From the NCBI RefSeq assembly GCF_014270035.1, contig NZ_JACNEP010000005.1:62001-126000 (forward strand): a DNA stretch of 64,000 bases. The letters run 5' to 3'. The notes beneath the pieces are model-generated. The model did not search any database and was not told the DNA's origin. It worked only from the letters and a program-made list of their open reading frames with translations. The DNA comes from Neptunicella marina. GTDB taxonomy: Bacteria; Pseudomonadota; Gammaproteobacteria; Enterobacterales; Alteromonadaceae. Shown piece by piece: positions 1 through 64,000 of this stretch. The number at the start of each line of letters is the position of its first letter. Within the stretch, counting starts at the first letter, position 1. The translations under genes were made by a program, and so were the position numbers.

Positions 1-216
1 GATTTTAAAGATTCGCGTATCTGGGATTCCAGTGGTGTTGATGCGCTGGATGGCTTAGCCGACAAATATGAAGAAGCGGGTAAAAAATTACATATCAGAC
101 ACATCAGCAGTGAGTGCCGTGGATTACTTCGTAAAGCAGAAAAATTTGTTGAAATTAATGTTAACGAAGACCCAAGATATCGAATTGCTACCGACCAGTT
201 TGATAACGCTGTGTAG
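1..216 (+). CDS. SulP-family anion transporter, C-terminal STAS domain (5' truncated)
   Basis: An open frame runs from the first base to a TAG stop and gives 71 residues without a start, so this is the 3' end of a gene that begins outside the window. The residues (SRIWDSSGVDALDGL, then KLHIRHISSECRGLL) look like a STAS domain, the cytoplasmic regulatory domain that ends SulP sulfate/bicarbonate/anion permeases. The membrane part is not visible, so substrate cannot be judged. A strong hairpin terminator follows within 30 bases. A stand-alone STAS protein is the alternative. Confidence 0.75.
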   Translation, partial: DFKDSRIWDSSGVDALDGLADKYEEAGKKLHIRHISSECRGLLRKAEKFVEINVNEDPRYRIATDQFDNAV

Positions 217-239
217 ACTTTTAACAGCTAAGTAGACGG

Positions 240-268
240 AAAAGCCAGATAATTATCTGGCTTTTTTA
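240..268 (+). terminator. Rho-independent terminator after the SulP gene
   Basis: A near-perfect palindrome (AAAGCCAGAT, AATT, ATCTGGCTTT) is followed by a run of T. It sits 24 bases after the stop of the transporter gene. The A-run on the other side could also stop transcription from the PadR gene on the - strand. Confidence 0.85.
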
Positions 269-344
269 TACTTTAAATTAGAGTTAGTAAACACACACTT
301 TTACTATTTTTAGATTTAAAATATAAATGTAAACACTTACCAAC

Positions 345-665
345 TTAGTCTTCCAATCCAATTAAAACTTCCGAAATGCTGTACCATCCATCGAGTAATT
401 CAGCTAAATAATCTTGCCCGCTAGAAGTGATTTGATAGTACTTTCTGCGCCGACCCGCTTCTGATGTCCCCCAGATTGATTCGATGTATTTTTGTTTTTC
501 AAGACGATGTAAAACCGGATAAAGCATACCTTCCGTCCAGTCGAATAATTCGTTGGAATCCTGTTTTATTTTGCGCAGTAATTGATAGCCATATGACATG
601 CCAGATTTTAAAACTGACAACACCATAATGTTACTAACCGCCGATGTCATTTCTTTGGTAATCAT
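345..665 (-). CDS. PadR-family transcriptional regulator
   Basis: This 106-residue protein has the PadR winged-helix pattern: a recognition region with SYGYQLLRKI (about residues 24-33), then WTEGMLYPVLHRLEKQKYIES (about 43-63) and a wing with GRRRKYYQIT. PadR proteins are small dimeric repressors that usually control a neighbouring efflux or membrane gene. No obvious target lies next to it here, so it may act on its own promoter, where there is a 16-base inverted repeat (685-700). The start at 665 has AGG directly against the ATG; the ATG five codons in is possible. The function of its regulon is not visible. Confidence 0.85.
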   Translation of the reverse strand: MITKEMTSAVSNIMVLSVLKSGMSYGYQLLRKIKQDSNELFDWTEGMLYPVLHRLEKQKYIESIWGTSEAGRRRKYYQITSSGQDYLAELLDGWYSISEVLIGLED

Positions 666-684
666 CCTGAATGCCTGTTTAAAG

Positions 685-700
685 TAGGTAATTATACCTA
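685..700 (-). promoter_or_regulatory. Inverted repeat in the PadR promoter, possible operator
   Basis: TAGGTA-ATTA-TACCTA is a perfect 6-bp inverted repeat 20 bases upstream of the PadR start. On the - strand a TTGACA lies further upstream (about 727-732) with a weak TAATCT 17 bases on, so the repeat would lie just downstream of that -10. It does not match the ATGT-N8-ACAT form often seen for PadR proteins. Autorepression is inference from position. Confidence 0.4.
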
Positions 701-811
701 GATTAATTAGGTTAGATTAGAGTGTCAATTTATGTGTAATTTATATACTAAACGCGCAATACCTAACAATAAAAGGTAATGAGACTTTTATCGAATAGCT
801 TTAATTGAGGA

Positions 812-847
812 AATCAAAAGAAGTCAGGATGGCTTACACCATCCTGA
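812..847 (-). terminator. Hairpin terminator after the DUF2750 gene
   Basis: A 9-bp stem, TCAGGATGG (824-832) with CCATCCTGA (839-847), has a 6-base loop. On the - strand it is followed by a T-rich stretch (CTTCTTTTGATTT). It lies just after the stop of the gene at 850. Confidence 0.7.
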
Positions 848-849
848 TT

Positions 850-1191
850 TTAAGCTTGAGGAATTTCAGTAATACCACCGTCATGGGGTAATGGAAAAAC
901 AATAATATCCAGCTCATCATCAGCTAAACCAGGTAACCATTTGTTCTGCCAATCACTCAAAGATATTTTATGTGCTTTGCAATTTGCCCAGTCTCCGTTG
1001 ATCCACTCCTGAACAAACTCTTCAGCTGGCCAAACAGGTACATAGTCTAAATCATCTTCTACCAGCAATACGGCCCCATCATCATCCGCCAGGGTCCAGA
1101 GTTGCTGACTCTCTTTTACCATTTTGTGATGATACTCAGCCCGTTGTTGTGCATTAAGTGCTAATACACGTTGAATTTCATCAGCTGTCAT
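850..1191 (-). CDS. DUF2750-family protein
   Basis: A 113-residue acidic soluble protein. The pattern of alternating helix and Trp-containing segments (WTLADDDGAVLLVEDD near residues 32-47, VPVWPAEEFVQEW near 51-63) fits what I recall of DUF2750, a family of unknown function. There is no signal peptide or membrane segment. Its ATG overlaps the stop of the upstream TIGR02647-like gene (ATGA), so the two are translationally coupled and probably work together. No biochemical role can be given. Confidence 0.75.
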   Translation of the reverse strand: MTADEIQRVLALNAQQRAEYHHKMVKESQQLWTLADDDGAVLLVEDDLDYVPVWPAEEFVQEWINGDWANCKAHKISLSDWQNKWLPGLADDELDIIVFPLPHDGGITEIPQA

Positions 1192-1424
1192 TGGCTACCC
1201 TTTAAAGCTTGCATTAAAACATTAGCGTGATGACTAAGATCCTGACCTAAATCGGTCAGGTAGCCACCATCTTCCTGACTGATTATACCGTTAGCATATA
1301 GTCTGTTACAGGCAGAAATAACGCTCTGGTCAGCGTCGTGGTGAACTTTAATTCCCTGAAGCATGGATTCTGTTGGGAATTTAACCAGTAAGTTAAGGTC
1401 GTCCATCATTTGTTGTGTAAACAT
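1188..1424 (-). CDS. TIGR02647-family small protein
   Basis: This 78-residue protein (LNLLVKFPTESMLQGIKVHHDA, then LYANGIISQEDGGYLTDLG) resembles a small gammaproteobacterial family I recall as TIGR02647, sometimes annotated as DNA-binding. The second half reads like a winged-helix fragment. The start is well supported: AGGAG lies 9 bases before the ATG. It is first in a two-gene unit with the DUF2750 gene, which it overlaps by 4 bases. The function is unknown. Confidence 0.75.
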   Translation of the reverse strand: MFTQQMMDDLNLLVKFPTESMLQGIKVHHDADQSVISACNRLYANGIISQEDGGYLTDLGQDLSHHANVLMQALKGSQ

Positions 1425-1462
1425 CGCTTGGTGCTCCTGAAAACTGAAACGAGATCGACCTA

Positions 1463-1478
1463 AGTTACTGTCGTAACT
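1463..1478. repeat. Short inverted repeat in the TIGR02647/ubiD intergenic region
   Basis: AGTTAC-TGTC-GTAACT is a perfect 6-bp inverted repeat about 40 bases upstream of the TIGR02647-like gene and 140 bases upstream of ubiD. It could be an operator; nothing further supports that. Confidence 0.3.
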
Positions 1479-1616
1479 AAGGCGACGTATCTGTATACTA
1501 ACGGTTATTCAGTACTCAAAATAATCGTTGGCTTCTACGCTACACAGGCGTGTAAAGTTGAGCAACCGTTTTATTTTGCTAAACCAGAATTTGAGCTCAG
1601 CTGCCATATTAACTAT

Positions 1617-3104
1617 ATGAAATATAAAGATTTACGAGATTTTATCGATCAACTCGAAGCCAAAGGTTTACTCAAACGTATTCACCAACAAGTTGATCCC
1701 GTTCTGGAAATGACAGAAATTGCCGATCGCACGTTAAAAATGGGTGGGCCGGCGTTATTATTTGAACACCCCAAAGGCTCAAACATTCCTGTACTGGCCA
1801 ACTTATTTGGCACACCTGAACGTGTAGCAATGGGCATGGGACAGGAATCGGTTGAAGCTTTACGCGAGGTAGGCAAACTGCTGGCTTATTTAAAAGAACC
1901 CGAACCGCCCAAAGGGTTAAAAGATGCATGGGATAAAATGCCCATCTTTAAACAAGTATTAAATATGCCGGCTAAAGAGGTGAAAAAAGCACCTTGTCAG
2001 CAAGTGATACTTAATGAAGAGCAAGTAGATTTAACTAACCTGCCGATTCAAACCTGTTGGCCAGGTGATGTTGCACCGTTAATAACCTGGGGTTTAACTG
2101 TTACTAAGGGACCTAATAAGAGTCGTCAGAACTTAGGTATTTACCGTCAGCAATTATTAGGCCCCAACAAACTCATAATGCGCTGGTTGTCTCACCGTGG
2201 TGGTGCGCTGGACTTTAAAGAATGGTGTGATGCCAATCCCGGTGAAAAATTCCCGGTTGCTGTGGCGTTAGGCGCAGATCCAGCAACGATTTTAGGTGCC
2301 GTTACGCCTGTTCCTGATACCCTTTCAGAATATGCTTTTGCCGGGTTATTACGTGGTGATAAAACCGAAGTGGTGAAGTGTATTAGCAACGATTTGCAAG
2401 TACCCGCTTCGGCCGAGTTTGTTTTGGAGGGTTATATAGATCCAACCGAAACAGCACCGGAAGGCCCTTATGGTGATCACACAGGTTACTACAACGAAGT
2501 AGAAACCTTTCCGGTGTTTACGGTAACCCACATAACTCATCGTAAAGATCCGATTTATCACAGTACGTACACCGGCCGTCCACCGGATGAACCCGCCGTT
2601 TTGGGTGTCGCACTTAACGAAGTTTTTGTGCCAATTCTGCAGCGTCAATTCCCTGAGATTGTCGATTTTTACTTGCCACCTGAGGGTTGTAGCTATCGTA
2701 TGGCGGTGGTTACGATGAAGAAACAATATCCGGGTCATGCCAAACGCGTGATGATGGGAGTTTGGTCTTTCCTGCGTCAATTTATGTACACCAAATTTGT
2801 GATTGTGTGTGATGACGATGTGAATGCCCGTGACTGGAATGATGTTATCTGGGCGATAACCACTCGCATGGATCCAGCGCGCGATACCACCTTAGTGGAA
2901 AATACCCCGATAGATTATCTCGATTTTGCCTCACCAGTATCTGGCTTAGGCTCCAAAATGGGTATGGATGCCACCAATAAATGGCCGGGTGAAACAGACC
3001 GCGAATGGGGACGCAGTATAGAAATGAGCCAATCAGTGAAAGATAAAATTGACGCACTTTGGCCTGAATTAGAAATTGAAACTCTTAATAAAAGTAAAAA
3101 TTAA
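1617..3104 (+). CDS. ubiD: 4-hydroxy-3-polyprenylbenzoate decarboxylase UbiD
   Basis: UbiD removes the carboxyl group of 4-hydroxy-3-octaprenylbenzoate in ubiquinone synthesis, using the prenylated flavin made by UbiX. The 495-residue length is that of the E. coli-type enzyme. The N-terminus [14 protein letters not shown] is typical, and the segment [15 protein letters not shown] (about residues 284-298) holds the acidic active-site residues known for the family. Other conserved stretches are NLGIYRQQ and GPALLFE. The gene is followed with no gap by fre (TAA then ATG), the arrangement seen in many gammaproteobacteria. The Shine-Dalgarno match is weak. Confidence 0.95.
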
Positions 3105-3803
3105 ATGACTGATATCGTTTGTAAAGTTAGTAAAATTGAAGCACTGACTCCGTTTGTACAGCGCATTATCTTAACACCGGAAAAACCGGTTTCGTTTAAG
3201 GCAGGACAATATATTCGTGTTGCCATGAGTGAAACAGACCGCCGTCCATTTTCAATAGCCAATGGTCCACAGGACAGTGATTTTATTGAATTGCATATTG
3301 GTGCAACCGAACAAAATCCTTATGCCTGGGAGGTTCTCAAACACTTAGAAGCTCAGGATAAATGCATAATCGACGGCCCGCATGGCAACGCTTTTTGGCG
3401 TCAGGACTCAGATAAGCCCATTATATTGCTGGCAGGTGGAACAGGTTATTCTTATACCAGCTCATTACTTAACGCCATGTTAGCTACCCCAGGAAAACAA
3501 CCATTGTTTTTGTATTGGGGAACCCGTACAGAAGAAGATATGTACCATCTGGCAGAATTACAGGCGTTAGCTGCAAAACATAGCAGATTCAATTTCGTGC
3601 CAGTCATCGAAACACCAAGTGAAAATTGGTCCGGTAAATCAGGTCTTGTTCATGAAGCCATTATGCAAGACTTCACTAGTCTGGAGCCCTATCAGGTTTA
3701 CGTGGCCGGACGCTTCGAAATGGCAGGTAAAGCCAGAGAAGACTTTTCTGAAAAAGGCTTAGTTAAAGAACATCTGTTTGGTGATGCCTTTGAGTTTATT
3801 TAA
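3105..3803 (+). CDS. fre: NAD(P)H-flavin reductase Fre
   Basis: A 232-residue soluble reductase of the ferredoxin-NADP reductase fold, which passes hydride from NAD(P)H to free flavins. RPFSIAN (residues 47-53) is the flavin-binding motif, GGTGYSYTSS (111-120) is the nucleotide-binding loop, and the C-terminal segment VAGRFEMAGKARE is typical of Fre. It starts on the base after the ubiD stop. The pairing makes sense because UbiX/UbiD depend on reduced flavin. A strong bidirectional terminator follows. Confidence 0.93.
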   Translation: MTDIVCKVSKIEALTPFVQRIILTPEKPVSFKAGQYIRVAMSETDRRPFSIANGPQDSDFIELHIGATEQNPYAWEVLKHLEAQDKCIIDGPHGNAFWRQDSDKPIILLAGGTGYSYTSSLLNAMLATPGKQPLFLYWGTRTEEDMYHLAELQALAAKHSRFNFVPVIETPSENWSGKSGLVHEAIMQDFTSLEPYQVYVAGRFEMAGKAREDFSEKGLVKEHLFGDAFEFI

Positions 3804-3840
3804 ATCGGTATAACCTTTTCCAGCAAAGAGACTAAGCAAT

Positions 3841-3870
3841 AAAAAAGCCCGTTAATTAACGGGCTTTTTT
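3841..3870. terminator. Bidirectional terminator between fre and dsbA
   Basis: A perfect 30-base palindrome: six A, GCCCGTTAATTAACGGGC, six T. It lies between two convergent genes and gives a GC-rich stem followed by a T run in both directions. Confidence 0.92.
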
Positions 3871-3889
3871 GTAACGTAACTGCTTTGAT

Positions 3890-4513
3890 TTATTTCTGCT
3901 GGCTTAACCAAACAATCAAATCAACCATATCGTCACTACTCATATCACGGGTAAAATGTGCTTTGTATTTACCGTTTACGATAAAAGTAGGCACACTGTT
4001 TACGTGAGCGCGATATTCATCAATAATTTTGTTGTTTTTCAATGCCAGACTATTAACACCAAAACCCTTGATTTGTTTATCAAAAGCATCGCCATCAATA
4101 CCGTTAACCACAGCAATATTTTTTAGATCATTAATAGAAGTGATGTGCGCACGCTGTACATGAATGTAGTTGAAAATGGCTTTATTCAGTACATCTTGCT
4201 GCTTCAAGACACGACCGGCCATCATCGCTTTAGTGGCAAAGTTCTGTATTTCAGGCGTGGTAAATCCCATGAAGTTAACATGCACTTTGTTGAATTTAAC
4301 GTTTTGCGGCAGTTTCTGTTTAATCACATCCACGATAGATTCAAAACGGTAACAATGTGGACACCAAAACGAGAAAAATTCCAACACTTCGGGTTTATCA
4401 GTGGCTTTGTCAGCAATAACTTCATACTGCTCACCTTCTTTCCAAAGTTCCTGAGCGTTTACCTGAAGCGGAATTAAAACTGCAAGTAATAGAGCACCTA
4501 ATAACTTCTTCAT
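3890..4513 (-). CDS. dsbA: Periplasmic thiol:disulfide interchange protein DsbA
   Basis: DsbA puts disulfide bonds into exported proteins. From the ATG at 4513 the protein begins MKKLLGALLLAVLIP and has a signal peptide that would be cut after VNA (residue 20). The catalytic CPHC is at residues 51-54 inside FFSFWCPHCYRFES, and the cis-proline loop (NSVPTFIVNGKY) is near the C-terminus. A TTG three codons upstream is also open; the ATG is preferred because the signal peptide begins there and an AGAAG lies 9 bases before it. The length of 207 is normal. Confidence 0.94.
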   Translation of the reverse strand: MKKLLGALLLAVLIPLQVNAQELWKEGEQYEVIADKATDKPEVLEFFSFWCPHCYRFESIVDVIKQKLPQNVKFNKVHVNFMGFTTPEIQNFATKAMMAGRVLKQQDVLNKAIFNYIHVQRAHITSINDLKNIAVVNGIDGDAFDKQIKGFGVNSLALKNNKIIDEYRAHVNSVPTFIVNGKYKAHFTRDMSSDDMVDLIVWLSQQK

Positions 4514-4617
4514 ATTTATCAACTTCTATACAAACCTAAAGACAGGGCCGCAGAATACCATAGCCCGTAACCAAAAAACGACTCCCGAATGTTACAAGCT
4601 ATGATAAGTAGAACAAA

Positions 4618-6531
4618 TTAAAGCGAGTAACTTGCACCTAAATACACCCCACGACCTGCACCTGCGTAACCGTAAACATCCTGATAATCATGATCAAAAA
4701 GGTTTTCCAGTCTTGCATTTAATTGCAGCGAAGGGGTTAGCTTGTACTGAGCTCCAATATTGACCAGCGTATATGCAGATAGTTTCACTGTTGTTTGTGG
4801 CTCTGGATAAGGCGGATAAAAAACATCCGTTCTTGTACCTTGGTAAGATGCATGCAGGAATAAGTTACCGGCATCACTGGCAAAAGGTGTACTTAGCGTT
4901 AAGCCCGCAGTGTGACTGGGTCGACGTAATTCCTCAATATATCCATCACCTGCAGCATCAGGCTCATCAGCGTCAAGATAACTGTAATTAAGCGCAACAT
5001 TCACTAAACCAATCTGACCCTGAAGGCTGGTTTCTGCACCTTTGCGTTTACTCTTACCGTCCTTATTAACTGCTGTAGTAACAAAATTAACCGCATCATA
5101 ATAATAACCATTAATTTCATCTTCCAGCTCTGCAGAATAGGCTGACCAGCCCCACAACCAGTTATTCGCCAGATAAATATCACCACCCATTTCTATACTT
5201 ACCGACTCTTCAGGTGACAAATCCGGATTTCCCACAAAAGGAAAAGATGAAGTGGCGTAGTAACCAAAACGCTCTACAAAAGAGGGGTTTTTAACCGCTT
5301 TACCTGCGTTAACAAATAAGCGGTAGTCATTTGATGGCGTATATACTAAACCAGCGTTATAGCTCGTTGCATTGTCATAAGTATCGTTATTGTCATAACG
5401 TGCACTCGCGGTAAGAGAGAACTGTTTACTTATTGAGTGTTGCAAATTAAACACCAGCGATTTTACTGTGTTAGATAAATCGCGATTTGGGTCACCGTAA
5501 TCAGTCACTGCGCCATATTGCACAAAATTTTCAGTACTTTGCTCTAATGCAACAGTGACATGGCTCAATTCAGCATATTGCAACGTCGATTGCAGGTAGA
5601 ATTTACGTTTATCGCTGTGGTTAGCACCATTAGGTTGCTGGTTAGCGAAGGTATCATTTTCATTGCGATTAAATTGCACACCCGCTTTATATTGCCATTG
5701 GTCAAAATCACCACTCCAGCTCAATTGGCCTGTTTGACGCAATATATCTGTGTAATTGTCCGCATCGGCAGGCAGGCCAGTGTTAAAATCTGTACCGTCA
5801 AATTCGGTCGTTGCATCCTGATGCTGAATGCTAAAATCAATACGCTGGTTCTTCGCAACCTGCCAGCCTAGTGAGCTGGATAGTTGAACACTCTGATAGC
5901 CATCATCTTCGTCACCTTGTTGCGAAATGTTGGTACCATTGGTATCAAATAAACTGGCTGAAAAAGCATAATTCACGTCAGACGCCGCACCACTGACTTT
6001 AGCCTGCACTTTTTTACTTTTGTGATTACCGGCCATAGCACTTATTTTAGCTTTGGTATCGCCACTGCCTTTTTGAGTCGTAATGGCAATAACACCACCC
6101 ACAGCACCACTTCCCCAAAGCGCACTTTGTGAACCACGTAAAATTTCAATTTTTTCGATGTCAGACAGGTTCAATTGAGAAAAGTCGACTAACTCCCCCT
6201 GGCCAATATCATTAATGGCCACACCATCAACCAGCACTAAGACGTGATTAGTTTCACTTCCACGCAGCCTTAGTTCAGCAACCGCGCCTTTACCACCAGA
6301 CTGGCTAAACGCCAGACTATTTTGGCCGCGCAATAGATCAACAATACTAAAGGCCCCGGATTGTTCAATCTGATCCTGGGTAATAACGCTGACAGAACCT
6401 GCCACTTTCGAAGTAGGAATAGGTATTCTCGAACCTAAAACACTAATTTTTTCAATGGCTTCGTCTGCAATAACCGGAATAGAAAAACCGACAGCCAGTG
6501 CCAGCACTGACCATTTAGATACACTAGACAT
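4618..6531 (-). CDS. btuB: TonB-dependent vitamin B12 receptor BtuB
   Basis: An outer-membrane receptor for cobalamin. The ATG at 6531 gives a signal peptide (MSSVSKWSVLALAVGFSIP, cut after IAD or nearby), a TonB box-like EKISVLG, a plug domain with the LRGQNSLAF and VLVLVDGVAIND segments, and a long beta-barrel ending in an aromatic-rich strand (GVYLGASYSL). The frame is open 12 codons further upstream, but that extension carries no signal peptide and overlaps the leader hairpin. The cobalamin riboswitch directly upstream makes the B12 assignment firm and indicates repression when B12 is plentiful. Confidence 0.93.
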   Translation of the reverse strand: MSSVSKWSVLALAVGFSIPVIADEAIEKISVLGSRIPIPTSKVAGSVSVITQDQIEQSGAFSIVDLLRGQNSLAFSQSGGKGAVAELRLRGSETNHVLVLVDGVAINDIGQGELVDFSQLNLSDIEKIEILRGSQSALWGSGAVGGVIAITTQKGSGDTKAKISAMAGNHKSKKVQAKVSGAASDVNYAFSASLFDTNGTNISQQGDEDDGYQSVQLSSSLGWQVAKNQRIDFSIQHQDATTEFDGTDFNTGLPADADNYTDILRQTGQLSWSGDFDQWQYKAGVQFNRNENDTFANQQPNGANHSDKRKFYLQSTLQYAELSHVTVALEQSTENFVQYGAVTDYGDPNRDLSNTVKSLVFNLQHSISKQFSLTASARYDNNDTYDNATSYNAGLVYTPSNDYRLFVNAGKAVKNPSFVERFGYYATSSFPFVGNPDLSPEESVSIEMGGDIYLANNWLWGWSAYSAELEDEINGYYYDAVNFVTTAVNKDGKSKRKGAETSLQGQIGLVNVALNYSYLDADEPDAAGDGYIEELRRPSHTAGLTLSTPFASDAGNLFLHASYQGTRTDVFYPPYPEPQTTVKLSAYTLVNIGAQYKLTPSLQLNARLENLFDHDYQDVYGYAGAGRGVYLGASYSL

Positions 6532-6604
6532 AATATGTATGACCCTGTAAATGCTCCACCCGAGCATGTGAATTTACATTCAAGAAAATGTATTCTTAAA
6601 CTAG

Positions 6605-6790
6605 GACTGCATTTTAAGGCCGGTATCCGGGCTGATAAGCGCTTACGCAGGTTTATTACCTTCCCATGCAATGCACAGTGGTTATCAATAAACCTTATCT
6701 GTCGATGACTTATTTGACCGTTGCGGGGGCAGCGTCTGACTGTTACAGAACTTCCCGTTTAACTCCGATATATCCAGAGCACCTTAAAAT
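6605..6790 (-). ncRNA. Cobalamin (B12) riboswitch in the btuB leader
   Basis: Read on the - strand, the leader contains the hallmark cobalamin-riboswitch elements in order: AAACGGGAAG near the 5' end (6751-6762), the B12 box GCTGCCCCCGCAACGG (about 6718-6733), a second TGGGAAGG (about 6658-6665) and the closing CAGCCCGGATACCGGCC (about 6618-6634). Between it and the btuB start is a hairpin with arms ATGCTC/GAGCAT (about 6552-6568) that would serve as part of the expression platform. The exact ends are approximate. It explains most of the 309-base space between srkA and btuB. Confidence 0.93.
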
Positions 6791-6840
6791 CGTGGAAATT
6801 ATAATTCAACGTAATATTAATTCAATCAACTTTGCTGGTA

Positions 6841-7830
6841 TCAGCAATTTCCATTGATCTGAGACATAAGCGTTAACGGAGGCTCTTGCAATGCGGCAAA
6901 TTGCTCTTTTAACGCCAGAATTTGTTGCTCCCAATACTGCTGAGTAGCAAACCATGGGAATGCTGCAGGAAAAGCAGGGTCATGCCAGCGGTTCGCCAGC
7001 CAGCCCATATAATGAATCATGCGCATAGCACGCAAAGGTTCAATCAAAGTCAATTGAGAATGATCAAAGTCACAATATTCACTATAAGCTTCAACTAATG
7101 TGTCCAGCTGCAACAACTGCTCCTGACGATCGCCAGACAGCATCATCCATAAATCTTGTATTGCAGGCCCCATTCGACAATCGTCCAAATCAACAAAGCT
7201 TGGCCCATCGCGCCACAAAATATTTCCGGGATGACAATCACCGTGCAGCCGAATACAGTGATGCTCAGAAAACTGCTCTCTGACCTGATTGATCACCATA
7301 TCAACAATAGTGAAAAAAGCTTCATGCAGGTTAACTGGAATGATCTGACTATTACGCAGTACGTCTCCAGGCTCATTTAAATAAGCATCGAGCGTTATTT
7401 TAGGGCGAAATTCAAAATCCTTGCCTTGAGCTACCTGATGAATACGACCAATAAAACGTCCCATCCATTCAAGTTGCTCAAGATTGTCAACTTCAAACTG
7501 GCGCCCTCCGACTGATGGATAAAGAGCAAAATAATATGACTGGTATTCTAATAGGCTGCCAGCAGAAAAATTCAGCGGTGCAACAACCGGAATATCGTGG
7601 TTTGCCAGCTCATGCGCGAATTCATGCTCTTCAATTAATTGCTGTTTTGTCCAGCGCTGAGGACGATAAAACTTAACAACATAACGTTTATTATCGCTGG
7701 CTATAAACTGATAAACCCGGTTTTCATAGCTATTAAGTGGCAGCAAACCGGATGCAACCTCAATCCCAACGGACTCAATGGCATCTAAAATGACATCTGG
7801 CGACAGCGCCGCAAAATTAAATTCAGCCAC
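6841..7830 (-). CDS. srkA: Stress response kinase SrkA (YihE family)
   Basis: A 329-residue aminoglycoside-phosphotransferase-fold kinase, the usual length for SrkA. The ATP-side lysine is in YVVKFYRPQRW (about 50-60), the catalytic loop is HGDCHPGN (196-203), and the metal-binding FVDLDD is at 212-217. In E. coli this protein kinase counters stress-induced death linked to the Cpx response. It lies 9 bases after ccoG on the same strand. In many gammaproteobacteria srkA pairs with dsbA; here dsbA is close but separated by btuB. Confidence 0.92.
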   Translation of the reverse strand: MAEFNFAALSPDVILDAIESVGIEVASGLLPLNSYENRVYQFIASDNKRYVVKFYRPQRWTKQQLIEEHEFAHELANHDIPVVAPLNFSAGSLLEYQSYYFALYPSVGGRQFEVDNLEQLEWMGRFIGRIHQVAQGKDFEFRPKITLDAYLNEPGDVLRNSQIIPVNLHEAFFTIVDMVINQVREQFSEHHCIRLHGDCHPGNILWRDGPSFVDLDDCRMGPAIQDLWMMLSGDRQEQLLQLDTLVEAYSEYCDFDHSQLTLIEPLRAMRMIHYMGWLANRWHDPAFPAAFPWFATQQYWEQQILALKEQFAALQEPPLTLMSQINGNC

Positions 7831-7839
7831 ACATCTCTC

Positions 7840-9279
7840 TTATAAATCCGGGTACAGGAATTTAGATGATTCGTGTTGTACTACATCCTGCTCACCTGCG
7901 TTTATCGCCTGCACGTCAAAGGTAATATTGGTCACCGTTTCTTTAATTGAATAGGGATCAACCGCCACACTTATTGGCAAGGTAAATACCTCTCCACCTT
8001 TCACGCTGATGGTTTGCTCGCCTGTGATTCTTGGGTCAGTCAATCCACTCACAGAAATCTGATATTGCTGCTCAAACTGCGACTTGTTGAGAATTTTAAG
8101 GGTGTAGACGTTTTCAATTAATCCATCGTTAGTTTCGCGATACAGACTGTTACGGTCACGGATAATATCCACCGCCAGAGGCACACGGGTGAATAACTCT
8201 AAACATAACAATGCCACCATAACCAACAGAACGACTGCATACCCCACCAACTTGGGACGCAAAATATGACTTTTACCACCGGCTAATTCACTTTCTGAGG
8301 TAAAACGAATCAGGCCTCGCTCATATTTCATTTTGTCCATGGTATCGTTACAGGCATCAATACACTTACCGCAATCAATACACTCATATTGCAAGCCGTT
8401 ACGAATATCGATACCGGTCGGACAAACCTGCACACACAAATTACAATCGACGCAATCGCCAATGTTTTTCTGCTCACGTGTTTCTTTATCCATTTTACGC
8501 GAACGTGGACCTCGACTTTCACCACGGGCAGCATCATAGGTAACGGTTAACGTATCTTTATCAAACATCACCGACTGAAAACGCGCATAAGGACATATGT
8601 GAGTACACATAATTTCGCGCAGCCAGCCGGCGTTGCCGTAAGTACACAAAGCAAAGAACAAGGTCCAGACGGTAATCCAGAAGCCGGTTTGCAGGGTGAA
8701 GAAATCGACGAATAACTCACGAATAGGTGCAAAGTAGCCTACAAAAGTTAACGCAGTTAGCAATGAAACAATTACCCAGCTCAGGTGTTTTGCACTTTTT
8801 CGCCAGAACTTATCAAAGTCCATTTTGCGTTCATCAAGTTTTATACGTTTATTGCGGTTACCTTCAAAGACCTCTTCAAACCAAATGAAAATAAAGGTCC
8901 AGGTGGTTTGTGGGCACATAAATCCACACCATACCCGCCCGGCAAAGGTAGTGACAAAAAACAGCGCATAAGCCGCAACAATGAAGATCCAAGCCAATAA
9001 CGTTAAATCCTGCGGCCATAACGTCAGGTTAAAAATAGTGAAGCGCTGCTCGGCCAGATCGAACAAAATTGCTTGCTGACCGTTAAATTGCAACCAGGGC
9101 AATAACGCAAACATACCGAGGAAAAAGAATCCAAAAGTGCGACGAAAGGTGTCCAGTGCCCCTTTTACTGCACGCACATAAATATGACTACGCGGGGTGT
9201 ACTGATTATTGTGTTTACTGGATTCAGGCTGATGGATTTTTACGGGGGTAATATCTTTTACGGGAATCTGATCATTCAT
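7840..9279 (-). CDS. ccoG: Cytochrome c oxidase accessory protein CcoG (RdxA/FixG)
   Basis: A membrane iron-sulfur protein needed for assembly of cbb3-type oxidase, probably as a copper reductase. It has several membrane helices in the first 270 residues, a WCGFMCPQTTW motif (about 117-127), CTHICPYARFQ, and two ferredoxin-like clusters (CVDCNLCVQVCP and CIDCGKCIDAC, about 277-315). A C-terminal Ig-like domain follows the last helix. The 479-residue length is typical. The cco oxidase genes are not in the window. Upstream TTGATTTAAGGCAA only weakly resembles an FNR box. Confidence 0.93.
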   Translation of the reverse strand: MNDQIPVKDITPVKIHQPESSKHNNQYTPRSHIYVRAVKGALDTFRRTFGFFFLGMFALLPWLQFNGQQAILFDLAEQRFTIFNLTLWPQDLTLLAWIFIVAAYALFFVTTFAGRVWCGFMCPQTTWTFIFIWFEEVFEGNRNKRIKLDERKMDFDKFWRKSAKHLSWVIVSLLTALTFVGYFAPIRELFVDFFTLQTGFWITVWTLFFALCTYGNAGWLREIMCTHICPYARFQSVMFDKDTLTVTYDAARGESRGPRSRKMDKETREQKNIGDCVDCNLCVQVCPTGIDIRNGLQYECIDCGKCIDACNDTMDKMKYERGLIRFTSESELAGGKSHILRPKLVGYAVVLLVMVALLCLELFTRVPLAVDIIRDRNSLYRETNDGLIENVYTLKILNKSQFEQQYQISVSGLTDPRITGEQTISVKGGEVFTLPISVAVDPYSIKETVTNITFDVQAINAGEQDVVQHESSKFLYPDL

Positions 9280-9457
9280 AATTTATCAACAATCCACTGG
9301 CCAACGACATTTTGATAGTAGCAGTATACCTTTTTCTACTAACAACCGCTTTGCCTTAAATCAACAAATTCATAGGTATATTTACACATAAGCGTAAAAC
9401 CTGCACTACACGGGCATTTCAGTTATGCTTGAGGCATGTGTTTGGAGTTAGTTTGTA

Positions 9458-9814
9458 ATGAAAAAAGCCTTTATTCTGATTATTGAGATAGCCATCCTGT
9501 ATCTGATACTTCGCTCAGCGTTTGTACAATACATGCTTACGGATGTGCATAAAACCTTGTCAGACTGGATGACAGAAATATCTCAGGTTCATCACCGTCA
9601 AACTCTGGAACAACTTAGAGGTAACATGAGCGGCTTTACTCAGCAGTTTTCTGAGGCACAATTAGATTACTTTAACAAAGTCACTTACAGCCCTGATCAG
9701 GTATTACGTTTTCACGATCTTTATTGTGTAAAGAAAGATAAGAATCCGTTTATTTATGGCGACAGTCTCAAACATTTCTGCAGCCAAATTGAACAGCTAA
9801 AATCTCGTCTGTAA
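9458..9814 (+). CDS. Hypothetical protein with N-terminal membrane anchor
   Basis: A 118-residue protein I do not recognise. It starts with one hydrophobic segment (KKAFILIIEIAILYLILRSA, residues 2-21), which could be an uncleaved anchor. The rest is polar and helical with two Cys (FHDLYCVKKDK and KHFCSQIEQ) that could pair in the periplasm. GGAG lies 10 bases before the ATG. It is a lone gene between ccoG (divergent) and the XrtA-type ATPase. Confidence 0.7.
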   Translation: MKKAFILIIEIAILYLILRSAFVQYMLTDVHKTLSDWMTEISQVHHRQTLEQLRGNMSGFTQQFSEAQLDYFNKVTYSPDQVLRFHDLYCVKKDKNPFIYGDSLKHFCSQIEQLKSRL

Positions 9815-9909
9815 CCCGTTTAAAGCTGTGTAATCTGTCGCCTAATTCGCGTAAGCTATCAACAACTTTCCCGTAAACATTATTTTGTTAAAGGTAGCGA
9901 CAGTAAGTC

Positions 9910-10923
9910 ATGTATGAACAATTTTATGGATTGAATAATAAACCTTTTCAATTAACTCCGGATCCTGAATTCTTTTTTGCCAGTAAGTTGCATAAACGTG
10001 CATTGTCATACCTTGAGTATGGTTTGTCACAATCTGAAGGTTTTATTGTTATAACCGGTGAAATAGGTACCGGCAAGACCACCATTGCCAATAGCTTATT
10101 AAGTCAGATAAATCATCAGAATATTGTCTCGGCTCAAATTGTCACGCCCAAATTATCCCCGGATGAACTGGTACGCATGGTTGCGTCTAAATTTTCTCTG
10201 GAAATCGGGGGCAAAACCAAAACTGAAACCCTTGAAGCACTTGAACGGTATTTAATTCAATTGCAGGAACAGGGAAAACGCGCACTATTGCTGGTAGACG
10301 AAGCGCAAAATTTGCCGCTCGAAACCATTGAAGAGCTGCGCATGTTGTCCAACTTCCAAATTAACGGCAAACCTCTGTTACAGAGTTTTCTTCTTGGGCA
10401 AAGCGAACTGCAGGACATTATTCGCGCCCCCAATATGGAGCAGTTTCGTCAAAGGATCGTTGCCTCCTGTCATCTCAGTGCTTTAAGTGAAGAAGAATGC
10501 AAAAACTATATTGAGTTTCGTATGCATCACGCTGGCTGGAATGGTAATAGCTTATTTAGCGAGCAAGCTCATAAAGCCATTTTTGAGTTTACTGGCGGAG
10601 TCCCCAGAAAAATTAATACCTTTGTAGACCGTTCATTATTGTATGGTTTTTTAGAAGAACTTACATTTTTAGATGTGGATGATATAGAAGCTGTATCTAA
10701 AGAAGTGTCCGATGAAATGTTTGTACAAAAAGATATTCCGCTTCAGGAAGCAAACGCAGCGCCCGATATAAAGAATGTAGATTATTATAAATCGATGCTG
10801 CTGGAGTTGGTCGATACACTGGACAACACTATAAATCAGAAGATTAAACTCACCCGATATATAGATAAGCTACTGAAGAAAAAATACAAAACCTATATTC
10901 GATTAAAATCTGACGAAGAGTAG
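9910..10923 (+). CDS. XrtA/PEP-CTERM system-associated AAA ATPase
   Basis: A 337-residue ExeA/MshM-like AAA ATPase. The N-terminus MYEQFYGLNNKPFQLTPDPE is typical of the family, Walker A is GEIGTGKT (50-57), and Walker B is ALLLVDEAQ (about 126-134). The C-terminal third after the AAA domain is charged and helical. Members of this group (I recall TIGR03015) are found in exopolysaccharide loci with exosortase A; the role is not settled but energising assembly or export is assumed. It is the first gene of the locus on this side and lies opposite in direction to the export genes. Confidence 0.88.
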   Translation: MYEQFYGLNNKPFQLTPDPEFFFASKLHKRALSYLEYGLSQSEGFIVITGEIGTGKTTIANSLLSQINHQNIVSAQIVTPKLSPDELVRMVASKFSLEIGGKTKTETLEALERYLIQLQEQGKRALLLVDEAQNLPLETIEELRMLSNFQINGKPLLQSFLLGQSELQDIIRAPNMEQFRQRIVASCHLSALSEEECKNYIEFRMHHAGWNGNSLFSEQAHKAIFEFTGGVPRKINTFVDRSLLYGFLEELTFLDVDDIEAVSKEVSDEMFVQKDIPLQEANAAPDIKNVDYYKSMLLELVDTLDNTINQKIKLTRYIDKLLKKKYKTYIRLKSDEE

Positions 10924-10937
10924 GTGTACAAATTGTT

Positions 10938-10971
10938 GCAGAATAACTGTTCATTTTTCGAACTATTCTGC
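10938..10971 (+). other. Stem-loop between the ATPase gene and the 53-codon ORF
   Basis: GCAGAATA (10938-10945) pairs with TATTCTGC (10964-10971), and inside it GTTC pairs with GAAC, with a 3-base bulge. No T-run follows, so it may be a weak terminator, an mRNA-stabilising element or a regulator binding site. Confidence 0.55.
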
Positions 10972-11021
10972 TATTACTTAAACTAACTAAAGAGCTTGAA
11001 CGTTAAAAAGGTCATTTTCTT

Positions 11022-11183
11022 ATGCACTCAAATAACCATAAGGCAAGTCACTTTTCTCACAAGCATCCATCGCGTGAGTTTTCGCGAAGACAGGCTTATT
11101 ACAAAGGCAAGTATCGAAAAGAAATTTTTTATATCGGCTTATCTGTAGTGCTGATCATTATTGCCAGTCAGATCAATATTTAA
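11022..11183 (+). CDS. Small basic membrane protein (53 aa), unrecognised
   Basis: An ATG-started frame of 53 codons ends in TAA at 11181-11183. The first 34 residues are rich in His, Arg and Lys (SHKHPSREFSRRQAYYKGKY) and the last 19 form one membrane helix (IFYIGLSVVLIIIASQ), giving a predicted N-in topology with a basic cytoplasmic tail. AAAAAGG lies about 10 bases before the ATG. Its end overlaps the stop of the convergent barrel gene by 11 bases. It lies 98 bases after the ATPase gene on the same strand. I do not know a family for it. Confidence 0.55.
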   Translation: MHSNNHKASHFSHKHPSREFSRRQAYYKGKYRKEIFYIGLSVVLIIIASQINI

Positions 11184-12822
11184 TTATTAAACTCGCAGTC
11201 AGTCGCTTATCAATAAAACTGCGATTTTCAATCGGTGATTCACGGTCGAGGTAACGTAATTCCCAACGCGTTGAAATATTTCGCCCAAGCTTCCTACTTA
11301 ATCCCAAACTCACGGTTTGAGTGATATCAGGTTCATCCTGAGTTTCGAACTGATATTCAGCATAATTTGAACTGATATTCAGTTTAGTATTTCGGTTCAT
11401 TTCCCAACTTGCGGTAGCTGTAGCCATTTGATTATCTTGCTTCCTGTTAGTTTCAAGATAATCAATTGAACCTTTATTTAGGTTTAGCCCCACAGTTAAC
11501 TTTCTGTTTTTCCAGCTCAAAGCAATATTAGCGTTTTTACGCAAATAAACTTCCTCAACAAGATCAGGAACATACTGATTTAGATTAAAACCCTGTTCAC
11601 CTGGCTGAAGCTCATATCCTGGAGTTGGTTGAAAGCAATTTCCGATATCCGTTACACCTTGGGGACACACTAATACCGTTGAGGTCGTATTTAGATTCAT
11701 TCGAGACTCTGAGGTTATATCCTCATTGTATACGGCATTAATATTGAGCATCCTTCCAACATGCTCAAATGAAAAACTGTAAGCATCACCATAAAAACGC
11801 TTATTATAAGATGCTGCAAGATTATTTCTTTCGCTAAACGCCCATTTAGAATCAATACCAATAAAGTCTTGTTTCTGGTCATTAAGTGTTTTTTCACTTC
11901 GGTTATACGTAACAGTGAAATATCTTTTATCCGATAAAAACCACTCGAGTCCCCCACCGTAACTCGATTGATCATAATTATTGAAAAACTGGTTATCAGC
12001 ACTACCAATTTTATTGTCTTCCTGTTGGCCCACTACAACAAGTCTCAAAGTCCGACTAAAAAATGGAAAGGACACTTTGCCATTTAGTACGGTCGAGTCA
12101 AAGTCCTGATAGTTTTCGCGATCAGTCTTATTACGATTTGCGCTTAAGAGCCAGTTGACGGCGTGAATCTTTTTTCCACTTGCAAGTACAATGCTTCCAC
12201 CCAAGGTGTCACTATTATATCCGTTATATAGAGACTCTCCTTCTAACTGTGTAGTGCGCGATTTTGACGCCAATACAGAGGATTCAAATCTAATATATCG
12301 AGGGTTAGGTAATCTAAATCCCAACTGTGCAGAACTGAGATCACGTTTTGCAAATGATTCAGAATTGTCAAATAACTCAAAAGATAAACTATCCGCGCGA
12401 TTTTGCGCCTGAAAGTCCCGCGTGGCACTCAGCTTTAAATTTAAGGATTTGGCAAAATAAGAATTTTGAGAATTTAAACGGTAACTATCGAAGTTCCTGT
12501 TTTTTGCCAAGTTAGTATCATTAGAAACGATATTGGTATGTTGAAGGGTAAACCCGAAGTCGTGATTAACTCCATCAAAGGTTCCGGACAATTTTGGGAC
12601 AATCGATAATACTTCATTATCTACAGAATCTCTGAAAACATATTGTTTGTTATATACACTAACTTTGGTTTCAAGTTCAGGTACTAAATTCCAATCAGCA
12701 ATAGCAGTATTCGCAAACAAACATGTTATGGTTGCTGATAGCGCCTTTACCTCAAACGAAGTTCGTGACTTAATCCCTTTCGGCACCGTAATACCCATAT
12801 CCATAGTTATAACCATATCCAT
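11173..12822 (-). CDS. XrtA/PEP-CTERM-associated outer-membrane beta-barrel protein
   Basis: A protein of about 549 residues with a signal peptide (ending ATITCLFANTAIAD) followed by long stretches of alternating polar and aromatic residues typical of barrel strands, ending in SLIIKY, a usual outer-membrane C-terminus. It resembles the family I recall as TIGR03016. It probably forms the outer-membrane part of polysaccharide export. The start is uncertain: the frame is open to 12858. I chose the ATG at 12822, where AAAGG lies 11 bases upstream; a GTG at 12786 is also possible. All candidates lie inside the 3' end of the kinase gene. Confidence 0.8.
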   Translation of the reverse strand: MDMVITMDMGITVPKGIKSRTSFEVKALSATITCLFANTAIADWNLVPELETKVSVYNKQYVFRDSVDNEVLSIVPKLSGTFDGVNHDFGFTLQHTNIVSNDTNLAKNRNFDSYRLNSQNSYFAKSLNLKLSATRDFQAQNRADSLSFELFDNSESFAKRDLSSAQLGFRLPNPRYIRFESSVLASKSRTTQLEGESLYNGYNSDTLGGSIVLASGKKIHAVNWLLSANRNKTDRENYQDFDSTVLNGKVSFPFFSRTLRLVVVGQQEDNKIGSADNQFFNNYDQSSYGGGLEWFLSDKRYFTVTYNRSEKTLNDQKQDFIGIDSKWAFSERNNLAASYNKRFYGDAYSFSFEHVGRMLNINAVYNEDITSESRMNLNTTSTVLVCPQGVTDIGNCFQPTPGYELQPGEQGFNLNQYVPDLVEEVYLRKNANIALSWKNRKLTVGLNLNKGSIDYLETNRKQDNQMATATASWEMNRNTKLNISSNYAEYQFETQDEPDITQTVSLGLSRKLGRNISTRWELRYLDRESPIENRSFIDKRLTASLIIKY

Positions 12823-13675
12823 GACCAAAATTACCTTTAGACGACTTATTGACAACAAAGCCTTTAGCCATCTCAGGGTTCAGCTGCTCTATAGCATTGG
12901 TTAAATCAGCTAACTTAGTTTTACCTTCCTCAATAACCACAACAGCCTGTCCTGCCAGATTAGTCATAATGGCGGTCTCATTAATCCCAAGCAAAGGTGG
13001 TGAGTCAAAAATAACAACCCGATCAGAATATCGTGTGGCAAACTCATTTACCGTTTCCAGCATTTTTTCACTGGCAAGCATTTCGGTTGAAAGGTGATGT
13101 GACTTTCCTGCAGGAATAATACGCAACTTATCAATGTTGGTGTGGTACATCACTTCTGATATATCACTGACTTCACCCAACAAATATTCCATTAGGCCAT
13201 TTTCATAACTTACACCCAATGTTCTCATTACATTAGGACGTAATACGTCGGCGTCAACCAGCAATACGGTTTTGTCCTGCTCTAGTGCAATACTTAGTGC
13301 CAGATTCACTGCAGTGAAGGTTTTTCCTTCATGGGGATTGGCGCTTGAAACCATAATAATATTGCTGTTATTCAGGGTTTTGGACAGCGGGCCAAACGCT
13401 GTATTTAATACCTTGCGTTTGATTGCTCTGAACTCTTCGCCAATCAAACTTTTTATAGAATTTGCAGTAACAAAATACTTTTCATCCAGCTCCAGATTAA
13501 GCATTAAATTACTATTAATGTTTTCTGATTGCGGTATGGAGGGTTCTGAAGTTGAACTGGAAGACGCATGTTCAGTTTGCGTTACATCAACATCAGTTTG
13601 AGGCTCTTTATTAGTTTCTTCCTGTTTATTTTGTGCCGCTTTTTGTCTTTGCAATGCTCTTTCGATTGTACTCAT
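12770..13675 (-). CDS. XrtA-associated tyrosine autokinase (BY-kinase)
   Basis: A 301-residue cytoplasmic bacterial tyrosine kinase that pairs with the Wzz-like protein to control chain length and export. Walker A lies in SSANPHEGKTF (110-120), Walker A' is VLLVDADVLRP, and Walker B is VVIFDSPP. The C-terminus is a Tyr/Gly-rich tail (GYGYNYGYGYYG), the usual site of autophosphorylation. The N-terminal 60 residues are Gln/Glu/Ser-rich and look disordered. Its ATG overlaps the stop of the upstream Wzz-like gene (ATGA). Confidence 0.92.
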   Translation of the reverse strand: MSTIERALQRQKAAQNKQEETNKEPQTDVDVTQTEHASSSSTSEPSIPQSENINSNLMLNLELDEKYFVTANSIKSLIGEEFRAIKRKVLNTAFGPLSKTLNNSNIIMVSSANPHEGKTFTAVNLALSIALEQDKTVLLVDADVLRPNVMRTLGVSYENGLMEYLLGEVSDISEVMYHTNIDKLRIIPAGKSHHLSTEMLASEKMLETVNEFATRYSDRVVIFDSPPLLGINETAIMTNLAGQAVVVIEEGKTKLADLTNAIEQLNPEMAKGFVVNKSSKGNFGHGYGYNYGYGYYGAERD

Positions 13676-15282
13676 ATGAATCTCTCCAGCAAATGCAATG
13701 GCAACTTACCATAAATCAGTTCTACCCCTATGATGCCTGCAAACATAACTAATAGGACGGTTGTCGACAGCGAAAATATAATTACTCTGCGACGATTTAC
13801 CCGGGCAATTTTGGCCAATTCTACATGAGAAACAGCACCTAAAATTGGAATTTTAAAATGCTGTGTTAACTGATAATGACTAAACACAACCGGATTTATC
13901 TGACTAACAATAAAGGCAATTCCTAATCCACTACCAAAACCGACAAACAAAACCAGAACATAAAATATAATACGTTTAGGTCCAGAAGGTTTAGTAGGCA
14001 ATCTGGGCGGTTCGATCACCCGGAATTGAATATCGTCAGAAGTCGCTTCAGCTTTTCGAGATAATTCAGCAGAATCCTTGCGACTTAGCAACTCAAGATA
14101 TTTAGACTTAATAATGCCATAATCCCTGTTAAGTCCCTGAAATTCTGCTTCAATAACCGGAATGAGATTTATCTTTTCTTCAAGAGACTTAACGTTATCT
14201 TTATAGGTCTTTACCCTCACTTCAATTGAAGCAATTTCGCTTTCCAGATTAGCAACATTCATCTTCATCTCCTGATACACAGGGTTCTGATTAAGATTGC
14301 CAAACTGGCTATATGAACCGGTTTTGTCAGCCACATCTTTCATGGCGTCCAACTGTTTTTTACGCTCGGCTTTAAGACTCTTAATTAAACCCTGAATTTT
14401 CACTACATCCGGATGCTGATCAGTGTATTTAATCAGGAGATCATCGAGCCTCTGTTCCAAAGAAGCGATACGCCCATCATACTGAGTGCTGATATTTGGA
14501 TTTGTATCCAACTCAGGGGAAGGAGTAGCCAGACCAAAAACAGGCTCTTCGCCAGCCAACTGTGCTCTGGCAGAGACTAATTGCGAGTTAAGTTCTTTTA
14601 AACGAAGTTGGGCTTCTTGCAGGGCTCCTTTTTGGCTCTGCAGTTTAGAATAATAATCACCTGTATCCCCAGGCGCCTTATCCATACGATTACGCTTAAA
14701 CTCAGCTAATCGTTGCTCAGCCTCTAACAATCGCTGTTCGTACTCTTTAATCTGACGATTTAAGAATTCCTCTGCGGAATCACTACTTTTACGATTCGAT
14801 CCTAACGAGGTTTCCACAAACTCATTTAACGTGATTTGAACGATTTTTTGCGAAAGCTCCGGTGAAGCAGAAGGATAACTGATGGTATAAATATTATCTT
14901 CACGCGTACTGCTTAAACTGATATTTTTTTTCAGCTCGTCAATCACTTCATCCAAATCTTCCTGTGTTTTGGCCTGAATATCCAGATCAGCTTCCCGTGC
15001 TATTTTTTCAAGGTTTGGACGACTTAACAAGGTACGCGCGACAAGATTGACCTGCTGTTCGGGATTGTTATAGACAGCAAGACCACGTAACAGAGGGCGC
15101 AAAAGACTATTTGTATCAACAAAGACCTTGGCTGAAGACTCGTACTGATCGGGCATGGTTGATACCAACCCCCACCCGATAGGGCATATTAACCAGGACG
15201 AAATAATAATATAACGCTTCTTTATCCAAATTCCTTTTAAGAAGGTTAATGCCTGATCGAGCGCCTGCTGAATTCCCATCAT
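13672..15282 (-). CDS. XrtA-system polysaccharide chain-length determinant (Wzz/GumC-like)
   Basis: A 536-residue inner-membrane co-polymerase. It has an N-terminal membrane helix (about 22-42, IIISSWLICPIGWGLV), a periplasmic domain with long coiled coils (about 150-400, KEYEQRLLEAEQRLAEF and similar), the Pro-rich PPRLPTKPSGPKR motif, and a second helix (IIFYVLVLFVGFGSGLGIAF). The last 100 residues include another hydrophobic helix. It is coupled to the kinase gene by a 4-base overlap and follows the export lipoprotein gene. Confidence 0.92.
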   Translation of the reverse strand: MMGIQQALDQALTFLKGIWIKKRYIIISSWLICPIGWGLVSTMPDQYESSAKVFVDTNSLLRPLLRGLAVYNNPEQQVNLVARTLLSRPNLEKIAREADLDIQAKTQEDLDEVIDELKKNISLSSTREDNIYTISYPSASPELSQKIVQITLNEFVETSLGSNRKSSDSAEEFLNRQIKEYEQRLLEAEQRLAEFKRNRMDKAPGDTGDYYSKLQSQKGALQEAQLRLKELNSQLVSARAQLAGEEPVFGLATPSPELDTNPNISTQYDGRIASLEQRLDDLLIKYTDQHPDVVKIQGLIKSLKAERKKQLDAMKDVADKTGSYSQFGNLNQNPVYQEMKMNVANLESEIASIEVRVKTYKDNVKSLEEKINLIPVIEAEFQGLNRDYGIIKSKYLELLSRKDSAELSRKAEATSDDIQFRVIEPPRLPTKPSGPKRIIFYVLVLFVGFGSGLGIAFIVSQINPVVFSHYQLTQHFKIPILGAVSHVELAKIARVNRRRVIIFSLSTTVLLVMFAGIIGVELIYGKLPLHLLERFI

Positions 15283-15354
15283 AATTATTTACTGCTAAAG
15301 CCTGCTGCTAATTTCCATTATTTTAAAAACATCCCTGATAAAAATGCCACCAAA

Positions 15355-15984
15355 TTAAAACCAGGCTTCAGGAATAATTAAAATATCTCCAGGAAGAATA
15401 TCGACATTCTCTTTGATATCACCGTCTTTAATCAGCGATTCAAGATAAACAGGATATTCCTTTTGTTCTCCGTTTACGACTCGTATCAATTTGGCATCAT
15501 CACCATCGGCATATTGCGTCAGACCACCAACCTGAATCATCAGGTCAAGCAGCGTCATATCTTCTGCATAATTAACAGCTTTGGGATTAGTTGCCTCACC
15601 AATGACTCGCACCTGTTCACTGAAAGGACCATTAAATCGGTTAACACTAATTGTCACTATAGGATCGCGAATATACTTCGACAATGCTTTTTCAACATCA
15701 CGCGCAAGCTGTGTCGGTGTTTTCCCAGTGACAGAAATATCTTCAACTAATGATGTCGTAATTTTACCGTCCGGACGCACAACAAAAGAGCCTGAGACTT
15801 CAGGATTTTGCCATACAAATATATTTAAGTTGTCACCTGGACCAATCAAATAATTGTAGTTATCAACAGACGTTGTAAGTGATGCGCGTGTAGTAGCAGG
15901 AGGTAATTGATTAGTACTGCATCCTGCAAGCTGCGCCAGTAATAAAAACATAACAGCAACCGGTGTTATTTTTATTTTCATCAT
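15355..15984 (-). CDS. XrtA-system polysaccharide export lipoprotein (Wza/EpsE-like)
   Basis: A periplasmic/outer-membrane polysaccharide export protein. The signal peptide ends in the lipobox LAGC, with polysaccharide-export (DNLNIFVWQNPEVSG, RPDGKITTSLVEDI) and SLBB-type (VRVIGEATNPKAVNY, MTLLDLMIQVGGLTQYA) segments after it. The frame is open to 15999, but the extra five residues (MWKLY) add nothing to the signal peptide; the start is probably one of the paired ATGs at 15984/15981. It heads the - strand export operon, divergent from the sugar-transferase gene. Confidence 0.9.
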   Translation of the reverse strand: MMKIKITPVAVMFLLLAQLAGCSTNQLPPATTRASLTTSVDNYNYLIGPGDNLNIFVWQNPEVSGSFVVRPDGKITTSLVEDISVTGKTPTQLARDVEKALSKYIRDPIVTISVNRFNGPFSEQVRVIGEATNPKAVNYAEDMTLLDLMIQVGGLTQYADGDDAKLIRVVNGEQKEYPVYLESLIKDGDIKENVDILPGDILIIPEAWF

Positions 15985-15999
15985 GTACAGTTTCCACAT

Positions 16000-16162
16000 C
16001 CATATTTTTCAAAATAAAATTAGCTTAGTTGTAACAGATTCAATAAGATTAGCAACTTATAATACAGCGTTGTCCAAATCAGTACCGATAAATTATTTCT
16101 GGTTTGATGACGTTATTAGATTTTTAAATTCACAATAATATAAAGAAATTGCGAGAGCCTTA
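16000..16162. promoter_or_regulatory. Divergent control region between export and biosynthesis operons
   Basis: This AT-rich 163-base space must drive both the - strand export genes and the + strand biosynthesis operon. I looked for a sigma-54 GG-N10-GC pair on both strands and saw none, and no clear sigma-70 pair. Confidence 0.5.
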
Positions 16163-17572
16163 ATGGGACCAGGAAAAGGAAAGCAGGTAAGACGCTCCAA
16201 TATACTTGTTATTTTAGAAGCGGTTATCATCGCTTATATAGCACATATTGCCAATTGGATGGTAATGCAGTTCGCTAACGATGCCATAGCCCCGAAAAAT
16301 GATGTTCTGGCAATTAACATTGCTTTATTGGTTATATTTATTCAACTGTCCGCGTTATCTGTTGGTTTATACGAAGCCAAACTCAGAGAGTCCTTCCGCG
16401 GTATTTTAAGACGCATATTTGTCAGCGTTGCATTAGGTTATTTTGTTATGGAGCTGCTGACCAGCACGCTTTTGCAAAATATCAGTATGCATACTTATTA
16501 CCTTCCGGTTGCTTCAGGTCTGACAATTTTAGCTTTGGCCATTTTCCGCTATTTTTCCAATAAAATGGGCGCACTGGGTCTGGGTAAAAACAAGATCATT
16601 GTCATTGGAGCAGGTGAACGCGCAGCCATAATCGAGCAACGTATGCGTCGTGATGTTGATCGATTAGGCTTTGAACTATTTGGTTTTATCCCGATGCCAG
16701 GTGATGACCGTGAAAACGGCATTAAAAATGAAACTATTGTCGAAGTGCCCATCGATGAAGCGTTTCGTGATTATTTAACTGAACATGACATCGAAGAAAT
16801 TGTCATTGCCTGTGATCAACGTCGTGGCACCTTGCCGATCGATATTCTGTTTGATTGCCGCGTTCGCGGCATTGAAATTGTCGATATCCTCGATTTTATG
16901 GAGCGAGAATCAGGCCAGATTGCAGTGAATATGATTTACCCAAGCTGGGTTATATACTCCAATGGTTTTCATACCCATAACTATTTAAGAGATGCACTTA
17001 ATTACGGTATAAACGCGTTCCTGGCATTTTTTATACTGTTATTTACCTGGCCACTGATGCTTGGCACCATTATCGCCATCTGGATAGAAGATGGCATTGG
17101 CGCACCCATACTGTATCGCCAGGATCGCATAGGCTTAAATGGTAGTATCTTCCGTATAGTCAAATTCCGCAGTATGGGAACAGACGCAGAAAAAGACGGC
17201 GCCAAATGGGCATCGAAAAATGACAATCGCACCACCAAGGTGGGTAATGTTATTCGTAAATATCGCATAGATGAGCTACCACAATTAATGAATGTATTGC
17301 GTGGTGAAATGGGCTTTATTGGTCCGCGCCCGGAGCGCCCTGAATTTGTAGAGCAGTTAATCAGAGAAATTCCTTATTACAATCAGCGCCATAACGTACG
17401 CCCCGGGTTAGCAGGCTGGGCCCAGTTAAATTACCCCTATGGTGCCAGCGTTGAAGATTCAATGGAAAAGCTCAAATTCGATCTGTATTACGTGAAACAT
17501 CAAAGTTTAATGCTGGATTTATTGATCCTAATTCGTACCGTAGAAGTGGTGTTATTTGGCAAAGGACGCTAA
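16163..17572 (+). CDS. XrtA-system initiating sugar transferase (undecaprenyl-phosphate glycosyl-1-phosphate transferase)
   Basis: A 469-residue polyprenol-phosphate sugar transferase that places the first sugar phosphate on the lipid carrier. It has several N-terminal membrane helices, a CoA-binding-like Rossmann middle domain (IIVIGAGERAAIIEQ, about 144-158) and a C-terminal bacterial sugar transferase domain with a further helix, KFRSMGTDAEKDGAKWA and GFIGPRPERPEFVEQL. It fits the exosortase A-specific family I recall as TIGR03013. It is the first gene of the long + operon; its TAA is directly followed by the ATG of the deacetylase gene. Confidence 0.93.
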   Translation: MGPGKGKQVRRSNILVILEAVIIAYIAHIANWMVMQFANDAIAPKNDVLAINIALLVIFIQLSALSVGLYEAKLRESFRGILRRIFVSVALGYFVMELLTSTLLQNISMHTYYLPVASGLTILALAIFRYFSNKMGALGLGKNKIIVIGAGERAAIIEQRMRRDVDRLGFELFGFIPMPGDDRENGIKNETIVEVPIDEAFRDYLTEHDIEEIVIACDQRRGTLPIDILFDCRVRGIEIVDILDFMERESGQIAVNMIYPSWVIYSNGFHTHNYLRDALNYGINAFLAFFILLFTWPLMLGTIIAIWIEDGIGAPILYRQDRIGLNGSIFRIVKFRSMGTDAEKDGAKWASKNDNRTTKVGNVIRKYRIDELPQLMNVLRGEMGFIGPRPERPEFVEQLIREIPYYNQRHNVRPGLAGWAQLNYPYGASVEDSMEKLKFDLYYVKHQSLMLDLLILIRTVEVVLFGKGR

Positions 17573-18415
17573 ATGAAAAAGTTATCTCCAACCATCAATG
17601 CGATGACTGTGGATGTTGAGGATTTTTTCCAGGTATCTGCTTTTGATAATGTGATTTCTCCTGATGACTGGGCGCAATATCAACCCAGAGTGGCAGACAA
17701 TACCTACCGTTTGATGGATTTGTTCGACAAATACCAGGTTAAAGCGACATTTTTTGTGCTTGGCTGGGTCGCAGAACGTTTTCCGCAATTAGTCAAAGAG
17801 ATTCAGCAACGTGGCCACGAAGTTGCCAGCCATGGTTATGCACATCGCAGAGCGACTGAACAAACACCCGAGGTGTTTAAACAGGATGTTTCCCGCTCAA
17901 AAGATCATTTAGAACAATTGTTAGGTAACGCCGTGCAAGGCTACCGGGCGCCTAGCTTTTCAATTGGATATAGCAATGAGTGGGCGTTTGAAACCTTAGT
18001 CGAACTTGGATTTGATTACAGTTCCAGTACCTATCCGGTAAAACACGATTTATATGGCACACCTGACTGGCCTCGTTTTGCTTATCGTCGTCCGGAAAAT
18101 ATTACTGAAATCCCGATCCCAACACTTAAGTTAATGGGCAAGCAAATGGCGATTGGTGGCGGCGGTTATTTCCGTTTATATCCTTACTGGCTATCACGCA
18201 CGCTTATCAAACAATATCTGGATGCAGAACAGCAGCCCTATTCCTTTTATTTCCACCCCTGGGAAATCGATCCAGATCAGCCCAGAGTACAAGGTGCCTC
18301 GTGGAAATCTAATTTCAGGCACTACATTAATTTGAACAAGACGTTTGGCAAACTGGAACAATTGTTAATCGACTTCAACTGGTCAACCATGAAGGATGTG
18401 TACGGAGTAAGCTAG
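17573..18415 (+). CDS. XrtA-system polysaccharide deacetylase
   Basis: A 280-residue NodB-fold deacetylase. The metal-binding residues are in MTVDVEDFFQ (about 11-20) and in GHEVASHGYAHR (about 80-91, the HxxxH pair), and the product/substrate groove includes GYRAPSFSIG. The C-terminal part with FYFHPWEID matches the extended PEP-CTERM-associated form (I recall TIGR03006). No signal peptide is seen, so it probably works on the lipid-linked sugar inside the cell. The stop TAG overlaps the GTG start of the next gene by one base. Confidence 0.92.
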   Translation: MKKLSPTINAMTVDVEDFFQVSAFDNVISPDDWAQYQPRVADNTYRLMDLFDKYQVKATFFVLGWVAERFPQLVKEIQQRGHEVASHGYAHRRATEQTPEVFKQDVSRSKDHLEQLLGNAVQGYRAPSFSIGYSNEWAFETLVELGFDYSSSTYPVKHDLYGTPDWPRFAYRRPENITEIPIPTLKLMGKQMAIGGGGYFRLYPYWLSRTLIKQYLDAEQQPYSFYFHPWEIDPDQPRVQGASWKSNFRHYINLNKTFGKLEQLLIDFNWSTMKDVYGVS

Positions 18416-19455
18416 TGACAGCCGTTGAAATCAAAACGCTGGGTCAGGACGAGACCACTAAACAAAAATGGGACGCGTTTGTTGAACAATGCAGTCTTGG
18501 TAGCTTTTTCCATTTAAGCGGGTGGAAAACCGTTATTGAAGACGCATATGGTCACTCATGCCATTTCCTGTATGCCGAGTCTGACAATCAAATTTTGGGT
18601 GTGTTGCCATTAGCACATCAATCGAGCAAGTTATTTGGTAAGGCACTTATCTCCACGCCGTTTTGTGTTTACGGTGGTGTCGCCAGCGACGATCCCCAGG
18701 TCATGACAGCACTTGAACAAGCCGCTATTGATTTAGCTGAAAAGCTCGAAGTGGATTATCTGGAATTGCGTTACCCCTTTGAACGTCAAAATCAACTGTC
18801 AGAAAAATGCGCCCATGCGACCTTTTCTTATATGTTAGGCGACGATGACGAAAGTATTCTGGCCGGCATTAAAAAGAAACAACGTGCAGTTATCCGCCAG
18901 TCACTTAAAAACAACCTCGAATATACTGTTAGTGGTGACGTTGACGAGTGCTACAACATTTATTCCGAAAGTGTTCGTAACCTTGGCACCCCGGTTTTTC
19001 CTAAACACTACTTCGCCACCTTAAAAAAAGTATTTGGCGAGCAATGTGAAATTCTGACCGTAACGCATCAGGGCAAGTCCGTATCATCGGTACTTAGTTT
19101 TTATTATAAAGGTGACGTACTGCCTTATTATGGCGGTGGTTTACCCGAAGCCAGAGAGCTAAAAAGTAACGATTTAATGTATTACCAGTTGATGTGCCAT
19201 GCACGTCAAAACAGGGATACGCAACGTTTTGATTTTGGGCGCAGTAAAATCGATTCAGGCGCTTACCAATACAAAAAACACTGGGGCATGGAGCCGGTTT
19301 CTTTGCACTATCAGTATTATTTGGTGAAAGCGACTGAGTTACCTAATCTCAGCCCTAACAACCCTAAGTACCAACTTTTTATTCGTTTATGGAAAAAACT
19401 GCCTATCTCAGTTAGCCGATTTATCGGGCCGTTTTTATCCCGTTATCTGGGGTAA
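18415..19455 (+). CDS. FemAB-like XrtA/PEP-CTERM-associated protein
   Basis: A 346-residue GNAT-fold protein of the FemAB type, predicted to transfer an acyl or aminoacyl group onto a sugar or peptide acceptor. Recognisable parts are SFFHLSGWKTVIEDAYGH (about 27-44), KKKQRAVIRQSLKN and YQYKKHWGMEPV. The start is GTG and shares a G with the TAG of the deacetylase gene, which implies coupled translation. The substrate is not known for the family. Confidence 0.9.
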   Translation: MTAVEIKTLGQDETTKQKWDAFVEQCSLGSFFHLSGWKTVIEDAYGHSCHFLYAESDNQILGVLPLAHQSSKLFGKALISTPFCVYGGVASDDPQVMTALEQAAIDLAEKLEVDYLELRYPFERQNQLSEKCAHATFSYMLGDDDESILAGIKKKQRAVIRQSLKNNLEYTVSGDVDECYNIYSESVRNLGTPVFPKHYFATLKKVFGEQCEILTVTHQGKSVSSVLSFYYKGDVLPYYGGGLPEARELKSNDLMYYQLMCHARQNRDTQRFDFGRSKIDSGAYQYKKHWGMEPVSLHYQYYLVKATELPNLSPNNPKYQLFIRLWKKLPISVSRFIGPFLSRYLG

Positions 19456-19458
19456 AAC

Positions 19459-20664
19459 ATGAACAAACCGTCGTTGCTTTATTTGGTACACCGAATTCCA
19501 TATCCACCTAACAAAGGCGATAAAATTCGTTCGTACAATATTTTGTGTGAGCTGAATAAACATTTCGATGTGCATTGTGTTTGTTTTATCGATGATGCAC
19601 AGGATCAGCAGTACATTTCTGTTCTCGAGCAGCAATGCGCCAGCTTGTATGTGGAAAACCTCAACAAAAAACTAGCGTTAGTTAAATCGGCAACGGGTTT
19701 AATAACAGGCAAGGCATTATCAATTCCTTATTACCGCTCACGCATTATGCAAGCACAGGTCGATAAACTGATTCAACAACACAAAATCAAGCATGCCTTA
19801 GTGTTTTCATCCACCATGGGGCAATTCATTTACCCTCATCCACAATTAAACGTGGTTACTGATTTTGTTGATGTGGATTCAGATAAATGGCGCCAGTATG
19901 CCCAGCAAGGCAACCTGATAAAACGCTGGATTTATCAGCGCGAGCATCAAAAGTTGCAACAAGAAGAGCAAACATTATGTGAACGCTCTGCCTGGTCATT
20001 GTTTGTGTCTCCGCAAGAAGCCGGGTTATTCAGGCAACTTATGCCATCCAAGTTAAGCCATAAAATCGGCCACTGTTATAATGGTGTGGATACAGAATAT
20101 TTCTCTCCTACCGCCAGTGATATTGTTCCACTAAAAGATAAAGTCGACATTTGTTTTACCGGCGCCATGGATTACTGGGCTAACGTCGATGCCGTTTTAT
20201 GGTTTGTTCAACATGTATGGGCACAAATAGTCGCTCAACGCCCTGATACGCGTTTTTTTATTGTCGGTGGTAACCCAAGCGAAAAAGTCAAAGCTTTGGC
20301 CGCAATACCCGGCATAGTGGTCACCGGCAGAGTAAAAGATGTTCGCCCCTACGTGCTGGCCGCGAAAATTAATGTGGCACCGTTACAAATCGCCCGGGGT
20401 ATTCAAAATAAAGTGCTGGAAGCCATGTCATTGGCTAAACCAGTTATTTGCACATCGTTGGCGATTGAAGGTATTGATGCCAGAAATCAGGCCATTTTTA
20501 TCGCGGATAAACCAGAACAATTTGCTCAAATAGTATTAGAGCAGCTCGACGCACCGGCAGACGCAAGCTGCAGCCGTTTATGGATAACTGAAAACTTACA
20601 ATGGGATGCAACCTTAGCCGGACTGCAACAAAAATTATTAGGTGAGGACACCATATGCAATTAA
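19459..20664 (+). CDS. XrtA-system glycosyltransferase (TIGR03087-like)
   Basis: A 401-residue GT-B glycosyltransferase of the GT4/GT1 group. The N-terminus (LVHRIPYPPNKGDKIRSYNI, residues 8-27) is the hallmark of the exosortase A subgroup I recall as TIGR03087. The C-terminal donor-binding half has CFTGAMDYWANVDAV and ARGIQNKVLEAMSLAKPVI with the EAM motif. It would add one sugar to the lipid-linked repeat. It overlaps the exosortase gene by 10 bases. Confidence 0.91.
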   Translation: MNKPSLLYLVHRIPYPPNKGDKIRSYNILCELNKHFDVHCVCFIDDAQDQQYISVLEQQCASLYVENLNKKLALVKSATGLITGKALSIPYYRSRIMQAQVDKLIQQHKIKHALVFSSTMGQFIYPHPQLNVVTDFVDVDSDKWRQYAQQGNLIKRWIYQREHQKLQQEEQTLCERSAWSLFVSPQEAGLFRQLMPSKLSHKIGHCYNGVDTEYFSPTASDIVPLKDKVDICFTGAMDYWANVDAVLWFVQHVWAQIVAQRPDTRFFIVGGNPSEKVKALAAIPGIVVTGRVKDVRPYVLAAKINVAPLQIARGIQNKVLEAMSLAKPVICTSLAIEGIDARNQAIFIADKPEQFAQIVLEQLDAPADASCSRLWITENLQWDATLAGLQQKLLGEDTICN

Positions 20665-22097
20665 GTAGATTTCACTTAATGGTGGCGATATTTATTGCAT
20701 GGTTTGCACTGTTTTTCTCGTCTGTATGGTCAACCATCCTGATCTGGGAACGTTCCGAAACCTTCACTCATGGATTTTTAATTGCCCCTATTTGCATTTA
20801 TTTAATTCATTTAAGGTGGATAAGATTCAAACAAGTCCCAACCCAGGCAAATTATTTCGCACTGATTCCTATCGCTTGCATGTTGCTGTTATGGATTGCC
20901 GGACGTTTAGCCCAGATTCTGGTAGCAGAACAAGTGGCCGCATTTGCACTTCTGCCGTTAATTTACTGGTCAATACTCGGAAATAAAGCAACCAGAGTTA
21001 TTTTGTTCCCACTTGTTTTCTGGCTATTTAGCGTACCGGCTGGTGAGTTTTTAATACCCCAACTGCAAAATATTACCGCTGATTTCACTGTGTTCTTTTT
21101 ACAACTAAGTAATATACCAGTATATCGTGAAGGTCTTTATATTGCTGTGCCTTCTGGTTTGTTTGAGGTTGCGGTTGCCTGTTCCGGCATTCGTTACCTT
21201 ATTGCCTCATTTTGTTTGGGTACCCTGTTTGCCTACATCACTTATAACGGCTGGAAAAAACGCCTCATTTTTATCATCTTCTCACTGGTTTTACCGATTG
21301 TTGCCAACGGTATAAGAGCTTATGGCATCGTATTAATTGCGCATTTGTCTGATATGAAATATGCCACCGGAGTGGATCACCTAATCTATGGCTGGCTTTG
21401 GTTTGGTGTTGTGTTATTTGTGATGTTTGCCATCGGTAATATCTGGCGAGACCCGTTACCGGAAAAAAATAATGAAGAACATGACCAACTAACTGATAAC
21501 AAGATTGCAGTCCCAATACTTCTAAAACCTTTATTGGCAACATTAGTATTGTATTGTTCAGGTATTGCCTATATTCAGTCGGCACAAAACCCAACATTAC
21601 CTGCAGAGGTTAATTTAACTGAGTTGGGCGATATCACCCCAGCTAACAATAACTGGTCCTGGAAACCTATATTCAATAACGCCTCACAACAGTTAGAAGG
21701 GCGCATAAATAACAATGATATTTATATCGCTTATTATCAACATAGTCTTGAAAACGCAGAACTGATCAATAGTACGCATTACCCTTACGACTTTAAAAAC
21801 TGGTCACTTATTTCATCGCGTAAAACCAACGATTATCAACTACTGGAAATAAATAATACCAATGGAGACAAGCGACTGGTCGCCTATAGTTACGTAACGG
21901 CCTGGAGGCAAAGCCCATCCAGTATTGAAATTAAACTTGTACAAGCCGCTCAGGCCATTCTTGGCCTTCCTCAGCAAGGATATTTTGTTGCCTTATCTCA
22001 CCAGCTAACGCGCCATAGCAACGACGACAAATTATTTAAACAACAGGCTGATGCGTTTTTTAGTCAGGATCTAAGCAAGGTACTTAGTGATGACTAA
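20655..22097 (+). CDS. xrtA: Exosortase A fused to an EpsI domain
   Basis: The protease/transpeptidase expected to cut PEP-CTERM proteins at the inner membrane. It is 480 residues. About 270 residues of membrane helices carry the exosortase triad: Cys176 in EVAVACSGIR, Arg221 in VANGIRAYG and His242 in GVDHLIYG. The rest (about 295-480) is a periplasmic EpsI-type domain, a fusion known for exosortase A. It sits among polysaccharide genes, which is normal for this class. AGGTGAGGA precedes the ATG. The one substrate visible in the window is at 54.6 kb. Confidence 0.95.
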   Translation: MQLSRFHLMVAIFIAWFALFFSSVWSTILIWERSETFTHGFLIAPICIYLIHLRWIRFKQVPTQANYFALIPIACMLLLWIAGRLAQILVAEQVAAFALLPLIYWSILGNKATRVILFPLVFWLFSVPAGEFLIPQLQNITADFTVFFLQLSNIPVYREGLYIAVPSGLFEVAVACSGIRYLIASFCLGTLFAYITYNGWKKRLIFIIFSLVLPIVANGIRAYGIVLIAHLSDMKYATGVDHLIYGWLWFGVVLFVMFAIGNIWRDPLPEKNNEEHDQLTDNKIAVPILLKPLLATLVLYCSGIAYIQSAQNPTLPAEVNLTELGDITPANNNWSWKPIFNNASQQLEGRINNNDIYIAYYQHSLENAELINSTHYPYDFKNWSLISSRKTNDYQLLEINNTNGDKRLVAYSYVTAWRQSPSSIEIKLVQAAQAILGLPQQGYFVALSHQLTRHSNDDKLFKQQADAFFSQDLSKVLSDD

Positions 22098-23223
22098 AAA
22101 GCATGTCGCTCACATTATCTATCGCCTATCGACCGGTGGTCTGGAAAATGGACTGGTAAATCTGGTAAACCGATTGCCTCAGGAACAATATCAACACAGT
22201 ATCATCACACTAAATGGATTCGATGCAGAATTTGCTAAACGTATCCAAAATGACAATGTACAAATTTTCGATCTTAAAAAAGCGCCAGGCTGGGATCTGC
22301 ATTGTTTTGTCAGGCTGTTTAAATTGTTACGGAAACTGAGACCAGATTGTTTGCACACCCGCAATCTGAATAGCATGGAATACCAATTAGTTGGCTGGTT
22401 AAACAGAGTTCCGCTGAGAATTCATGGTGAGCACGGCTGGGATACCACCGACTTAGGCGGCACCAATGTTAAAAATCAAAAAATCAGACGCTTACTTAAA
22501 GGTTTAGTGCATCAGTTTATTGGTTTATCCACCGAATCAATCAGCTATCTGCGCGATATTATTGGAGTACCAGTCAAACGTATCCACCATATTTGCAATG
22601 GCGTGGACACCAACAAATTCCAACCGGAAAATGAAAAATCACTTGTTGAAGACTGCCCGTTCCCGCAGCGCCCACAATTAATATTTGGCACTGTAGGCAG
22701 ACTCGCCGCAGTAAAAAACCAAACATTGTTGATGCAGGCATTTATTGATTTGTGCAATCAATTTCCGCATGAAAAAAACAATCTGGGATTAATTATTGTC
22801 GGTGACGGCATGCTTAAACCCCGCCTGCAGGAGATGATACAAAAGGTTGATCTTGAAAAACAGGTATGGCTGGCGGGTAATCGTCAGGATATAGACCACA
22901 TCATGCCAACACTGGATGTATTTGTATTGCCTTCGCTGGCGGAGGGAATTTCCAATACCATCCTGGAAGCTATGGCTTGTGGTGTGCCGGTTATTGCAAC
23001 CCGCGTTGGTGGAAATCCTGATCTTATTGCTCCCAGCTTCCACAATACACATTTGGTGGCATCAGATTCACCCAAACAAATGACTGCCGCGATGGCACAA
23101 TATATTATCGATACACATAAAATCGAAACAGATAAAAAAGCAGTCAGGTTACACTGCCAACAACACTTCAGTATTGATGTGATGGTTAACAAATACCATA
23201 ACGTCTATCAGACAGCAGGATAA
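22090..23223 (+). CDS. XrtA-system glycosyltransferase (TIGR03088-like)
   Basis: A 377-residue GT4-type glycosyltransferase. HIIYRLSTGGLENGLVNLV near the N-terminus is typical of the exosortase A-linked group; the C-terminal half has FGTVGRLAAVKNQTLLMQAF, the PSLAEGISNTILEAMACG donor motif and GVPVIAT. A GTG directly upstream (22087) is also in frame. I chose the ATG at 22090 because AAGG lies 9 bases before it. The start lies inside the end of xrtA (8-base overlap). Confidence 0.91.
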   Translation: MTKKHVAHIIYRLSTGGLENGLVNLVNRLPQEQYQHSIITLNGFDAEFAKRIQNDNVQIFDLKKAPGWDLHCFVRLFKLLRKLRPDCLHTRNLNSMEYQLVGWLNRVPLRIHGEHGWDTTDLGGTNVKNQKIRRLLKGLVHQFIGLSTESISYLRDIIGVPVKRIHHICNGVDTNKFQPENEKSLVEDCPFPQRPQLIFGTVGRLAAVKNQTLLMQAFIDLCNQFPHEKNNLGLIIVGDGMLKPRLQEMIQKVDLEKQVWLAGNRQDIDHIMPTLDVFVLPSLAEGISNTILEAMACGVPVIATRVGGNPDLIAPSFHNTHLVASDSPKQMTAAMAQYIIDTHKIETDKKAVRLHCQQHFSIDVMVNKYHNVYQTAG

Positions 23224-23236
23224 GAGGATAAGGAAC

Positions 23237-25135
23237 ATGTGCGGTATCGCTGGTATTTTTCATTTAACAGATTCAGGACAACTGGATAAAAATATTATTC
23301 AGCAAATGAATGATGTGCAATATCACCGCGGTCCCGATGCTGGAGACTATTATTTTGACGCAGGTGTTGCACTGGCACACCGTCGTTTATCCATTATCGA
23401 TCTTGAAGGCAGTCCTCAGCCCATGCAAAGTGCCTGTGGTCAGGCAGTTATCGTGTTCAATGGTGAAATATATAACTTTAAAGCGCTGCACGAGGAGCTT
23501 AGCGCCAAAGGCTATAAATTTAATACCGATGGCGATACAGAAACCATTCTCAACGCCTGGTTGGAATGGGGTGAGGATTGTGTACATCATCTTCGCGGCA
23601 TGTTTGCCTTCGCAATCTGGGACAAAAAACAACAAAGTCTATTTATTGCCCGTGACCGTTTAGGTATTAAACCGTTTTTCTATTCTTTGTTACCTAATGG
23701 TGAATTACTATTCGGTTCAGAACTGAAAGTGCTGACACAACACCCTTTATTTGATCGCACCATGCGCAATACCACGGTCGAAGACTACTTCACCTTTGGT
23801 TACGTACCAGAACCGCACACGGTTTATCAGAACAGTTTTAAACTTCCGCCCGGCCACCGTGTGTTAATCAAACGTGGCATGAAAGCCATTCCTCAAACTG
23901 AAGAATACTGGGATATACCTGTGCACAGTCCGGCCATGGACGAATCTGAAGTACAGGCACAACTGATTGAACGGTTTAAAGAAGCCGTCGATATTCGCAT
24001 GGTTGCAGATGTGCCACTAGGCGCTTTTTTATCTGGTGGGGTTGATTCCAGCGGCGTGGTGGCGTTGATGTCACAACTGCAATCAGATCCGGTCAATACC
24101 TGTGCGATTGGTTTTGATGTTAAGGCCTTCAATGAAACTGAATTTGCACAAATGGTTGCCGAGCGTTACCACACTAATCATCGGGTCGAAACCGTTGGGC
24201 AGGACGACTTTGATCTGATTGATAAACTGGCATTTTTATACGACGAACCATACGCAGACAGCTCTGCGATGCCAACTTACCGGGTATGCGAACTGGCGCG
24301 TAAACACGTCACCGTTGCGCTAAGCGGTGATGGGGGTGACGAACTGTTTGCAGGTTACCGTCGCTACGGTTTGCATATGCAGGAGGAAAGATTTCGCAAT
24401 ATGCTGCCGCTCGCTTTGCGCAAACCATTATTTGGCCCACTAGGTGCTTTGTATCCCAAAATGGACTGGGCGCCACGTTTTATGCGCGCCAAAACAACCT
24501 TCCAGTCAATGGCAATGGATACAGTACAGGGCTACCACAACTCAATGAGTCTGTTACGTGCCGATGAACGTAAAAAATTATTTTCTGATGATTACTACAA
24601 CAACCTGAACGGATACAACAGTCTGGAAGTTTTCCGTCGTTACGGTGACAAAGTAAAACATCTCGACCCGTTAAAAATTGCCCAGTACATCGATATGAAA
24701 ACCTATCTGGTGGGTGACATTCTGACCAAAGTGGATCGCGCATCTATGGCACATTCGCTGGAAGTACGGGTTCCCCTGCTGGATCATAAATTTATTGAAT
24801 GGGCATTTAATACGCCTTCCAACCATAATCTGCACAAAGGCATCGGCAAATTTTCCTTTAAAAAAGCGCTGGAGCCACACCTGCCACATGATGTGCTATA
24901 CCGCAAAAAAATGGGGTTTGCTGTACCGCTTGCAGACTGGTTCCGCGGTCCACTGAAACAACGCTTATATGATGGTTTGTTGTCTAAACAAATGCTTGAA
25001 TCAGGTTATTTTGACCAAAAGCAGCTTAACCGCTTAATCAATGATCATGTGAAAGGCTTGCGTGACAACAGTGCACCTTTGTGGACATTAATGATGTTTG
25101 AAGCCTTTTTACGTCAATCCAGGGCGGCAGCATGA
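23237..25135 (+). CDS. XrtA/PEP-CTERM-system amidotransferase (asparagine synthetase type)
   Basis: A 632-residue class-II glutamine amidotransferase joined to an asparagine-synthetase domain. The N-terminus MCGIAGIF gives the catalytic Cys2, followed by YHRGPDAG and the VFNGEIYN segment; the ATP-pyrophosphatase loop is SGGVDSSGVVAL (about 265-276). In exosortase A loci this enzyme is thought to amidate a sugar carboxyl or an amino sugar, which fits the uronic-acid genes in the window. AAGGA precedes the ATG, and the stop overlaps the next start (ATGA). Confidence 0.94.
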   Translation: MCGIAGIFHLTDSGQLDKNIIQQMNDVQYHRGPDAGDYYFDAGVALAHRRLSIIDLEGSPQPMQSACGQAVIVFNGEIYNFKALHEELSAKGYKFNTDGDTETILNAWLEWGEDCVHHLRGMFAFAIWDKKQQSLFIARDRLGIKPFFYSLLPNGELLFGSELKVLTQHPLFDRTMRNTTVEDYFTFGYVPEPHTVYQNSFKLPPGHRVLIKRGMKAIPQTEEYWDIPVHSPAMDESEVQAQLIERFKEAVDIRMVADVPLGAFLSGGVDSSGVVALMSQLQSDPVNTCAIGFDVKAFNETEFAQMVAERYHTNHRVETVGQDDFDLIDKLAFLYDEPYADSSAMPTYRVCELARKHVTVALSGDGGDELFAGYRRYGLHMQEERFRNMLPLALRKPLFGPLGALYPKMDWAPRFMRAKTTFQSMAMDTVQGYHNSMSLLRADERKKLFSDDYYNNLNGYNSLEVFRRYGDKVKHLDPLKIAQYIDMKTYLVGDILTKVDRASMAHSLEVRVPLLDHKFIEWAFNTPSNHNLHKGIGKFSFKKALEPHLPHDVLYRKKMGFAVPLADWFRGPLKQRLYDGLLSKQMLESGYFDQKQLNRLINDHVKGLRDNSAPLWTLMMFEAFLRQSRAAA

Positions 25136-26349
25136 AAATCCTGCATGTTTTAGATCACAGCATCCCATTACATAGCGGATACACCTTTCGAACCCGCTCC
25201 ATTTTAAAACAACAACATGCCCGCGGTTGGCAAACCATTCAGGTCACGAGCCCGAAACAGGGCAATACCAGTGAATCAATTGACCAAGTAGACGGCTTAG
25301 CCTTTTATCGCTCGGCGCCAGCCACAGGATTGCTTGCCAAAATTCCGGGCCTTAATCAACTAGCACTGGTTGAGCCTTTAGCTAAGCGCATCATTGATGC
25401 CATTAATGCAGAGAAACCAGACATTATTCATGCCCATTCACCGGCTTTAAATGGGTTAGCCGCGCTTAAAGCCGCCAGAGCCCGTAACTTACCGGTGGTC
25501 TACGAAATTAGGGCCTTTTGGGAAGATGCAGCGGTTGATCACGGCACCTGTAAAGAAGGTGATTTACGTTACAGGCTGACACGCGCTTTGGAAAATTACG
25601 TGATTAAACATGCAAATCATGTCACCACCATATGTGAGGGCTTGCGCGCAGATCTGGTGGGACGTGGGGTAGCAGAATCCAAAATCACAGTTATCCCCAA
25701 TGCGGTAAATATTGAGCAGTTCAATTTAATCGAACACAAAAACAAGCAACTCGCACAGCAATTAGGGATCGAGAACAAAACCGTTCTGGGATTTTTGGGC
25801 TCATTTTATGGTTATGAGGGGCTCGATTTATTAGTTGCCGCCCTGCCTAAACTAAAACAAAAAATCCCCAATGCTGTCCTTTTACTGGTTGGCGGCGGTG
25901 TGCAGCAGCAAAAACTGCAACAACAAATAAACGCTTTGGGTTTGCAGGACGATGTCATTATGCCCGGCCGTATTCCGCACGAACAGGTTGGTGACTATTA
26001 CAGTCTGGTGGATTTACTGGTTTATCCACGCAAATCCATGCGCCTGACCGAACTGGTGACGCCTTTAAAACCGCTGGAAGCCATGGCCCAGGGTAAATTG
26101 GTACTGGCTTCTGACGTAGGTGGTCACAAAGAATTAATCGAGGATGGAAAAACCGGCTGGTTGTTTAAAGCAGATAATGTCGATGCTTTAGCAGATAAAG
26201 CCGCCGACATCCTATGCCAGTCACAGCATTGGCCACAAGTCATCACTAATGGCCGCCACTTTGTTGAACAAATACGCAACTGGCAAAACTCAGTTGCCAA
26301 CTATCGGGCAATTTATACGCGATTGAGTAAAAGCGGCAAATCGGAATGA
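25132..26349 (+). CDS. XrtA-system glycosyltransferase (TIGR04063-like)
   Basis: A 405-residue GT4 glycosyltransferase. The N-terminus MKILHVLDHSIPLHSGYTFR is the mark of the exosortase A group I recall as TIGR04063, and the donor-binding half has LGFLGSFYGYEGLDLLVAAL and TPLKPLEAMAQGKLVLASDVGG. It is coupled on both sides by 4-base ATGA overlaps. Confidence 0.92.
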   Translation: MKILHVLDHSIPLHSGYTFRTRSILKQQHARGWQTIQVTSPKQGNTSESIDQVDGLAFYRSAPATGLLAKIPGLNQLALVEPLAKRIIDAINAEKPDIIHAHSPALNGLAALKAARARNLPVVYEIRAFWEDAAVDHGTCKEGDLRYRLTRALENYVIKHANHVTTICEGLRADLVGRGVAESKITVIPNAVNIEQFNLIEHKNKQLAQQLGIENKTVLGFLGSFYGYEGLDLLVAALPKLKQKIPNAVLLLVGGGVQQQKLQQQINALGLQDDVIMPGRIPHEQVGDYYSLVDLLVYPRKSMRLTELVTPLKPLEAMAQGKLVLASDVGGHKELIEDGKTGWLFKADNVDALADKAADILCQSQHWPQVITNGRHFVEQIRNWQNSVANYRAIYTRLSKSGKSE

Positions 26350-27536
26350 AAATTCTTGTATTAACGTCTTTGTATCCAAATAGTGAGCAACCGCGTCACG
26401 GTATATTTATCGAACACCGGATAAATCAGTTAAAACAGCATTTTCCTCAATTGGATATTACCGTTGTGGCCCCTGTCCCCTGGTTTCCTTTTACTCATAA
26501 AGGTATGGGTGGATATGCTGCCATGGCAAGGGTTCCACAAAAGGAAACCCGAAACGGTATTGATGTTTACCACCCAAGATATTTAACCATTCCCAAAATT
26601 GGTATGAATATCGCTCCTGTTTTAATGGCGTTGTGCCTGTTGCCATTTCTGAAAAAACTACAACGAAATGTATTTAATTTTGATCTCATTGATTGTCACT
26701 ATTTTTATCCGGATGGCGTGGCCGCAACCTGGCTGGCAAAAAAATTAAAACGCCCGGTAACAGTCACTGCCCGAGGCAGTGATATACATTTGTTACCCAA
26801 CTACTCTATTCCAAATCGGATGATTAAATGGGCAATTAAGCACTGCACAGTCGCCTTAGCCGTTTGTAAGGCCTTAGCAGATGAAATGGCAATACTGGTT
26901 AATCAGCAAGTCACACCTGTGGTAGCACGCAATGGTGTAAACCTGATTAAATTTAGTCCGCCTGAAAACAGGCAGTTACTGCGACAACAATTGCAACTTA
27001 GTCGGTTCACGCTGCTATCTGTTGGTAATCTTATTGAGTTAAAAGGCCATCATTTAATTATCGATGCAATGTGCAACATTCCAGAGGCAGAACTACTAAT
27101 TGCCGGACACGGCCCACTGGAAGCATCGCTTAAACAACAAGTGAAAGAACTAAATTTACAGGACAGAGTGCGTTTTTTAGGCTTATTAACCCAGGATGAG
27201 CTCGTAGAATATTACGGGGCCGCAGATGCACTCGTATTAGCTTCCAGCCGTGAGGGATGGGCAAATGTGTTGCTTGAGGCCATGGCGTGCGGAACACCGG
27301 TAATCGCAACCGCAATCTGGGGTACGCCGGAAGTTGTTGCGTCAGACAAGGCTGGGTTGTTAATACAAAAAAGAACTGCCAGTAGTATTGCAACTGCAGT
27401 AGCAACACTTCAGAAAAGCTATCCCAGTCGGGAGGGCGTGCGGGAATATGCAGAACAATTTAGCTGGGATGAAACCAGCCATTGCCTTTACCAAACCTAT
27501 AAACAGGCAATTAATATTGGGGCTCAGCAACCATGA
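26346..27536 (+). CDS. GT4-family glycosyltransferase
   Basis: A 396-residue GT-B glycosyltransferase. MKILVLTSLYPNSEQPRHGIF and TVVAPVPWFP are in the acceptor half; LLSVGNLIELKGHHLIIDAM and SSREGWANVLLEAMACGTPVIAT are in the donor half. It is the fourth glycosyltransferase of the + operon, so the repeat may hold about five sugars counting the initiating one. Its TGA overlaps the ATG of a 27-codon frame. Confidence 0.9.
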   Translation: MKILVLTSLYPNSEQPRHGIFIEHRINQLKQHFPQLDITVVAPVPWFPFTHKGMGGYAAMARVPQKETRNGIDVYHPRYLTIPKIGMNIAPVLMALCLLPFLKKLQRNVFNFDLIDCHYFYPDGVAATWLAKKLKRPVTVTARGSDIHLLPNYSIPNRMIKWAIKHCTVALAVCKALADEMAILVNQQVTPVVARNGVNLIKFSPPENRQLLRQQLQLSRFTLLSVGNLIELKGHHLIIDAMCNIPEAELLIAGHGPLEASLKQQVKELNLQDRVRFLGLLTQDELVEYYGAADALVLASSREGWANVLLEAMACGTPVIATAIWGTPEVVASDKAGLLIQKRTASSIATAVATLQKSYPSREGVREYAEQFSWDETSHCLYQTYKQAINIGAQQP

Positions 27537-27616
27537 TCGATAGTCTTTATCTTGCAGCAGATATTATTTGTCTGTGTTATTTGTTTCGCTACGCCGTAAA
27601 TAAGGAACAAGACTAA
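27533..27616 (+). CDS. 27-aa ORF coupled to both neighbours, possible micro-membrane protein
   Basis: An ATG-started frame of 27 codons fills the space between two operon genes. Its ATG overlaps the TGA of the glycosyltransferase (ATGA at 27533-27536), and its TAA shares a base with the ATG of the next gene (TAATG at 27614-27618). The first 20 residues (MIDSLYLAADIICLCYLFRY) are hydrophobic and end in a basic/acidic tail. Double coupling in an operon where most junctions look like this argues that it is translated. It may act as a small membrane partner of the ligase-like protein, or only carry ribosomes across the gap. Confidence 0.5.
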   Translation: MIDSLYLAADIICLCYLFRYAVNKEQD

Positions 27617-28968
27617 TGCGCGACCTGGCTTTAGTCTTTATGCTTTTTTTCTCGATATATTATGCGTTCAAGCGGCCATATATCGGGGTATGCGCGTGGG
27701 TTTGGATTGCACTTACCGCCCCAACTGACTGGGCATTTGGTTTTTCGACCCAATTCAGGATGAACCTGACCATAGTATTGGTCACAGTACTGGCGTATAT
27801 CTTCTCGCAGAAAAACAAAAGTCTTAAAGGCGGCTCACTGGGCCTGTTAACCTTTTTATTTGGTTTCTGGACGCTGATATCGTCCTACAACAACATTACG
27901 ATTTATCCGAGTCAGGTATGGGGCCACTGGTTCGAGTTCGTTAAAGTGTTAATGTTATTTTTGTTTGTATTGTTAACGATTCAAAAACGCCTGCATATCG
28001 ATACCTTTATCTGGGCCATTGTATTATCCATTTCCAGTTTTGCAGCATCGGGGGCATTTAAGTTTCTGGTTTCTGGTGGCAGTTACCGCATCGTGGGAGT
28101 TGCAGGGCAAATTCAGGACAGGAACGACCTTGTTGTTGCCATTAACATGTGTATTCCGTTAATTATTTACCTTGCCCAAACCTGTAAACATGCCAATTTG
28201 AAAAAAGGGCTCTGGGGCCTGTTAATACTCAACATAATTGCCGTTGTCGGCACATACTCCCGCGCAGGATTTGTTGGGTTATTGATCATAGGTGCAGCAT
28301 TTTGGTGGAAGTCAAAAAGCAAATTTAAAATCGCGCTTCTGGCAATGTGTTTAATTCCGGTATTTTACGCACTAGCCCCTTCCGATTGGAAAGCCCGTCA
28401 GTCTACAGTGGAAACGGCGGCAACTCAGGACAGTTCTTTTATAGGGCGGCTCTGGGCGTGGAAAATTTCGACCATGATCGCATTAGATCACCCATTTACC
28501 GGTGGTGGGTTCAGAGCAGTAATAGACCCGTCTATATGGAGTTATTATGCTCCCGCCACTCCCGACTTTCCGCCAATTGATACGCCTCCAATACCAGATA
28601 CGCAGCACTCCCTGGCGGCACATAATATCTACATGCAGGTTTTAGGGGATCACGGTTTTATTGGACTAGGTATATTTTTGTTAATTTTTTACCGGGCACT
28701 GAGTATTAACAAAGCCACACTAAAATTAGCCAAGCAGAACGGGCACCTGTGGGGTGTACATCTAAGCAGCGCGTTAAGCTTGTCGATTATTGGCTTTTGT
28801 ATCAATGGAGCCAATGTTAGCCGGGCTTATTTTGACCTGGTGTGGGCAATTCTGGCTATCATTGTAGTGGTCCAGGTTAACCGCGCCAGTTTATTTGCCA
28901 ACACACAAACCAGTACTCAGGAAACCACTCCGGACGGACGACAAATAACCAAACCCTCATCAGATTGA
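27616..28968 (+). CDS. Exosortase A-associated O-antigen polymerase/ligase-like membrane protein
   Basis: A 450-residue protein with about ten or more membrane helices and a large periplasmic loop (about residues 255-350) of the Wzy/WaaL type. The central loop motif SFIGRLWAWKISTMIALDHPFTGGGF and the later AHNIYMQVLGDHGF match what I recall of the family described as putative O-glycosylation ligase, exosortase A system (TIGR03097). It would polymerise the repeats or transfer glycan to a protein. The start overlaps the stop of the 27-codon frame by one base. Its end overlaps the convergent glycosyltransferase gene by 9 bases. Confidence 0.9.
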   Translation: MRDLALVFMLFFSIYYAFKRPYIGVCAWVWIALTAPTDWAFGFSTQFRMNLTIVLVTVLAYIFSQKNKSLKGGSLGLLTFLFGFWTLISSYNNITIYPSQVWGHWFEFVKVLMLFLFVLLTIQKRLHIDTFIWAIVLSISSFAASGAFKFLVSGGSYRIVGVAGQIQDRNDLVVAINMCIPLIIYLAQTCKHANLKKGLWGLLILNIIAVVGTYSRAGFVGLLIIGAAFWWKSKSKFKIALLAMCLIPVFYALAPSDWKARQSTVETAATQDSSFIGRLWAWKISTMIALDHPFTGGGFRAVIDPSIWSYYAPATPDFPPIDTPPIPDTQHSLAAHNIYMQVLGDHGFIGLGIFLLIFYRALSINKATLKLAKQNGHLWGVHLSSALSLSIIGFCINGANVSRAYFDLVWAILAIIVVVQVNRASLFANTQTSTQETTPDGRQITKPSSD

Positions 28969-30195
28969 GTTAAACAATTTGGCGAGTTTTTTGGCCCCTT
29001 CCCGACGTGAATAACGAGATAAATCATTTTGTATGGATAATGGCTGCTCTTTCAGCATAGCCAGTATTGCTTGTTTTATTTGTTCGACATCATCAATTTC
29101 TGCACGCGCAAAGATACGACCCGACTGCTGAGTTATCGAGGCCGTATCACTGCTTTTTCCGGCCAGTAACAAAATCGGTTTAGCCACACGAAAATACTCA
29201 AATAACTTGGCGGGGATCTGCCAGTCACAGGTACGGTGCTGAAAAATCATCAGCACATCTGCGCTTTGCATTTCCGCCAGTGCGTAGCGGTAATCTTTGC
29301 GTTCAACAATTTCAACCAGATCCTCAAGGTTCAGCCTTAAAATTTGCTGTTGATATTGTTGGTCACTGCCCGTTGCCCTGAATCGAAACAAAACATCATC
29401 AGCACTAATCAAACCCTGTTGCTTAAGTTGTGATAAAGCCTCAAAAAAATACTGCGGATTGCGCTCGTATACAGGTAATAATCCGCTATGCAGGAACACC
29501 TTACGCTTGTCTTTCTCCAATACAGGCAGATCACTAAAATCATCTTCATCAAAACCATTTTCAATTAAATGGAACTTATGGTGCAGATTTTCCGGATACC
29601 GCCGCTGATATTTTTCAATGGTGCCGGGTGATGTGAAGATGATGGTCGCAGCATGCGACAACACTTTCTTTTCAATCCAGCGCACGATTTTAAGTTTTAA
29701 TGAATTATCCCAGGTTTCCTCTTCCCAGACGGGATCACGTAAATCAACCAGCAATGGTTTATGCGTGATTCTGGAAGCCATATAACCAACCACCAACGAC
29801 GACACAATGGGGTAAGTTGCCCAAATACATTGTATCGAGTAACGTTTAACAAGCCGTACCGCCTTAATGATCGTACCCGGTATCCAACTCGCCCAGGGAT
29901 CGGGTATCGCGCAGGCAGAAAAATACTTACCTTTGTAAGACAACAACTTACGTGCATCCCACCCTTTTGTCCGTACGATGGGAATATCCTGCTGAAGCTG
30001 CTTAATCAATGCCTCATTTGCCGCATCAACATGCTCATACGCATCGGGGTTAATTGTCAGCACCACAGGACGAACCTGATAATCGGGTAAATATTTAGCA
30101 AACTTTAAAATCCGCAAGTAGCCACTACTGGCGGATATAGGCGGAAAATGAAATGAGATCAATAAGACATGAGTATTTCTACTTACAAAAGACAC
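28960..30195 (-). CDS. Glycosyltransferase, GT4-like
   Basis: A 411-residue GT-B protein beginning with VLLISFHFPPISASSGYLR, seen in glycosyltransferases of capsule and exopolysaccharide loci. The C-terminal half has the PAKLFEYFRVAKPILLLAG segment in place of the usual EAM motif. The start given is GTG with no good ribosome site, so it is uncertain by a few codons. It stands alone on the - strand and converges on the ligase-like gene with no terminator between them. Confidence 0.85.
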   Translation of the reverse strand: MSFVSRNTHVLLISFHFPPISASSGYLRILKFAKYLPDYQVRPVVLTINPDAYEHVDAANEALIKQLQQDIPIVRTKGWDARKLLSYKGKYFSACAIPDPWASWIPGTIIKAVRLVKRYSIQCIWATYPIVSSLVVGYMASRITHKPLLVDLRDPVWEEETWDNSLKLKIVRWIEKKVLSHAATIIFTSPGTIEKYQRRYPENLHHKFHLIENGFDEDDFSDLPVLEKDKRKVFLHSGLLPVYERNPQYFFEALSQLKQQGLISADDVLFRFRATGSDQQYQQQILRLNLEDLVEIVERKDYRYALAEMQSADVLMIFQHRTCDWQIPAKLFEYFRVAKPILLLAGKSSDTASITQQSGRIFARAEIDDVEQIKQAILAMLKEQPLSIQNDLSRYSRREGAKKLAKLFNSI

Positions 30196-30308
30196 AGCAA
30201 AAGATACAATAAAGTTATTTCAATTTAAAACTAAGACTGAATATAAACTGTTAACTAGTCAAGGTAATGATTTCGATACATGCATGAAAAATTTAAAGGG
30301 AGTTGATC

Positions 30309-31502
30309 TTGAATATAGGTATTGTCACTACATGGTTTGATCGCGGTGCCGCATTTGTATCTAAACAATATGCTGACATTTTATCAAAAGAAAATAGTAT
30401 TTTTATTTTCGCCAGAGGAGGAGAAAAATACGATAAAACATCGGCTCACTGGCAAACATATCCGGTTCTTTGGGGGAAAATTTATAAAGAAAGCGAGACT
30501 CGAGTTAACTGGAATGAATTCAAAAAGTGGATAATTGAAAATAACATAGACTTGGTTATATTTAATGAGCAAAAGGATTGGGAAATTATTGTTGACGCAA
30601 AAAAACTCAACATAAAAACAGTAGCCTACATAGATTATTACACTCAAGAGACAGTGCCGTTCTTTAGTTTATATGATGGACTAATCTGCAACACAAAAAG
30701 GCACTTCAGTGTTTTCAATTGGCATCCTGGAGCTATATATATTCCTTGGGGAACAGATATAGAGAAATTCCAGAATCCACATAGAGTAGACAACTTTAAG
30801 ACTCCTAAGTTTTTCCATTCTGCAGGTATGGGGGGAATAAGGTATAGAAAAGGAACAGATTTATTAGTGAAAGCTTTTAATCAACTAGAAGATAAAGCTG
30901 AACTTATTATACATTCTCAAGTGCCGTTAAGTTATTACTCAGAAATTGAACACTTAGTCAAATCAAATCCTAATATTTCCTTTATCGAAAAATCAGTACC
31001 TCCACCAGGATTATATTATTTAGGAAACATATATGTTTATCCATCCAAATTAGATGGAATTGGACTAACAATATGTGAATCTTTAGCAATGGGCTTACCG
31101 GTTATAACTACTAACTGCGCACCTATGAATGAATTTGTTTCTCATAAAAGAAATGGACTACTTGTTGATGTTGAAAAATATGTTGCAAGACCTGATGGCT
31201 ATTATTGGCCTGAGAGTATTTGCAGTATTACTGACCTTAAAAATGCAATGCAATTTATGGTTACCAACTTTCATAAAATACAAGAATTTTCTGACTTTTC
31301 GATTGAGAACGCTCATCAAAATTTTAATTGGGAGTCAAATGCAACTAAGCTACTGACAATTATTAATAGAATTGAACGAATCGACGTAAAACACGATATA
31401 CAAGCAAAAGCACTGGGTTACACCTTTTCAACTAGAGAAAAAGTGTACTCACGGTCACAAGCACTGATACGAAAAATTAGACGAAAATTGTTTCAGTATT
31501 AA
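30309..31502 (+). CDS. Glycosyltransferase (GT4-like) in AT-rich cassette
   Basis: A 397-residue glycosyltransferase with NIGIVTTWFDRGAAFVSKQY at the N-terminus and the donor motif SKLDGIGLTICESLAMGLPVITT. I chose the TTG at 30309 because AAAGGGAG ends 6 bases before it; the TTG at 30303 touches the ribosome site and is too close. Base composition is clearly lower in G+C than the operon before it (30841-30900 has 18 of 60 G+C against 31 of 60 at 25261-25320), which suggests a separately acquired cassette with the flippase gene. Confidence 0.88.
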   Translation: MNIGIVTTWFDRGAAFVSKQYADILSKENSIFIFARGGEKYDKTSAHWQTYPVLWGKIYKESETRVNWNEFKKWIIENNIDLVIFNEQKDWEIIVDAKKLNIKTVAYIDYYTQETVPFFSLYDGLICNTKRHFSVFNWHPGAIYIPWGTDIEKFQNPHRVDNFKTPKFFHSAGMGGIRYRKGTDLLVKAFNQLEDKAELIIHSQVPLSYYSEIEHLVKSNPNISFIEKSVPPPGLYYLGNIYVYPSKLDGIGLTICESLAMGLPVITTNCAPMNEFVSHKRNGLLVDVEKYVARPDGYYWPESICSITDLKNAMQFMVTNFHKIQEFSDFSIENAHQNFNWESNATKLLTIINRIERIDVKHDIQAKALGYTFSTREKVYSRSQALIRKIRRKLFQY

Positions 31503-31519
31503 GATGAGACTGTAATGGT

Positions 31520-32986
31520 ATGAATTCTATAAAAAAGTCTCTAATTTGGTCATTCTCAGAGCGTTACATTAATCAAATAATATCCTTAATAAGCTCAATG
31601 GTATTAGCTAGATTGTTATCGCCCGAAGAAATCGGAATTTTTTCCTTGTGCGCTGCATTAACGGCTATGTTAACGATATTTCGAGATTTTGGAGTAAGTG
31701 AGTACTTAATTCGTGAAAAAGAATTAACTAAAGATAAGGTAACTGGAGCTTATGCACTAACATTTTTAATGGCTTGGCCAATAGCCTTGTTAATTTACAC
31801 TCTAAAGGAAAATATAGCCTCATTTTACAATCAACCCGGAGTTTCAGAAATCATATCAATTCAAGCTTTGACTTTTATCGTTCTTCCATTCGCTTCTCCA
31901 AGTTATGCTTTGCTCAATCGTAATATGCAATTCAAAAACATTTTCATTGTGCAACTGCTTACAACCCTTATTTATGCAATTACATCAGTTACATTGGCGC
32001 TTTTAGATTTCTCTTATTTAAGTTTAGCCTGGGCCTCCTTGGCAAGCATAGTTGTGCAGACAATTATGGTTACAGTCTTTAGATCAAAGGAGTTTTTTTT
32101 ATTCCCAAACTTTAAAAACATTCATTTAGTATGGAAGTTTGGAGCCACATTCAGCTTATCCAGAACGATAGAAGTGGCAATGAACAATGTTCACGAATTA
32201 ATTATTAGTTACCAATTTGGATTCCATCAATTAGGATTATTTAGCCGCGCACTTGGATTAGTGAATATGTTTTGGACAAACATCACTTCAGCTGTAATCA
32301 GAGTTTTAGCTCCCTCTTTCGCCAAATCGTTTCATCAATCACCCAATCAATTACTAAACGATTACTGTAAGGCAATATCCTATTTTACAGTTTTAGCATG
32401 GCCATTTTTCGCCTTTGTTACTTTGGAAGCAAAAAATATCATTTTTATTTTATTTGGTGAGCAATGGATAGCGGCTGGACCAATTGCTTCTATTTTAGCT
32501 GCTTGTCAATTGATATGCAGCATTTCGACTCTTGCACCCAATATATTGGTTGCAACAGGCCATATAAAACAACGTTTGATTATTACTTTAACTATTGCAC
32601 CAATACATGTTATTGGAATTGTGATTGCATCATTTTTTAATATTTATTGGATTGCAGCTACTTGGGCTGTGACATGGTCCATAGCTTTATTACTATATAA
32701 CTATCATTTGAGTAAAATTATAAATCTAAGCTTTGATAATTTAGTAAAGTCATTTATGCCAAGTTTTTATATAACTCTTATCCCTTTTACTTTAGTAGCG
32801 GCTATTAATTTTTTTAGTAGTGGGCTCGAGTTTAATCCTGTTATATTTTTCGGTTTAAAATGCATAGTATTTAGTATCGCCTGGCTTATTATGATTAACT
32901 TAACTAAACATCCTCTGTCACAGGATATTAAAGCTGTAATACAATCAGCAAAATGGAAAAAATCCAGACATGGATCAACTAATTGA
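31520..32986 (+). CDS. Lipopolysaccharide/exopolysaccharide flippase (Wzx-like, MOP family)
   Basis: A 488-residue protein with about 12-14 membrane helices of the polysaccharide transport (Wzx/RfbX, WzxC-like) group. The N-terminus KKSLIWSFSERYINQIISLI and VLARLLSPEEIGIFSL are characteristic. It would flip the lipid-linked repeat to the periplasm for the polymerase. It follows the glycosyltransferase by 17 bases and shares its low G+C (18 of 60 at 31681-31740). Confidence 0.92.
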   Translation: MNSIKKSLIWSFSERYINQIISLISSMVLARLLSPEEIGIFSLCAALTAMLTIFRDFGVSEYLIREKELTKDKVTGAYALTFLMAWPIALLIYTLKENIASFYNQPGVSEIISIQALTFIVLPFASPSYALLNRNMQFKNIFIVQLLTTLIYAITSVTLALLDFSYLSLAWASLASIVVQTIMVTVFRSKEFFLFPNFKNIHLVWKFGATFSLSRTIEVAMNNVHELIISYQFGFHQLGLFSRALGLVNMFWTNITSAVIRVLAPSFAKSFHQSPNQLLNDYCKAISYFTVLAWPFFAFVTLEAKNIIFILFGEQWIAAGPIASILAACQLICSISTLAPNILVATGHIKQRLIITLTIAPIHVIGIVIASFFNIYWIAATWAVTWSIALLLYNYHLSKIINLSFDNLVKSFMPSFYITLIPFTLVAAINFFSSGLEFNPVIFFGLKCIVFSIAWLIMINLTKHPLSQDIKAVIQSAKWKKSRHGSTN

Positions 32987-32994
32987 AGGACATT

Positions 32995-33996
32995 ATGAAT
33001 AACAGCTCAGCAGACCAACTTTTGATCGCCGTCGTTATCCCTTATTTTCAAAAGAAGGAAGGACTGCTGGTAACTTGCCTGCGTTCGGTATTTGCCCAAA
33101 CATACGCCGACAATATTCATGTAGTAATTGTGGATGACAGTTCACCGCGATCTGCCGCCAGCGAACTGGAAAGCACAGATGAATTTCCGACAGATAAAAT
33201 AACACTGATCAAACAGCCTAATGGTGGTGCCGGAGCGGCAAGAAACAAAGCGCTAGACTCAGTGCCAGAAGGAACCGACTTTGTCGCTTTTATCGATTCC
33301 GATGACTCGTGGAAACCTCACCACTTAGAAAATGCGGTTAGAACGCTGCAGCAGGGTTACGATGCCTATTTTTCAGATTGGTGGTCATATAATTTCCCCG
33401 ATTCGACCAATTTTGAAAGAATTAAAACACTAACACCTTCTGAGCATGTAAAAGTCCCTAATCTCGACAATGTTTACGAATTGGGAATGACACCAATTGA
33501 ACATATTTTGAGTGATGGAGGTGGCGTTATACAGACCTCAACTGTGGTATATGACTTTAAAAAATATGCAAATCTTCGCTTTAGAGAAGAGTTTTTTAAT
33601 GGTCAGGATTTTTTCTTTTGGATGGACATGGGAGAGTTGGGTGCCCAGTACGCATTTTCAACCGATGTTGGATGTGAAAATGGAGAAGGCATCAATATTT
33701 ATCAGGGGTCAGGCTGGGGTACCGAACATTCCCTAAGACGTATTCGTAATGAATTGTTTGTTTGGGTTTCAACGGAAAAGTTTTATTCCATAAGCAAAGA
33801 GTTACATAAAAAGAATCGCAGGAAAATTGGTAGTCTGCAGGAAGCTTTCGCCCGGGATATTCTGCACAGGATACTGAGAAGAAAACCCATCAACCGCGGT
33901 TATTTTATCGATATTCTGAAAATGACTCCCAGCAGTATTTTCTATCTGCTGTTTACCCCATTTAAAGTCGTGTTCCAAAGTTTAACGGGCAAATAA
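32995..33996 (+). CDS. GT2-family glycosyltransferase
   Basis: A 333-residue GT-A glycosyltransferase. IAVVIPYFQKKEGLLVTCLRS at the start, VVIVDDSSP, GGAGAARNKALDSV and FIDSDDSWKPHHLE (DxD type) define family 2. The frame is open from a TTG at 32983, but GAAGGA lies 4 bases before the ATG at 32995, which is the better start. The flippase stop TGA falls within that ribosome site, so the genes are coupled. The G+C is back near that of the main operon. Confidence 0.9.
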   Translation: MNNSSADQLLIAVVIPYFQKKEGLLVTCLRSVFAQTYADNIHVVIVDDSSPRSAASELESTDEFPTDKITLIKQPNGGAGAARNKALDSVPEGTDFVAFIDSDDSWKPHHLENAVRTLQQGYDAYFSDWWSYNFPDSTNFERIKTLTPSEHVKVPNLDNVYELGMTPIEHILSDGGGVIQTSTVVYDFKKYANLRFREEFFNGQDFFFWMDMGELGAQYAFSTDVGCENGEGINIYQGSGWGTEHSLRRIRNELFVWVSTEKFYSISKELHKKNRRKIGSLQEAFARDILHRILRRKPINRGYFIDILKMTPSSIFYLLFTPFKVVFQSLTGK

Positions 33997-34001
33997 GTCT
34001 T

Positions 34002-34688
34002 TTATTCGATTGGGTACCCTGCATCTTCAAGCAAAATCTTCAACCCTGGCAACTGGTAACCTTGCTGGTAAGCAGATTTTGCTTTGACACGCGCCTCTTC
34101 ATAGCTTCCTAATTTAAAATAAGTTAGTCCCATGTTGTAATCCAGCTCGGCGCTTTTTAAACCGTTGGTTACAGCTAACTGATAGTACTTTAATGCATCC
34201 TGGTACAGTCCGTTTCTATGTTTATGAATTGCCCAGACCATCCATAGTTGTGGTTGTTTGGGGCCAAAAATATCGATCGCCCGTTTAAAATAGCAATCAA
34301 CAAAATAGGGTAATGGTTTTTGATCTTTTGCGTATGTTACCGAATCTTGTCTTTTTTTCTGGAAGCGTGAGGCTGTATCCAATGCAACAACATTATTGGG
34401 AATGGCACGCAGGGTATAATCTAAATCTTTAGAAAGATGGTGACTGGTTCTTCCTTTGATGAGGTTTTTAATGTCCGGGGTAAAGTGATAATTAGTCACT
34501 ATGGTGACATTATTTTCTTTTTCCCTTCCCCCTGCACCTAACGCGTAATTGGCTGAATCAAAATAATCAATTGGACCATACTGGTTTGCACCGTAGCTAA
34601 TTTTGCGACACACACCTGCCTGCTGAGCCATGATAGCGGGAGAAAAAACACAAAATATGAGGTACAAAGAAAACAATCTAAAATACAT
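34002..34688 (-). CDS. Secreted TPR-repeat protein
   Basis: From the ATG at 34688 the protein has 228 residues and a signal peptide (MYFRLFSLYLIFCVFSPAIMA). The middle is unrecognised (ISYGANQYGPIDYFDSANYA, YFVDCYFKRAIDIF), and the end holds two TPR-like repeats (DALKYYQLAVTNGLKSAELDYNMGLTYFKLGSYEEARVKAKSAY). The frame is open to 34766, but the upstream part is not signal-like. It is on its own on the - strand, 5 bases from the end of the GT2 gene. It could help periplasmic assembly of the polymer; that is inference. Confidence 0.75.
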   Translation of the reverse strand: MYFRLFSLYLIFCVFSPAIMAQQAGVCRKISYGANQYGPIDYFDSANYALGAGGREKENNVTIVTNYHFTPDIKNLIKGRTSHHLSKDLDYTLRAIPNNVVALDTASRFQKKRQDSVTYAKDQKPLPYFVDCYFKRAIDIFGPKQPQLWMVWAIHKHRNGLYQDALKYYQLAVTNGLKSAELDYNMGLTYFKLGSYEEARVKAKSAYQQGYQLPGLKILLEDAGYPIE

Positions 34689-34816
34689 AGTGCTAACTCT
34701 ATTTCGACATCCCTGAATCCAGCAATATATTACACCTGCATAAAAATAGCGATGCAGGCTTTTCATTTAATCATTGCTAGTACTGTTTGATTTCGCAACA
34801 ATAGCGCTAATCATGG

Positions 34817-36568
34817 ATGTGTTTAGTGAGCAAAATGAATTCAACTTCCTCTGTAACCAAATTAAACAATATTGAATTAGTTGTATCTCCAACTCTCAAG
34901 TGCCGGATAGTGACTCACCAGCCCTTTACTTACAGTACTGGTGATCAAGTAACAATAGTCTGTGGTGGTAGTCCCAAATTAAATGGAAAAGATTGTTTTG
35001 CAGAAGAATTGCTGACTCGATTTCAGCAACGGGTTGCCGATCTGTATAACAATCTGGATGGTAAGTTCTGGCTGCTCATTATTGACCATGCAAAGCAAAC
35101 AGCGTTGCTGGTTAATGACGTTATGGGTATTCAAAGCTGTTTTTACACTGTTCAACACAACACCTTTTATATTAGCGATTCGTTAAAATTAATTAAGCAG
35201 CAAGATGCTGTTCAATGCACCCTATCTAAGCAGGCTATCTTTAATTATTTCTATTGCCATTGTATTCCTGCCCCCAACACTATTTACGAGGAATGTTTCA
35301 AACTGTCGCCGGGTAATGCGTTATCGATTGATAGTAACGGTGTGATCGATACAGAGAATTTTTATAGCCCTGAATTCGCAACAAGTCTGGAAAATAATCA
35401 GGCTGCTGAAAAACAGTGTCTGGAAAATCTACAGCATATTGTAGAACAACAGACCAAACCTGACAGTGGCGCCTTTTTAAGCGGCGGTCTTGATAGCTCA
35501 ACGGTATCCGGACTACTATCCAAAATTCAGGATAATGCAAAAACCTTTTCTATTGGTTTTAAAGTCGCTGAATATGACGAAACCGCTTATGCCAATATTA
35601 CCGCTGAGCATTTCCAGACTGACCATAAAACGCTGTATCTGACGCCAGAGATGGCATCCGCCGAATTTATTGACGTTGCCCAGTATTTTGATGAACCATT
35701 TGGTAACTCTTCTGCCATGGCTGCATATTTTTGTGCAAAGTTTGCCAAACAACATGGCGTTAACCATTTGCTTGCAGGTGACGGCGGTGATGAGTTGTTC
35801 GCAGGCAATGAACGTTATGCAAAACAGAAAATTTTTGAACATTTTCATCAAGCTCCAGACTGGCAAAAAATATTGCCACGCACCGCTTTTGTTAATTCAG
35901 TGGCAGAAAAAATTCCTGTAGTGAAAAAAGTAGCCAGCTACATCAAACAAGCTGATGTATCTTTGCCAGACAGATTGGAAAACTATAATTTTATTCAGCA
36001 ACTGGGGGCAGAAAATATGTTCCCAGCGGCGTTTTTAGCCCAGGTTGATCAAGAACAGCCACTACAGCAAAAGCGCGAAAGATTCAGCCAATGTACGAGT
36101 CATCACCCGGTTGATCAGATGCTGTATCTGGATTGGAAGTTTACCTTAGCAGATAATGATTTAGTTAAAGTAACTAAAATGTGCGAGCTGGCTGATGTTG
36201 ACGTGGATTTTCCTTTTTTAAGTAAATCACTAATTGATTTTAGCTGTCGTATACCCGCAGATATCAAGCTTCCCGGCAACAAGTTGCGCGATTTCTACAA
36301 AAAAGCCTGCAAAGGGTTTTTGGCTGACGCAACCCTAAGCAAAAGTAAACATGGTTTTGGCCTGCCTTTTGGTGTTTGGATGAAGGAAGATAAAACACTG
36401 AAAGAACTAACCTTAACAACCTTAAATCAGTTTAAAACACGTAATATTGTCAAAGCATCCTTTATAGATGAGGCATTAAAAGCGCATCAAAATATTCATT
36501 CCGGCTATTATGGAGAGTTAATCTGGATAATGGTTATTCTAGAACTTTGGCTACAGGGTAATGAATAA
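34817..36568 (+). CDS. Asparagine-synthetase-like protein with degenerate glutaminase domain
   Basis: A 583-residue protein whose C-terminal two thirds is a good synthetase domain: SGGLDSSTVSGLL (222-234), FDEPFGNSSAMAAY, LLAGDGGDELFAG and KSKHGFGLPFGVWM. The N-terminal class-II glutaminase domain is altered: the start reads MCLVSKMNS instead of MCGI, and the RGPD and NGEIYN motifs are missing, though DGKFWLLIID and NDVMGIQSCFY keep the fold. It probably uses ammonia or another nucleophile, or adenylates a carboxylate for another partner. Starts at 34826 (GTG) or 34835 (ATG, with GAG 5 bases upstream) would remove the Cys. Confidence 0.85.
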   Translation: MCLVSKMNSTSSVTKLNNIELVVSPTLKCRIVTHQPFTYSTGDQVTIVCGGSPKLNGKDCFAEELLTRFQQRVADLYNNLDGKFWLLIIDHAKQTALLVNDVMGIQSCFYTVQHNTFYISDSLKLIKQQDAVQCTLSKQAIFNYFYCHCIPAPNTIYEECFKLSPGNALSIDSNGVIDTENFYSPEFATSLENNQAAEKQCLENLQHIVEQQTKPDSGAFLSGGLDSSTVSGLLSKIQDNAKTFSIGFKVAEYDETAYANITAEHFQTDHKTLYLTPEMASAEFIDVAQYFDEPFGNSSAMAAYFCAKFAKQHGVNHLLAGDGGDELFAGNERYAKQKIFEHFHQAPDWQKILPRTAFVNSVAEKIPVVKKVASYIKQADVSLPDRLENYNFIQQLGAENMFPAAFLAQVDQEQPLQQKRERFSQCTSHHPVDQMLYLDWKFTLADNDLVKVTKMCELADVDVDFPFLSKSLIDFSCRIPADIKLPGNKLRDFYKKACKGFLADATLSKSKHGFGLPFGVWMKEDKTLKELTLTTLNQFKTRNIVKASFIDEALKAHQNIHSGYYGELIWIMVILELWLQGNE

Positions 36569-36570
36569 CG

Positions 36571-37515
36571 ATGTTGCATTGGCTACTAAAACAGCTGGGT
36601 AAACTAACCAGCCGCAACAAATTGACGATTTTAATTTACCATCAGGTTGTTGATCAAAAAGATCCTATGCGAATGCCCGAGCCGGATACCAGCGAATTTG
36701 ACTGGCAAATGAAGCTAATTGCCCGGAATTTCAATCCGATATCGTTACCCGAAGCAGTTAAATTGTTAAAACAAAAAAGACTGCCTGCGAACTCGGTCTG
36801 TGTAACGTTTGATGATGGATATATCAATAACCTGACAGTCGCCCAACCTATCCTGCAACGTTATAAAATCCCCGCAACAGTTTACATAGCGACAGGCTTT
36901 AGCGATGGTCGAAATATGTGGAATGACAGATTAATTGACTTGATTGGTCAACAGAATATTACCGAATTCAACTTATCAGCAATTGACCTGCCCCCACAAG
37001 CTGTTGACGATTCTGTCAGTCGGGCACAACTCGCCTATCAGTTGATTCCTCATATAAAGTATTTACCTTACTCACAGCGTATTACAACAATTGACCAGTT
37101 ATACAAAGACAACAATGCTGAAGAATTACCCAGAAAAATGATGTCTCCTGAGCAGATTTACAACCTCTCAAAACTCGGGGTGGATATAGGTGCGCATACA
37201 GTTGATCATCCGATTCTGGCGGTTGAAGATGAAGGCACACAAAAGAGTCAAATTACGCAAAGTAAAAAGGCGTTGGAGAGCTTGCTAGGTAAGCAGATTA
37301 TTGGATTTGCTTATCCAAACGGTAAACGCTCAACGGATTATGATGATGCAGCAGTTGCCCTGGCAAAAAACGCAGGATTTGAGTACGCTGTGTCTACAGA
37401 ATGGGGGGTTTCAACTCCAACAACCGACCCGCATCAACTCAGACGTTTTACCCCTTGGGATAAAACCCCTTTTAAATTTCACTTGCGTTTAATTCTGAAA
37501 ATTCTGGGCAAATGA
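36571..37515 (+). CDS. Polysaccharide deacetylase-family protein
   Basis: A 314-residue NodB-type deacetylase with VCVTFDDGYINNLTVAQPIL (about 70-89, the metal-binding DD) and GVDIGAHTVDHPIL (the HxxxH pair), and GFAYPNGKRSTDY. No clear signal peptide is seen. It begins two bases after the stop of the synthetase-like gene. It is a second deacetylase beside the XrtA-type one at 17.6 kb. Confidence 0.9.
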   Translation: MLHWLLKQLGKLTSRNKLTILIYHQVVDQKDPMRMPEPDTSEFDWQMKLIARNFNPISLPEAVKLLKQKRLPANSVCVTFDDGYINNLTVAQPILQRYKIPATVYIATGFSDGRNMWNDRLIDLIGQQNITEFNLSAIDLPPQAVDDSVSRAQLAYQLIPHIKYLPYSQRITTIDQLYKDNNAEELPRKMMSPEQIYNLSKLGVDIGAHTVDHPILAVEDEGTQKSQITQSKKALESLLGKQIIGFAYPNGKRSTDYDDAAVALAKNAGFEYAVSTEWGVSTPTTDPHQLRRFTPWDKTPFKFHLRLILKILGK

Positions 37516-37518
37516 TTC

Positions 37519-38244
37519 GTGAACAGTAACTTAAAAAAACGCCTGACTTACTCGTATTTTTTTGGCGTGCATTTGTTACTGATACTATTACTGAGCCAGT
37601 CTCAATCAGTCCAGATTGCCATTTCCGGTTGGTTTAAGGAAAACCCACTTTATCCTGATACACCTTGGTACCACAACAGAATCGTATTTCATCAAAGAGT
37701 GAGTAAAAACTTACCTTCACACAGCACTGTTTTTATTGGTGACAGCTTGATTGAAGGACTGAGTGTTAGTGCCGTTGTTAATAACAGTGTCAATTTTGGC
37801 ATCGGTCTGGATACCTTATCGGGTTTAATCAGACGAATACCGACTTACTCGAATCTTGATAAGGCTGACACAATCGTTATTCACATTGGCCTCAATGATT
37901 TACCGTTACAAACGGATATATCAATGTTAAACGGCTATACACAACTTGTTTCCGTACTGCCTTCTCATGTACCAGTTGTTATAACTAGCATTTTAATGCC
38001 GCACAAGGTGTCAGATAAAAAGGCTTATCAGTCAAGAATCGAGCATATTAATCAAGAGTTATCATCGCTTTGTAATATCTATCAAAACGTATATTTTTTT
38101 GATTTAAATAAAGCGCTCGAGAATAATGCAGACAAGATTAATGATCTTTATTTGCCTGATGGCACACATTTGAATCAGGCAGGCAATCAAATCTGGATAT
38201 CAACACTTCAACAACAAATCAGTGATATTAACAATGGACGTTAA
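37519..38244 (+). CDS. SGNH/GDSL-family hydrolase, membrane anchored
   Basis: A 241-residue protein with an N-terminal hydrophobic anchor (YFFGVHLLLILLLSQSQ) and an SGNH esterase domain: VFIGDSLIEGL (catalytic Ser), HIGLNDLP (Asn block) and LPDGTHLNQAGNQIW (Asp/His). Such proteins acetylate or deacetylate periplasmic glycans and often stand next to acyltransferase-3 genes, as here. The start is a GTG 3 bases after the deacetylase stop. Confidence 0.88.
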   Translation: MNSNLKKRLTYSYFFGVHLLLILLLSQSQSVQIAISGWFKENPLYPDTPWYHNRIVFHQRVSKNLPSHSTVFIGDSLIEGLSVSAVVNNSVNFGIGLDTLSGLIRRIPTYSNLDKADTIVIHIGLNDLPLQTDISMLNGYTQLVSVLPSHVPVVITSILMPHKVSDKKAYQSRIEHINQELSSLCNIYQNVYFFDLNKALENNADKINDLYLPDGTHLNQAGNQIWISTLQQQISDINNGR

Positions 38245-39367
38245 AAATACTATCCCAGCTTCAAGCCATATTGAACAGCTCACCTGGCTACGAGGAATAG
38301 CAGCTTTTGTTGTGATAATTTCCCATATACTTAATTCAATATCTGTCTCTTATGTTGAACAGGATGAGACGGCTCACTACATAATATTGAAAGCGCTTAA
38401 TCTAGGCAGTTTTGGCGTTATATTATTTTTTGTATTGAGCGGTTGTACTTTGTACATCAGTAATACCCGAAAGACAGAGAACAGTCCTGTTTTTAGCTTT
38501 TACACTAAGCGTTTCTTCCGTATTTGGCCCGCCTTTGTTGTTTCGCTGATTTGCTACATTGCATTTCGCAGCTGGTTCCAACACGCCTATACAGATCCTC
38601 ATGGATTCTGGATAGAACGGCAATTTCTGGCCGATTTCAGTTTAATTGATTTAATTAATTACGTATTTCTCAGCTTTAATTTAACCGGGCCTGCCGGTTT
38701 GTTTAACAATGCCTACTGGAGTCTACCGGTGGAATTTCAGTTCTACCTGCTATTCCCTCTCATGATTGTTTTTCTAAATAAATCAGGCAGCTTAGCAGTG
38801 GTCATTTTTTGTGGTCTGCTCTACTTTGTGCCTTATTTGAATATAACAACAACAGCGACAAATGCAGTATTTAGTCTGGCTTTTACCTTTGGGGGCGGGG
38901 TATTAATTGGCTATATGTATGAAAGAACATCAATACGGATTTCTCCAACTATAGGCTTGTTAAGCCTGATTGCGCTGTTCACGCTTGCGTCTTTAATTAC
39001 TAATCACATCATTGAGCTACCCGATATTCCTTTTATTTCAAATCATTGGAACTGGTATGGATTAATTGGTATGGCCAGCGTCTTTATTTGTTTGTTTTCT
39101 CCTTTCAAATTACACAGTGCCATCAAACGCTTTTTGCTCAAATACGGAGAAATATCCTATAGCACCTATCTTTACCACAATCTTCTGATTGGGTTAGCCG
39201 TAATACTATCTGTGCACTTTCAGATACATGATGCACTACTCAGAACGTTACTGACCGCCTTTCTCGGAATTATTGGCACTTACTGGGTTGCCATTTTTTC
39301 ATATAAATTTGTTGAAGTACCCAGTATTGGAATAGGACGCAAACTGAGTAAAAAATTAGCAAAATGA
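38222..39367 (+). CDS. Acyltransferase-3 family membrane protein
   Basis: A 381-residue O-acyltransferase with about ten membrane helices. QLTWLRGIAAFVVIISHIL (about 19-37, with the RG and H of the family), FFVLSGCTLY and TKRFFRIWPAFVVSL are the usual motifs. It would acetylate a sugar before or after flipping, with the SGNH protein as partner. The frame opens at GTG 38222; the ATG at 38234 is an equal choice. Both lie inside the end of the SGNH gene. Confidence 0.9.
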   Translation: MILTMDVKNTIPASSHIEQLTWLRGIAAFVVIISHILNSISVSYVEQDETAHYIILKALNLGSFGVILFFVLSGCTLYISNTRKTENSPVFSFYTKRFFRIWPAFVVSLICYIAFRSWFQHAYTDPHGFWIERQFLADFSLIDLINYVFLSFNLTGPAGLFNNAYWSLPVEFQFYLLFPLMIVFLNKSGSLAVVIFCGLLYFVPYLNITTTATNAVFSLAFTFGGGVLIGYMYERTSIRISPTIGLLSLIALFTLASLITNHIIELPDIPFISNHWNWYGLIGMASVFICLFSPFKLHSAIKRFLLKYGEISYSTYLYHNLLIGLAVILSVHFQIHDALLRTLLTAFLGIIGTYWVAIFSYKFVEVPSIGIGRKLSKKLAK

Positions 39368-39373
39368 TCCTTG

Positions 39374-40393
39374 CTATTTTTTTATAGACTTAACCACAGC
39401 AACCAACTTCTGATAAAGAATATTGTTGTACCAGGTTGCGTGCACAATGGGCCGTAATATTGAATCCAGTCTTTTGTGCCATTCCATTGCCTTTCCAAAG
39501 AATTCGATATTTTTAATCCCGAATTCCGGATTTTCACTATAGTAGCGCAACATATCGACTTTCATTTGTAATGCAGGAGATGACTTGGCGTAGTCATTGT
39601 CAAACGTGGTTTTAAGGATGATTAATTCATGATGCTGAATAATACAAAGATCACAGGCAACGATGTTGTCATCAATTGTGTAATACCAAACGCACGCCTG
39701 ATTTTTTTCGGCTAATCGGGCCATCATATTCGTGTAAAAACGTCCCTGATCATTATCAGGTTCAATTGCCGTTCCTAAATCAGCCTTCCAGCTTTTCGCT
39801 TCTATTTCACCGTATTTTTTTACACCTTCAATAACATCATCTAATGCCGAAACATGCTTGCATTCAAGCTTCTGGCCGGCCTTTTCAGCCCGATTTATCA
39901 CTTTGTTATAGTTTTGACGTAAATTTTTACCTAACGATTTAAAATATTCATCGAAGTTGTCAGGAACGGGTCTGGTTCCCGTAACAATATAATCCGATAC
40001 GATACATCGCCCGCTTTCTGGCAAATGAGTCTGGCGAGTGTCAATTTGCAATAAATCCACTTGCATGACATGACCTGGTAATGCCTTACATAAACTACTC
40101 ATTACCTCGTCGTTTAACGTATTTTTCCCATGAACCATCAAACAAATTGGTGCTTGAGATGGCATAAAAGTAGCCCAACGCGCCCAGCTGACCTTGTGCA
40201 TAAGTAACATATATTCAATGCGGGATTGACGATAACCAACAGCCAATACGACTTGCTCTGAAGCAAAATGCTCAATCAGGCTTTTAATAAAGTGACTATT
40301 TAAAACAGCAACATCGTGGGCAGCTTTATTAAGCTCATCCCAGGCGGGTTGATAGTCAGAGAAAGAATCAATGGGGAGAATGTTCCATTTCAT
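39374..40393 (-). CDS. GNAT-fold (FemAB/BioF2-like) acyltransferase
   Basis: A 339-residue protein of the Acetyltransf_6 type seen in polysaccharide loci. KNLRQNYNKVINRAEKAG (about 154-171), EIEAKSWKADLGTAIEP (about 196-212) and the C-terminal NIEFFGKAMEWHKRLD are the recognised segments. It probably attaches an acyl or aminoacyl group to a sugar amine. It follows the aminotransferase-like gene by 2 bases, which suggests that the amino group made by that enzyme is the one acylated here. Confidence 0.8.
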   Translation of the reverse strand: MKWNILPIDSFSDYQPAWDELNKAAHDVAVLNSHFIKSLIEHFASEQVVLAVGYRQSRIEYMLLMHKVSWARWATFMPSQAPICLMVHGKNTLNDEVMSSLCKALPGHVMQVDLLQIDTRQTHLPESGRCIVSDYIVTGTRPVPDNFDEYFKSLGKNLRQNYNKVINRAEKAGQKLECKHVSALDDVIEGVKKYGEIEAKSWKADLGTAIEPDNDQGRFYTNMMARLAEKNQACVWYYTIDDNIVACDLCIIQHHELIILKTTFDNDYAKSSPALQMKVDMLRYYSENPEFGIKNIEFFGKAMEWHKRLDSILRPIVHATWYNNILYQKLVAVVKSIKK

Positions 40394-40395
40394 AG

Positions 40396-41523
40396 TTAGT
40401 GTGTCTCCAACGCTCGAATTTGCAAAACGATTTCATCGAGATCATTTTGACGTAAACTTTGGTGGCAAGGTAGTTGTACAAGTCGCTCTCTGTAGTCCTG
40501 ACTAATACGACAATCAGATTTAGCGACTTCCTCCCAACGCAGCACCTGAATTCCCTGTTTTCTCAATGCTGTAAAATATTTTTTGTCATTTAGCAAAAAA
40601 GGAACAACATAAGGGGTGTTGTCAGATAATTGCTCAAACAATGGGTGACCAATGGTTGAGTTTTTCAATTGTCCAACCAGATAGTTAAAGTTTTCACTTC
40701 TTTTAACTTTAATCCTATTGATATCACAATAATCTAATAACCATTGAGTATGACGGTATCCACCGGAGGTCATGTCGTCAGGAGAAAAATATTTTAACTT
40801 ATTTGCCTTTACATGAGTGGCGAATAGCTCTGCAGGTTCTGATGTTTTTCTTCTGAAAAGCTGTCTGATTTTATTGATAAAGGGCATCAAACCAATACTA
40901 TGCATTAACCCTTTACATTCTTCCCCCAGGGAATAACAAGGTAATTTAGGCAACCTCACCTTAGGAAAATGAATCACTCCACCATCAATACTGGGCAACA
41001 GTTTGTTGATACTGGCTATCTGCGCATCAGAATCCGCAGGGGTCTCAGATTGTGGAAGTAAAATGTCGAATAAGGCATGTGCACAGTCTTCGATGACTAA
41101 GAGGTTGTGTGTTTTTGCGCTACTTTTAAGCGCTTCTATATTCTGTGAAAAGCCAAAAAAACGAACAACGATACAGTGTGTAACATCATCTTGTGCCAGC
41201 GCATTAAACTGCTCTATATCAACACTCAAATCAGGATTTAATGGATAAAACCTTATTTCGTAATTTAACCAAATAAACGGTTCAACTAGCGCTGGGCAGT
41301 GGTACGCAGGGATCAAAATGACATTTTTACGATCATTATATTTTAGTTGCTGACCCACTATACCCAATGCACCTCGACCATTTTTGGTAAGACGGATAAA
41401 TTCTGAGTAGTGATTTTTCCGAAAAAAACGTAGCATCCTAAAATCCACTTTTGGTGATGCTTTTATTGTTACTGCGGGAAAATCAGTTGCGTTAGCAATA
41501 ACCGGGGGAAAATATACTTCCAT
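40396..41523 (-). CDS. DegT/DnrJ/EryC1-like PLP-dependent enzyme
   Basis: A 375-residue fold-type I PLP protein. LIPAYHCPALVEPFIW, the cofactor-binding VIEDCAHALFD (about 154-164) and the probable Schiff-base lysine in SINKLLPSIDGGVI (about 189-202) place it near sugar aminotransferases, but the sequence is divergent and the usual SFxxxKxxxxGEGG pattern is altered. It may aminate a keto sugar or act on a non-sugar precursor. It is the first gene of a two-gene - strand unit. Confidence 0.75.
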   Translation of the reverse strand: MEVYFPPVIANATDFPAVTIKASPKVDFRMLRFFRKNHYSEFIRLTKNGRGALGIVGQQLKYNDRKNVILIPAYHCPALVEPFIWLNYEIRFYPLNPDLSVDIEQFNALAQDDVTHCIVVRFFGFSQNIEALKSSAKTHNLLVIEDCAHALFDILLPQSETPADSDAQIASINKLLPSIDGGVIHFPKVRLPKLPCYSLGEECKGLMHSIGLMPFINKIRQLFRRKTSEPAELFATHVKANKLKYFSPDDMTSGGYRHTQWLLDYCDINRIKVKRSENFNYLVGQLKNSTIGHPLFEQLSDNTPYVVPFLLNDKKYFTALRKQGIQVLRWEEVAKSDCRISQDYRERLVQLPCHQSLRQNDLDEIVLQIRALETH

Positions 41524-41544
41524 GTATCAATAGGTTTTTATTAG

Positions 41545-41571
41545 TATGTTGTACTCTATGCTACCAACATA
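41545..41571. promoter_or_regulatory. Inverted repeat in divergent promoter region
   Basis: TATGTTG (41545-41551) and CAACATA (41565-41571) form a perfect 7-bp inverted repeat with a 13-base spacer between the - strand aminotransferase gene and the + strand hydrolase genes. It is placed to act as an operator for either. No regulator is known for it. Confidence 0.3.
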
Positions 41572-41644
41572 GTTGAGCAAGTAACACCGGTAAATAGCAG
41601 CACTTGCACCTGTGCACTCAAAATAAAGGATTATTGCAGTACAA

Positions 41645-42454
41645 ATGGCCGAAACAAATAACTCCGTACCGATAACGGGACGTTTTATTACGTCAGCTAA
41701 ACATCATATTTTTGTCACTCAATATGGGAGTCTGACTGACACTGTCATTCTTTGTATCCCCCCTATAATGGAGGAGATGAATCTTTCCCGTGCGGTAATT
41801 TCCAAGCAGTTACAACGTATATATTCACAATTAAATATTGCGAGTTGTGTATTTGATTATGCAGGAACTGGCGACAGCGAAGGAAACATTGACCAAACAG
41901 ACTGTGATATATGTGTGGAAAATATTATTGCGACTGGTAATTGGCTTGTACAGCAAGGAGTTCAGCATATCATCCTTCTTGGTGTGCGCTTTGGTGCGTT
42001 ATTGCAATTGAGTATGCAAAAAGCCTTACACGATGCCCTGCCGATAAAGTTACAACTTGTATGGAAACCAATAATCAAAGGCTCAGCTTTTGTAAATCAG
42101 ATGATGAGGTTAAAGCACACCAGCCATACTCTGGCAGGGGGCGAAAAAACAGACTGGCGACAACTGATTAAAGCAGGCAACACTATTGAAATTGCAGGTT
42201 ATCCGATTACTGCCCCATTGCTTGAAAGTATTGAATCACTGGATTTTGATCAAACCTCCGCTCCCCTGAGTGAATTACATTGGCTGGAATTGGGCTCAAA
42301 ATCACTCACGCCAGTATTATCAAAACTTGCATCGACTTGGTCTCATTGCCATGTTTATCCTCTGGCAAGCTCAGCATTCTGGCAAACCCCCGAGATATTT
42401 GATGAGCCCCGACTCAATTCTGTGCATCAGGAAATTCTGAAACATGTCATTTAA
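41645..42454 (+). CDS. Exosortase A-associated alpha/beta hydrolase 2
   Basis: A 269-residue alpha/beta-hydrolase-fold protein. DYAGTGDSEGN (about 71-81) is typical of these exosortase A hydrolases. The nucleophile elbow reads LLGVRFGALL (111-120), with Arg115 where a Ser is expected, so it may not be a classical hydrolase. It overlaps hydrolase 1 by 11 bases, and both occur together in other XrtA loci (families I recall as TIGR03100/03101). The substrate is unknown. Confidence 0.82.
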   Translation: MAETNNSVPITGRFITSAKHHIFVTQYGSLTDTVILCIPPIMEEMNLSRAVISKQLQRIYSQLNIASCVFDYAGTGDSEGNIDQTDCDICVENIIATGNWLVQQGVQHIILLGVRFGALLQLSMQKALHDALPIKLQLVWKPIIKGSAFVNQMMRLKHTSHTLAGGEKTDWRQLIKAGNTIEIAGYPITAPLLESIESLDFDQTSAPLSELHWLELGSKSLTPVLSKLASTWSHCHVYPLASSAFWQTPEIFDEPRLNSVHQEILKHVI

Positions 42455-43277
42455 TGAAACACCGTTTACATTTGAAATAGCAGGGAAAAACAGCCTTGGC
42501 ATATTACACGATGCTGATGGTAAAACGGGTGTTGTAATAGTGGTTGGAGGCCCACAATATCGAATAGGAAGTCATCGGCAGTTTGTACAATTGTCCCGGG
42601 CTCTAGCACATCAAGGTATCCCCTCTATTCGTTTTGATGTAAGAGGTATGGGGGATAGTGAAGGCGATAAACAAACCTTTGATAATCTGGATGATGATAT
42701 TCATGCCGCTATAAACTCCTTTTTTAACGCGTCAAACATCACCAATGTAATTATTTGGGGGCTATGTGATGCAGCTTCCGCTGCTTTGATGTATGCGCAC
42801 AAAGATAAACGGGTTGTTGGTTTATATTTATTAAATCCCTGGTTAGAGAATTCTGCCGCAAAGGGCAAAGCAATGCTTAGATATTATTATTTACAGCGCC
42901 TTTTTAATCCGGAATTCTGGAAAAAGTTACTACGAGGACATGTTAACTTAAAAAACAGTGTTTCTGAGGCGGGTCAGTTCGCTAAAAGCTCGGTAGCGTC
43001 TCAACACTCAGACAAAACAGGTTATCAGCAACTTATGTTGGAAGGCGCACGAGCATTTGATGGTAAAATAGCCATTACGTTAAGTGGTAATGATTTAACT
43101 GCAAAAGAATTTGAACAGGCCGCGCAAGCCAATAAACAATGGAAAAAATGGCTAAAAACAAAAGCTCAAGTTTTCCGTATTAACGAGGCCGATCATACCT
43201 TTTCGACCTCGGAATGGAAAAAGATGATTGAGTCTAATACTGTTAAATTTGTTCAATCTTTAACACGGGAAAATTAA
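42444..43277 (+). CDS. Exosortase A-associated alpha/beta hydrolase 1
   Basis: A 277-residue alpha/beta hydrolase with VVGGPQYRIGSHRQFV (about 33-48), FDVRGMGDSEG and a nucleophile elbow IWGLCDAAS in which Cys108 takes the place of Ser. A late His (NEADHTFST, about residue 249) could complete the triad. A Cys nucleophile would suit a thioester exchange with the nearby acyl carrier protein. It is coupled to hydrolase 2 by overlap. Confidence 0.85.
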   Translation: MSFNETPFTFEIAGKNSLGILHDADGKTGVVIVVGGPQYRIGSHRQFVQLSRALAHQGIPSIRFDVRGMGDSEGDKQTFDNLDDDIHAAINSFFNASNITNVIIWGLCDAASAALMYAHKDKRVVGLYLLNPWLENSAAKGKAMLRYYYLQRLFNPEFWKKLLRGHVNLKNSVSEAGQFAKSSVASQHSDKTGYQQLMLEGARAFDGKIAITLSGNDLTAKEFEQAAQANKQWKKWLKTKAQVFRINEADHTFSTSEWKKMIESNTVKFVQSLTREN

Positions 43278-43281
43278 CTCA

Positions 43282-44250
43282 ATGGTAGGTTTTCGTCACT
43301 TGTTATACATGATCGGTATTACTTTAGTAATACCAACCTGGTGTATGGCTCAAGATGTTTATCTGAATGGTAAAAAAGTAAAAGACCTTGCTGCTGCCAT
43401 GAAATCAGCAAAAGACTTTAGTGTAATCAGGCTAAGTGAAGGTTTATTCGAGCAGACAGGTGTTTTAAAAGCGAATAATGTTTTAATTACTGGTGAACCC
43501 AATAAAACTGCAATAGCTAACAAAACATCGTGGGGCAAAGGCGCGTTAGTCATAGTTGGCAATAATACCAGTATCAATAATATTGAATGTTTTGGTATCA
43601 GCGTAGCAAGCAAAAATGGCGCCTGTGTCAGACTTGATGGCAAAAATCTGGAATTGAACAATGTTTATTTCCACGATGCAGAACAAGGACTATTAACCGG
43701 ACAGGCGCCTGGTTTTGTCAGTATCAATAACAGCAAATTTGAGCGTCTGGGTAAAGCTGGCCAAGCACATGGAATATATGTCGGTGGTGGTGAATTATTA
43801 ATTAACAATAGTCAGTTTTTAAGCTCAAAAGATGAGGGGCACGAAATTAAATCACGTGCACAGACTACAACCATTTTAAACAGCACAATTGCCAATCTGA
43901 CGGGTAAAGACAGCAGACTAATAGATGTTTCCAATGGTGGCGTGCTGGAGATAAAGGATTCAGTTCTTCAACAAAGTAATGCCACATCTAATAGTGATGT
44001 TATTGGATTTGGTCTTGAAGGATTATCTGCGACAAAAAACAAAATTAGTCTGATAGGAAATATCTTTTTACTCGACAGAGAACATGGAAGTGTTCCTTTG
44101 CACATAGCCGCCAATGATGTACCAACCATCATCGAACAGAATATTTTTGTAGGTAAAGTAAATGCCAGTCAAATCAGCGAAAACTTTTATTTTAATGACA
44201 GAGAAGCAGCCAACCTGCCTCCCTATCCAGCCTTGCCATCACTAAAGTAA
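43282..44250 (+). CDS. Secreted right-handed parallel beta-helix protein
   Basis: A 322-residue protein with a signal peptide (LLYMIGITLVIPTWCMAQ) and repeated Asn-ended rungs such as NNVLITGEPNKTAIANK, NNTSINNIECFG and NNSQFLSSKDEGHEIKSR, typical of pectate-lyase-like beta-helices. Such proteins in exopolysaccharide loci are often epimerases or lyases acting on the polymer in the periplasm (compare AlgG-type enzymes). No catalytic set is clear. It begins 4 bases after hydrolase 1 and ends with a 9-base convergent overlap with the decarboxylase gene. Confidence 0.8.
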   Translation: MVGFRHLLYMIGITLVIPTWCMAQDVYLNGKKVKDLAAAMKSAKDFSVIRLSEGLFEQTGVLKANNVLITGEPNKTAIANKTSWGKGALVIVGNNTSINNIECFGISVASKNGACVRLDGKNLELNNVYFHDAEQGLLTGQAPGFVSINNSKFERLGKAGQAHGIYVGGGELLINNSQFLSSKDEGHEIKSRAQTTTILNSTIANLTGKDSRLIDVSNGGVLEIKDSVLQQSNATSNSDVIGFGLEGLSATKNKISLIGNIFLLDREHGSVPLHIAANDVPTIIEQNIFVGKVNASQISENFYFNDREAANLPPYPALPSLK

Positions 44251-45477
44251 GATCTCACTTACATGTGGATGACCCAGAAAGTCCTGCGGACTTGCAGTTG
44301 GTCCGTAAGCGCCTGATTGAAATACCACCAGCCAATCGCCAATTTCAGCTTCAGGTAAGCCCATTTTGTCGGCTAGTGTATCTAGTGGCGTGCACAGTGG
44401 CCCAACTGCCGTCACCTTGTGCTCAGAAGGCTCATGGTCCATTTTATTGGCAATCGCAACAGGGTAGTTTTTACGAATCACCTGACCAAAGTTGCCTGAA
44501 TTAGAGAGGTGGTGGTGCAAACCACCATTGGTCATCAAATAGGTATGTCCTCGTGACTGTTTGATGTCGGTTATTTTACTGGCGTAAATCCCGGCTTCGC
44601 CCACCAAAAACCGCCCCAATTCAATCACTAACTCGATTTCCGCCAGGGCCGGATATTGGCCTAACAATTCCGATAAATGTTGTCCAATTGGCGAGATATC
44701 CAGCCGCCTTTCTCCCGGGAAATAGGGGATACCAAAACCGCCACCCAAATTAACTGTTAATGTAGGAACGGGAGTAACATTGATAAGTTTTTGTGCCAAT
44801 TCAAAGGTATTAGCGTGGGCTTCGATGATGGCGTCCTGTTTTAAGTTTTGTGATCCCCAGAAAATATGAAAGCCTCTGAAATGAAACTGACCGTAATCAA
44901 GGTCAGGCAAAATTTCAAATAAACGCTCTTCATCAATACCAAATTGCTTGGGGCCGCCACCCATTTTCATGCCTGAGGCTTTGAGTTCAAATGCGGGATT
45001 AACACGAAAAGCCACAATAGGTTTTATGCCCAGTTGCACACCTTGCTCAATCGCTCTGCTTAGCTCTAATTCGGACTCAATATGTAAAGTTACACCGGCA
45101 GTAATTGCAGCCCGAATTTCAGCCAGTTGCTTGGATGGACCAGCAAAACTAATGTCTTTTGCATGCATACCACTTTGCAATGCAACCAACATTTCTTTTT
45201 GTGATGCCACATCAAACCCATCAACCCAATCGACCATACGATGCACTAGCGGAACGTAAGGATTGGCTTTTACCGCATAATGTAACTGGATAGCGGAAGG
45301 AATATGTTGCCTAAATAAATCGACTTGCTGTTGTACAATGGCAGCATCATAGGCATAAAATACGTCTTTTCCCGTCATAGCGGCAATTGAATCAAGGTTT
45401 TTTCCCCCAATCAGTAATTGACCGTTTTGCGTGGCGAACTGATCCATGTTTTCGTGAACAACTTGTGGCTTTGTCAT
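44242..45477 (-). CDS. Exosortase A-associated PLP-dependent decarboxylase
   Basis: A 411-residue fold-type III enzyme of the diaminopimelate/ornithine decarboxylase group. The PLP lysine is in HYAVKANPYVPLV (about 66-78), and the phosphate-binding GGGFGIPYFPGE and the C-terminal CTPLDTLADK and GAYGPTASP motifs are present. This is the version found with exosortase A (I recall TIGR03099). With the acyl-CoA ligase and carrier protein it may load a decarboxylated amino acid onto the carrier. It lies 20 bases after the ligase gene. Confidence 0.9.
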   Translation of the reverse strand: MTKPQVVHENMDQFATQNGQLLIGGKNLDSIAAMTGKDVFYAYDAAIVQQQVDLFRQHIPSAIQLHYAVKANPYVPLVHRMVDWVDGFDVASQKEMLVALQSGMHAKDISFAGPSKQLAEIRAAITAGVTLHIESELELSRAIEQGVQLGIKPIVAFRVNPAFELKASGMKMGGGPKQFGIDEERLFEILPDLDYGQFHFRGFHIFWGSQNLKQDAIIEAHANTFELAQKLINVTPVPTLTVNLGGGFGIPYFPGERRLDISPIGQHLSELLGQYPALAEIELVIELGRFLVGEAGIYASKITDIKQSRGHTYLMTNGGLHHHLSNSGNFGQVIRKNYPVAIANKMDHEPSEHKVTAVGPLCTPLDTLADKMGLPEAEIGDWLVVFQSGAYGPTASPQDFLGHPHVSEILL

Positions 45478-45497
45478 GATTATCTATGTCCTATCCC

Positions 45498-47072
45498 TTA
45501 ACTTGCATACTGCAGAGTAGCCTGTTGCGACAACATTGCGCGATCAACCTTGCCATTTGGATTACGTGGAAGTGATGTGTGAAATTCGATGTATTTGGGG
45601 TGCATAAAATTGGGTAAGGCTTTTTTTATGCTGGCGATAAGTGTTTGCTGTTCTATTTCACAGCCTTCTTTAATCACAAGGAACACCACAATTGCCTGAC
45701 CCAATTCACCATCTTTAACACCAGTGGCAATTGCTTCGGCAATAAAATCACTTGATTGATAACAGGCTTCTTCTATTTCCATCGGACTCACACGATACCC
45801 CGATGTTTTGATCATTTCGTCTTTACGGCCAACAAAATACAAAAATCCGTCTTTATCTTTTTTCACGGTATCACCCGACCACACTGCCATTTCAGTGAGT
45901 ACAAGCCCCTGATCCTGAGATGGGGCAGGCTTAAAGCGCTCAGCGGTTTTTTCCGGCGCATTCCAATAACCCAAGCTCACATGTGGACCACGGTGAACCA
46001 GCTCACCGGGTTCATCTGGATCACATTCACGGCCATCTTCTCGAACCACCATAATTTGCGCATTAGGAATGGCTTTACCCATAGAACCAATACGTTCATC
46101 AACCAATTCTGGTGGCAAATAGGTACTGCGGAAGGCTTCTGTTAATCCATACATCAAATATGGCTTAGCGTTAGGAAAGGTTTGTCTAATTTGTGCAAGC
46201 GTTGGAATTGGCATGGCGCCACCGGAATTAGTGAAATAACGCAAACTAGCTGTTGCAGTATCAGGCCATGTCGCTTTCATCAATTGTTGCCACAATGGCG
46301 GCACAGCAGCTAACCCAGTCACCTTATGATTATCAATAGCTTTGACAACATCACCGGCCAGGAAATAATCCATCAGGACCACTTCCGCTCCGACCAAAAA
46401 TGCAGTTGTAATCTGGCTTAATCCATAATCAAAACTAAGAGGAAGAAGTGCTAAGATGACATCTTGATCATCATTTTCTAAATATTCAGCAACACTCTCG
46501 GCACCGCAGATTAAATTGCGATGTGACAACACCACCCCCTTTGGTTTGCCCGTGCTGCCGGAAGTATAAAGAATGGCTGCCATATCTTTGTCCGTAGAGG
46601 GCTCAGTTGCGGCTTTACCAGTCGGGAGTTCGTTCCAGACATGGCAGATAATGTCTGCAGGAACGGCTTTTGGGAGTTTATCGGTAAGAATAATATGCTT
46701 CAGGGCCGGGCAGTTCGCCAGCACGGGTAATAGTGCAGTTAATCTATCTGAACTGGTAATCAGTATTTTAACATCGCAATCTGTCAAAATATGCTGAACC
46801 TGCATGGGTTTAAGCACCGAGTTTACAGGTACAAATGCACCACCACTTCGACTTACAGCAAACAAACTTACAACGTTTTGTGGTGTTTTAGGCAAAAACA
46901 CGGCGACCCGTTCAGCCGCATTCACACCTAAAGAGCTCAAACTACCAGCCAGATTCTCTACCTGCTGAATCGTCTCTTCATAACTGAATTGCTGCTTTTT
47001 AAAAGAGATGGCCTTTTTTTGTGGCTTGATATTGCTATTGTTTGTTAACAGATGGTGGAAAAACCTGATCAT
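45498..47072 (-). CDS. Exosortase A-associated AMP-forming acyl-CoA ligase
   Basis: A 524-residue adenylate-forming enzyme with AAILYTSGSTGKPKGVVLSHRNL (the AMP-binding loop, about 165-187), GLTEAFRSTYLP, the hinge SGDTVKKDKDGFLYFVGRKDEMIKTSGYRVSP and the catalytic lysine in NPNGKVDR near the end. It would activate an acyl or amino acid group for transfer to the acyl carrier protein coded divergently 140 bases away. AGGG precedes the ATG. Confidence 0.91.
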   Translation of the reverse strand: MIRFFHHLLTNNSNIKPQKKAISFKKQQFSYEETIQQVENLAGSLSSLGVNAAERVAVFLPKTPQNVVSLFAVSRSGGAFVPVNSVLKPMQVQHILTDCDVKILITSSDRLTALLPVLANCPALKHIILTDKLPKAVPADIICHVWNELPTGKAATEPSTDKDMAAILYTSGSTGKPKGVVLSHRNLICGAESVAEYLENDDQDVILALLPLSFDYGLSQITTAFLVGAEVVLMDYFLAGDVVKAIDNHKVTGLAAVPPLWQQLMKATWPDTATASLRYFTNSGGAMPIPTLAQIRQTFPNAKPYLMYGLTEAFRSTYLPPELVDERIGSMGKAIPNAQIMVVREDGRECDPDEPGELVHRGPHVSLGYWNAPEKTAERFKPAPSQDQGLVLTEMAVWSGDTVKKDKDGFLYFVGRKDEMIKTSGYRVSPMEIEEACYQSSDFIAEAIATGVKDGELGQAIVVFLVIKEGCEIEQQTLIASIKKALPNFMHPKYIEFHTSLPRNPNGKVDRAMLSQQATLQYAS

Positions 47073-47212
47073 CGAACCCTCATTCCCTCTTTAAGTTATT
47101 ACTTCCTGTTCCCTAAGGCGCTATTTAATGGAACAATAAACATATTGCAGGCTATTAAACCTGCTGTCTATGGCTCACGTTATGAAAATCAAATAATACA
47201 GGTAGTTGGTAA
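47073..47212. promoter_or_regulatory. Divergent control region between ligase and acyl carrier protein genes
   Basis: This 140-base space must hold promoters in both directions. It contains a GCAGG/CCTGC inverted repeat (about 47146-47163). A GG-N10-GC sigma-54 pair was looked for and not seen (the nearest GG/GC pair has 15 bases between). Confidence 0.45.
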
Positions 47213-47458
47213 ATGAATGTAGCAGCACACGTAAAAGATATTTTAATAAATGTTATACAGATATCTGATGAAACGGAATTTGATGATGATACCCCGCTAC
47301 TGGGTGCTATTGCCGAATTTGACTCAATGGCTATCGTAAATGTTATTACAACCATAGAAGAAACATTTGGCGTTGAAATTGATGATGATGAAATCAGTGC
47401 CGATGTATTTGAAGATTTTGGTTCATTGGTTGAGTTCGTTAAACAACACGTCGAATAA
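47213..47458 (+). CDS. Acyl carrier protein, exosortase A locus type
   Basis: An 81-residue acidic carrier protein. Ser38 in AEFDSMAIVNV is the expected phosphopantetheine site, and the EETFGVEIDDDEISADVFEDFGSL pattern is typical of acyl or aminoacyl carrier proteins. It lies opposite the acyl-CoA ligase and PLP decarboxylase genes, its probable loading partners. The hydrolase with a Cys nucleophile is the natural candidate for unloading. Confidence 0.9.
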   Translation: MNVAAHVKDILINVIQISDETEFDDDTPLLGAIAEFDSMAIVNVITTIEETFGVEIDDDEISADVFEDFGSLVEFVKQHVE

Positions 47459-47482
47459 TGCACAACTCGATAAGGATATTAT

Positions 47483-48610
47483 GTGACATTTAAAAAAGTT
47501 TTATTAGTTTTTGGAACACGCCCTGAAGCAATAAAAATGGCGCCTTTGGCGTTAGTTCTCAAACAACAAAAAGAGCTAAATGTTGAAGTATGTGTAACGG
47601 CACAACATAGGGAAATGTTGGATCAGGTATTGTCCTTGTTCGAGCTCACCCCAGATTATGACTTGAACTTAATGAAACCCGGACAGGACTTATATGACAT
47701 TACCACTAAGGTATTACTAGGTTTACGGGATGTGCTCACTCAATCCAATCCCGATTTAGTGTTAGTACATGGAGACACTACCACCACATTTGCTGCTTCA
47801 TTAGCGGCCTTTTATCAAAAAATTGCAGTTGGTCATGTTGAAGCAGGTCTGAGAACAGGAAATCTGTTAAGCCCTTGGCCGGAAGAAGCCAATCGCAGTC
47901 TTACCGGCCGTATTACACAGCTCCATTTTGCGCCTACAGAGCAAGCTAAACAAAATTTGCTGGTTGAGAATATTGCTGAAGATACAATTTTTGTCACCGG
48001 TAATACCGTCATTGACGCACTGCTTAAAGTTGAAGAGAAAATTAATCAGGACAACGAATTAGAAAAATCATTGTCTGATAAATTTCCTTTTTTAGATCTT
48101 AATAAGAAAATGATACTGGTCACCGGGCACCGACGTGAAAGTTTTGGTGGTGGCTTTGAGCGCATTTGCTCTGCGATAAAAGAACTGGCTGATCGCGATG
48201 ATGTCCAGGTTATTTACCCAGTTCACTTAAACCCCAATGTTCAGGAACCCGTTGATCGGATTTTAGGAAAGTCCAACAATGTTCACCTGATTCCGCCTCA
48301 GGATTACCTGCCATTTGTGTATCTTATGACTCGCTCTTATTTAATTCTGACTGATTCGGGCGGAGTACAGGAAGAGGCACCATCATTAGGTAAACCAGTA
48401 CTAGTTATGCGGGATACCACTGAAAGACCTGAGGCAGTAAAAGCGGGAACAGTAAAACTTGTGGGCACGGACACAAATAAAATTCTTCAGGAAGCAAGTC
48501 ATTTGCTGGATGATAAGTCTCAATATGAAGTCATGAGTTTTGCTCATAATCCATATGGAGATGGCAAAGCCTGTGAAAGAATTTGCGAAATAATAAGTGG
48601 TAAAAACTAA
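47483..48610 (+). CDS. wecB: UDP-N-acetylglucosamine 2-epimerase (non-hydrolysing) WecB
   Basis: Converts UDP-GlcNAc to UDP-ManNAc. The 375-residue length, [14 protein letters not shown] (about 8-21), [41 protein letters not shown] and [28 protein letters not shown] are all diagnostic. The start is GTG with AAGGA 6 bases upstream; an ATG two bases earlier is closed at once by TGA. The product is used by wecC next to it. Confidence 0.95.
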
Positions 48611-48675
48611 CGCGGTCTTTTCCGACAATTAGTTTTATCCAACCAGATATAAAAACGATACATGGAGATTCGAAG

Positions 48676-49920
48676 GTGTTTGAAAAAGTTTCAGTTATTG
48701 GCTTAGGTTACATTGGCCTGCCTACGGCAGCGGTGATTGCATCTCGTGGTATTGAAGTTGTAGGCGTTGATGTCTCTGAAAATGCTGTTAATACTATCAA
48801 TCAGGGTAAAGTACATATAGTTGAACCGGATCTGGATATGGTTGTTCAGGCGGCGGTCACTCTCGGCAAATTACGCGCTACACTCACTCCCGAAGCTGCT
48901 CAGGCATTCTTAATCGCAGTACCGACACCATTTAAAGAAGGCAAGAAGCCCGATTTAAGTTATATCCACAGTTCAGCTAAAGCAATTGCGCCCGTTTTAG
49001 AAAAAGGCAATCTGGTAATTCTTGAGTCCACGTCACCAGTGGGTGCGACAGAGCAACTCGCCAGTTGGCTTGAGGAACTTCGTCCGGATTTAACCTTCCC
49101 TCAAACAGCAGGCGAAGATGCTGATATTCAAATAGCACATTGTCCTGAGCGGGTGTTACCCGGACGAGTGCTTGAAGAGTTAGTGTCTAATGACCGAATT
49201 ATTGGTGGTATGACAGCCAAATGCAGCGCTAAAGCAACTGAATTATATAAAACCTTTGTACGTGGAGAATGTATCACCACAAATAGCCGCACTGCTGAAA
49301 TGGCCAAACTAACTGAAAACTCTTTTAGAGATGTTAATATCGCCTTTGCAAACGAGCTGTCTATTATCTGCGATAAGCTAAAAGTAAATGTATGGGAATT
49401 AATTGCACTTGCTAATCGTCACCCCCGCGTAAATATTCTAAGTCCGGGGCCAGGTGTAGGTGGTCATTGTATCGCGGTAGATCCCTGGTTTATTGTGGAT
49501 TCAGCACCTGAAGAAGCACGTATGATCCGCTCTGCCCGCGAAATTAATGATGGGAAACCCGAATACGTACTTGAACAGGTAAAACAAGCAGCAGACCAGT
49601 TTAAACATCCAGTGATTGCTTGCCTTGGCTTAGCCTTTAAAGCCGATATAGACGATTTACGGGAAAGCCCCGCGCTTGACATCACTCAGAAGCTCTCATG
49701 CTCCAATGTTGGAAAAATTCTTGCCGTGGAGCCTAATATCAAAACTCTCCCACAAAAGTTAACAGATGCAGATGTTGAACTGGTAAATTTGCAGCAAGCC
49801 TTGGAACAAGCCAATGTTCTGGTTATTCTGGTTGATCATAAACCATTTAAAGCGCTTAGTAGCAACGACATCAACACCAAAGTTGTGGTTGACACTCGTG
49901 GTGTATTCAGCCGTTTTTAA
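48676..49920 (+). CDS. wecC: UDP-N-acetyl-D-mannosamine dehydrogenase WecC
   Basis: Oxidises UDP-ManNAc to UDP-ManNAcA with NAD. It is a 414-residue UDP-sugar 6-dehydrogenase with VIGLGYIGLPTAAVIASRG (NAD-binding), ESTSPVGATEQL, NSFRDVNIAFANEL and the catalytic Cys in PGPGVGGHCIAVDPWF. The start is GTG with GGAG upstream. It runs directly into the next gene (TAA then ATG). With wecB it supplies an N-acetylated mannuronic acid for the polymer. Confidence 0.94.
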   Translation: MFEKVSVIGLGYIGLPTAAVIASRGIEVVGVDVSENAVNTINQGKVHIVEPDLDMVVQAAVTLGKLRATLTPEAAQAFLIAVPTPFKEGKKPDLSYIHSSAKAIAPVLEKGNLVILESTSPVGATEQLASWLEELRPDLTFPQTAGEDADIQIAHCPERVLPGRVLEELVSNDRIIGGMTAKCSAKATELYKTFVRGECITTNSRTAEMAKLTENSFRDVNIAFANELSIICDKLKVNVWELIALANRHPRVNILSPGPGVGGHCIAVDPWFIVDSAPEEARMIRSAREINDGKPEYVLEQVKQAADQFKHPVIACLGLAFKADIDDLRESPALDITQKLSCSNVGKILAVEPNIKTLPQKLTDADVELVNLQQALEQANVLVILVDHKPFKALSSNDINTKVVVDTRGVFSRF

Positions 49921-51333
49921 ATGATGATGGAAACAGAACTAATGATCATGCCGGTAATAATGTGTGGTGGCAGCGGTACAAGAATGTGGCCGCAGTCTCG
50001 TGAACATTATCCCAAACAATTTCTGAATTTAGTTGAGGCGGACTTAAGTTTATTACAATCGACAGTTCAGAGATTACCAAGCAATTGTTCACCAGCAATA
50101 GCAATTACTAACGAGCAACACCGTTTTTTAGTGGCTGAACAGCTCCGCGAAATAGATTATCACCCTCAGTCAATTGTGCTCGAACCAGAGGGGCGGAATA
50201 CAGCCCCAGCTGTTGCCATCGCAGCATTTATGGCGCTGGAAAAAGGCCAGGATGCGACGCTGCTGATAATGGCCTCAGATCACTTTATTGAAAATAACAT
50301 CGCTTTTCATCAATGCATTGAAAATGGCTTCAAACTCGCGAATCAAAATAAACTGGTTACATTCGGCATAGTCCCAAGTTCACCGGAAACAGGTTATGGA
50401 TACATTAAAAAAGGGATATCAACAGGTATCAACGCCTTTAATATTGAACAATTTGTTGAAAAGCCGGACTTAGTCACCGCACAACAATACGTATCCAGCG
50501 GTGATTATTTGTGGAATAGCGGTATGTTTATGTTTAAAGCCTCACTTTATTTGGCTGAACTAGAGAAGTACAGACCAGATATTTATCAAGCCTGCCTTGA
50601 AGCCAGCCAGAATAATCAAAATGATCTGGATTTTACTCGACTTGATCATGATGCATTTTGTGCCTGTCCCAGCGAATCGATTGATTACGCGGTTATGGAA
50701 AAAACAAATTTGGGAGTGACCGTACCTTTAGATGCTGGCTGGTGTGATGTTGGCTCCTGGAGTGCCTTGTGGGAACTGCTCCCCAAAGATAAAAATAACA
50801 ATTACCTGCGTGGTGACATCATAAGTGAACAAACTTATGACTGTTACATAAATGGCAAAAACAGATTAATTGCTACTCTTGGTTTGGAGAACTTTATTAT
50901 TGTTGATACAGATGATGCACTACTTATCGCCAATAAAGATAAAGTCCAGGATATAAAAAAAATTGTCGCTGAATTAAACAAAGCTAACCGACCAGAAAGT
51001 ATTAATCACAGGAAAATTTATCGTCCATGGGGTAGTTATGACTCCATCGATGAAGGAACTCGTTTTCAGGTAAAACGTATTACTTTAAAGCCCGGGAAAA
51101 AGATGACAACACAAATGCATCACCACCGAGCTGAACACTGGATTGTTGTATCGGGTACCGCTCGAGTAGTCAAAAATGACGTAGAAGAACTACTTACTGA
51201 AAACCAATCTACATATATACCAATAGGTGTGAAACATTCACTGGAAAACCCTGGTCAGCTCCCACTTGAGGTAATTGAAGTACAATCTGGACAGCTCTTT
51301 GGGGACCAAGACATAATCAGATTTAATGATTAA
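49921..51333 (+). CDS. Mannose-1-phosphate guanylyltransferase / mannose-6-phosphate isomerase
   Basis: A 470-residue two-domain enzyme (ManC/CpsB/AlgA type) that makes GDP-mannose. The nucleotidyltransferase domain has CGGSGTRMWPQSREHYPKQF (about 16-35), FVEKPDLVTAQQYVSSG and LWNSGMFMFKA; the C-terminal cupin has RPWGSYDSIDEGTRFQVKRI and MTTQMHHHRAEHWIVVSGTA with the metal-binding His. It starts on the base after wecC and precedes prsT by 38 bases. Confidence 0.94.
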   Translation: MMMETELMIMPVIMCGGSGTRMWPQSREHYPKQFLNLVEADLSLLQSTVQRLPSNCSPAIAITNEQHRFLVAEQLREIDYHPQSIVLEPEGRNTAPAVAIAAFMALEKGQDATLLIMASDHFIENNIAFHQCIENGFKLANQNKLVTFGIVPSSPETGYGYIKKGISTGINAFNIEQFVEKPDLVTAQQYVSSGDYLWNSGMFMFKASLYLAELEKYRPDIYQACLEASQNNQNDLDFTRLDHDAFCACPSESIDYAVMEKTNLGVTVPLDAGWCDVGSWSALWELLPKDKNNNYLRGDIISEQTYDCYINGKNRLIATLGLENFIIVDTDDALLIANKDKVQDIKKIVAELNKANRPESINHRKIYRPWGSYDSIDEGTRFQVKRITLKPGKKMTTQMHHHRAEHWIVVSGTARVVKNDVEELLTENQSTYIPIGVKHSLENPGQLPLEVIEVQSGQLFGDQDIIRFND

Positions 51334-51371
51334 ATCACTATCATTAAATATCAGTCAGAGAAGGGAACATA

Positions 51372-54107
51372 ATGACTACAAAAAAATTAACCATCACCTT
51401 AGTTGCAGCAGCGATAATTAGTCTAACAGGCTGTGGACAGAAATCAGCAGAACAATATTTAGAGAGTGCGCAACAGTTTCAACAACAAGGAGACTTTAAG
51501 TCAGCAATAATCGAACTAAAAAATGCGATTAGCGCCAATCCGTCTAATAGTGAGATGCGATTGAAACTTGGGCAAATATACTTAGAACAAAGCAATTTCA
51601 CTGCAGCAGATAAAGAACTCAATAAAGCATTAGATTTGAACGCAACCGCAGACGACGTACTGCCCTTCCTAGTTAAAACACAATATTATTTAGCTGATTA
51701 TGAAAGAGCAGTTTCACTTGCTCAAAGTATTCAATTAAGCGATGAACAGGCTCAAAGTCGAGTAAGTTTCTATAGCTATATTTCTAATCTACGTTCGCCT
51801 TTACCTTCCACAGACTATTCATTTCCTCAGGATCTAATTGGTGATGACCAAATATTAGGGAAGATATATCAGGCGTTAACTAACAACGAATTAGAATCAG
51901 CTGAGCAACTGAGCCATTCACTTGAAGAAAATAACTATGAATTGGCTCAAAAAAATTATGTAAAAGGTTTAATTGCTTCACAACAACAAAAGTTTAGTGA
52001 AGCCAGTCAATATTATCAGAAAGCCTTAAAAATCTATCCCAGCTGGCACCAAGTATCTTTTCAGCTGGCGGATGCGCAAATCAGAGATAAAGACTATAAC
52101 GCTGCATCCAGCGTAATTGATCGTCTGCTTACACTTAATAAAGAAAATCCTTATGCCAATTTACTCAAGGCTCGGATTTATTTTGAACAACAGGATTACG
52201 CAAAAGCATTACCACATGCAGAAAAAGCAGTTCAAAATGGTCTGAACTCTAAAATGGCGCAACTGATTGCAGGCAGTAGTGCCTTAAAAGAGAAAAAGTT
52301 GGAGCTAGCATATAAATATCTAACTCAGGCTGCTCAAGGCATGAGTAAAGATAATCTAGTCTATCGCCTATTGGCCCAAACGCAGCTTTTGCTTGGTTAC
52401 ACAGAAGAAGCACAAAATACACTCAGTCAACTGGAAGGACTGAGTAAAATTGACGCCGACCTTTTTTCCTCAACAGGTATAAAGCTGGCCCTAAAAGGTG
52501 ACGTTGACGAAGCAAAAACGTTTTTTGAAAAAGCAAACCAGGCCGATTCTTCCAATGCAGCAAATCTACTCAAAGAGGGAATGCTTAAACTCGCAACCGA
52601 TGATGCATCAGCGATAACAACGGTTGAGAAAGCTATTCAGCAGGATGATGAATTAAAGCAAGCCTGGATGGTATTAGCTCGGGCTTATCTAAAGCAAGGT
52701 AAAAATGCAGAGGCATTCAAAGTTGCAAACGATTGGCAGCAAAAATCCCCCGCAGATGGCTTAACCCTAAAAGGGGTTATTTATCAGGAGTTAAACCAAC
52801 CACAAAAAGCAGCAGAGGCATTTAAACAAGCTCTAGAAATTGAACCTACACATGTAGGGGCCTACTTTTTACTTTTGAGGGCCTACCAGCAACTAAACGA
52901 ACTTGATCGTGCGATCGAAGTAGGTAGGGATATTATAACTATCTCACCTGATGAGATGCGTGCCTATGTATTACTACTACAATTATTTGAACAGTCTCAT
53001 AAGCTAAAAGAAATTAAACCGATACTTGAACAAAAAATAACAGAAGAACCAGACCTACTTAGCCCTAAGGTTGCATTGGCCCTCTATTACAGAAGTTCAA
53101 GCAAACCGCAAGAAGCCATATCTATCCTTGAACCGATAACGGAACTAAACAGTCTAGGACTCATTATCCTTGGTGACTCAAATTTACAAGCGAAAGATCT
53201 AGTTAAGGCATCAGCGGCTTATAATAGATTACGGGATAAATTTCCAAATGACTCACGCGGATGGTTGAGAGGAATTGGCGTACTAGAACTACAAGGTAAT
53301 ACACAACAAGCGTTAGAGCTGACAGAAAAGGCTCTAAAAAAATTTCCAAATTCACAATCTCTAAAACTATTGCAAATAAACTATCAAACACAAACAGGTC
53401 AACTGGAAAAAGCCAACCATTCCCTGACCCTTTTGAAAAACACTCAAAATGCAGAAAACGACACCCTGCTAAAATATGAAGGTGAACTAGCTCTTGCAAA
53501 TAAAAATTTTAAGCAAGCTCAAAATCTTCTCGAGAAATTTTATGAACGTTATCCGTCTTTTATTTCTGCCGTCCCTCTTGCAAGAGCAATGCAATCAAAT
53601 AACCAATTTGAAAAGGCATCCAAGCTACTTGAAGATGAATACGCAAAATTAGATGATCCTAACAAGCATAATCATACTATGGCCGAGTTTTTTAGTTTTA
53701 ATGGTGCTTACGAAAAAGCGGCATTGTATTATCAAAATGCGCTTAAACTTAATCCTCAAGACATCGCTGCAATAAACAATCTGGCAATAGTTGAAATTAG
53801 CAGAGGCAACTCATTGAAAGGATTAGAGCTTGCTAAACAAGCTTATAGCCTGTCACCATCAATTCCTCAAATTGAAGACACACTAGGTTTTGCTTATTTG
53901 CGTAATGAGCAATTAGAGCAAGCCAACACACACCTTACAAATGCAACAAAACTGTTACCAAACGATAATGACGCCAAGTTACATTATGCAGAACTTCTGA
54001 TATTAACTGATAAACATTCTCAAGCCCGAAAACTACTTGAAAACTTAACATCAGAAAGCGCAAAAATAATTAGCAGGAAAGAAGAGCTACTAAACAAATT
54101 ACAGTGA
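51372..54107 (+). CDS. prsT: XrtA/PEP-CTERM-system TPR lipoprotein PrsT
   Basis: A 911-residue lipoprotein (lipobox LTGC, Cys21) made of about twenty TPR repeats from residue 25 to the end, for example QQQGDFKSAIIELKNAISAN and AKTFFEKANQAD. It matches the exosortase A-associated PrsT family (I recall TIGR02917), thought to form a periplasmic scaffold for export. AGAGAAGGGAA precedes the ATG. Part of the gene is AT-rich (53341-53400 has 17 of 60 G+C). The usual partners PrsK and PrsR, a sensor kinase and a sigma-54 activator, are not in this window. Confidence 0.93.
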   Translation: MTTKKLTITLVAAAIISLTGCGQKSAEQYLESAQQFQQQGDFKSAIIELKNAISANPSNSEMRLKLGQIYLEQSNFTAADKELNKALDLNATADDVLPFLVKTQYYLADYERAVSLAQSIQLSDEQAQSRVSFYSYISNLRSPLPSTDYSFPQDLIGDDQILGKIYQALTNNELESAEQLSHSLEENNYELAQKNYVKGLIASQQQKFSEASQYYQKALKIYPSWHQVSFQLADAQIRDKDYNAASSVIDRLLTLNKENPYANLLKARIYFEQQDYAKALPHAEKAVQNGLNSKMAQLIAGSSALKEKKLELAYKYLTQAAQGMSKDNLVYRLLAQTQLLLGYTEEAQNTLSQLEGLSKIDADLFSSTGIKLALKGDVDEAKTFFEKANQADSSNAANLLKEGMLKLATDDASAITTVEKAIQQDDELKQAWMVLARAYLKQGKNAEAFKVANDWQQKSPADGLTLKGVIYQELNQPQKAAEAFKQALEIEPTHVGAYFLLLRAYQQLNELDRAIEVGRDIITISPDEMRAYVLLLQLFEQSHKLKEIKPILEQKITEEPDLLSPKVALALYYRSSSKPQEAISILEPITELNSLGLIILGDSNLQAKDLVKASAAYNRLRDKFPNDSRGWLRGIGVLELQGNTQQALELTEKALKKFPNSQSLKLLQINYQTQTGQLEKANHSLTLLKNTQNAENDTLLKYEGELALANKNFKQAQNLLEKFYERYPSFISAVPLARAMQSNNQFEKASKLLEDEYAKLDDPNKHNHTMAEFFSFNGAYEKAALYYQNALKLNPQDIAAINNLAIVEISRGNSLKGLELAKQAYSLSPSIPQIEDTLGFAYLRNEQLEQANTHLTNATKLLPNDNDAKLHYAELLILTDKHSQARKLLENLTSESAKIISRKEELLNKLQ

Positions 54108-54121
54108 GTTGATAACACAAT

Positions 54122-54150
54122 AAGCATCCTCATGAGAATTGAGGATGCTT
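54122..54150 (+). terminator. Hairpin after prsT
   Basis: A perfect 11-bp stem AAGCATCCTCA/TGAGGATGCTT with a 7-base loop starts 15 bases after the prsT stop. It is not followed by a T run, so termination may be partial or Rho-dependent. Confidence 0.65.
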
Positions 54151-54542
54151 CTGTAAATACTGTTTAAAATTATAACTAGGCCATCAGTATAGGTAGAGAT
54201 CATTCTGGTTATTCCAGAACTTAGGTTTAAAACCTTACCTGAAATATATTCTTTGCAAGCAACAGATTAAGTATTTCAGTAGTATCTTATGACCTTATGC
54301 ATTGGTATCTTTAAATTGAATTATATTCCAAGGCATGGTTATCAAAATAATTACAAAAGACTTAATTAGTAATGTGGATATTTTATGTAATGAACAATTC
54401 AGCATCCAAACATAAGCTACGTCATATCAACTTAAGTGAAGCAGAAAAATCAGTTTGTATCTCCCCCTTTCTGACTAATTTGTAATTAAAGAATGAACTT
54501 CGCAATTTAGATGAAATCGTAAATTTATTACAATAACCAGAC

Positions 54543-54570
54543 AAAAAAAGCCAGCTTAACGCTGGCTCTT
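54543..54570 (-). terminator. Rho-independent terminator of the PEP-CTERM gene
   Basis: On the - strand AGCCAGC (54561-54567) pairs with GCTGGCT (54549-54555) around a 5-base loop and is followed by a run of T. It lies 25 bases past the stop of the PEP-CTERM gene. Confidence 0.88.
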
Positions 54571-54592
54571 TGCATCTAGAAAGTTCAAGAAT

Positions 54593-55351
54593 TTATGCTT
54601 TCTTACGGCGCGCAAAACCTGCAAAACCAAGCATACCTAAACCTAATAACGCCAATGAAGAAGGTTCAGGAATTGAGTTACCAGTAATCTGGAAACTTCC
54701 GCCTAACTGAGTGTCACTACCAATACCTTGGAATGAAGAATCCAGTACCATATCATAGCCACCAGCTTCACCATTAGTATCGAAATTGTTCCATGCTAAC
54801 CCAACTTGCTCAACATTCAATAATGCAGAACCGTTACCAGTATCAGAACCTGTACCCAAGTTATCCGCACCTGAACCACTAAGTGAATCAGAAGTTAACT
54901 GCAACCATAAGTCACCATCACCAGCAGTACCCGAAGTACCATTGTAATTTTGTGCATAATCAACAAAGAAATTGATTTCCAGATTAGTGAATTCGAAATC
55001 ACCTTCGTTACCTACAACGCCTAAAGTACCTGAAGTGATATCAAAACTTACCAACTCCATAGAGAAGGTGAAAGTTAACTCACAACCTGGACAAAACAGA
55101 GCTGAATTTGGATCCTGAGAGTTAATGTTCAGCACCCGGCCATAACCGGTCAATATTTCACCAGGAGTACCTGATGCAACATCTTCCAGGATAGCGCCAC
55201 GCATGTTGAAATCCTGTAACATAGGGAACGGGTTATTAAGTTCTTCATCCGGATCCCAAATAACACCACCAACATTGATTGGGCTAGCCATCGCACCAAC
55301 TGATAGAATCAGTGCAGATAAACCAGCAGCGCAAGCTTTTTTAAAGTTCAT
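54593..55351 (-). CDS. PEP-CTERM sorting-domain protein (exosortase A substrate)
   Basis: From the ATG at 55351 (AGGAAGGA 7 bases upstream) the protein has 252 residues: a signal peptide (MNFKKACAAGLSALILSVGAMA), a Gly/Ser/Asn-rich all-beta domain with one Cys pair (LFCPGCELTF), and a full PEP-CTERM tail, IPEPSSLALLGLGMLGFAG then RRKKA. Exosortase A is expected to cut near PEP and release the protein to the surface with the polymer. The gene is flanked by a sigma-54-type promoter and its own terminator, so it is a single-gene unit. The frame open to 55381 is not preferred. Confidence 0.94.
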   Translation of the reverse strand: MNFKKACAAGLSALILSVGAMASPINVGGVIWDPDEELNNPFPMLQDFNMRGAILEDVASGTPGEILTGYGRVLNINSQDPNSALFCPGCELTFTFSMELVSFDITSGTLGVVGNEGDFEFTNLEINFFVDYAQNYNGTSGTAGDGDLWLQLTSDSLSGSGADNLGTGSDTGNGSALLNVEQVGLAWNNFDTNGEAGGYDMVLDSSFQGIGSDTQLGGSFQITGNSIPEPSSLALLGLGMLGFAGFARRKKA

Positions 55352-55433
55352 AACAAATTCCTTCCTATTACTTTTCAACAATCGCCAGTTAAACTCAGCG
55401 ATTGGCTAAATTAACTGTCCCGACAAGGTAAAA

Positions 55434-55449
55434 GCAATATAGATGCCAA
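55434..55449 (-). promoter_or_regulatory. Sigma-54 (-24/-12) promoter of the PEP-CTERM gene
   Basis: On the - strand TTGGCAT-CTATA-TTGC keeps the invariant GG-N10-GC and matches the consensus TGGCAC-N5-TTGC at all but one position. It lies 83 bases upstream of the chosen start. PEP-CTERM genes in exosortase A genomes are known to be driven by sigma-54 with the PrsR activator. Confidence 0.82.
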
Positions 55450-55538
55450 CTCAACAATAATATATAACACATTGTTTTTATTATATTTTATTAAAAATCA
55501 ATTCAACAGTCATAACCTGTATGTAAAAAATTTCGACA

Positions 55539-56594
55539 CTATTCTTTTAAGAAAGATGAAGCTTGTCTGCGTTGTGTCTTAGCTACCGTATCCTTCATAT
55601 ATCCAACACGCAAAAACATAATCGTTTTAAATATATTTCCCGAAATATCATCGAGTTGTTTTTCAATCAGTCCAAGCTCTTTCATCAAATTTGGCTCTAT
55701 ATCTGGCTTTGCCAGAGTCAAAACACCAGGGGCAGCATATAATTGCACAGATAACCCTTGAGATGTGCACTCAAGCCATATACGCATAAGCTGTCTACCG
55801 GCATTAATTATACCATCCCGCGAAATATCAGAACTCGATAGCATTAACAGCCCTGGTGAAGAGTTAATTGGCTTTACAACTGACTTTTTGGCAATTTCCT
55901 TACTTGCGCCAATAAAATTAAGTAATCGCATGATTTTCCAGTTACTCATTATCTTAAAACCAGCTTTTTCGAACTTTGCAATTCCTAGTACGTCCAAGTT
56001 CATCCCCACTGGAGTGGGATCGTAGTTGAATACAACTGTCTTAAATAATTCCTGATGTAATACTTCAGATTCAAATCTAATTTTTTCTGCTCGATAAATA
56101 ACAGGGACTATGCTGCTTATTTGATCTGGTTCATTAAACACTTTAAGTTGGCATCGTTTATCAGAAATAGCACTACTGATTCTTGCAATTGTTTCATCAT
56201 TTACATGACCACCAAATGGAAATCTTCGGTCAGTACGTCGCTCTGATATTTGTTCCGCCAACCTTTCAGCATTTGCTCGAGCCTGCTCACTCGAAGGTTT
56301 GGAAAAAACAACTGCGGCAACATAGAAGACAGAATTTGCACCTTCAGGGAAATAATTGACAGTCGTCTCATATCCTAAACTTTGTGCTTGAATAGTAACG
56401 GATTCTATCACTGCGCCGATTGCCAGGTCAGACAATACAAACGTTTTATCTGTTGCATGTCCACAAAGCCTCTCATCCAAAAACAATGATAAACAGTTAT
56501 CATTATCCCATTTATATAAAAAGGGTTGAGAGTTATCAGCGGAAGGCGCCTGTATCGCCGCATCTAATATTTGTTTCTGATGAATATCATCCAT
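55539..56594 (-). CDS. Nitroreductase-like (Acg-type) protein
   Basis: A 351-residue flavin-fold protein with two nitroreductase-like halves. ILDAAIQAPSADNSQPFLYKW (about 9-29) and ERRTDRRFPFGG (about 129-140) are the family signatures; QLMRIWLECTSQGLSVQLYA is the second-half helix. It resembles the Acg/MoeY-type nitroreductases that are often found beside, or fused to, ThiF-like enzymes, and the ThiF-like gene is indeed directly upstream (34 bases). The substrate is unknown; oxidation or reduction of an adenylated or acylated intermediate is inference. Confidence 0.82.
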   Translation of the reverse strand: MDDIHQKQILDAAIQAPSADNSQPFLYKWDNDNCLSLFLDERLCGHATDKTFVLSDLAIGAVIESVTIQAQSLGYETTVNYFPEGANSVFYVAAVVFSKPSSEQARANAERLAEQISERRTDRRFPFGGHVNDETIARISSAISDKRCQLKVFNEPDQISSIVPVIYRAEKIRFESEVLHQELFKTVVFNYDPTPVGMNLDVLGIAKFEKAGFKIMSNWKIMRLLNFIGASKEIAKKSVVKPINSSPGLLMLSSSDISRDGIINAGRQLMRIWLECTSQGLSVQLYAAPGVLTLAKPDIEPNLMKELGLIEKQLDDISGNIFKTIMFLRVGYMKDTVAKTQRRQASSFLKE

Positions 56595-56628
56595 ATTGCG
56601 CTAAACTCACTTCAAAATAATTAAAAGT

Positions 56629-57480
56629 TTAAATACCCCAAGCTTTTTTTGCAGCAATCAATTTGGCTTGAAACTCATCATTTTTATGGCCATTAGGGAT
56701 AGAAGTTTTTTCCATTTGATTCAAATAAGGATCCCAATGCATGCCTTCCGGAGCACACACCAATTCACCTCTATTTAATAAAATTTTGACTGCATAAGCA
56801 GCCGCCACACCGGCGGACATGGTACAGCCAATAATAGTGGAAGGGCCTTTTTTAGCATTTAGATCAAGACGGGTAGGATCAACTAGATATGTGGACTGCA
56901 AATTAGCAGGGGCTAAACCTAGATAAAACCTTAAATACTGCTCGGTTTCTGATACGCCACCCATACCAAAATATTCCTCAAACGTCATTTGGCCTGGCAT
57001 AAAACATAAAAAAGCGGTTCCCATGCCTAACGGAGCCGCAGTAATTGCCGGTATCCCTCTTTCTGCACATGCAGCGAAAACAGATCTACGGGCATCAATT
57101 GCAAAAAAATCCAAACTATCGATATATAAATCAACACCATATAGAAACTCATCGAGATTGCGATCATTAATGCCTTGCGCAAACTGATGGATCTCAGCTT
57201 CAGGATTTACATCAAGCACCATGTCATTAATAACATTCAACTTAGGGCGATCAACACTCGACATAGTCGCTCCGATCTGACGATTGAAGTTTTCTATTCC
57301 ATATTCATCAAAATCGGCAAGACTAAATTTTCCAATCCCCGTTCTGGCCATAGTTAGTGTGTGAATTCCACCAACACCACCACAACCAGCTATTGCGACC
57401 TTCTTACCTCTCAATTGCTGCTGTTCTTCTTCTGTATACCAGCCGATATTTCTGGAAAAGGCGTCTTCGTATTTAAACAT
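56629..57480 (-). CDS. ThiF/MoeB/HesA-family adenylyltransferase-like protein
   Basis: A 283-residue E1-like protein. VAIAGCGGVGGIHTLTMARTG (about 29-49) is the nucleotide-binding loop, DFDEYGIENFNRQ (about 56-68) carries the Asp and Arg that bind ATP, and RPKLNVINDMV follows. The zinc-binding CxxC pairs of MoeB/ThiF are missing. It would adenylate a carboxyl group of a small molecule or peptide. AGGGA precedes the ATG. It lies 11 bases after the acyltransferase gene, so they share an operon. Confidence 0.87.
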   Translation of the reverse strand: MFKYEDAFSRNIGWYTEEEQQQLRGKKVAIAGCGGVGGIHTLTMARTGIGKFSLADFDEYGIENFNRQIGATMSSVDRPKLNVINDMVLDVNPEAEIHQFAQGINDRNLDEFLYGVDLYIDSLDFFAIDARRSVFAACAERGIPAITAAPLGMGTAFLCFMPGQMTFEEYFGMGGVSETEQYLRFYLGLAPANLQSTYLVDPTRLDLNAKKGPSTIIGCTMSAGVAAAYAVKILLNRGELVCAPEGMHWDPYLNQMEKTSIPNGHKNDEFQAKLIAAKKAWGI

Positions 57481-57491
57481 TGTGTTCCCTA

Positions 57492-58262
57492 CTATTGAGG
57501 TTGTTTAATAATGTATGGGTACAGTTTTATTTGCCTGACTAACTGCTGTTCAAGCAATGAATAAAGTTCCAACATATCGTCATTAAATTGAGATTCAAAA
57601 TTACTTCTGGTTAAACAAAACAGAGCCCTTGTTCCACGATAATCTTTGGCTTCAGATATTTGCTCAAACATCAATCCAACTCGTTCTAGTCTTTTTTTAA
57701 GACGAGGTTCCACAACCACGTACATCATTTCATGATTGCAAATCTTGGCAAAAGAAATGATGCTCAAATACAATCCAATGGCGATATTGGGAAAATTGCT
57801 TCTTTCTTCCCCTGAAAATACATCTTCTGAACTTTCTTCATTTAAGATAAAGGGTTGTTTTTTCTCACCAGCCCTGCGTCTAAATGTTTGTGGCACCGCC
57901 AGACGTGACACTTCACCGAATGCCCCTCTAGGCAAAGACTCAGGCCTAGTTGCTGATTCATACATACAATCTGAAAAATGACCTTCGAATGGCAATGCGA
58001 GATGAGACTTTTCAGGTGGTGGGATCACAAGCCTAACGGTACCGGCATACAAACCCGTTCGCTTGTGCCGCAATAATAATGAATGTGCGTATTTATCGAA
58101 TAAATCAGTTTCAGTGCCAGCCTGAGTTGTGGGCTCCCAACCTAGCTCTTCCGCATATACCTGATGTCTGATTTTGTAACCTTCAGTTCTTTTTGATACA
58201 TCATCTGCGTACACTATTTCAAAATATGAGTTGAAATTTTCCGCTAACGATAAACTTGCCAT
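57492..58262 (-). CDS. PEP-CTERM/exosortase-associated acyltransferase (autoinducer-synthase-like GNAT)
   Basis: A 256-residue GNAT-fold protein of the LuxI-related group I recall as TIGR03694. Typical parts are FEIVYADDVSKRTEGYKIRH (about 14-33), RHQVYAEELGWEP, LYAGTVRLVIPP and GEVSRLAVPQTFRRR (about 116-130). It probably makes an acyl-linked small molecule from acyl-ACP or acyl-CoA. Neither the product nor a role in signalling has been shown as far as I know. It is followed by the ThiF-like and nitroreductase-like genes. Confidence 0.88.
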   Translation of the reverse strand: MASLSLAENFNSYFEIVYADDVSKRTEGYKIRHQVYAEELGWEPTTQAGTETDLFDKYAHSLLLRHKRTGLYAGTVRLVIPPPEKSHLALPFEGHFSDCMYESATRPESLPRGAFGEVSRLAVPQTFRRRAGEKKQPFILNEESSEDVFSGEERSNFPNIAIGLYLSIISFAKICNHEMMYVVVEPRLKKRLERVGLMFEQISEAKDYRGTRALFCLTRSNFESQFNDDMLELYSLLEQQLVRQIKLYPYIIKQPQ

Positions 58263-58348
58263 TTTAAGTCTCTATAGTTTTTTTATTTGCATTCAATTGC
58301 GAGTCAACTTTACCACAGCAATTTTCTTAAAAGATAACTCTTCACCGT

Positions 58349-59215
58349 TTAATCTTTATTACTACTTAACCCCATTTTGATCGGTAAATATTCTTGCACT
58401 GTATTCAGGCCCACCAAATATAACGCTTCTTTTTGCTCTGCTGATAATGAAAAATTAACTGAAGAAAGTGCTCCTGTATTAATAACAATAGTATTGTGCC
58501 AATAACCATTTTGAATATATTCGCGCGAAATGGCACTCATAAATGTTCTGATTAACAACTCGATATAAGTAACTATGGGTAACCAGTGCAAAGGTTGTAA
58601 GTTTTTTACCTCTGACTCACTTCTCAGTCTGAAACAAACTACTGGAGTACCGTCTCCCGCCCAATCTTCAAATAAAGCATCCTCAGCTAAGATGGCTCCA
58701 TCAACTAAAATATGATTTTTGTATGGCTGAAAGCTAAATACTAACGGGATAGACATAGAAAACCGAACGGCTTTCGACACTTTTAAATTAGGTGTATTTT
58801 TCTTGTCAAAAACAACCGGTCCTCCACCATTAACATCAGTAGCAAGTATATGAAGATGCATATGCAACTCTGAGAAGGTGACTCCTTCCAATTGCTCGTC
58901 TATCCATTCCTCAAATTTCTCACCATTGCACAAACCACCGCTTTTTATCAGAGTCCATATGGAATAACCATTAAACTGACGAAAATCAGTATTCATAGCC
59001 AGTTTTTTTATTTCTTTCGTGGTCATTCCGGACGAATACAAAGCAGCAACGATTGATCCTCCTGATACACCCACAATATGGTCAAACTCTATATTGAGGT
59101 TACACAAAGCATCCAAAATGCCAATGTGGGCGGGTAGCCTTGTTCCTCCACCAGAAAATATAGGAACAATCTTCCCACACTGCCCGCGATAGACCACGTC
59201 ACTCACACAACTCAA
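58349..59215 (-). CDS. Patatin-like phospholipase
   Basis: A 288-residue patatin-fold lipid acyl hydrolase with the oxyanion loop SGGGTRLPAH (21-30), the nucleophile elbow GVSGGS (Ser51) and the catalytic Asp in VDGAILAEDA (about 170-179). No signal peptide is seen. The start is uncertain: 59215 is TTG, and a GTG at 59206 has a better-placed AAAGG. It is 86 bases upstream of the acyltransferase gene on the same strand and could release the acyl group that enzyme uses. Confidence 0.85.
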   Translation of the reverse strand: MSCVSDVVYRGQCGKIVPIFSGGGTRLPAHIGILDALCNLNIEFDHIVGVSGGSIVAALYSSGMTTKEIKKLAMNTDFRQFNGYSIWTLIKSGGLCNGEKFEEWIDEQLEGVTFSELHMHLHILATDVNGGGPVVFDKKNTPNLKVSKAVRFSMSIPLVFSFQPYKNHILVDGAILAEDALFEDWAGDGTPVVCFRLRSESEVKNLQPLHWLPIVTYIELLIRTFMSAISREYIQNGYWHNTIVINTGALSSVNFSLSAEQKEALYLVGLNTVQEYLPIKMGLSSNKD

Positions 59216-59308
59216 ACCTTTGTTATTTTTTGAGCGTTAAGTATGGCTCATATTTTCACTGAAAGTGACAGAAATGATTAACACCAACCATCTACAAAAA
59301 AATCGCGG

Positions 59309-60325
59309 TTATACATTGTAAAAATCAGTGTACCAATCAATAAATTGCCCAACACCGTTCTCAATATTGGTTTTAGGTGAATAATTCAATTGTTCAGTTA
59401 GTTCGGTCACATCTGCATAGGTGTCCGGAACATCACCCGGTTGTAGGGGAAGCAGTTCTTTTTCTGCAGTTTTTCCGAGCTTTGTCTCAATAGCCGCAAT
59501 AAAATCCAGCAACTTAATCGGTTGACTCGCGCCTATATTATAGACCCTGTAAGGAGCCTTACTACTCGCCGGATCGGGAGATTTTCCTGACCAGGCAGGA
59601 TTGGGCTGAGCAGTATGATCCAATGTACGTACAATACCTTGCACAATATCATCAATATATGTGAAGTCTCGTTTATGCTCACCAAAATTAAATACCTTAA
59701 TAGGTTCATCATTTAATATTGCTTTGGTAAACGAAAATAACGCCATATCAGGCCTGCCCCACGGCCCGTAAACAGTGAAAAAACGCAGGCCAGTGGTAGG
59801 CAATCCATATAAATGACTGTAGGTATGAGCCATCAACTCATTGCTTTTTTTGCTCGCAGCATACAATGAAACAGGATGATCAACATTGTCGTGGATAGAA
59901 AACGGTGTTGATTCGTTTGCGCCATAAACTGAACTGGAAGAGGCATAAACCAAATGTTTAACTTCATTATGACGACACCCCTCCAGAATATTCATAAAGC
60001 CTACAATATTGCTTTCAATGTAAGCGTGGGGATTTTCAATTGAGTACCTAACCCCAGCCTGTGCAGCAAGGTGAATGACCTTATCGAATTTCTCCGTTGA
60101 GAACAGAGCCTCTAACTTTTGGCGGTCCGCTACATCCATTTTTATAAAGGAGAAATTATTAGCATTGCCACTTTGAGTAATTTTATCTAAACGGGCTTGC
60201 TTAAGATTAACATCGTAATAATCATTTATGTTGTCGATTCCAACAACTTGATCACCACGGGATAGCAACTGAAGACAAGTGTGAAACCCAATAAAACCCG
60301 CTACCCCTGTAATTAATATTTTCAT
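59309..60325 (-). CDS. NAD-dependent epimerase (UDP-glucuronate 4-epimerase type)
   Basis: A 338-residue short-chain dehydrogenase-type epimerase. [19 protein letters not shown] (about 3-21), [20 protein letters not shown] (typical of CapI/LspL-like UDP-uronate epimerases), the active-site [14 protein letters not shown] and [15 protein letters not shown] (the YxxxK pair), and [18 protein letters not shown]. It would turn UDP-GlcA (or GlcNAcA) into the galacto form. It lies 9 bases after the dehydrogenase gene that supplies its substrate. Confidence 0.92.
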
Positions 60326-60334
60326 TCTAAAACC

Positions 60335-61606
60335 TTATAAACGAATATCGACAAGAGACTTGTCCAATATATATTTGAGGTCGTAGATAACTCTGTTTTC
60401 CTTGCATAACGCAGACAAATCATCATTCGACATTGATTTAAACTGCTGATGGGAAACGGCTGCTATCACCGCATCATATTTGTTTTTATCAGGAATGGAT
60501 ATTAAAGAGAGTCCGTACTCATGCTCCACTTCGTCTGGGTCAGCCCACGGGTCATAAATGTCTACATTTATGTGGTAGTGTTTAAGTTCTTTTACAATAT
60601 CAACAACTTTAGTATTTCGAATATCTGGACAATTTTCTTTGAAAGTTAACCCCATCAACAAGACGTTGGCATTATTCACCATAATTCGTTTATTCAGCAT
60701 TGCCTTAATGAGCTGACTAACAACATATTCCCCCATATGGTCATTAAGGCGCCGTCCCGCGAGTATCACTTCAGGGTGGTATCCCAATTCCTCTGCTTTG
60801 TGCGTTAGATAATAAGGGTCAACACCGATGCAATGCCCTCCGACTAACCCTGGACGAAACGGTAAAAAGTTCCATTTACTGCCCGCTGCCAGTAATACCT
60901 CTTCAGTGTCAATTCCAGCTCGATTAAAAATAATCGCCAGTTCATTAATTAAGGCAATATTCAAATCGCGCTGTGTGTTTTCGATCACTTTTGCAGCTTC
61001 AGCCACTTTAATTGAAGAAGCTTTGTGCGTGCCAGCTGTAATAATGCTTGCATACAGCTGATCCACCTTGTCTGCAATTTCTTTGGTTGAGCCAGATGTT
61101 ACTTTGGTAATATTTTCAACCCGATGCTCCTTATCCCCAGGGTTAATCCGCTCAGGACTGTAACCCGCATAAAAATCCTGATTGAAAATAAGACCTGAGC
61201 CTTGTTCCAGTAAAGGAATGCAAACTTCTTCCGTCGCCCCAGGAAAAACAGTGGACTCATAAATGACGATGTCACCTTTTTTAATTACTTTCGCCAATGA
61301 CGCACTGGCTTTTTGTAATGGCGTTAAATCTGGTTGGCGGTTTTTATCGATTGGTGTTGGAACAGTGACAATATAGATATTCGCGGACGCTATTTGATTT
61401 AAATCTGACGTAAAAGAAAGTTGTGAAGCAGCTTTAAGTTCTTCAGCACTGACTTCCAGAGTACTGTCAGTACCTGTATTTAATTCTTCTATCCGTTGCT
61501 GGCTTATATCAAATCCGGTGGTTGAATATTTTTTCCCAAAAGCAACCGCCAATGGTAATCCAACGTACCCAAGTCCCACAATCGCCAATCTTACTGATTT
61601 ATCCAT
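60335..61606 (-). CDS. UDP-sugar 6-dehydrogenase, TviB/WbpO type
   Basis: A 423-residue nucleotide-sugar dehydrogenase. [20 protein letters not shown] (about 8-27), [42 protein letters not shown] and the catalytic Cys in [16 protein letters not shown]. The sequence is closest to the Vi-antigen/B-band type that oxidises UDP-GlcNAc or UDP-GalNAc. AGGG lies 7 bases before the ATG. It makes a second uronic acid pathway in addition to wecB/wecC. Confidence 0.92.
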
Positions 61607-61711
61607 TCCATTTCCCTGTCAATTATGTGTATACACGCTCTAATCTGCGATATCTTAGTCGTTATAAAAAATTAGATTCTAAAGACTCTATATTTAATAC
61701 TTATTATTATC

Positions 61712-62500
61712 ATGAATTTGAGACAAAAAAACACAATGTTTTCAAGAATACTACTGCTGATAACAGGTTTATTAACATACATTTCAGCAAACGCTGAGAC
61801 GGCATTACCAGAATTGGTAAAACAGATTAAACCATCAGTAGTCGGGATTGGAATGTATGAACCGTTAGGCTCACCGAGAAGCCAGCTTAATGGTTCAGGA
61901 TTTGTCATTGCTGACGGACATTATGTCGCCACTAATTATCATGTTGTTGATCAACAACTCGACCCAAATCGAAATCAGTCTCATGTTGTTTTTATTGGCC
62001 AGGGTGAACATCCCAAATTAGCCAAGGCGGAAATTGTGGCTTTTGATGCAGCACATGATATTGCGATTTTAAAAATGAGTGAGAAAGCCAAACCCTTTAT
62101 AATTGCATCAGATAATTATATTGATGATGGAACAGATGTCGCGTTTACTGGTTTTCCAATCGGAGCCATTTTAGGTTTATATCCTGCCACACACAGGGGC
62201 GTAATTTCAGCCTTAACACCAGTAGTCATCCCAAGTGCAAATGCCAAACAATTAAGTATAGAAATGATGAAGCGCTTGAGAGAACCTTATTTTGTCTATC
62301 AAATGGACGCCACTGCCTTTCCGGGTAACAGTGGAAGTCCGGTTTATGAACTAAATAACGGTCAGGTTGTAGCGATAATCAACAAAGTATTTGTACAAAG
62401 GACAAAAGAGGCCGCGATAACGGATCCAAGCGGTATCAGTTATGCCATTCCAGTTAAATATTTGAGGGAACTTGCCAAAAGCATTAATATAGAACTGTAG
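61712..62500 (+). CDS. Secreted trypsin-like serine protease (S1C-like)
   Basis: A 262-residue protein with a signal peptide (ILLLITGLLTYISANA) and a chymotrypsin-fold protease domain. The triad is visible: His77 in NYHVVD, Asp116 in AAHDIAIL and Ser207 in FPGNSGSP. There is no PDZ domain, unlike DegP/DegS. ATG at 61736 (MFSRILLL) is an alternative start and gives a cleaner signal peptide. It is divergent from the dehydrogenase gene and precedes the Tat-protein unit; it might process exported proteins of the locus. Confidence 0.87.
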   Translation: MNLRQKNTMFSRILLLITGLLTYISANAETALPELVKQIKPSVVGIGMYEPLGSPRSQLNGSGFVIADGHYVATNYHVVDQQLDPNRNQSHVVFIGQGEHPKLAKAEIVAFDAAHDIAILKMSEKAKPFIIASDNYIDDGTDVAFTGFPIGAILGLYPATHRGVISALTPVVIPSANAKQLSIEMMKRLREPYFVYQMDATAFPGNSGSPVYELNNGQVVAIINKVFVQRTKEAAITDPSGISYAIPVKYLRELAKSINIEL

Positions 62501-62515
62501 CTGTCAGTTTTTTTT
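62494..62515 (+). terminator. Weak terminator after the protease gene
   Basis: A 5-bp stem AACTG/CAGTT overlapping the stop codon is followed by eight T. The short stem suggests partial termination. Confidence 0.5.
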
Positions 62516-62569
62516 ACAGCATCACAAGGAATTTGATACTTTTTCAGCTAAATATCAAACAGTTACCAA

Positions 62570-62587
62570 TTGGATCAAAAATTGCTT
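62570..62587 (+). promoter_or_regulatory. Sigma-54-type promoter of the Tat-protein/HPr-rel-A unit
   Basis: TTGGATC-AAAAA-TTGCTT keeps GG-N10-GC (62572-62573 and 62584-62585) and the TTGCT of the -12 element, with two mismatches in the -24 element. The start codon lies about 45 bases downstream. Confidence 0.68.
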
Positions 62588-62631
62588 AGTAACATTGCTG
62601 AGGTGTTTTTGAGGTGAGGAATTGCAGCAAC

Positions 62632-63213
62632 ATGACAGATTTAAACAAATCAAATCAGTCTGATAAATCAGTCGACAATAGAAGATCGTTCCTGAAAAAA
62701 GCTGGGACGGCTTCAATTATTGCTGCGTTACCGGTCAGAAACGTGTGGGCATCTTACGATGCATGTACCATTTCAGGCGCTATGTCTGGCAATCACTCGC
62801 AGCAACAAACCTGTACCATTCAGGGGCGCTCTCCTGGATACTGGCACAATTATTGTGACTCAAGAAACCGTACATACAGTGTTCAGGGCTATGGCACCTC
62901 AGGCAGTTGGGGATACAGCGCAGAAAACTACCCATGGAAAGATGTCTTTGGGTGGGGACGTTCTCCTTTTGGAGGAACCAGTAGCAGAAAAGGATTACAT
63001 GAATTTCTGCCTCAGGAAGGTAGCTACAATAATTATGGCGGACCAGACAATATAAACCGCCATCTTGTAGCAGCATACTACAACGCCGTGAATGGATTTT
63101 ATCCGTTGCAGCCAGGTACTTATCCTGAACAATATGTTCAAATGCTTTATGATGAAGCCAAGAGAAGTGGCACATACACTGTTGCTCAGGCAATTCAGGA
63201 CACTTACCAGTAG
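62632..63213 (+). CDS. Tat-exported protein with SPGYW-type Cys/aromatic domain
   Basis: From the ATG at 62632 (GAGGTGAGGA 11 bases upstream) the protein has 193 residues. NRRSFLKKAG (16-25) is a twin-arginine signal, with the membrane part ending near VWAS. The mature part is rich in Gly, Tyr, Ser and Trp and has three Cys; GRSPGYWHNYC, then KDVFGWGRSPFGG, LHEFLPQEG and NRHLVAAYYNAV follow the pattern of SPGYWKN-type domains I have seen in secreted bacterial proteins. The function is unknown. It is probably the target of the PqqD-like/HprK-like genes next to it. A GTG at 62614 is an alternative start. Confidence 0.78.
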   Translation: MTDLNKSNQSDKSVDNRRSFLKKAGTASIIAALPVRNVWASYDACTISGAMSGNHSQQQTCTIQGRSPGYWHNYCDSRNRTYSVQGYGTSGSWGYSAENYPWKDVFGWGRSPFGGTSSRKGLHEFLPQEGSYNNYGGPDNINRHLVAAYYNAVNGFYPLQPGTYPEQYVQMLYDEAKRSGTYTVAQAIQDTYQ

Positions 63214-63225
63214 TCAGCTCTTACT

Positions 63226-63486
63226 GTGCTCTATAAATTACATCCCCAAGTAAAAATTCATTACGCCAGCGATAAGTCTGGCGTTTTAATTTTTAGCGGT
63301 TTCAAAGGGCAAATTTGTCAGTTTTCTGCTGCGATTATCAGTCTGATAACAGCACTGGAAGCCCTACCGTCGATCTCATATTCTCTATACTGCAATTTAC
63401 CGAGTGAATTAAATAATGCTCAACGCGAGGAAGTTTGGCATAGTTTAATTAATCACTATATCTTAACTAAAAGCCCGGCAGAGTAA
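63226..63486 (+). CDS. PqqD-like protein of the HPr-rel-A system
   Basis: An 86-residue protein with a GTG start 12 bases after the Tat-protein stop. The pattern LHPQVKIHYASDKSGVLIFSG, then a helix-rich end (AQREEVWHSLINHYIL), is that of a PqqD/RRE-like peptide-binding fold, and its place directly before an HprK-related kinase matches the HPr-rel-A type of system. PqqD-like domains hold a leader peptide for a modifying enzyme. The substrate is not known. The ribosome site is weak. Confidence 0.72.
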   Translation: MLYKLHPQVKIHYASDKSGVLIFSGFKGQICQFSAAIISLITALEALPSISYSLYCNLPSELNNAQREEVWHSLINHYILTKSPAE

Positions 63487-63535
63487 TTTATCTGACTGAA
63501 TTTGCTGCTTATAATTCAAGGACGTTGCAGTCACA

Positions 63536-64000
63536 ATGCAGTTACACCAGCTCAAATTTGACGATTATATTCATAAGATGACAAATGATGGTTTGTGTCT
63601 TGACCTTGGAGTTGGCGTATTTCGCTTTAAATCACACATAACCTCAGTACAGCAGAATGTTTACGAGATGTATGCGGATTATAATATTACAGAAGATAAA
63701 CCTGCAGACTTTCATGCATGTGTAAAATTAGCCAAAGGCCCACGGCACTATATTAACCCACAGGTGCATTTTGAATCTGATGTTGTGACACCTTTTTTAC
63801 CACTACCAAAATCGCAGGCATTTCCATTATTGGAATGGGGCATGAACTGGTGTCTGAGCGCTTACGATTTTAATCATTTCATTCTGCATGCTGGTGTCAT
63901 CGCCAATCAACAAAATGAAGCGTTTGTTTTCCCGGCACCTCCCGGCTCGGGGAAAAGCACACTTACGGCATTTTTAGCCTATTCAGGCTGGCGTTTGTTA
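63536..64000 (+). CDS. HprK-related kinase A (3' end outside the window)
   Basis: The open frame begins at ATG 63536 and runs through the window edge (155 residues seen). HFILHAGVIANQQNEAFVFP leads into a Walker A loop APPGSGKSTL (134-143), as in HPr kinase and the HprK-related kinases of PqqD-containing systems. The first 100 residues are an extra N-terminal domain. The C-terminal catalytic half is not visible, so activity cannot be judged. It is separated by 49 bases from the PqqD-like gene. Confidence 0.83.
   Translation, partial: MQLHQLKFDDYIHKMTNDGLCLDLGVGVFRFKSHITSVQQNVYEMYADYNITEDKPADFHACVKLAKGPRHYINPQVHFESDVVTPFLPLPKSQAFPLLEWGMNWCLSAYDFNHFILHAGVIANQQNEAFVFPAPPGSGKSTLTAFLAYSGWRLL

Follow-up and report, generated by a model that had tools for sequence, protein, structure and literature searches.

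Among the described systems, those of the linear polyphosphorylated peptides (LPPs) of Bacillota, which frequently lie in capsule loci, combine an RRE, an HprK-like kinase, an NTP transferase, a SpI peptidase and an exporter (Popov et al. 2026, PMC13381572). According to the same report, LPP precursors carry the motif YxxPxVLxHQxIxFETxxS, and LppK adds up to four phosphates to core Ser3, the sole site; deletion of lppN is described as bringing no change in the LPP expression system, and LPPs are stated to be restricted to Bacillota. By our own count, which takes the final S of this motif as Ser3 after a cleavage site at T-1, Ser3 would be located at the motif proline +15. An RRE, an HPr-kinase homologue and a nucleotidyltransferase are also combined in the lasso peptide systems of paeninodin and pseudomycoidin (PMC8498205, PMC13381572), and for pseudomycoidin a review describes a nucleotidyltransferase that puts one or two hexoses on the phosphate (PMC8498205). 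As for regulation, PEP-CTERM genes are preceded by a motif of 17 nt with TTTACA at its end, followed after about 63 nt by a sigma-54 site; the distance from this motif 1 to the sigma-54 motif 2 is given as 32-92 nt, and PrsR is the predicted binder of motif 1 (Haft 2006, PMC1569441). Besides, floc formation is reported to involve an RpoN-dependent PEP-CTERM gene (PMC9850573).

The HPr-rel-A systems are represented by the NCBIfam models TIGR04352 (HprK_rel_A) and TIGR04353 (PqqD_rel_X). The models found here cover the kinase and the PqqD protein, and the Tat-leader protein matched no NCBIfam or Pfam family of its own. An exosortase in the genome is typical of these systems. A full-text literature search for the HPr-rel-A system names found no papers, and no paper among the full-text co-mentions of HprK, twin-arginine and PqqD dealt with HprK and PqqD together. 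No title or abstract opening among the literature matches listed ties the HprK/PqqD pair to a twin-arginine protein, subscription papers being outside the scope.

The window (the whole stretch of DNA analysed, 64,000 nt of Neptunicella marina, C42:62001-126000 in a genome of 4.14 Mb and 46 contigs) ends inside the operon studied here, which was completed from locus L002 because the contig continues beyond the window. The initial annotation had suggested following the operon past position 64000, and there the kinase is completed and followed by a nucleotidyltransferase of the NTP_transf_5 family, PrsK and PrsR. The features are as follows.

62502-62518, + strand: putative PrsR (PEP-CTERM regulatory) box TGTCR-N6-TTTACA, fitting motif 1 of PMC1569441
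62571-62586, + strand: sigma-54 -24/-12 promoter TGGATCAAAAATTGCT, GG-N10-GC
62632-63213, + strand: Tat-leader protein, 193 aa, proposed substrate
62680-62751, + strand: its twin-arginine leader RRSFLKKAGTASIIAALPVRNVWA, residues 17-40
62764-62799, + strand: C45-x-x-S48-G-x-x-S52-G-N-x-S56, proposed phospho-acceptor region by alignment conservation
63226-63486, + strand: RRE/PqqD-like protein, 86 aa, GTG start, assigned by synteny and predicted fold
63263-63284, + strand: terminator-like hairpin with T-rich tail within the RRE gene, a possible leaky attenuator
63536-64000, + strand: HprK-related kinase A (TIGR04352), first 155 of 301 aa; complete in L002 3536-4441
L002 4435-5580, + strand: NTP_transf_5 nucleotidyltransferase (PF14907, 133.8 bits)
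L002, ending at 7624, + strand: PrsK (TIGR02916, 614 bits)
L002 7625-9004, + strand: PrsR (TIGR02915, 712 bits)
window 51372-54107: PrsT (498 bits)
window 54593-55381, - strand: PEP-CTERM protein
window 20676-21452 (C42:82676-83452): XrtA (333 bits)

From the Tat-leader gene through PrsR, the genes form a six-gene string on the + strand, in the order Tat-leader gene, RRE/PqqD-like, HprK-related kinase, NTP_transf_5 nucleotidyltransferase, PrsK and PrsR. The single strand and the short gaps described in the initial annotation were confirmed, with 12 and 49 nt between the first three genes. The positions of PrsT, the PEP-CTERM protein and XrtA place the operon within a PEP-CTERM/exosortase A region, a setting tied to slime production and surface-protein sorting. 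Sugar-nucleotide genes are present in the same region.

The twin-arginine protein is a near-constant partner of the kinase. Kinases over the TIGR04352 cut-off were found in 18 of 59 genomes (the own genome and relatives) and in 41 of 369 genomes of the class. A BLAST match to the Tat protein at E<0.01 was obtained in 12 of the 59 genomes, in every case (12 of 12) immediately upstream of the kinase. We went through 57 distinct kinase loci (L002 and 56 fetched) and a second set of named loci, for which the best 80 of 543 relatives were taken. Three proteins are identical between these sets, and 131 of the 135 are distinct. Since twin-arginine heuristics with a charge-free window overlooked many members, the leader was searched with a profile HMM instead (46 positions, seeds from 32 loci). 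It turned out that 56 of the 57 loci contain an ORF matched by the leader HMM upstream of the kinase (24 of 25 among the non-seeds), and the other ORFs of at least 40 aa in these loci gave no match at E<0.05. The exception, L127, begins 640 bp ahead of the kinase. Among the named loci, 79 of 80 have the Tat ORF, 74 by HMM and 5 as divergent twin-arginine ORFs recognized by eye. In L149 the kinase is present and no upstream Tat ORF was found, and in L153 and L186 the called ORF carries only the leader part following the arginines.

In a fresh test on a phylum-wide draw (the top-scoring 19 of 42 over-cut-off genomes, minus those known, all outside the window's class), 17 of the 19 further loci have a Tat-leader ORF beside the kinase, on the same strand in 16 and on the opposite one in 1; L356 and L357 contain the kinase and no leader ORF was found in them. 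The expectation that the Tat family would recur beside PqqD/HprK-related pairs elsewhere was thus borne out in all three sets, of which the first two overlap. Generally, the gene order is the same in nearly every locus, including records named Thiobacillus, Massilia, Magnetospira and Malonomonas rubra.

The reverse direction gave a similar picture. Profile A1, built from kinase neighbours, was run against the 369 genomes with up to 9 candidates per genome scored (the class-wide searches scored at most 6, 9 or 14), and 31 of the 32 matches above 80 bits adjoin an over-cut-off kinase. Homologues found mostly without such a neighbour, which the initial annotation had named as counter-evidence, are therefore not what this profile recovered. 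In G352:C20 there is a second copy with leader and no adjoining over-cut-off kinase. As for the weaker A1 matches, G073:C37, G138:C1, G142:C6 and G157:C48 cover the SPGYW part only, G272:C152 begins at a contig end, several of the remaining ones are short peptides, and the weak ones resemble ordinary Tat signals. As for the exosortase, 38 of the 41 genomes with the kinase have an XrtA match at E<=0.001 (35 of 41 at the family cut-off), versus 79 of the 328 others, and the kinase genomes G110, G115 and G342 gave no XrtA match at E<=0.001.

Against TIGR04352 (cut-off 200) the kinase reaches 306 bits, and the P-loop HprK-related kinase of the initial annotation was right. In alignment A3 (39 of the 57 kinases), H119, the P-loop G137-x-G139-K140 and D157-E158 (L097 numbering) are invariant in all 39, and these H, P-loop and D positions coincide when the family profile is aligned with 1jb1, an HPr kinase structure (E 0.01). 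The nucleotidyltransferase was found in 55 of 57 and 78 of 80 kinase loci, and the 4 loci missing it are all at most 0.8 kb from a contig end; in 43 of the 57 loci its ORF as called starts less than 300 nt from the kinase end. PrsK and PrsR, searched by phmmer with the window sequences in loci cut at about 9 kb or less, were rejected as general operon neighbours, as a minority of these loci contain them (PrsK 14 of 57 and 16 of 80; PrsR 13 of 57 and 25 of 80).

The small PqqD-like protein of the initial annotation was confirmed by slot and fold: it sits in the TIGR04353 slot and its predicted fold resembles RRE/PqqD domains, whereas the 86-aa sequence gave no match to PqqD-type NCBIfam models at E<=1 and none in Pfam. 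It is too divergent for TIGR04353, which is matched by 37 of 51 proteins in the same slot (alignment A2, 51 of 57 slots used). Its AF2 model has a pLDDT of 77.9. The best Foldseek matches are the lasso B1 RREs 6jx3, 5v1v and 5v1u, leader-bound (E 0.014-0.03), and rows 1-24 are all RREs or RRE-bearing RiPP enzymes, which we take to include MccB, McbB and CteB-type proteins; the winged-helix demethylases NO66 appear from row 32. VIA-align gave 6ec7 (thiomuracin TbtB) at Z 8.4 (rmsd 2.4 over 80) and 5v1v at Z 7.1 (rmsd 3.5 over 81), and the tied rows include MINA53 at Z 7.8. There is no single strong E-value, and the argument for an RRE/PqqD-like protein is the series of RRE rows together with synteny. 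Compared with HPr-rel-A, the operon has the over-cut-off kinase, the RRE-like partner slot and the exosortase genome, and differs in its small protein, which fails TIGR04353 unlike the usual partner; we would place it with HPr-rel-A by kinase and synteny only.

The Tat-leader protein starts at ATG 62632, from which its residues are numbered, with a GAGG stretch upstream; the longest ORF begins at GTG 62614. It contains NRRSFLKK and then V-W-A ahead of SYDAC, and cleavage is predicted after A40. The twin-arginine protein of the initial annotation is supported by the RR leader and by the TAT_signal model, with 17.4 bits in the genome search (cut-off 16.7) and 14.7 bits, under this cut-off, in a single-protein scan. 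TatC is found at 250.8 bits, so that signal and translocase are both present in the genome, and the protein is probably exported by Tat. RR is conserved in 131 of 132 aligned family sequences. In the family alignment of 135 sequences, C45 is conserved in 127 of 130, C61 in 120 of 127, S48 in 125 of 133, S52 in 127 of 133 and S56 in 106 of 129, and alignment A5, with 40 sequences, has no variation at S48 and S52 (A5 and A6 take 39 of 79 and 39 of 77 named sequences plus the window's own). Beyond the leader and the C-x-x-S-G-x-x-S segment the core is variable; for example, the L120 member has only 74 aa, about 12 residues past the likely cleavage site.

The AlphaFold model of this protein (40 sequences) has pLDDT 64.7 and pTM 0.59. 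Beyond about residue 61 helices are predicted, with confidence that is moderate (10-residue means 63-88, dipping to 46 at residues 81-90 and 51 at the end), and residues 43-60 are below 50. A conserved segment modelled without confident structure is as expected of an enzyme target, and the low pLDDT at 43-60 may also come from a shallow alignment instead of disorder. The initial suggestion that the protein is folded ahead of modification was not supported, as the best candidate segment is this very one. Foldseek and VIA-align with the model gave nothing usable, which at such a pLDDT does not indicate a new fold. Against Pfam and NCBIfam, the 56 members have no family of their own at the thresholds used, and stray matches, Tat-signal models among them, occur in single members only. 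SPGYW, at residues 67-71 of the window protein, had been taken as a central feature, and this was not borne out: the strict SPGYW-like pattern is found in 36 of 56 members, 65 of 79 named members and 0 of 17 phylum-wide members.

The leader profile also matches ORFs of 57-149 aa, some by kinases below the TIGR04352 cut-off. The 17 short ORFs of alignment A4, sampled from matches noticed partly for their adjoining kinases, have RR-x-F, Y-x-x-P and, past the likely cleavage site, a Gly-Ser in common. Y-x-x-P is present in the leader of 22 of 23 short relatives (17 of 17 in A4 and 5 of 6 others, the sixth having F) and is missing from all 30 ordinary Tat signals examined in seven genomes (30 of 118 matches); L295 (spurious) was excluded from the short-class count, and L274 (leader HMM E 0.7) from A4. 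Of the 23 short matches found class-wide at E<2e-9, 11 have a listed kinase-like match at most 5 kb away and the other 12 have none at that distance, the kinase positions of G106 being outside the listing. Counted from the leader proline, Ser occurs at +15 in 16 of 17 phylum-wide leaders and at +16 in 17 of 23 short leaders.

The window's own leader has no [YW]-x-x-P, only 51 of 134 long leaders have Pro at the aligned position, and the distance from serine to leader is variable in the window's class. Leader binding through Y-x-x-P was accordingly rejected for the window protein, and because of these differences the case for leader binding by the RRE comes from the relatives. With the motif gone and the serine spacing looser, what we suggest for the window protein follows from its family, not from the motif.

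The sigma-54 promoter described initially was recovered as TGGATCAAAAATTGCT, and its GG begins 53 nt after the end of the PrsR box, so that the arrangement of the PrsR/PEP-CTERM regulon, motif 1 followed by a sigma-54 site, is found here; the match of the box rests on the motif length, the TTTACA end and the spacing as described in PMC1569441, not on its sequence logo. The box at 62502-62518 was absent from the initial annotation. The same succession of TGTCR-N6-TTTACA and GG-N10-GC was noticed in fetched kinase loci, and a fixed rule (GTCR-N6-TTTACA with GG 28-95 nt downstream) was written after the pattern had been noticed. Under this rule, 32 of 56 loci have the pair upstream of the Tat ORF, a few of them with poor sigma-54 sites, and the other 24 of 56 lack it. 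This is more than chance would give, as the pair occurs in 8 of 2240 random windows taken from these loci and in 3 of 5600 shuffles. Exactly two pairs occur in the 64-kb window, one before the Tat gene and the other before the PEP-CTERM gene, and 7 of 10 PEP-CTERM matches in the genome (9 of the 10 over the cut-off) have an upstream pair. The operon would thus appear to be under PrsR control, as judged from its sequence. Compared with the regulon described in PMC1569441, the locus has the PrsR box and sigma-54 promoter, with PrsK, PrsR, PrsT and XrtA in the region, and differs in its Tat-leader protein, for which a Pfam scan gave no PEP-CTERM match.

Taking together what was computed directly, namely which genes are present and in what order, their co-occurrence, the promoter pattern, the predicted RRE fold and the conservation of leader and serines, we consider it fairly probable that this is a RiPP-style operon, in which the RRE/HprK/NTP-transferase module phosphorylates the Tat protein on conserved serines before export. 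In the proposed mechanism, the 86-aa RRE/PqqD-like protein would bind the product of the first gene at its twin-arginine leader and present the segment just past the leader to the HprK-related kinase, which would phosphorylate one or more serines there (candidates S48, S52 and S56, with T46 also possible). The NTP_transf_5 protein might then decorate the phosphate, perhaps with a sugar; it is likened to the pseudomycoidin nucleotidyltransferase by activity only. The modified product would leave via Tat and lose its leader. PrsK/PrsR and sigma-54 would turn the operon on together with PEP-CTERM surface proteins, and because of this joint induction the product probably acts in the exopolysaccharide or surface layer.

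The Tat protein as modified substrate is the likeliest reading because the similar Bacillota trio phosphorylates Ser3 of a leader-bearing precursor (PMC13381572), and RRE-guided serine phosphorylation best explains the same three activities, the phylum-wide serine spacing, and the motif and near-equal spacing of the short class. Like the LPP loci, the operon has a discrete RRE (here by predicted fold and synteny, Foldseek E 0.014 at best), an HprK-like kinase and an NTP transferase at the scores given above, a precursor with conserved N-terminus and variable rest, and a polysaccharide locus; Y-x-x-P is common to the short relatives, and the distance from P to Ser is mostly 15-16 in short and further-locus leaders. 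Unlike LPPs, it is found outside Bacillota, with a twin-arginine leader lacking Y-x-x-P, a sigma-54/PrsR-type promoter and a 193-aa substrate with a predicted helical part, and by family names none of the six operon genes is a SpI-type peptidase or MsbA-like exporter. We therefore file it as a system that would work like LPP tailoring yet is not LPP. The lasso peptides are set further apart by a lasso cyclase and by a target Ser at the C-terminus. No cyclase is named among the six genes and the last residues of the window protein are ...DTYQ, so that a lasso assignment was rejected.

Alternatively, the Tat protein could be a partner or reporter acting outside the cell, not a substrate, with the kinase targeting HPr or a lipid or sugar intermediate of polysaccharide synthesis. 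HPr kinases proper act on HPr, and the sugar-nucleotide genes, XrtA, PrsT and other exosortase-system genes of the region would suit such a target. We regard this as unlikely, since a dedicated RRE-like fold implies a peptide substrate that carries a leader, the leader is more constant than any other feature, the core being variable, and the very similar Bacillota trio phosphorylates its own precursor (PMC13381572).

Less likely still, the lasting mark is something other than serine phosphate, either nucleotidylation or glycosylation by NTP_transf_5 or chemistry at C45/C61, with phosphorylation a mere step or absent. The nucleotidyltransferase is as constant as the kinase, the two cysteines are as conserved as counted above, and the pseudomycoidin phosphate bears hexoses (PMC8498205); against this, the four core genes contain no redox or cysteine-modifying enzyme by family name and the primary mark of the published trio is phosphate (PMC13381572). 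That independent PrsR-regulon genes are merely adjacent by chance is very improbable: the promoter type common to the operon and PEP-CTERM genes would fit it, but the order kept in nearly all loci, the four named records included, and the co-occurrence counts speak against it.

With serine phosphorylation of the Tat protein as the preferred reading, the near-constant Tat-leader first gene provides a specific substrate candidate with named residues for the HprK-related kinase. If this is true, RRE/HprK/NTP-transferase chemistry is not confined to Bacillota peptides but includes Tat-exported proteins of other phyla, with a link to the exosortase regulon. A bolder version, which we hold to be doubtful, would be a RiPP class ranging from peptides of about 60 aa to proteins of 200-300 aa, whose leader is the twin-arginine signal. 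The hydrophobic stretch read by Tat would double as the RRE dock, serine (poly)phosphorylation would gate export, and a phosphate extended by the nucleotidyltransferase would tie the protein to exopolysaccharide co-induced by the same PrsR/sigma-54 signal.

Besides, a trypsin-like protease is encoded upstream in 28 of the 57 loci, directly upstream in 16, and was considered as a fifth part of the system. The hairpin at 63263-63284 has counterparts as well: by a similar rule, a hairpin comes after the Tat stop codon in 7 of 56 loci versus 14 of 1120 random windows. Because such hairpins recur, a leaky attenuator is a milder reading of it than separate transcription.

The exported protein may be processed by a trypsin-like protease encoded next to its operon, and a trypsin-like protease was found again near 28 of the 57 HprK_rel_A loci, lying directly upstream of the twin-arginine ORF in 16. 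Three features of the window are listed here.

61712-62500, + strand: trypsin-like protease gene, immediately preceding the operon
54593-55381, - strand: PEP-CTERM protein gene, with a PrsR box and sigma-54 promoter also on the - strand, near 55537
55539-58262, - strand: Acg-like oxidoreductase and ThiF genes, adjoining a PEP-CTERM/exosortase acyltransferase

Besides the operon's own pair, the only PrsR box and sigma-54 pair in the window under the rule used belongs to the PEP-CTERM gene. The acyltransferase matches TIGR03694 (215 bits); the Acg-like oxidoreductase scores below the cut-off.

In locus L149, from a Nitrosospira-labelled MAG, the HprK_rel_A-like kinase (7001-7897) is perhaps an orphan, and no twin-arginine ORF was found upstream of it. 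The substrate-slot protein of L120 (8532-8753) has only 74 aa, a leader followed by about 12 residues. The SPGYW domain also occurs without a twin-arginine leader, within frames of 290-1352 aa (G073:C37, G138:C1, G142:C6 and G157:C48; genome:contig).

Short twin-arginine peptides, with at most three copies, are likely RiPP precursors carrying a Tat leader. Some adjoin RRE-like and divergent HprK-like genes, and others stand at separate loci. Those of loci L256, L257, L259 and L260 adjoin kinase-like genes; those of L261, L263, L266 and L267 do not.
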